Below, one piece after another: positions 1 through 22,215 of a DNA stretch of 22,215 nt. Under the pieces are notes generated by a model that was given only the letters and a program-made list of their open reading frames with translations, ran no database searches and was not told where the DNA came from. Position 1 is the stretch's first letter. The number at the start of each line of letters is the position of its first letter. Source of the stretch: a virus; IMG/VR virus record IMGVR_UViG_3300027881_000093, positions 1 to 22,215 of that record; one strand, written 5' to 3'. Made by a program: the position numbers and the translations under genes.

Positions 1-589
1 TCGGGTACTCAGCACCCTCGTCCACATCACCGGCACGCATGGCGCTGATGGCGGGGAAGGTAATCTGCTGCCCGTTCTGGAACGAGATCTTCTGGAGAAG
101 ATCCTGGAGAACGATGCGAGGCTCAATGGCCTCGCGGACGACCTGGCTCACGACCTTCGGGAGAAGGAGGGGCTGGTCGGTGGAGAACTGCGTGTCGAGG
201 AACTCGGCCTCGTCGATCTCGCCCTTGTCGAACGCGGCCTTCTTGAGGGCGTCCGCCTTGGCGAGGTCCTTGTACGAGAACCGGACCTCCGGGTCGTCGG
301 GATCGTAGCCGTTGTTGCGCCAGATCTCGAGGTTGCGGATGAACCGCTTGTCGTGGTCGCGGAGGTGGCGGCGCTTGATGCCGTACTTCATCCGCATGGT
401 CTCGGCGCGGTCGACGCCGAGGGTGGACTGTTCGATGCGCTCGTCCACACGGCGCTCGAGCTCCGTCTCGACATCGGCGTCACGCGCCTTCATGATGTTG
501 AGGACGGCGTCGATCTGCTCGTCGTTGAACGCATCGAGCTTGACGCCGCTGGTCTCGAGGGAATCCTTGGTGATCTCGGGAAGGCTCAT
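1..589 (-). CDS. Major capsid protein, N-terminal part (cut by left edge)
   Basis: The first 196 codons from ATG 589 run off the left edge without a stop. The N-terminal ~120 residues are charged and helical (VETELERRVDERIEQ), like the delta/scaffold segment that the prohead protease removes in HK97-type capsids. From about 140, LLPKVVSQVVREAIEPRIVL and KISFQNGQQITFPAISAM match the N-arm and early core of HK97-fold capsid proteins. An AAAGGA ribosome binding site lies eight bases before the ATG. Position directly after protease and decoration genes supports the call. Confidence 0.85.
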   Translation of the reverse strand, partial: MSLPEITKDSLETSGVKLDAFNDEQIDAVLNIMKARDADVETELERRVDERIEQSTLGVDRAETMRMKYGIKRRHLRDHDKRFIRNLEIWRNNGYDPDDPEVRFSYKDLAKADALKKAAFDKGEIDEAEFLDTQFSTDQPLLLPKVVSQVVREAIEPRIVLQDLLQKISFQNGQQITFPAISAMRAGDVDEGAEYP

Positions 590-620
590 GGGTTGTTCCT
601 TTCAGCTCCTTTGGGCGCCG

Positions 621-1583
621 TTAGACGCGGACCTCGATCTCGAGAGCCCAGAAATCGCCAGAGGCATCGGCCGTGGCGTAGTCGAAGTAGGGCGGAATGC
701 CGGTCGAACCGCTGCCGGCGAGGCCGAGACCGGGGACGGTCTGGACCTTGTTCAGCTCCGGGTAGTCGAGGTCGGCGTTGAGCGTCGAGACGTTCAGGTT
801 GGTCGCGATGCGGGCAGCCGCAATCGTCTGGCCGGCCGAGGTGGCCGTCTGCGAGACGATCTTGTGCTTGCCGACACAGCGGCCGACCACATGGTTCATC
901 ACCAGAAGAGCAGCTGCAAGCGTGTCGCCTCCAGCGGCGCGGCTGACAGACTGGATACGACCAGGCGTCATCGTGGCGAATGCACCCTGCGGGTTGTACG
1001 AAGGCGTGGTCGTGTCGTCGAGCATGACCAGGTCGCCGACGTTGATCAGCTTCTCTTCCGTGGTCATGGCCGGGATCTCGATGTTCTGGCCCCAGGCCAG
1101 CCACGACATCGTCCGCTGGTTGCGGTCGTAGTTCGTGAAGCGATCGGCGATCCAGGGCGCGTAGTGCGGCCGGTAGATGACGCCGACCGGCTTGGTGGCC
1201 GGGACGCTGGTCGCGCCGGCCTCGGCCGTGCCGACCACGTCGGTGCCGTAGACACCGTCGATGTCCGGGGTACCACCGCCCCAGTGGCCGTCACTGTCGA
1301 GATCGACAGCGCTGTAGGTCACCGTGTAGCTGGTGGGGCAAGCCGGAACGACCGGCTGGTGAGCGCGATGGGTGTCGTCGATGCCGGAAGCGTCGAGGGC
1401 CAGACGGCCAACGAACGTACCGGGGAGCAGCACGATCGGGTCGTGCTTGTGCTCGTCCACGCGGGCGACGGGCAGGAAGTAGGCAGCCTTGACCTGCTGG
1501 AAGGTGGGACGCTTCCCTTCCTGGGACTCGTTGTACGGGGTCCGGAACTTGGCGTAGCCGCGGGGGACTCGAAGGTTGGTCAT
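621..1583 (-). CDS. Probable head decoration/structural protein
   Basis: 320 residues, mostly beta-strand and loop, rich in Gly, Thr, Ala and Val. There is no signal peptide. Segments such as KPVGVIYRPHYAP, FTNYDRNQRTMSWLAWGQ and NIEIPAMTTEEKLINVGDLV suggest a strand-rich virion surface protein. The gene lies between protease-scaffold and the major capsid gene, exactly where head decoration or stabilisation proteins usually sit. GAGGAAAGGA before ATG 1583 supports the start. It might alternatively be a second capsid-lattice protein; family membership is not certain. Confidence 0.6.
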   Translation of the reverse strand: MTNLRVPRGYAKFRTPYNESQEGKRPTFQQVKAAYFLPVARVDEHKHDPIVLLPGTFVGRLALDASGIDDTHRAHQPVVPACPTSYTVTYSAVDLDSDGHWGGGTPDIDGVYGTDVVGTAEAGATSVPATKPVGVIYRPHYAPWIADRFTNYDRNQRTMSWLAWGQNIEIPAMTTEEKLINVGDLVMLDDTTTPSYNPQGAFATMTPGRIQSVSRAAGGDTLAAALLVMNHVVGRCVGKHKIVSQTATSAGQTIAAARIATNLNVSTLNADLDYPELNKVQTVPGLGLAGSGSTGIPPYFDYATADASGDFWALEIEVRV

Positions 1584-1640
1584 TTCGGTGGTCCTTTCCT
1601 CAGAAAAGTACTATCTGGATGGGGAAGTTCAAACCGCTGG

Positions 1641-1697
1641 AAAAAAAATCCCCGCGGGCCTAGAGGCTCTTGCTCGCCGAAGCCTTCCTGGCTTCGG
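1641..1697 (-). other. Hairpin and T8 tract at the end of the protease gene, doubtful terminator
   Basis: CCGAAGCC and GGCTTCGG (1677-1684 and 1690-1697) form a perfect 8-bp stem inside the last codons. A run of eight T on the minus strand (1641-1648) lies about 28 bases later, after GGCCCGCGGGGA. The T-tract is too far from the strong stem, and its adjacent GC stretch makes only a tiny stem, so at best this is a weak or partial terminator. The gap 1584-1659 otherwise holds only the ribosome binding site (GAGGAAAGGA) of the next gene. Confidence 0.3.
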
Positions 1698-2265
1698 GGG
1701 TTTTGTCGGTTTCCGTGGCGTCGTCGGCGGCCTTGCGGCTGTCGGCGTCGTTGGTGGTTTCACCGTTTTTGTCGGTCGGATCCTTCTCCTGGCCCTTGTC
1801 CTTGAGGAACCCAGCCGGGTCCGGAGTCTTCTCGGCGAGCGCCTTCTGGAAGGAGCCCATCGAATCCTTGATCGCGTCGGCGAGGCTGTCCTCACTGCGC
1901 TCGGCGAGCTTGGTCACCGCCTCCTCGAACTTCTCGTCCGAGTCGACAACGAGGGAGCCGGAGACCAGCCGCATGACGGCCAGCTCGCGCGCCTTCGCCG
2001 AGTGGAGCTTCTCGCGCAGGTCGGTGTTCGAGTCGGCGAGCGCCTTCGAGGCGGCTTCGACGGACTCGTTCTTCTCGACCAGTGCGTCCTTCTCGGTCGT
2101 GAGACCGACGATGGACTTGTCACGGGAGGCGAGGTCGGTGCTCAGCTCGACAGCCTTGTCGAGGAGTGCCTCGTCCTTGAGGCCGGCCAGGCTGTCACGG
2201 AGGACAACCTCGGGGGCCTTGGCCTTGGGGGCCGGCGTTTCGGGAGTCTGCTTCTTGTCACTCAT
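1660..2265 (-). CDS. Possible separate scaffold protein from internal start
   Basis: In the protease-scaffold gene, ATG 2265 (MSDKKQTPETPAPKAK) is preceded by GAGGAAA at eight bases, a credible ribosome binding site. It begins exactly where the low-complexity linker and coiled-coil scaffold part start. Translation here would yield a 201-residue scaffold without the protease, the arrangement known from lambda C/Nu3. Not proven; the same bases could be coincidental. Confidence 0.45.
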   Translation of the reverse strand: MSDKKQTPETPAPKAKAPEVVLRDSLAGLKDEALLDKAVELSTDLASRDKSIVGLTTEKDALVEKNESVEAASKALADSNTDLREKLHSAKARELAVMRLVSGSLVVDSDEKFEEAVTKLAERSEDSLADAIKDSMGSFQKALAEKTPDPAGFLKDKGQEKDPTDKNGETTNDADSRKAADDATETDKTPEARKASASKSL

Positions 2266-3894
2266 GGGGGTTTCCTCGTGCTTGGTAAGCATACCGTACG
2301 GATCGGCCGACGTCTCGTCTTTCACCGGACATCCGAGAGCCTTGGCCTTGCGAGACACGCAAGCGAGGACCTTGGCCTTGGAGTCGGCACTGAGCTTGGC
2401 GCGGCCGATAAGGCGCCGAGCGGCAGTCACGTGAGCACAGTCAGGAACGGGGAAAGAGCGATTCGGGCCGCAGAAAGTGCTTGCTTTCAGCTTTTTCCGC
2501 TTGGCCGTCGTCAGCTTGGCGTCGATGAACTCGAGCTCTTCCTCGTCGCAGATGATGGCGATCTGCTGGGCCTTGGAGAGCTTTTTCTCCCTCAGGGCCT
2601 TGTCCACCATCCGGGCACATTCCATGGCGTCAACCAGAGAAACCTGCTCGAGATGGTCATCCATCATGTCGAAATCGAAGGCGTGGACGTGGTGATCGCC
2701 GCTGTTGGCGTCCCGCGTTTCGCCCTTGAAGGTCTTGGCGTTGAGGTCCTCGATCGGGAGGTCCACGGAGTGGTAGTGATGCTCACCCTTGTCGGTGAAC
2801 TCGGTGCCACCCTGGAGGCGCTTCTTGCCCAGGTCCATCTCCAGGTAGAGGATGTGCTGATGCGCGCCGGACTTCTTGGCGATGGCCTTGAAGTACGTGT
2901 ACATGTGGGACATCGGGGCGTCCTCGAACATCTCGCCGGTGGTCATGGAGCGAAGGACATTGCCGATCGCAAAGACCTCGTCGGAGAGGTAGGGGCCGGC
3001 ATCGGACATGTCCACCTCGGCCGGCTTGCCCAGCTTGTCGAGGTCGATGTCCGAGGAGACCGAGACCTGAGTCTTGGTCTTGGGAAGGCCTTCCCCGTCC
3101 CTGGTGGACAGGTCGACCTCGTTGCCGGCGGAGTCCACCAGCATCATCCCAGCGTAGGTCAGGGCCTTGTCGGTGTCGACGTAGTCGGCCTTGTCGCCCT
3201 GCCACGAATCGCTCATCTCGGTGGCCACGGTGATGGCGTTCGAGTTGGCGGGGATGTTCACGTAGGACATCTCGTGGTACTTGAGCTTGCCGGTGATGCC
3301 GTAGCAGCGCTGCTGCCGTTCGGTGTCCTCGTCCTCGTAGACGCGGCCAGGAAGGTGAGAGCAGAAGTCCTCGCTCTTCCAGTCCTTGCCACAGATCGAG
3401 CACCAGAGGTGATCGGAGTTCTGCCCCGTGGAGACCGTGTTGTACCGGCCGTCCAGGATCTTCGCGATCGCCGCGGCGTCGGTGATCATGGCCACGACCT
3501 GGATCAGGCCAGAGCCCTGCTCGTACTCCTTGGCCGGGTTCTTGAAGTCGTCGCTGAACTCAGCTCCCTCGAGGAGCTGGATGAACTGCGAGTTCACGAT
3601 GCGGCCGATCGGCTCGCCGTGATGGTCGTGGTGGCAGAGGACCGGCTTGTCGTACGACGCGGTCCCGCCGTTGGCCTCCGAGCAGAAATCGCCGTAGCAG
3701 TCATGCTGCTTCAGGTACCGGCCCGGGTACACCCGCCTGTTCAGCAGGTAGCCCGAGTAGGTGGCGTTGATCTTGGCCTTGAGGGTCGCGCCCTGGTTGT
3801 CGTTCAGGAAGTTGAGCGTGTCCTTCTTCAGGAACGGGAGCGGCTCGCCCTCGACGACGTCGACGCTGAGCTGGTGGAAATCACGAAAGAGCAT
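1660..3894 (-). CDS. Prohead protease with fused scaffold domain
   Basis: 744 residues. The N-terminal part (~30-225) looks like an HK97-type capsid protease: SGYLLNRRVYPG, then KPVLCHHDHHGEPIGRI (catalytic His about 88-89) and HEMSYVNIPANSNA (catalytic Ser210). A zinc-ribbon-like insert, CSICG with CSH (C165, C168, C178, H180), lies between them. Residues ~340-420 are His-rich, and CGPNRSFPVPDCAHV to AKALGC (475-522) matches a DUF6582-type motif. The C-terminal ~200 residues are a charged coiled coil typical of scaffolds that the protease removes. ATG 3894 follows GGAGG and lies one base after the portal stop. An internal ATG could make the scaffold alone. Confidence 0.85.
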   Translation of the reverse strand: MLFRDFHQLSVDVVEGEPLPFLKKDTLNFLNDNQGATLKAKINATYSGYLLNRRVYPGRYLKQHDCYGDFCSEANGGTASYDKPVLCHHDHHGEPIGRIVNSQFIQLLEGAEFSDDFKNPAKEYEQGSGLIQVVAMITDAAAIAKILDGRYNTVSTGQNSDHLWCSICGKDWKSEDFCSHLPGRVYEDEDTERQQRCYGITGKLKYHEMSYVNIPANSNAITVATEMSDSWQGDKADYVDTDKALTYAGMMLVDSAGNEVDLSTRDGEGLPKTKTQVSVSSDIDLDKLGKPAEVDMSDAGPYLSDEVFAIGNVLRSMTTGEMFEDAPMSHMYTYFKAIAKKSGAHQHILYLEMDLGKKRLQGGTEFTDKGEHHYHSVDLPIEDLNAKTFKGETRDANSGDHHVHAFDFDMMDDHLEQVSLVDAMECARMVDKALREKKLSKAQQIAIICDEEELEFIDAKLTTAKRKKLKASTFCGPNRSFPVPDCAHVTAARRLIGRAKLSADSKAKVLACVSRKAKALGCPVKDETSADPYGMLTKHEETPMSDKKQTPETPAPKAKAPEVVLRDSLAGLKDEALLDKAVELSTDLASRDKSIVGLTTEKDALVEKNESVEAASKALADSNTDLREKLHSAKARELAVMRLVSGSLVVDSDEKFEEAVTKLAERSEDSLADAIKDSMGSFQKALAEKTPDPAGFLKDKGQEKDPTDKNGETTNDADSRKAADDATETDKTPEARKASASKSL

Positions 3895-3895
3895 G

Positions 3896-5998
3896 TTAGG
3901 CCTCCAGAACCTCAAGGTCGGGGCACAGCGAGTCGACGGGCGAGACAACGTCTCGCGGCTTGACCGGGAAGGTGATGGTCTGCTTTGTCGCGTTTCGCAT
4001 GATACCGATGAAGCCAGCGTCCTCTGCACCCTGAGCGAAACCCGCTGCATAGGCGGAAATGCCTGTGCGACGGACGGATCCGGAGACCTGTGTGGCCGCC
4101 GTTTCCGCTCGAATCTGACTCAGAGACGGAGCACCCGACTCGGAAGTGTCAACCATAGTCATACCCCGCGAATGGGCATCCTTCAAGGCGGGGGTCGCAA
4201 AGGTCCTCTGGAAGTTCAGGTATCCGGCCACCGGAATCTTCTCGATATTGTGGGCATCCTTGTACCCATTGGCGTAGATTTCCCAGAGCTGATGGCAGTC
4301 CTGGGCGATCTCCTGCTCGCTCCACCAGCGGACCATCGTGGCCTCGACGTACGCATCGACGAGCATGTCCTTGGCGATCCTCGGCTTCGAGGGAGACTTG
4401 CCGTGCTGGTTGGTGGGCTGATTCTTGTTCGCCGTGGAAGCCGCGGCCGGCGAGGCAGCGGCCTTGGCCTTCGCCACCCTGGCGTCAGCATCAGCCTTGG
4501 CCTCGATGAGCGGAATCTCCTGCACCTCGAGGTACATGTTGGCCCGCTCTTCGTCCTGGACCGGGTCCATCCCGCATCGGGTGCGAGCCTGTTCCTCGGT
4601 CGTGAGGTGGCCCTGGTAGAGCGCCATCTCGTGGTTCTCCTGGCTCCGACGCTCCTCGGTATCGATCGGCGGGAAGTCCAGGTAGACCATGTCGTCTTCG
4701 AGCTGATCACCACGGATATTGAACCCGCCCTCCATCAGGATGAAGAAGATCAGCTTCCAGTTGATCGCGTCTTCGACGGTGCGCTGGATCTCAGTGCAGG
4801 CGTCGATCAGGGTCTGAGTGATCGTCTGGGCGGTGTTGCGGTTCGCACTGCCACCACGGCCCAGGTCGATCTCGGAGAGGCGGATACCACCCAGGACGCG
4901 CTGCTCGATGTGCGTCAGGTACGGCGACAGGTCGAGGGCCTTGCCCTCGGCCCCGATCATGTCGAGGCTGTGTCGCTCGGTGACCACCAGGCCGCCCTCG
5001 AACTCCATGTCCTCGATCTGCTGACGGAAGAGGGAGACCTCGGAGAACGTGACTCCGTCTCGTTCGACATCCGTCGCCGGCGCTGTCTCCGAGCCCACCG
5101 TGGCGATGAACAGGGGGAAGGCGTGCTTGTGGGCGATGATGTCCATCAGCTCCTCGAGACGCCGCATCAGGCGGATGTCATCGAGGACCGGGATGATGTA
5201 GGGCGTGCCGAAGATCCAACCGGTGCGCTTGTCCAACGTGAGGTGGATGACGTCCCGGTAGTCGTACGACTTCTGGCCCTTCTTCTCGCCGCGGTTCAGG
5301 CCAGCGAAGACGTTGAGGTTGTGGACGGTCTGACGCCACTTGACCGGGAGGCCGGTGGCGGTCTGCTTCACGGCCATCGTGGTGGGATCGGCGTTGTACA
5401 GGCCCGAGAGGGGCTGCATCTTCCGACCCTTCCACTTGTACCGGCTGCCGCTCGAGCGCAGCTCGTCGCGCTTCTGCACGATGAAGTGGTTGGAGAAGGC
5501 GACCAGGTTCGTGATGATCTCGCGGAACATCGAGTCCGTGGTCATCTCCGTGGTCATGGCGATTTCCCAGAGCCGACGCTTCACGTACTTCACGCGCTCG
5601 GGGTCACGACCGACGAACCTGAAGCCGTTCTTCAGGATGAGCTCACGGTGGCGCTGCACTGCGCGCGCGAAGAAGGACTCGGTGTCCAGGGCCTTCGCGA
5701 CCTCGGTGAGATCATGCTGAGGACCGACGTACTCGCTCGTGTCCGCAAAGCCACGGGCGGACTTGTACCTCTCGATGTCGAGGGCACCAGGCGTCTGCCG
5801 GCGGAGACTCTTCAGCCCCTCTGCCAGGACAGCGGTCTTTTTCTGGATGGCTGCACCACCCTGAGTTGCCAGCCGGAGATCCTCGATCTGGGTCTCGATG
5901 TCTCGCAGCTTCTGGGGGATCATCGGATTACGACGAGGGACAGGTCGCGGCCGGACGGTGGGCGCAGCGCCCCAGGTGCTAGGCTTATACCAGGTCAT
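3896..5998 (-). CDS. Portal protein
   Basis: 700 residues; forms the dodecameric ring at the capsid vertex through which DNA passes. Portal-like features include an N-terminal helical domain, a core with IIHKH-like and crown/clip segments, and the region near residues 380-440. That region has GGIRLSEIDLGRGG, AQTITQTLIDACTEIQ and DAINWKLIFFILMEGGF, the long wing/tunnel helix pattern familiar from SPP1/HK97-type portals. A Lys/Ala-rich flexible linker (~515-550) precedes an extra C-terminal domain of ~150 residues ending DVVSPVDSLCPDLEVLEA. Gene order terL, unknown, portal, protease, capsid is classical. The C-terminal extension makes it longer than common 400-550-residue portals. Confidence 0.85.
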   Translation of the reverse strand: MTWYKPSTWGAAPTVRPRPVPRRNPMIPQKLRDIETQIEDLRLATQGGAAIQKKTAVLAEGLKSLRRQTPGALDIERYKSARGFADTSEYVGPQHDLTEVAKALDTESFFARAVQRHRELILKNGFRFVGRDPERVKYVKRRLWEIAMTTEMTTDSMFREIITNLVAFSNHFIVQKRDELRSSGSRYKWKGRKMQPLSGLYNADPTTMAVKQTATGLPVKWRQTVHNLNVFAGLNRGEKKGQKSYDYRDVIHLTLDKRTGWIFGTPYIIPVLDDIRLMRRLEELMDIIAHKHAFPLFIATVGSETAPATDVERDGVTFSEVSLFRQQIEDMEFEGGLVVTERHSLDMIGAEGKALDLSPYLTHIEQRVLGGIRLSEIDLGRGGSANRNTAQTITQTLIDACTEIQRTVEDAINWKLIFFILMEGGFNIRGDQLEDDMVYLDFPPIDTEERRSQENHEMALYQGHLTTEEQARTRCGMDPVQDEERANMYLEVQEIPLIEAKADADARVAKAKAAASPAAASTANKNQPTNQHGKSPSKPRIAKDMLVDAYVEATMVRWWSEQEIAQDCHQLWEIYANGYKDAHNIEKIPVAGYLNFQRTFATPALKDAHSRGMTMVDTSESGAPSLSQIRAETAATQVSGSVRRTGISAYAAGFAQGAEDAGFIGIMRNATKQTITFPVKPRDVVSPVDSLCPDLEVLEA

Positions 5999-6000
5999 GG

Positions 6001-7920
6001 CTAGTTTCCGAGGTCCTCAAGGGTGGCCCCAAACGTCTTACGACAACGCACTTCGACCTCTCCGTCCACGTCGCCGATCTGGATCTGGGGATCCTTCATC
6101 GAAGGAATTGTATCCCGAAATTCCACTGCACCACGGGAGAAGGTGATTTCGATGGGCTTGGAATCGGCAAAATGCTCGGCGATCACGTCCGGAGAGAACT
6201 CAGTCGCGGGCATCTCGGGGATGTCGTTGGTGATGTCGACGAAGAGCTGATCCTGGCCAATCTCGTCCTCCTCTTCGCACAGGTTCCCGTGCTCGAGGGC
6301 GGTAAGTACTTGCTCCAGCACCATTAGTATCATCCGCAGCTTCTTGCCGCGGTAGATGGTGGACCAACGCTCCGTCCGCTCTTTCTCGCCAGTCTTGAAG
6401 TCGACGATGAACCCGTCCAGGAAGTCGCGCATCGTGAAGCGCAGCTCCACGGACAGTCGAATCACCTGGTTGACCATGTCCTGGATCAACGGGCAGGAGA
6501 AGAGAACCTCCCACTCCTTGTCGTCAGGCTCGAAGAGGAAGTCCTCCACGGGCCCGAAGACCTTGTCGATGAACCGGTTCATGAGGTCCCGGAGCTGGAT
6601 CTTGATCTCCTCCTCGAGGAAGTCGAGGAAGTTGGCGGCGAAGTTGGAGAGACTGACGTGCCCGATCTTGCCCTGGATCGAGAGGAGGACCCGCAGGGAG
6701 GCGCGCAACGCGCGCAGCATCTTGGGGTCGCCGATCTTACCGAAGTACCTGACGAGGCAGCACAGCGCGTCCCTGGTCACACGGGTTGCAGCCACCTGGC
6801 CGATCAGGTCGAGGCTCTTGTCCAAGCCGTCTGCCTGTTCCGCCAGAGTGCACATGTACTCGGGGGCCACCGTGTCGACCGAGGCCGCGATCGCGTTCCT
6901 CAGAGAGACGTCGACGGCGCCAGCCAGGTCCAGGTCCTCATCCGCATCACCCTGGTGAGACCGTCGGTCCGGCCATCCCTGGTACCGGGCCAGGGCGTGG
7001 GTGGTCGAGTACTGCGGCGCGCCGCGCCATGTGGCCATGGCAGTCTGGCGGATGTCTCGAGCTTCCCAGTAGCCCACCCAGGACTCGTACCCGGCCAGAG
7101 GTGTCTGGGCCAGGAAATCCTTGGCGTAGTCGAGGATCATCTCGTAGTCCGCCTCACCCATCTTGCGGGCGGCGAGGTCCTGCATCTCGTCCAGCTCAGT
7201 CCCCTTGGCCTGCTGGATGAAGCTCTTCGGGGTCCGGCCGGTCAGCTGCTCGACCCCGCTCCTCTTGAGGAACCCCTCGATGGCAGCCTCTTGGAGGCCA
7301 GCGACGAGGAGCTGCATGATGATGCCGATGATCGTCTGGGCGATGAGACCGCCAGTCTCGGTGGCCGGCGGAAGCTTGGCCGAGGTCATCTGCTGGGTGT
7401 CGATCGCCTTCCACGGTCCCTGCATCTGGTTGAGGATGTAGAGGATCATGAAGTTCGACCCGAGCATGGCGAGCTTCTCGGCGTCCAGGTCAGGGTTGTC
7501 CGCGGCCGCCTGTCTGCCGTCGATGAACCGAGCGTCAGCCAGTGCGTTGCCCGTGATGTTCGTGGCCATGTCATCGAGGTTGACCAGGTTCCGACGTGTC
7601 TCCATCTGAGCGATGGCGTCCTTGAACAGGTCGAAGGTGATGATCGTACCCGCACGGTTGAACTGATCCTTGCGGCCCACCGCGGCGCGCACCTCGGATG
7701 CGAACTCACGCACCGGGATGGAGTACTTCTGCGCCTGGGTCTCGAGAGCCTCCGCCAGAGCCTTGGCCTTGTTGGCCACCCTGGCGTAGTCGTTGTAGAC
7801 CTCACGAGCAAGATCCGGTCCGATGTCCACCGGCTCGTCCCGCTTGCGCGGACCCGGCTCGGTGATGCGACGCTTCTCCTCGGGGGAGAGGTCGGGACGT
7901 TGGAACGGATCGTAGGACAC
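6001..7920 (-). CDS. Large unknown protein between terL and portal, probable head/virion protein
   Basis: 639 residues, predominantly helical. The N-terminal ~40 residues are polar, then helices rich in Ala/Asp/Glu follow. A hydrophobic stretch lies at about residues 191-215 (GLIAQTIIGIIMQLLVAGLQ). The middle and C-terminal parts contain long charged helices (FLDFLEEEIKIQLRDLMNRF, EWEVLFSCPLIQDM) and a beta-type acidic end (PQIQIGDVDGEVEVRC). The start is GTG 7920, overlapping the terL stop by one base; the portal ATG follows two bases after its stop. Location argues for a structural or assembly role. I recognise no family. Confidence 0.8.
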   Translation of the reverse strand: MSYDPFQRPDLSPEEKRRITEPGPRKRDEPVDIGPDLAREVYNDYARVANKAKALAEALETQAQKYSIPVREFASEVRAAVGRKDQFNRAGTIITFDLFKDAIAQMETRRNLVNLDDMATNITGNALADARFIDGRQAAADNPDLDAEKLAMLGSNFMILYILNQMQGPWKAIDTQQMTSAKLPPATETGGLIAQTIIGIIMQLLVAGLQEAAIEGFLKRSGVEQLTGRTPKSFIQQAKGTELDEMQDLAARKMGEADYEMILDYAKDFLAQTPLAGYESWVGYWEARDIRQTAMATWRGAPQYSTTHALARYQGWPDRRSHQGDADEDLDLAGAVDVSLRNAIAASVDTVAPEYMCTLAEQADGLDKSLDLIGQVAATRVTRDALCCLVRYFGKIGDPKMLRALRASLRVLLSIQGKIGHVSLSNFAANFLDFLEEEIKIQLRDLMNRFIDKVFGPVEDFLFEPDDKEWEVLFSCPLIQDMVNQVIRLSVELRFTMRDFLDGFIVDFKTGEKERTERWSTIYRGKKLRMILMVLEQVLTALEHGNLCEEEDEIGQDQLFVDITNDIPEMPATEFSPDVIAEHFADSKPIEITFSRGAVEFRDTIPSMKDPQIQIGDVDGEVEVRCRKTFGATLEDLGN

Positions 7921-9980
7921 TAGAACGAACTCCGACCGCCGCCACGTTGACCGCGCGCACGACGACCAGCCCTACGGATGACCGCTGTTCCCTTGAATAC
8001 GCGCTTCTTTTGCATGGCCTTCTTCTCGGCCTCCTCTTGCGTGTGAGGATGGTCAGGGGCATTGGCGTTGTTCTCGCCCCAGAGCTCACGCTCACGTTCG
8101 ATGTCGACGTGGACTTTACCGTCACTCATGCTACCAGAGCGATCGCCAGGCTGAAGCCTTTCTCTCTGGGAAGCACGCTCCGCTCTCATCTGAGCCACGG
8201 AGTTGGGACTGGACTTGATACCCAGTCCGCCGGCGCGCTCGCAGGCGACCGTGGAGGTGCGGATCTTCCGGATGTCCGAGAACTCCAGGGTGAAGCCCAT
8301 GATGGCCAGCATGAGGGCCGTCAGGGTGTGCTCGAACCCATCGGAGTACCGCGGCATGCCCGTGGGGCTGACCTTCTCCACCTTGAAGTGGCGCATCTGC
8401 TGGAGGACTCCGATGTCGGCGATGCCAATCTCGTCGTCCAGGATGCGGGTCTGCGTGTCCTCGACGTAGGAGATCTCGATGCGACCCACCTCGAGCTCAC
8501 GTGCAGCCGTGGTGACCATGAAGTTCTTCGCAGGCTTCTTCACCTCCATCCCCGTACCCGGGTCACGGATGAGGATGTTGGAGTTCATCGCGATCGACTT
8601 GACGATCTTCTTGAAGTTGGTCTTCTCGCCCGGATGGTCCACGTCGAACTTCTTGAGCATCTCGACCTGGGTCTCGCCGTAGCCAGCATCGACGTAGATG
8701 TAGTCGGCGTGCCACTTCTTGGCGAGCTCCATGATCCGAGTCACACCCATGTGCTGGGTGAACTCGGCGCGGCGTACGACCTCCTTGTGGACGAGCTTGT
8801 ACTTCACACCGACGGCAGCGTCCTGGCGAGCCTCGACCACCGTGATGTGTGTGCCGGTGACCGGGTTGTTCCAGTCGACGCCGATGATGTATCGGCAGCC
8901 CTCGTGCCAGATGCAGTCCTTGTACAGGTACTTCTTGATGCACTTCTCGATGTCGTTGGGACGGAACACGCCCGACATCTCCTGGCCGAACTCCGCGTTG
9001 AACTCTCGCATGTAGCCAGAGGCGGAGTACATCGTCTTGAAGAAGTGCTCGGTCTCCTTGTTCCAGGAGGGCGACTCGCTCGAGACGAACCAGAACTCCT
9101 TGAAGCGCTGGGTCTTGTCGATGCACCAGGACCAGAGCTTCTGCCGGATCCCCGTGGGGGTGGAGGAGCCCATGATGTTGGTGTCAGGCTCCGACGCGAG
9201 GATGGCGGCGATGACCTCAATGTCAGCATCCGCCAGGTAGTCCACCTCGTCCAGGATGATCAAGTCACCAGTCTGACCACGAACCTTGTCCGACTTGGCG
9301 CCCGTCTTGGAGCCAGAAGAGAAGCCTCGAATGGTCGAGCCATTCATGAAGGTGATCTGCTGGAACGGAGACTCACGGTCGATCTGAACCGACCCGCTCA
9401 ACGCTACAGACTCACCGATGAACCGGCGGAGCATCTCGAAGAGCTTCATCACCTGCGGCTGATACGGCGCGATGATGAGGACCTCGAAGCGTCCGTTGGT
9501 CCAGGCAGCCCAGAGTGCACGGACAGCCATGCTCTCGGTCTTGCCTACTCGACGGCCGGCGCGCGTCCCCTTGAACTGGGACGTGCAGCGCAGCATCTCC
9601 TTCTGGTACCAGCGAGCCTTCCACCCGAACTCGACCTCAGCCCACGCCGCGGGGTCGGAGACGACCAAGGCCTCATGGTAGGCCGCGATGTCTCCATCGA
9701 AGTCGTCGACGGTGAGGTCTCTGAGGAGCATGGACTGATCGCCCACGCAGTTGGGCAGGAAGCTCGAGCCACCGTTGTGCGTGCGACAGAAGTCGGTGGT
9801 GACGCCCTTCTGATGAAGCTTGCGGTAGTAGTGCTGGCACCGCATGCAGAAGTGCTCGTCATCCGGCTCGGGCTCACCGAACGGCTTGTAGTCGTTCGCA
9901 CGGTAGTCCCGCTCCGGGAAATACTTGATCCCCAGGTCCCCGTAGTCGAGGTCTAGTTGAATCTTTGCGTACTCAGTCAT
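7920..9980 (-). CDS. terL: Terminase large subunit
   Basis: 686 residues; the ATP-driven motor and nuclease that packages DNA into proheads. The ATPase domain has Walker A AGRRVGKTES (141-150, Lys147), Walker B LIILDEVD (240-247, Asp244/Glu245) and the coupling motif SSTPTG (272-277). The RNase H-like nuclease has acidic residues in YIIGVDWNN (Asp369), YIYVDAGYG (Asp431) and YSDGFEHTLTA (Asp547). The N terminus adds a Cys/His cluster (C45, C48, H50, C65, H68, C78) not needed in the usual TerL core. The tail is Arg/Gly-rich and probably flexible. The start overlaps the preceding gene by four bases and the stop overlaps the next GTG by one. Continuous motif spacing shows no intein. Confidence 0.96.
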   Translation of the reverse strand: MTEYAKIQLDLDYGDLGIKYFPERDYRANDYKPFGEPEPDDEHFCMRCQHYYRKLHQKGVTTDFCRTHNGGSSFLPNCVGDQSMLLRDLTVDDFDGDIAAYHEALVVSDPAAWAEVEFGWKARWYQKEMLRCTSQFKGTRAGRRVGKTESMAVRALWAAWTNGRFEVLIIAPYQPQVMKLFEMLRRFIGESVALSGSVQIDRESPFQQITFMNGSTIRGFSSGSKTGAKSDKVRGQTGDLIILDEVDYLADADIEVIAAILASEPDTNIMGSSTPTGIRQKLWSWCIDKTQRFKEFWFVSSESPSWNKETEHFFKTMYSASGYMREFNAEFGQEMSGVFRPNDIEKCIKKYLYKDCIWHEGCRYIIGVDWNNPVTGTHITVVEARQDAAVGVKYKLVHKEVVRRAEFTQHMGVTRIMELAKKWHADYIYVDAGYGETQVEMLKKFDVDHPGEKTNFKKIVKSIAMNSNILIRDPGTGMEVKKPAKNFMVTTAARELEVGRIEISYVEDTQTRILDDEIGIADIGVLQQMRHFKVEKVSPTGMPRYSDGFEHTLTALMLAIMGFTLEFSDIRKIRTSTVACERAGGLGIKSSPNSVAQMRAERASQRERLQPGDRSGSMSDGKVHVDIERERELWGENNANAPDHPHTQEEAEKKAMQKKRVFKGTAVIRRAGRRARGQRGGGRSSF

Positions 9981-10510
9981 ATCTGAAGACCGTAGGCTTC
10001 TGTGACGGGCGCGGTCACGTCGACCATGTTACAGAAATCCTCCCCGACAGACAAGACCCGAACGTGCAGCTCGGTGGAGAAGTCGTCGTGGAAGGCACGG
10101 AACCACGGCTCGAACTGCCTCTGAGACAGGAGCCAACAGTCTGTGCGCCAATCTGCAATGTGGTCACCGCAGTCCATCATGTCGATAAGGGAACCTGCCT
10201 GATTCTCGGAGAGCTTCTTCAGGCAGCAGAACGCCATGTGGGTGTCGTTCTTGAAGTTGAGGTGCTTGATGTCCGGCACCTCGAAGTCGGGCATCTGGTA
10301 CCGAGGGAAGATGACCCAGTCATCCTTCTGGAGGTTGGACGCCCAGACACGGCCGCGGGTAGTCATGAGGGTGGCGTCGTACCCGCACCTCAGTGCAGGC
10401 AGCCAGAAGAACTCGATGTTCAGACCCTGCGACGAGACCTCAGGGCCGTACTCACGTGCACGACGCGCCTGCTGCCCATCGTAGAGCATGGTGTTGGGAT
10501 GGAACTGCAT
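9977..10510 (-). CDS. Unknown protein directly upstream of terL
   Basis: 177 residues, beginning MQFHPNTMLYDGQQARR. Mixed strands and helices are suggested (FFWLPALRCGYDATLM, DDWVIFPRYQMPDFEV, HMAFCCLKKL). It has six cysteines, with CC at about 95-96, and many Trp/Phe residues. No signal peptide or transmembrane helix was seen, and no domain was recognised. The ATG abuts the previous stop and its end overlaps terL by four bases (ATGA), so its expression is coupled to the terminase. A head-assembly or packaging helper role would fit the position, but nothing in the sequence proves it. Confidence 0.75.
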   Translation of the reverse strand: MQFHPNTMLYDGQQARRAREYGPEVSSQGLNIEFFWLPALRCGYDATLMTTRGRVWASNLQKDDWVIFPRYQMPDFEVPDIKHLNFKNDTHMAFCCLKKLSENQAGSLIDMMDCGDHIADWRTDCWLLSQRQFEPWFRAFHDDFSTELHVRVLSVGEDFCNMVDVTAPVTEAYGLQI

Positions 10511-11239
10511 CTAGTGCATCAGCGACGCTTCATTGCCGAGCGCAGCACGTGCCTGCATCCCCGACTGATGAATCGCCTGCAAGCTCGCTTGCCTCTGCGT
10601 CCATGCGACCCTCGAGACCGGCATCTCGTACTGACCTCCAAACTCAGGTGTGGGACCGCCGCTCGTTTGCAGAGCGGCCGGTTCGTATTCGTTGATCGCA
10701 TCCACGAGGCTGCCACCAAGCTCGGCTCCCAGTGTAACAAGGGAAACGATGTTTGCAGCTCGAGCAATCTTGCCGACCTGGGTGACACCCCAGATGCGGG
10801 TCGCAGCCTGGGTGCCGTACCTCGAGCGCAGTCGGCCGAAGTTGCCACGCGACTTGTTGAAGAGGCCAGACATGGGGTTGAGCTTGGCCCCACCCTTCAG
10901 CCTGAGCATGTCGCGGCGCATGCGCTGGTACTGACGCTCGGTCACATGTCGATACGGAGCGAACCCCTGCAACCCCCAGATCTTCGCTGCATCCTTTTCG
11001 CCGATGAAGCCCTTCTGACCAGGGTACGCGGCGCGGGTCTTCATGGTCTGAAGCAAGCGCTTCCCACCACCGGGGCCGACGTCGCCAGCACCGGTGAAGG
11101 GGAGATACCCGCCGCGGTCAGCGTAGTAGTCGAGGCCGAAGAGAACAGCGAGACCGGGCAGACCAATGCCCAGGTCATCAGCGACGCTGCCTTCGCTCTG
11201 GCTATCGGAGCCCATCTGGAGACCTTGGTACGGATCCAT
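10511..11239 (-). CDS. Basic virion-associated protein with conserved-looking C-terminal tail
   Basis: 242 residues. The N-terminal part is acidic/Gly-rich with a hydrophobic patch (LGIGLPGLAVLFGLDYY). The middle is basic (RQYQRMRRDMLRLKGG, FGRLRSRYG) and is followed by a small hydrophobic helix (VSLVTLGAELGGSLV). The C-terminal tail, containing TQRQASLQAIHQSGM and ending ALGNEASLMH, resembles endings I recall from virion-region proteins of other large phages, though this cannot be verified here. The start overlaps the previous stop by one base and the stop abuts the next ATG (TAGATG). It is likely a third member of the internal virion protein group. Confidence 0.75.
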   Translation of the reverse strand: MDPYQGLQMGSDSQSEGSVADDLGIGLPGLAVLFGLDYYADRGGYLPFTGAGDVGPGGGKRLLQTMKTRAAYPGQKGFIGEKDAAKIWGLQGFAPYRHVTERQYQRMRRDMLRLKGGAKLNPMSGLFNKSRGNFGRLRSRYGTQAATRIWGVTQVGKIARAANIVSLVTLGAELGGSLVDAINEYEPAALQTSGGPTPEFGGQYEMPVSRVAWTQRQASLQAIHQSGMQARAALGNEASLMH

Positions 11240-12159
11240 TACCGAGACCTCCGACCGCTCCTGCCACGAGCCATGTTCTGGGCCATCTGGTCACTGCCCA
11301 TGCGGTACTGGACACCGCCGCGCGCGTTCATCATCGTGATCCCGCCGCCCCAGTTACGCGGATTGATCCCACCCGCGGGCGCCGGTGCATAGCGCGTGTC
11401 TCCGACGCGACCGCTGCTGTAGCGCTGCATCGAACGAGCTCCGCCGTACAGAGCGCCAACACCCATGGCACCCCAGAAGGGATGGCGCACACCCATCATG
11501 CGACCGGTGATGCCGGGGAGCTTCTGCGCCTTGCTGCCGTGGCGCATGACCCGGCCGGCGTAGCGCACGCGATCGACAGAGCCACCGACGAAAGCACGGC
11601 CCATGCCAGCCATGCCGTGGAGCGGCCTGAGCAGCAGGGGAACGGGACTGGCGTAGTCGCCCTTGCCCTTGCCGATCATGGCACGGCCGAAGCCCTTCAG
11701 CCCTCCCTTGAGAGCCTTGCCTACCATCCGCTCGGGAGCATACATGTACCTGTCGTAGACCTTGCTGAGCTGCTTCACAGATCCGCCGAGTGCATCACGG
11801 CGATAGCCCCACTTCGCTCGAGCACCACGGAGGGGCGCGCGCAAAGCCTGGCGGAAGCCGATGGTGCCAGCCCAGAAGGAACCGAGTCCAGCGGCCGCAC
11901 CGATGAGAGAGTTGTCGGTCTGGTCAGCGATCTCGCCGAGGCCCGAGGAGACACCGAATGCCACACCGGCCTTCACGGCCGGCATCGCGGCTCCGCCGAT
12001 GAAGGTACCCTGGACCTGCTTTCCCAGGTTCCCCGTCGTGCGGTACATCCCGACTCGACCAGTGGCCTGGCCGAACGAGTCCATGACGCGCGCAGGACGT
12101 GCGGCGAACTTGCTGACCCTACGGCCGAAGATCCGTTTGACTGCTCCGCCGATACCCAT
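11239..12159 (-). CDS. Very basic Gly-rich protein, probable internal virion/ejection protein
   Basis: 306 residues, strongly basic and Gly/Arg-rich from MGIGGAVKRIFGRRV to the end (MARGRSGRRSR). Alternating basic and small-hydrophobic segments occur, for example FIGGAAMPAVKAGVAFGVSS, SLIGAAAGLGSFWAGTIGF and FWGAMGVGALYGGARS, which could insert in membranes. The gene follows the previous stop with no gap and overlaps the next start by one base (TAATG). Such composition is typical of DNA-associated internal proteins of phage heads. No enzymatic motif seen; family not recognised. Confidence 0.75.
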   Translation of the reverse strand: MGIGGAVKRIFGRRVSKFAARPARVMDSFGQATGRVGMYRTTGNLGKQVQGTFIGGAAMPAVKAGVAFGVSSGLGEIADQTDNSLIGAAAGLGSFWAGTIGFRQALRAPLRGARAKWGYRRDALGGSVKQLSKVYDRYMYAPERMVGKALKGGLKGFGRAMIGKGKGDYASPVPLLLRPLHGMAGMGRAFVGGSVDRVRYAGRVMRHGSKAQKLPGITGRMMGVRHPFWGAMGVGALYGGARSMQRYSSGRVGDTRYAPAPAGGINPRNWGGGITMMNARGGVQYRMGSDQMAQNMARGRSGRRSR

Positions 12160-12720
12160 TTAGAACGGCCCCATGTTGTTCCCAGGACGCAGTGCATTGA
12201 GTCCAGCCCATGCACCGTACGCAGCACCGGCAGCAGGGTTCCTGGAGCCGATGAGTCCCATGATCGATCCATGAGCGCCCACCTGGGCGCCAGCGCCAAC
12301 AGCACTCGAGATGCCGTTGTTCTGACCGAAGAGAATGTTGCTTGCGGCATAGGCGCCAGCAGCGCCAGCCACCGTGCGACGGACCATCTTGTTCCGACGA
12401 CGTGCCTCAGCAGGAGTCGCGCCGAGACCGTCCATGCCCATGTTGCGAGCCATGTCACTCAGGTTGTCGCCGGCGAAGTAACCACGGACACCGCCGCGGA
12501 TCTTGTCGAAGCCACTCCAGCGAGGACCGGCACCGCGGTGAGTCTTGCGAGCCGAGTCGTAGAGCCCACCCATGTGGCGCGAATCGGTGTTCACGATGTG
12601 CTGCCACGCACGAGAGGCCTGACCCCTCGACAGGTCGATGGGATTCAGGCGCGAAGCACCCCTGAGGATCGAAGTCCCCATCCCACTCTTCCCGAAGAAG
12701 TTGGCCATGCCAGGAAGCAT
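12160..12720 (-). CDS. Gly/Ala-rich basic protein, probable internal virion protein
   Basis: 186 residues, beginning MLPGMANFFGKSGMG. It is basic in the first two thirds (RRRNKMVRRT near residue 110). The rest is a long Gly/Ala-rich hydrophobic region (VAGAAGAYAASNILFGQ, AVGAGAQVGAHGSIMGLIG, AAGAAYGAWAGLNAL) able to form membrane-active helices. GGAGACATAG before ATG 12720 supports the start; ATG 12708 is an alternative. The stop abuts the next ATG (TAAATG). Composition and position between the 929-residue protein and terL fit an ejection (pilot) protein that leaves the capsid with DNA and forms a channel. No homolog was recognised, so this is inference. Confidence 0.75.
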   Translation of the reverse strand: MLPGMANFFGKSGMGTSILRGASRLNPIDLSRGQASRAWQHIVNTDSRHMGGLYDSARKTHRGAGPRWSGFDKIRGGVRGYFAGDNLSDMARNMGMDGLGATPAEARRRNKMVRRTVAGAAGAYAASNILFGQNNGISSAVGAGAQVGAHGSIMGLIGSRNPAAGAAYGAWAGLNALRPGNNMGPF

Positions 12721-15510
12721 CTATGTCTCCGCACGGGACCTGACCGCGCCGGTGCGCGGACGAGCCCGCTCAAGTTGAGCCACCGCCGGGTTGACGCCAC
12801 CGAGGCGTGCAACCTGATCTCGGAGGTGACTACGCTTAGCCATTCTACCCAATTTCTGGACATATCCAGCATGTCCTGCCTGAAGATGGGGCACAGACTT
12901 CCTCATCTCGCGCGGCAGGCTGTTCACCAGATTGATCGATCGAGGGTCATGAAGCGTGGGCGTTACCCCCTTCGAGAGGGCGTAGTGCTGGGCCCACTTC
13001 TGCGACTCAGACGCGCCACGCTCCGCCATATCCTCGACTGCCTGCCCTGCGAGTTCACGAGGAGCAGTCCCCACACCCCGGTAATTGGGGAAGGCAACGG
13101 GGAATTCGACCGGGACGTTACCCCCTTGGTTCTCGAACGCCATCCAGCCTTCAGGCGCGATCTCGTCGGTGCGCTCGGAAAGCTTCTGCCAGGGCTTGAC
13201 CAGCTCGTTGTCGGCGAGGTGAGTCGACTCGATGAGCGCCTGGCGAGTCTCGCGCAGCCTGACCGCTCCCTCCTCCACCGCGCGCATCGAGCGCCCAGCG
13301 GGCTTCAGCGCGTTGGTATACTGCGTCATCTCCCAGATGGCTTCCTGGGACTTGCCGATGATGTTGGGCGCCTTGGAGAAGTAGTTCGCACCCATGAGCT
13401 GAGACAGGATGTCACGGCCCGAACCGAAGTCAGAGCCGACCCCAGTCGGGTCGATGCCGGGGATGGTGTCATACCGACTCGTCGGCCGGCGGATGCCCTC
13501 GAGCTCAGTCCGGTTGTGCTCGCCGAGGAGGTAGAGCCCACCGAGAGCGACACCAGCCATGGCCATGAACTTGTTGCCCTTGATGCCAGCCTTGTCGAAC
13601 CAGGACCGGGACTGCTGGAGGTTGATGTTCTCCGGACCCAGCTGGCCACCGTGCAGGATCCTCTTCATGTGCTCTTCGGCCTGGATGTCCTCCATGAAAC
13701 CAGCAGCCATCGCCTCCTCGTTGCCGAGAGTGGCGTGGATGAACTTGGACATCTGTGTGCTGTTCGGACCTGCGTTCGCCATGTCCTCGAGCATCCTGCT
13801 GATGCGAGCAGAGGTCATGGTATCGATGTCCGAGTCGTGCAGCCCAGCCTCCATGAGGCTCTTCAGCATCTTCTGGTCGTCGGGGTTCGTGGACAGATCG
13901 GCCAGAGCCTTGACGACGTTCTCCTGCTTCCAACCCAGGGTGAAGTTGAACCCGGTGGTCATCACGGACTCATCACGGCCGGCGATGCCAAGGAGGCTGA
14001 CGTGGCGTCCCTCGGTCGGCTTGTAGGAGCGATCGAACAGCTGGCGCAGTGCCACCGCCCGATCCTCGCTCCCCTTCAGCCGGCGAACGACATCACGGTA
14101 GTCCCCGTAGGTCTCGACGCTACCCATCATCTCGGCAAGGTCTCGAGCGATCTCGTCCGACTGACCGTAGCCAAGGTGGCCCGCGAACTTCTTGTGGAAC
14201 TGGTCGAAGCGCGTTGCCTTGCTCTCCTCACCCACGACGTCCATGAAGGAGCGCAGCTGCTCGTGCTCCACGATGGCACCGCGCACGTTCTTGTTGTCGC
14301 GCACCAGCTGCTCGAGCCTGGCCCTGTCCGTGAAGCGCGGGGCGAAGCCCTTGTCGTGCTTCATCAGGTTCCAGGTCATCTCGAAGATCGGCTCCGCAGC
14401 CTCCTTGACCTTGAAGCGCTTGTGCAGCTGGAGCTGGCGAAGCTTCCTGGACACCTTCGGGGAGCCGGCGGCAGCTTCCTGGATACGAGACCAGTCGAAG
14501 CCCACGTTCCAGCCAGCAAGCTCAACCTGCTGACCGCGGTTCACGTCCCTGAGCATGGAGTCGACCATGCCCTCGACGACACTGACCTCGCTGTGGGTCT
14601 GTCTGCCGGCGAGCACGTGCTTGACGTGACGCTGGAGGCCTTCACGCAGAGGGTTACCAGGGACGAACACGCCGACGTCCCAGTAGCCCTTCATGTCCTG
14701 GCGGGTGAGACGCTTCAGCAGCTCGTCGTTCAGCTCATTCTCAGACGTCGTGTTGCTGAGCTTGAGCATCTCCTCCGTGATGATGTCGGTGAAGACCTTG
14801 CGGTTCATCCCAGCTTCGGTGGCCTTGATGTCACCGGAGCCGTAGAGGAAGTCGACCATGCCGGGCTTGACTTCCCGACCGAAGGAAATCTGGGACAGGC
14901 GCAGACGGTCAGTGGTACGCCGTGCCGGCATACCCATGAGCTTGGACTTGGACTTGGTGCGAAGGCCCTGGGTCTCAACGTCCAACCAGTACCGAGTGGC
15001 CGCCTTCTGGTGGCCACCCTGCACACCTTGAGGGATGGCCCTGCGAGCAGGACCACGTTCCTTGCCTGCCATCTTGCGTGCGGCCGCAGAGCCGAACGAG
15101 TGCCAGGGCTTGTTGTCGTCGACGATCCACTTGCGTTCCAGCTTTGCGCCCCTGGAGTCTTTCCAGTTGCCCAGAGACCCGAAGGTCCCCTTCTCAAAGC
15201 CGACAGCCATATCAGCATGGCGGACGAGTTCCTCGTCCACGTCCATGAACGCCTGCCACTGCTCGTTGTGGGTCATCGCGTTCCACGCCTGGTCGCTGTA
15301 GATCTCGTGGACCCGCCTCTCGTTGACGGCAGGGTTCAGGACCTCGTAGCCCATCTTCTCGAAGAAGGACTGCGCCCGCATGAAGGCAGGGATGTTCTTG
15401 CGCTCCATGTGCGACATCGGCCCCGAGATATAGATCCGGGGCTTGCGCTTTTCCTTCGTGCGGATCTCCGCAGCAAAGTGCTGGAACTGACCGAGGGTGA
15501 CGTCGGGCAC
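12721..15510 (-). CDS. Large multidomain protein: DUF4406-like + DEDD-exonuclease-like + membrane-helix C-terminal region
   Basis: 929 residues. Residues ~25-115 (RIYISGPMSHMERKNIPAF, GYEVLNPA, DVDEELVRHADMAVGF) match the pattern of DUF4406/nucleoside 2-deoxyribosyltransferase-like proteins. From ~173, YWLDVETQGL gives the D177/E179 pair of a DEDD exonuclease, WNVGFDW (D339) fits motif II, and YGQSD (Y448, D452) or H445/D452 could be motif III. The C-terminal half is helical, with a hydrophobic segment at ~648-663 and a Gly-rich stretch (DFGSGRD ~694-700). The start is GTG 15510 with GAGGA upstream. It is followed directly by basic Gly-rich proteins, suggesting a virion-associated or ejected protein. 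Domain calls rest on motif memory; motif III is weakest. Confidence 0.8.
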   Translation of the reverse strand: MPDVTLGQFQHFAAEIRTKEKRKPRIYISGPMSHMERKNIPAFMRAQSFFEKMGYEVLNPAVNERRVHEIYSDQAWNAMTHNEQWQAFMDVDEELVRHADMAVGFEKGTFGSLGNWKDSRGAKLERKWIVDDNKPWHSFGSAAARKMAGKERGPARRAIPQGVQGGHQKAATRYWLDVETQGLRTKSKSKLMGMPARRTTDRLRLSQISFGREVKPGMVDFLYGSGDIKATEAGMNRKVFTDIITEEMLKLSNTTSENELNDELLKRLTRQDMKGYWDVGVFVPGNPLREGLQRHVKHVLAGRQTHSEVSVVEGMVDSMLRDVNRGQQVELAGWNVGFDWSRIQEAAAGSPKVSRKLRQLQLHKRFKVKEAAEPIFEMTWNLMKHDKGFAPRFTDRARLEQLVRDNKNVRGAIVEHEQLRSFMDVVGEESKATRFDQFHKKFAGHLGYGQSDEIARDLAEMMGSVETYGDYRDVVRRLKGSEDRAVALRQLFDRSYKPTEGRHVSLLGIAGRDESVMTTGFNFTLGWKQENVVKALADLSTNPDDQKMLKSLMEAGLHDSDIDTMTSARISRMLEDMANAGPNSTQMSKFIHATLGNEEAMAAGFMEDIQAEEHMKRILHGGQLGPENINLQQSRSWFDKAGIKGNKFMAMAGVALGGLYLLGEHNRTELEGIRRPTSRYDTIPGIDPTGVGSDFGSGRDILSQLMGANYFSKAPNIIGKSQEAIWEMTQYTNALKPAGRSMRAVEEGAVRLRETRQALIESTHLADNELVKPWQKLSERTDEIAPEGWMAFENQGGNVPVEFPVAFPNYRGVGTAPRELAGQAVEDMAERGASESQKWAQHYALSKGVTPTLHDPRSINLVNSLPREMRKSVPHLQAGHAGYVQKLGRMAKRSHLRDQVARLGGVNPAVAQLERARPRTGAVRSRAET

Positions 15511-15512
15511 TA

Positions 15513-16421
15513 CTAGTCCTCGTCCACCGGCATGTCCATGACCTCGTGCGACTCAGTCTCCTCGACGACCACACGCTCGACGATGAACATCTCCTTCTTC
15601 ATCTCACCCTTGCGACGCTGCGCGACCTTGGCGATGCGCTCGCCAATCTCCGCCGCCTTCTTGGAGCGATCGAAGATGCCATCACGGTCCGCCTTCGCGC
15701 GGTCCTGGGGCGTGGCGAGAAGCTTGCCCAAGAGACGCTCCTTGCGCTTGCCCGTCTTCTCGAGGATGCCGATCGCGCGGTGCACGACCTTGGCGATCAC
15801 GTGGTCCCCGCTGATCGGGTTGAAGCCACGCACGTCGTCAACCTCGATCACACCACCGTCGATACCGAACTGCCCGTACGCTCGAGCTTCGATCATCATG
15901 ATGTGGACGAGGTCGTTGATCTGGATGATGAGGAACGGGTCCTGCTGATCCTCGATGGAGAGGCTACCCGTGAGCATCATCTTGTAGGCGTGCATCTGCC
16001 CCAGCTCCACAGGACAGTCCTCGCCGATCGGCCGAGGGATCTTCGCCCTGAAAAGGTGACACTTCGTCTTGAAGGCGCAGGCGTGATCTTCGCAGATCAT
16101 CGCCGCTTCCATCCAGTAGCCGAGGTTGTTCACGTTCCCCGCCAGGGCAGCCTTCTGTTCCGTCGAGAGCAGCGCGACCGTGCTCTCGGGCATGAAGTCC
16201 AGGGCCGTGGGAAGGTCAGCGACCTTGGACACGGCAACGCCCTTCTCCTCGATAGTCGAGAGAGCCTTATCGTCTTCGGCCGGCGCGGCCTCAGGAGCCT
16301 CTTCCGCCAGGGGCGACGGATCGGGCCTGAGGTCTACCGTCTCGTCAGGGGTCTCCGGGTATTGCGTAACCAAGCCGCCGAACGGCGAGCCGGGCTTCCC
16401 GTGCTTGTTGATCTTCTGCAT
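15513..16421 (-). CDS. Unknown phage protein with Cys cluster; terminase small subunit candidate
   Basis: 302 residues. The N-terminal ~60 residues are Pro/Glu/Ala-rich and probably disordered. A Cys cluster near residues 109-137 (CEDHACAFKTKC, then EDCPVEL) could bind a metal. A helical middle (DPFLIIQINDLVHIMMIEARAYG) and a charged C-terminal half (about 225-302) with many Lys/Arg/Glu follow. A strong GGTGGAGGTG ribosome binding site precedes ATG 16421. The gene opens the virion operon several genes before terL. Its size, charged helical C terminus and position would fit a terminase small subunit or another DNA-handling head protein. I recognise no diagnostic helix-turn-helix, so the role is open. 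Confidence 0.8.
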   Translation of the reverse strand: MQKINKHGKPGSPFGGLVTQYPETPDETVDLRPDPSPLAEEAPEAAPAEDDKALSTIEEKGVAVSKVADLPTALDFMPESTVALLSTEQKAALAGNVNNLGYWMEAAMICEDHACAFKTKCHLFRAKIPRPIGEDCPVELGQMHAYKMMLTGSLSIEDQQDPFLIIQINDLVHIMMIEARAYGQFGIDGGVIEVDDVRGFNPISGDHVIAKVVHRAIGILEKTGKRKERLLGKLLATPQDRAKADRDGIFDRSKKAAEIGERIAKVAQRRKGEMKKEMFIVERVVVEETESHEVMDMPVDED

Positions 16422-16562
16422 GTGTCACCTCCACCATGATAAGCTTTGCGGCAGCTACTGTGAACCGGCAGGTTGCACCCAACCGCCGATTGTAGATCTC
16501 CAGCAGCGCATACTGGCGTTGAGCAAAGGGTTCCAGGGTCTCGCGGAGTTCAAGGCAGATGG
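16422..16562 (-). other. 141-base gap with an unassigned open frame lacking a start
   Basis: Between the Cys-rich gene and the 302-residue gene one minus-strand frame stays open and reads like protein (LELRETLEPFAQRQ, YALLEIYNRRLG) with coding-like third positions. It has no ATG or GTG with a ribosome binding site. It continues upstream out of frame with the Cys-rich gene and downstream into the start of the next gene. It might be a frameshift extension of the Cys-rich gene, a decayed gene or chance. The only clear signal is GGTGGAGGTG just before ATG 16421. Confidence 0.3.
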
Positions 16563-16742
16563 CTACGAGGCGCGAGCCTTCGACCTGACCTTCTTCTTCT
16601 CGAAGTTCAGGCTGCACCGATTGTCCGTCCGGTTGACGATCTTGATCAGTGCCGCGCACAGACCCCTCCCGCCTTCCGCAGGACGGAAGTGCTTACACAT
16701 CTCGCACGAGGCGAGCGCCAATCTGCTCGCGGAAACGACCAT
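16563..16742 (-). CDS. Small four-cysteine protein, possible zinc-binding
   Basis: 59 residues. Cysteines fall as C13-x2-C16-x12-C29-x13-C43, with His18 nearby, a spacing compatible with one bound zinc. The C terminus is basic (FEKKKVRSKARAS). ATG 16742 is the first in-frame start downstream of the presumed control region, but it has no ribosome binding site. The open frame reaches back to 16859 through AT-rich sequence that does not look coding. It could be a small nucleic-acid-binding regulator encoded first in the virion unit. A start at a later codon, or a non-coding stretch, cannot be excluded. Confidence 0.5.
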   Translation of the reverse strand: MVVSASRLALASCEMCKHFRPAEGGRGLCAALIKIVNRTDNRCSLNFEKKKVRSKARAS

Positions 16743-16746
16743 TCTG

Positions 16747-16763
16747 TGTGCATAATACGCACA
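16747..16763 (-). promoter_or_regulatory. 17-bp near-palindrome overlapping a possible -10 box
   Basis: TGTGCATAATACGCACA on the plus strand is a palindrome with one mismatched pair around a central base. On the minus strand it contains TATTAT, a good -10 candidate, but no clear -35 box is seen 16-18 bases upstream. An operator placed on a -10 box would allow repression. If transcription starts about seven bases past TATTAT, the mRNA would begin almost at ATG 16742, giving a leaderless message. Evidence is sequence pattern only. Confidence 0.4.
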
Positions 16764-16786
16764 GTGCTGCCACTTTCCTTTACATA

Positions 16787-16839
16787 TTTCCCAGAATGTG
16801 CAATTTTCCCACAACGTGAAAGAGGGCCATTTTGGGAAA
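16787..16839. promoter_or_regulatory. Three TTTCCCA/TGGGAAA elements in AT-rich leader
   Basis: TTTCCCA occurs at 16787-16793 and 16805-16811 in the same orientation, 18 bases apart, and once inverted (TGGGAAA, 16833-16839). The stretch is clearly more AT-rich than the surrounding coding sequence. Regular spacing and position upstream of the virion unit suggest regulator-binding sites or promoter elements. No match to a named regulator is claimed. Confidence 0.4.
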
Positions 16840-16851
16840 AACCCTGGAACT

Positions 16852-16877
16852 GTCGGCACTTATGCGAATCTGCCGAC
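16852..16877. promoter_or_regulatory. Perfect 7-bp inverted repeat, possible operator
   Basis: GTCGGCA (16852-16858) and TGCCGAC (16871-16877) are perfectly inverted around a 12-base AT-richer centre, with partial extension (AAC/GTT) outside. It lies just past the terminator and about 110 bases upstream of the first gene of the next unit. No T-tract follows, so it is more likely a protein-binding site or secondary hairpin than a second terminator. Confidence 0.4.
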
Positions 16878-16891
16878 GTTTTCAGCGGGAC

Positions 16892-16925
16892 AAAAAAAAG
16901 ACCGCCCCGGGTGTCCGAGGCGGTG
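16892..16925 (-). terminator. Rho-independent terminator after the sigma factor gene
   Basis: Read on the minus strand: CCGCCTCGG, a four-base loop (ACAC), CCGGGGCGG, then C and eight T residues. The stem is nine base pairs with one G-T wobble and is followed immediately by the T-tract (A-run at 16892-16899 on the plus strand). It lies 75-108 bases after the sigma factor stop and works only in the minus direction. It separates the envelope/sigma unit from the virion unit. Confidence 0.9.
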
Positions 16926-16999
16926 GGTTGGCGCCGGGCTGCCGGTCCAGGCACCAGAAGGAGGCTCTCCCGCAGAGGCGAAGCCAGGAGCATGATACC

Positions 17000-17716
17000 C
17001 TACCCATCCTCAGTGAGAGAGACGCCCATCAGTTTTCTCAGATCCATCAGCCCGTCACGGGCAATCTGGCGGATTCTCTCGAAGGAGACTCCCATCTGAG
17101 AAGAGATCTGGCGGAGGGTCATGCCCTCTTCCATCCCGATCCCGAAGCGCATCACGAGGATCCTCTGGGTCCTTTCGTCGAGGCAGGAGAAGAGGTCCTC
17201 GACCATCGCGATCAGCTCGCGTTGCTCAACGACTTCCTCGAATGTGTCCTCGTCTTCGTTACCAGGCAGCACCGACTCTTCTACCGCGCCCACGCCGCGC
17301 AGGAAGCGCCCAGCCTTCTCCAGGTCCTCGAGGGCCACCTCGGCCTCTCCGGTCTTCTGGTAGCGCCAGAACTTGTCCCAGATGTGCTGCGGGAGCCGGC
17401 CGATCTCGTTGAGGCCAGGCATGGCCTTACGGATGCGCTGTCGGATCCACCAGGTGGCGTACGTGGAGAACTTCGTACCGCGGCGCCAGTTGAACTTGTC
17501 CACGGCGATCATCAACCCTACGTTGCCTTCCTGGATGAGGTCGTCACGATGACGCTCCTCCACGGTCAGCTTGTTCACGTAGTGGACAACGAGCCGGAGG
17601 TTGCACTCCACCAGATAGCTGCGTGCTTTGAGGTCGCCCTTTTCGATTCGCTTGGCGAGCTTCTTCTCTTCGGCAGCAGAGAGGAGGGGGTGCTGGTAGT
17701 AGTCCTCGAGTGACAT
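17000..17716 (-). CDS. Phage-encoded sigma-70-family RNA polymerase sigma factor
   Basis: 238 residues, a compact sigma factor that would direct host RNA polymerase to phage promoters. Region 1.2 is at about 1-28. Region 2 (about 30-100) includes NLRLVVHYV, DLIQEGNVGLMIAVDKF and the -10-contacting/melting motif KFSTYATWWIRQRI. A short acidic linker replaces most of region 3. Region 4 (about 168-232) holds the -35-binding helix-turn-helix, MTLRQISSQMGVSFERIRQI. Start ATG 17716 follows GGAGATAC; an upstream extension to 17755 overlaps the previous gene and is not preferred. A strong terminator follows the gene. It resembles primary/alternative sigma factors (RpoD/RpoS class) rather than ECF or T4 gp55-type proteins. 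Likely target: the virion operon downstream (inference). Confidence 0.95.
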   Translation of the reverse strand: MSLEDYYQHPLLSAAEEKKLAKRIEKGDLKARSYLVECNLRLVVHYVNKLTVEERHRDDLIQEGNVGLMIAVDKFNWRRGTKFSTYATWWIRQRIRKAMPGLNEIGRLPQHIWDKFWRYQKTGEAEVALEDLEKAGRFLRGVGAVEESVLPGNEDEDTFEEVVEQRELIAMVEDLFSCLDERTQRILVMRFGIGMEEGMTLRQISSQMGVSFERIRQIARDGLMDLRKLMGVSLTEDG

Positions 17717-17726
17717 GTATCTCCGG

Positions 17727-18323
17727 TTAGTCAGACTTCTCGACGAACTCAGCATCGAGTTCGGGTTTCAAGGCTTTCATGATCTTCTGCGCTCCACCGT
17801 TGCCGAGCATGTGCTCGAGCTGCTTCGTGTGCCGCTTGGGCGCAGTCAGCTTATGGTGGAGGACCACGACGAACAGCAGCAACAGGACGCCGCCCAGTGC
17901 GACGCCGACATACATCAGTACGCTGAGTGTGTTCCCATGAGTTGAAAGCTTCTGACTAAGACCGGATGCCTTGTTGATCTCGACTTCCACCTGACCCTTC
18001 AGGTCCCGCGCATCAGACGCTAGACCCTCGATCTCGGTGAGAGTACCCACCACGGCAGTCTTGATCTCCACGAGCTTAGGCTCGAGGTTTACCATCACGC
18101 GCTGAAGCTCCAGGGTAGTCGCACGGATCTGATCCGTGGCTTCCGCAGTGCTCTTGGCCGACGACTTCAGCGCGGGGAGTGTGTCCTCCCTCAGGGTCGC
18201 AGAGGTCTTCTTGATGTCGAGGGCCAGTTCCTTGGTGGACGTAAGAGCCTCGTTCACCCGCGTCCCGATCGAGCCGCAGCTAATCGCAAACATGCAGAGG
18301 AGAACGAGACTCAGATTTTTCAT
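17727..18323 (-). CDS. Lipoprotein with C-terminal transmembrane helix, unimolecular-spanin-like
   Basis: 198 residues. An N-terminal lipoprotein signal (MKNLSLVLLCMFAISC, Cys16) is followed by a long helical, coiled-coil-like region (about 20-130). A strong transmembrane helix (about 133-156, VLMYVGVALGGVLLLLFVVV) and a basic tail of about 40 residues follow. This puts one end in the outer membrane and the other in the inner membrane, the topology known for unimolecular spanins such as T1 gp11, which fuse the two membranes at lysis. The long cytoplasmic tail is not typical of that class. ATG 18323 starts the signal peptide; the upstream extension of the frame overlaps the previous gene and looks non-coding. 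The alternative is a structural envelope protein. Confidence 0.6.
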   Translation of the reverse strand: MKNLSLVLLCMFAISCGSIGTRVNEALTSTKELALDIKKTSATLREDTLPALKSSAKSTAEATDQIRATTLELQRVMVNLEPKLVEIKTAVVGTLTEIEGLASDARDLKGQVEVEINKASGLSQKLSTHGNTLSVLMYVGVALGGVLLLLFVVVLHHKLTAPKRHTKQLEHMLGNGGAQKIMKALKPELDAEFVEKSD

Positions 18324-18336
18324 CGCTACGTCCGCG

Positions 18337-18573
18337 CTATTCGGGCGCCGGTGTGTCGGGCCCCTCGGTCTCGGCGGCCGCAGCCGCAGCCGCGTCGCGC
18401 TCGACCTTGCGCTTGATCGCGTCACCGAGACGGGTGTCCGAAGCGGCCATGGCGTCCATGGCTTCGTCGACGGTCTCGTCCGGGACCTCTTGCTGTCCAG
18501 CCTCGTACGCCTTCGCGGCGGCCTGGCTGAGGGTCACGATGCCCTTGATGATCGCTTCCACGGGAACGGACAC
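18337..18573 (-). CDS. Small Ala-rich acidic protein, unknown
   Basis: 78 residues, starting MSVPVEAIIKGIVTLSQAAA. It is probably mostly helical, with a run of seven alanines near residues 61-67 and an acidic, Pro-containing tail (ETEGPDTPAPE). The start is GTG at 18573, with GGAGGTGA directly upstream and a one-base overlap with the preceding stop (TAGTG). No signal peptide or clear transmembrane helix is seen. Its place between two lipoprotein genes suggests a cytoplasmic helper, but nothing specific can be assigned. Confidence 0.65.
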   Translation of the reverse strand: MSVPVEAIIKGIVTLSQAAAKAYEAGQQEVPDETVDEAMDAMAASDTRLGDAIKRKVERDAAAAAAAETEGPDTPAPE

Positions 18574-18890
18574 TAGTCACCTCCTTGGATGATGGCGTCG
18601 GCTCGTTCCAGAGCGTCGACAGCCGAGGCGATGATGCGGTTGACGACCTCGAGCGGCTTACCAGCCTTGAGAGCGGCCCACGCACGTCGCACGTCCTTGG
18701 CGGCCAGGCGCGTCAGCTCCTGGACCTTCAGTGCCTGATCGACAGAGATCAGGTCGTAGTCGACCGCGGTGGTGGCGAGATCGTTCGTCGCCTCCACAGC
18801 GATCGCTTGCTGCATGATCTTGCCCTTCGGACTCGAGGCGCAAGCCGCGAGCACGAGGAACATCGCCATCAGCGAAGCTTTCAGCTTCAT
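18573..18890 (-). CDS. Small predicted lipoprotein
   Basis: 105 residues. Residues 1-17 (MKLKASLMAMFLVLAAC) are a textbook lipoprotein signal with Cys17 and Ala-Ser following, consistent with outer-membrane sorting. The mature part is helical and Ala-rich, without transmembrane segments, and contains an acidic/basic amphipathic stretch (ALKVQELTRLAAKDVRRAW). GAGGA precedes ATG 18890 at a workable distance. It lies between the holin-like gene and the spanin-like gene. It could be an outer-membrane lysis lipoprotein (o-spanin-like) or an unrelated envelope protein; it lacks the Pro-rich composition of classic Rz1. Confidence 0.65.
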   Translation of the reverse strand: MKLKASLMAMFLVLAACASSPKGKIMQQAIAVEATNDLATTAVDYDLISVDQALKVQELTRLAAKDVRRAWAALKAGKPLEVVNRIIASAVDALERADAIIQGGD

Positions 18891-18901
18891 GGGGATCCTC
18901 C

Positions 18902-19078
18902 CTACTTCTTTTTCTTGGCCTTGTTGCGCTGAACGGCAACTCCGCCGGCAGCGAGTGAAACGAGAGATGCACCGCCGTAGACAAGCTCGGGCGGCAGAGC
19001 CCATCCGAGGTGGACACCGAGGGCGCTAACCCATGCGGCGACCGCAGCGAGGAACTCAGGGCGTAGCAAAAACTTCAT
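18902..19078 (-). CDS. Two-helix small membrane protein, holin candidate
   Basis: 58 residues, starting MKFLLRPEFLAAVAAW and ending in a basic tail (VQRNKAKKKK). Two hydrophobic helices are visible, about residues 8-28 and 32-50, separated by a short turn containing PPE. Short length, two transmembrane helices and a very positive cytoplasmic end fit small holins, though such features are not specific. GGAGGT sits at ideal distance before ATG 19078, one of the best ribosome binding sites in the window. It is followed within 12 bases by a lipoprotein gene and then by a spanin-like gene, which supports a lysis role. No endolysin is present in the window. Confidence 0.7.
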   Translation of the reverse strand: MKFLLRPEFLAAVAAWVSALGVHLGWALPPELVYGGASLVSLAAGGVAVQRNKAKKKK

Positions 19079-19141
19079 GGTGACCTCCGAATGGATGGGT
19101 GTTCAGCAGGATTGATCATACCCCAGGAACGAGAGGACTGC

Positions 19142-19486
19142 CTAGAAATCGAAGGTCCACCAGAACCCGAAGTAGAACACCGTGTTCTGACGGAACTGCA
19201 ATGCACCCTCAGGGTTAAGTTCCGGGGAAGTCACCGCGCCGAAGAATCTGACCTTGTGGGGCCGGCCCTTCTTGTCCTCGAAGTCGAACCCGACCGATCC
19301 GCCTATCGGCTTGTCCGGCCGGTGATAGTCCGAGGAGAAATGGCCCCAGTCAGGGGTACCGCCGACCTTGAAGGTTCCGCAGCCGGCAAAGAAAAGGGCG
19401 CCCACCAGCAGAAAGGTAGCGAAATTCCATACTGAACGGCGAGGCCTGCTCGGCGATCGGGATCCGCTGGGGGCGCCGGGAATCAT
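19142..19486 (-). CDS. Predicted small lipoprotein ending in barrel-like strands
   Basis: 114 residues. A basic, Ser/Pro-rich start (about 20 residues) precedes a hydrophobic stretch (FATFLLVGALFFAGC) with Cys36 as the likely lipidation site. The mature part contains strand-like segments (GGSVGFDFED, HKVRFFGAV, NTVFYFGFWWTFDF) and ends in Phe, again suggesting an outer-membrane location. ATG 19486 lies four bases after the previous stop. An ATG at 19513 inside the previous gene is possible but adds nothing recognisable. It may be a partner of the barrel-like lipoprotein directly upstream. Family not recognised. Confidence 0.6.
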   Translation of the reverse strand: MIPGAPSGSRSPSRPRRSVWNFATFLLVGALFFAGCGTFKVGGTPDWGHFSSDYHRPDKPIGGSVGFDFEDKKGRPHKVRFFGAVTSPELNPEGALQFRQNTVFYFGFWWTFDF

Positions 19487-19490
19487 AGTA

Positions 19491-20003
19491 CTACCAGCGG
19501 AGAGACCACCCAACCATGAAACCTGTGCCAGGCTTCCGGGCGTGCTCTCCGTAGGTGTCTCGAGCGGCGTTCGAGAAGTTCATGTCGGCTCCAATCCAGG
19601 GGCCCATCTCCGTGGGGCCCACCTTGAAGAAGACGCCGACGCGGGCGTAGCCGGTGAGCTCAGCCCAGGTGCCATCTCCGCCGGCCTGGTCATCCCAGCC
19701 GAGGTAGAGGTGCGGCCGCAAGCCTATCTCTCCCCACCAGCGAGGCGAGTGGCCGTGCTCGAGCCTCACACCACCCTTGAGCTTCAGGACCCGCCTGGCC
19801 TCGCCCCACTCGGTCTCATCGGTATACCCGAGTGCGAAGCCGCCGACAGCACCGAAGGCTGTCTCAGCGTCCCTGTCGAGGCCGTGGACGGAGTACTCGG
19901 AGGTCCAGGAGGGCTCAGGCTCCCAGTCGTAGATGACCGTGTCCTCGTGGGTGAGGGCACAGCCGACCGAAGCCAGCAGGAGGGTGACCAGCAGAGTCTT
20001 CAT
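19491..20003 (-). CDS. Predicted outer-membrane lipoprotein with beta-barrel character
   Basis: 170 residues. Residues 1-15 (MKTLLVTLLLASVGC) form a lipoprotein signal with Cys15 as the lipidation site. The rest has several alternating hydrophobic/polar, Gly- and aromatic-rich stretches typical of barrel strands, for example AFGAVGGFALGYT, WWGEIGLRPHLYLGW, YARVGVFFKV and GTGFMVGWSLRW. It ends in Trp, as outer-membrane barrels often end in an aromatic residue. I chose ATG 20003 because it begins the signal peptide; the frame stays open to 20222 but that part is not protein-like. The leader before the ATG is pyrimidine-rich with no ribosome binding site, which is unusual here. A role in altering the host surface, such as blocking reinfection, is inference only. 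Confidence 0.65.
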   Translation of the reverse strand: MKTLLVTLLLASVGCALTHEDTVIYDWEPEPSWTSEYSVHGLDRDAETAFGAVGGFALGYTDETEWGEARRVLKLKGGVRLEHGHSPRWWGEIGLRPHLYLGWDDQAGGDGTWAELTGYARVGVFFKVGPTEMGPWIGADMNFSNAARDTYGEHARKPGTGFMVGWSLRW

Positions 20004-20048
20004 GATGGAGGAGGGAGCCCCGAGTGAGAAAAGCAACGGGTGGGAGGT

Positions 20049-20082
20049 CGTAGGGACGGATCCCCGGGGCCCCTCCGTAGGG
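20049..20082. repeat. Short hairpin flanked by direct CGTAGGG repeats in an 82-base gap
   Basis: The gap 20004-20085 holds two copies of CGTAGGG (20049-20055 and 20076-20082) in direct orientation. ACGGA (20056-20060) can pair with TCCGT (20074-20078), with a GC-rich self-complementary centre (CCCCGGGG). The hairpin follows the stop of the 135-residue gene. There is no T-tract on the minus-strand transcript, so it is a poor candidate for an intrinsic terminator. It could instead stabilise the mRNA end or be an operator. Confidence 0.35.
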
Positions 20083-20085
20083 ATT

Positions 20086-20493
20086 CTACCTCTTCGGAAG
20101 CCAGGCGTTGGCTTCCTCGATGATCTCGTCGGTGATCTCGCGCATCGGAGCACCGTTCTGTTCCATGCAGGCGAAGCCGAGAGCGGTGATCTTCCGGACG
20201 GTCTCGAGAGCCTCACCGTCACCCGGGCAGCGGGAGACCTGGTGGATGGCCTCGTCGAGATAGTCCTTCATGTAGGTCAGGAACGACGCGGTGCCATGGG
20301 TACCGTTCGAGGGCGTGGTCTGCGGGTTCCAGCGGAAGAGCTGGTACATGCGCTCGCCGCGCACGACCTCGGCGACGTAGTCGAAGGTGTGTGCCGGCGG
20401 GGTGTCGGTGATGCCTTCGATGGCTTCCTGGATCCGCATGGCGACGGCACCGGTGTAGATGGAGTCGCGGCAGAGAGTCTTGGCGGTGATCAT
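20086..20493 (-). CDS. Conserved-type small phage protein of unknown function
   Basis: 135 residues, mostly helical. The part from about residue 65 on reads NGTHGTASFLTYMKDYLDEA, followed by ETVRKITALGFACMEQNGAP. From memory this resembles a protein family common in tailed phages (a YMxDYLxEA helix and an RKITALGxxCMEQNGAP helix) whose function is not established; I cannot confirm this by search. The ATG at 20493 has a strong GAGGAGG ribosome binding site and overlaps the MPRRV array by four bases, so it appears to be co-translated with the array. A hairpin lies just after the stop. Confidence 0.75.
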   Translation of the reverse strand: MITAKTLCRDSIYTGAVAMRIQEAIEGITDTPPAHTFDYVAEVVRGERMYQLFRWNPQTTPSNGTHGTASFLTYMKDYLDEAIHQVSRCPGDGEALETVRKITALGFACMEQNGAPMREITDEIIEEANAWLPKR

Positions 20494-20708
20494 GTGAGCC
20501 TCCTCGGGGCTACGGTTCTCGGAACTATGGTCATGGAGAACCGAACCATCGGTCTCCGGCAGTAGGCTTCAACATAGCGGGCGAAGTCGCGCCCGTCAAC
20601 CATCAAGTTCTCGGTCTTCGAGTCGTTGTACCCCAGGCTCCTCAGCGCGAAGGCACACGCGATGTCGAAGTTGGAGAAGCACGAGATCTCACTTACGCGC
20701 CGGGGCAT
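20490..20708 (-). CDS. Small-array member 6 (MPRRV start), function unknown
   Basis: 72 residues beginning MPRRVSEISCF. A helix (FDIACAFALRSLGY) is followed by a polar loop, a second helix (GRDFARYVEAYCRR) and a strand with basic tail (RFSMTIVPRTVAPRRLT). GAGGAAAC precedes ATG 20708, a good ribosome binding site. It starts 20 bases inside the previous gene and overlaps the following gene by four bases (ATGA). It is the last member of the array. No homologous family was recognised. Confidence 0.75.
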   Translation of the reverse strand: MPRRVSEISCFSNFDIACAFALRSLGYNDSKTENLMVDGRDFARYVEAYCRRPMVRFSMTIVPRTVAPRRLT

Positions 20709-20967
20709 GTTTCCTCGGAACAGTACGCTGCATGCCGTACCAGTAGTACTTGTTCGCCAGCCGGCCCATCATGTTGTCCACGACGTTGGTGCCCTGCATC
20801 TCCATGTTGGCCTGCACGAACCGGTCGACGAACTTGCGGATCCTGCCCATGCGCTCAGAGTAGTTGGTGCCGTCGAGGGTGAACAGGCCAGTGCCCTCGC
20901 AGGCGATGACTGCTGCAACCTCGAACCCGTTCTTCACGGGGATGATTCGATCAACGCGGCGGGGCAT
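20689..20967 (-). CDS. Small-array member 5 (MPRRV start), function unknown
   Basis: 92 residues beginning MPRRVDRIIPVKNG. It contains two short strands (VAAVIACEG, GLFTLDG), a basic helix (ERMGRIRKFVDRFVQANM), a second aromatic helix (NMMGRLANKYYWYGM) and a basic tail (TVPRKHAPARK). GGTGG lies four bases before ATG 20967, supporting the start. Its start lies within the end of the preceding gene (17-base overlap), and its own last 20 bases contain the start of the following gene. Function unknown; possibly nucleic-acid binding given the basic ends, but that is only a guess from composition. Confidence 0.75.
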   Translation of the reverse strand: MPRRVDRIIPVKNGFEVAAVIACEGTGLFTLDGTNYSERMGRIRKFVDRFVQANMEMQGTNVVDNMMGRLANKYYWYGMQRTVPRKHAPARK

Positions 20968-21232
20968 TCTTCCACCACTGCCTTCCCGAGAACGTCCGGC
21001 TCTTCATGACCTGGAGCGCGCGCTTCCGTAGGTCGTAGTACCAGAGCGTGATCCAGTTCTCCGAGTCCTTGATGTCCGTCGGGACCGCATTCTTGTCCAC
21101 GGTCATACCCTTGTCCGCTGCACGCACCAGGCGCATGCCACACCCGTGCAGGAGCTTCACCAGCAGCTCGGGAGTGCTGGCGTCAGAGCCCTGGCCGTCG
21201 ACCAGACAGATCACTCGTACACGTCTCGGCAT
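20951..21232 (-). CDS. Small-array member 4 (MPRRV start), function unknown
   Basis: 93 residues beginning MPRRVRVICLVDGQG, a beta-strand-like opening followed by an acidic loop. A helix follows (TPELLVKLLHGCGMRLV), then a polar middle, then an aromatic/basic helix (NWITLWYYDLRKRALQVM) and a basic tail rich in Trp, Pro and Arg. ATG 21232 overlaps the previous stop by one base. The last 17 bases are also the start of the next gene: the same DNA that encodes MPRRV downstream is read here as NAPPR-stop. No known family recognised. Confidence 0.75.
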   Translation of the reverse strand: MPRRVRVICLVDGQGSDASTPELLVKLLHGCGMRLVRAADKGMTVDKNAVPTDIKDSENWITLWYYDLRKRALQVMKSRTFSGRQWWKNAPPR

Positions 21233-21471
21233 CAGCGGCCTGCCCTTCGCGGCTTGATGTCGAAGAACGGACCAGCGGCCTTCCTGAGGTTGACGAGGAG
21301 CATTGCGATGTGCATCATGTCGTCCGCTTGTTTCTGAGGAGTCTTCGGCGCGTGCGAATGCTGACCCACGATCACCTGGTCACCGTAGGTGAGCACCCTG
21401 TGCAGGTTGTTCACGATGGAGGGTTTGTCGGCTTCGCATCCAACAGCGATCATGGCGACACGTCTGGGCAT
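21232..21471 (-). CDS. Small-array member 3 (MPRRV start), function unknown
   Basis: 79 residues beginning MPRRVAMIAVG. After the first strand comes a helix (PSIVNNLHRVLTYG), a His-rich polar linker (GQHSHAPKTPQ) and a second helix (ADDMMHIAMLLVNLRKAA), then a strand and basic tail (FFDIKPRRAGR). The chosen ATG (21471) forms TGATG with the previous stop and has AGGAAGAG upstream. The frame is open for eight more codons to 21495, but that start would break the shared MPRRV beginning and extend the overlap. The stop forms TGATG with the next gene. No function recognised. Confidence 0.75.
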   Translation of the reverse strand: MPRRVAMIAVGCEADKPSIVNNLHRVLTYGDQVIVGQHSHAPKTPQKQADDMMHIAMLLVNLRKAAGPFFDIKPRRAGR

Positions 21472-21731
21472 CAGCTTCTCTTCCTGAGCACACACTCAGC
21501 AATCGTCCACCGTCCATGATCAAAATAGTAGCGCACCTTTCTGGTGTACCAACTCGCGAAGCTCTTCGCGACCATAGCGACCGCATCACCGTGGCTCTCG
21601 TTCGGGAACTGCGAGACAAAGTGGGCATCCAGATCAGCATCCGTTTCACGGAACGCCTCAAAGAGAGCTTTCTCCGCGCAGTGCTCCCGCAGGCGGTCAT
21701 CGACAGGGGTGAGATCAACTCGTCTAGGCAT
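21471..21731 (-). CDS. Small-array member 2 (MPRRV start), function unknown
   Basis: 86 residues beginning MPRRVDLTPV. A helix-rich middle (EHCAEKALFEAF) is followed by an amphipathic aromatic helix (VAKSFASWYTRKVRYYF) and a final strand with basic end (TIAECVLRKRS). ATG 21731 is preceded by GAGGAAGTG, a good ribosome binding site at normal spacing, and overlaps the previous stop by one base. A GTG directly before the ATG is the alternative start. Arginine codons in the conserved peptide are AGA CGA, different from other members, so the shared peptide is not a recent DNA duplication. Function unknown; the architecture suggests it is a diverged paralog of its neighbours. Confidence 0.75.
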   Translation of the reverse strand: MPRRVDLTPVDDRLREHCAEKALFEAFRETDADLDAHFVSQFPNESHGDAVAMVAKSFASWYTRKVRYYFDHGRWTIAECVLRKRS

Positions 21732-21928
21732 CACTTCCTCGGCACGATGAAGAACTGAATATCCACGTGGGGGAACTTGAGCCCAGCCATGAAGCGATAG
21801 GCGAAGAGCTCTGCGCGGACTGCCATCGAACCTTGATGTTCCTCGAGCAAGACCTTGTACACGGCCTCTGCGTTCTCACGGAGGCCTTTTATAGTGCCGA
21901 CTGAACCAAGTTGTACCTGAGCAGGCAT
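21731..21928 (-). CDS. Small-array member 1 (MPAQV start), function unknown
   Basis: 65 residues beginning MPAQVQLGSV. It is the first and most divergent member of a run of six small genes. It shares the plan seen in the others: M-P-x-x-V, a short beta-like stretch, a helix (about residues 14-30), a second helix with aromatic and basic residues (about 35-50), and a final strand ending in a basic tail (FFIVPRK). The ATG at 21928 overlaps the previous stop by one base. A GTG one codon earlier is possible, but ATG is preferred because it places the MPxxV motif at the N terminus as in its neighbours. The stop overlaps the next ATG as TGATG, so translation is probably coupled. No known family was recognised. 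Confidence 0.7.
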   Translation of the reverse strand: MPAQVQLGSVGTIKGLRENAEAVYKVLLEEHQGSMAVRAELFAYRFMAGLKFPHVDIQFFIVPRK

Positions 21929-22152
21929 CACTCATCGCCCTTGGGCAGGTAGGACAGGATGCGATCGAGCACCTCGCGAGCCTTGGTCTCGAGACGCTTC
22001 ACCACTTCCGCCATCTCCATGTGCGCCTTGGCTACCTCTTCAGCAGCGACGGTGACACGCTCGGTCTTCTTTTCGAGCTCCTCCATGCGGGAGTGACTGA
22101 CGATCGAGCATCCGACGAAGAGAAGGGTGGCGAGGATCAGAAGCCTTCGCAC
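21928..22152 (-). CDS. Small predicted lipoprotein with coiled-coil tail
   Basis: This predicted protein has 74 residues. It opens with a short basic n-region and hydrophobic stretch (MRRLLILATLLFVGC), with Cys15 as a plausible lipidation site, although Phe at -3 is not ideal. The rest (about residues 20-70) is a charged heptad-like helix rich in Glu and Lys, probably a coiled coil. I chose the GTG at 22152 because GAGAGG lies just upstream and because it yields a standard lipoprotein signal. An earlier GTG at 22194 would add 14 charged residues, lacks a good ribosome binding site and would overlap the upstream gene more. The stop overlaps the next ATG by one base (TGATG). It might be an envelope tether or Rz1/Lpp-like protein, but no family was recognised. 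Confidence 0.65.
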   Translation of the reverse strand: MRRLLILATLLFVGCSIVSHSRMEELEKKTERVTVAAEEVAKAHMEMAEVVKRLETKAREVLDRILSYLPKGDE

Positions 22153-22214
22153 ATCCCTCTCCCGTTGCACTTCTCGCAGTCGCGCCAGGTCCACCTGTAG
22201 CCCTGACGTGCATC
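22137..22214 (-). CDS. C-terminal fragment of a gene with a CxxCxGxG zinc motif (cut by right edge)
   Basis: The last 25 codons of a reading frame enter from the right edge and stop at TGA (22139-22137). The peptide contains CEKCNGRGMCEGF, in which CxxCxGxG matches half of the zinc-binding repeat known from DnaJ-type zinc fingers and many small phage proteins. The frame overlaps the start of the next gene by 16 bases, the tight packing seen elsewhere in this cluster. That packing also supports the later GTG start chosen for that gene. Only the tail is present, so function cannot be judged and a chance open frame is possible. Confidence 0.5.
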   Translation of the reverse strand, partial: DARQGYRWTWRDCEKCNGRGMCEGF

Positions 22215-22215
22215 G

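Follow-up and report, generated by a model that had tools for sequence, protein, structure and literature searches.

Six overlapping small genes, five beginning MPRRV, form a tandem array in a fragment of a large tailed phage

The window analyzed here is the complete IMG/VR record IMGVR_UViG_3300027881_000093 (22,215 bases). It is part of the genome of a large tailed phage, and its minus strand carries genes for a capsid, a portal, a terminase, and a sigma factor as well as a head maturation protease-like domain. At its right end, on the minus strand from 21928 down to 20490, lie six consecutive small genes, here called g1 to g6. The first of these, g1 (65 aa, 21731..21928), begins MPAQV and is the most deviant member, retaining the proline at position 2 and the valine at position 5. 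The remaining five all begin with the pentapeptide MPRRV: g2 (86 aa, MPRRVDLTPV, 21471..21731), g3 (79 aa, MPRRVAMIAV, 21232..21471), g4 (93 aa, MPRRVRVICLV, 20951..21232), g5 (92 aa, MPRRVDRIIPV, 20689..20967), and g6 (72 aa, MPRRVSEISCF, 20490..20708). The array is flanked upstream by g0 (88 aa, 21928..22194, minus strand), a small lipobox-containing protein with a marginal spanin-like match (phrog_739, E 0.011), and downstream by g7 (135 aa, 20086..20493, minus strand); MPRRV is absent from both neighbors. The g7 protein has no Pfam or PHROG match and resembles hypothetical proteins of Rhizobium phages. It belongs to an unnamed family found in the Rhizobium phages RL2RES, RL38J1, AF3, and P10VF (41-42% identity over 78 aa) and in one 595-kb uncultured phage.

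The arrangement noted in a preliminary description of this DNA, six tiny genes of which five start with MPRRV and the first with MPAQV, each with its start at or within the stop of its predecessor, is borne out by the open reading frames of 65-93 aa and by overlaps of 1-20 nt at all junctions. One-base TGATG overlaps join g0 to g1, g1 to g2 (where the g2 start overlaps the g1 stop), g2 to g3, and g3 to g4, followed by overlaps of 17 nt between g4 and g5, 20 nt between g5 and g6, and 4 nt between g6 and g7. The calls for g1 to g6 rest on the open reading frame, its translation, and the coding frame. By codon score, the minus frame used is the best of the six frames for g0 to g5 and for g7; g6 scores -0.11 against -0.09 for one plus frame and is thus the least certain coding call.

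Shine-Dalgarno-like purine runs stand directly ahead of each start, within the preceding gene. The element GTGCCGAGGAAGTG (21732..21745, minus strand) occupies the end of g1 just before the g2 ATG and is read in g1 as VPRK plus the start of the stop codon. The sequences preceding the starts of g2 (CCGAGGAAGTG, read as PRK in the gene before), g3 (CTCAGGAAGAGAAGCTG, LRKRS), g4 (CGAAGGGCAGGCCGCTG, RRAGR), g6 (CCGAGGAAAC, PRK), and g7 (CCGAGGAGGCTCAC, PRRLT) likewise resemble ribosome-binding sites, embedded in the last codons of the preceding gene. The basic tails of these proteins are therefore partly a by-product of coupling, since the Shine-Dalgarno sequence of the next gene is read as PRK, RKR, or PRR, and the C-terminal similarity of the bodies stems in part from these embedded sites. 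A basic tail had been proposed as part of a plan common to all six proteins; ends of the PRK, RKR, or PRR type do occur in most of the genes, but not all six proteins are basic, the net charge being +2 for g1 and 0 for g2. The GC3 of codons 2-9 is 0.42-0.50 (about 0.46) in the array versus 0.70-0.73 in other genes (p 0.002), which is consistent with active, real initiation regions. On the evidence of these junctions, the six genes are probably translated in succession. The end of g6 (20490-20530, minus strand; GTTCCGAGAACCGTAGCCCCGAGG) resembles the g5/g6 junction (GTTCCGAGGAAACATGCCCCGGCG) and is possibly the relic of a further start that has been lost.

There are five occurrences of ATGCCNMGNCGNGT in the record, all of them within the array, and none in the reversed control, and MP[RK][RK]V is absent outside the array in all six frames of the window. 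Given the base composition found here, the chance of a gene starting with M-P-R-R-V is about 1.4e-5. Among 1110 adjacent small-ORF start pairs drawn from 57 sequences (1.007 Mb of compared phage DNA), the only pairs with identical first four residues are the four within the array. An origin of the shared starts in coincidence or spurious open reading frames would find a foothold in the neutral codon score of g6 and in nothing else; set against a chance of about 1e-5 per gene, the coding frame scores, and the uniqueness among the 1110 pairs, we regard its likelihood as negligible.

Over their first 15 nt, g2 to g6 are identical at 10-13 of 15 positions (2-5 bases apart), and every difference is synonymous, including switches between AGA and CGN. 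A recheck of the arginine codons listed previously (CGG CGC, CGC CGC, AGA CGT, AGA CGT, and AGA CGA) found them to be correct. Codons that are rare in this genome, such as AGA, CGA, GTA, and GTT, are frequent in the MPRRV starts (synonymous use in this genome: AGA 3%, GTA 3%, GTT 9%). As the amino acids are fixed while the codons differ, MPRRV is retained at the level of the protein and not through recent copying of DNA; the earlier suggestion to this effect is supported both by the synonymous differences and by the absence of the peptide from the neighboring genes.

These codon differences also bear on whether MPRRV could be the by-product of a DNA or RNA element at the start codon, or of local codon effects. 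Such an element would fit the low GC3 of the start regions and the purine-rich ribosome-binding sites ahead of them, and it has a known counterpart in the Cluster K mycobacteriophages (TM4, Pixie, and Anaya), in which many small genes likewise share a motif at their starts. The mycobacteriophage SAS elements, however, are conserved DNA (PMC3203893). These start-associated sequences are conserved as DNA tied to the downstream start codon, whereas in the array it is the residues that are conserved, over DNA that varies, with 2-5 of the 15 nt changed at synonymous positions in g2 to g6, AGA versus CGN included. Since g0 and g7 also lack MPRRV, we consider an explanation at the nucleic acid level very improbable.

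Searches for relatives of g1 to g6 gave no match above chance in Pfam, PHROGs, NCBIfam, or PADLOC (one PADLOC match, E 0.037), and there was no match in a PDB profile search, in 50,697 phage records, or in 72,556 plasmids. No IMG/VR relatives of g5 or g7 were found. Relatives of the terminase and the sigma factor have neither an MPRRV start nor a member of the array profile; the terminase relatives reach at most about 39% identity. Scans for paired MPRRV starts, which covered motif gaps of 176-294 nt in IMG/VR and of 238-268 in GTDB contigs, considered MP-R/S-R/S-V (or I/M) starts, and may have left out close relatives of the window, recovered no second array; they yielded only chance, antisense, or repeat matches. 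Those scan matches that could be read as adjacent small genes proved to be chance or antisense open reading frames, simple repeats, or near-identical tandem copies. In the best-looking candidate, L111 (2645-3159), the MPRRV frames are the antisense of two tandemly duplicated small genes (MKLSEAKRGTRVIVDMG... and MKLSEAQIDKQVIVQMA...), both of which hold an MPRRV start on the opposite strand; antisense frames of this type are a source of false MPRRV matches. The array is real and, within the material searched, unique.

The preliminary description had left two origins side by side, an old and rapidly diversifying paralog family or unrelated proteins carrying a common N-terminal tag. In global alignments anchored at both ends, the bodies after residue 5 reach a mean z of 1.16 over 15 pairs. 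Control sets of six similar-sized small phage proteins from TM4, RL2RES, and T4 have a mean z of 0.11 (sd 0.27), with 0 of 5000 sets reaching the array value, and comparison of forward with reversed bodies gives a z of -0.15. The top three of the 15 pairs are the neighbors g1-g2 (p 0.007), g3-g4 (p 0.006), and g5-g6 (p 0.002; all uncorrected for 15 tests), a pattern expected from tandem duplication. Trimming both ends reduces the excess (P 0.06 after removal of 9 and 6 residues, 0.21 after 12 and 8), which confines the shared signal to the first dozen and the last few residues. Beyond residue 5, no local alignment of the bodies reaches significance, comparison of profiles that exclude the first five residues detects no relationship, and traces of duplication at the DNA level within the array are not significant, with no clear residual repeat. 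The weak end-anchored similarity therefore favors paralogy, and common ancestry of the bodies along their whole length is likely but not proven; the null local and profile comparisons mean that paralogs and tagged unrelated proteins are not fully separated.

The array may consist of tandem paralogs that have diverged in the ordinary way, with MPRRV forming the start of a core beta strand or a binding surface and having no targeting role, for example as subunits of a heteromeric complex made in fixed ratio. This would agree with the anchored similarity, which extends into residues 6-12 as a strand of the V-x-x-I-x-x-V type and is best between neighbors, and with the tight coupling that is typical of complex subunits. 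Full identity at the outermost N-terminus combined with some 20-30% identity elsewhere would, however, be unusual for conservation driven by a protein core. The same adjacency and coupling of small duplicates are seen in other tandem phage paralogs such as the L111 pair, but these align readily over their full length, whereas the members of the array can be aligned at the N-terminus only. AlphaFold2, given the six proteins as the alignment, returned models with pLDDT between 45 and 55 (54.8 for g6, 44.6 for g4), which establish no fold, and the strand-helix-helix-strand plan read from the sequences at first was not confirmed. On balance we consider the ordinary-paralog explanation doubtful.

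A comparison with the internal proteins of the T-even phages shows both similarities and significant differences. T-even internal proteins are small and diverse and have only an N-terminal signal in common; this stretch targets them for packaging in the head, and their bodies, once injected, inhibit different restriction enzymes (PMC3012670, PMC12373910). To say that the layout has no described parallel was accordingly too strong. Translated as a yardstick, T4 ipI, ipII, and ipIII begin MKTFKEF, MKTYQEF, and MKTYQEF; their bodies after residue 10 give pairwise z values of 0.5-1.4, which are not significant, as compared to 3.7-5.7 for the full lengths. The T4 bodies after residue 10 are thus about as unrelated as those of the array. 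Both groups consist of small diverse proteins with locally unalignable bodies and a common short N-terminus, and two of the three T4 ip genes are neighbors, as the genes of the array are adjacent. By analogy, g1 to g6 might be an internal set of the T-even kind, in which unrelated or hypervariable bodies with a capsid-targeting signal are packed into the head and injected to block host defenses, as their small size, their diverse bodies, and the restriction of similarity to the N-terminus would suggest.

One protein of the window has a domain resembling head maturation proteases, a possible sign of the processed head that would go with such a set: phrog_18299 (head maturation protease) matches residues 190-277 of this 796-aa protein with an E value of 2.8e-06. 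This reading frame (1660-4050, minus strand) joins the protease-like domain to a long coiled C-terminal part and is probably a protease-scaffold fusion.

Against an internal set of the T-even kind, the array tag MPRRV is unrelated to the T4 signal MKTYQEFIAE (MKT[FY]xEF) and comprises five residues, as opposed to about 10-20 in T4. Unlike the T4 tags, which are removed by the head protease, residues 6-22 of all six array proteins lack a common x-x-E site on inspection for the T4-type x-x-Glu motif, which may not be the specificity of the protease of this phage. The T4 ip genes are also fewer and do not overlap, g1 and g2 are hardly basic, and the weak similarity among the array bodies speaks for paralogy. 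Since signal sequence, length, and cleavage site are unmatched, we do not class the array with the T-even internal proteins, and a set of that kind seems rather unlikely here. The array is best filed under a kind that is already known, that of small phage proteins encoded in clusters, whose starts are conserved and whose bodies have diversified.

The explanation that we prefer, to which we would give an even chance of being right, is that g1 to g6 are a tandem family, coupled in translation, that diversifies rapidly while keeping the N-terminal MPRRV as a functional element. Tandem duplication of one small gene would have produced the six coupled genes, the bodies would then have diverged quickly, and purifying selection would have held MPRRV in place. 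In the cell, a ribosome ending one gene may start the next through the embedded site, so that the six proteins would be made together. Because the N-terminus is invariant and the bodies are nearly random, the N-terminus is expected to have a job common to all six. By analogy with the T-even capsid-targeting signal, the most likely job would be to bring small effectors with diverse bodies to a single partner or site; for the pentapeptide, a part in a core strand or in the interface of a complex is nearly as likely. As the window carries a capsid, portal, terminase, and head maturation protease-like domain, the proteins could in principle be delivered inside a processed head. A bolder version, which we think unlikely, would make MPRRV a new address-tag, distinct from the described capsid-targeting sequences, that sends a rapidly renewed tandem set of small anti-host proteins into virions or to a single target in the host, the tag staying fixed while the bodies behind it are newly recruited or diversify.

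If the N-terminus of the translationally coupled family is indeed a signal, the array would represent a second, independent case of cargo tagging in phages beside the T-even internal proteins, and shared starts, in place of similarity between bodies, could be used to locate injected or co-localized anti-defense proteins in uncultured phages. If the array is only a paralog family, it offers an unusually clear view of rapid divergence among coupled small phage genes that retain one short element.

Two further features of the window were observed. A 929-aa protein encoded in the head gene cluster (12721-15510, minus strand) carries at its N-terminus a nucleoside 2-deoxyribosyltransferase-like/DUF4406 domain (E 1e-11 to 5e-16); it also contains a DVETQGL motif that recalls DEDD exonucleases. 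Five small minus-strand reading frames clustered around the array (17727-18332, 18573-18914, 19142-19435, 19491-20027, and 21928-22194) have a lipoprotein-like signal and a lipobox-like cysteine, as in LLASVGC, ALFFAGC, FLVLAAC, CMFAISC, and ATLLFVGC, an unusually large number for one phage segment.
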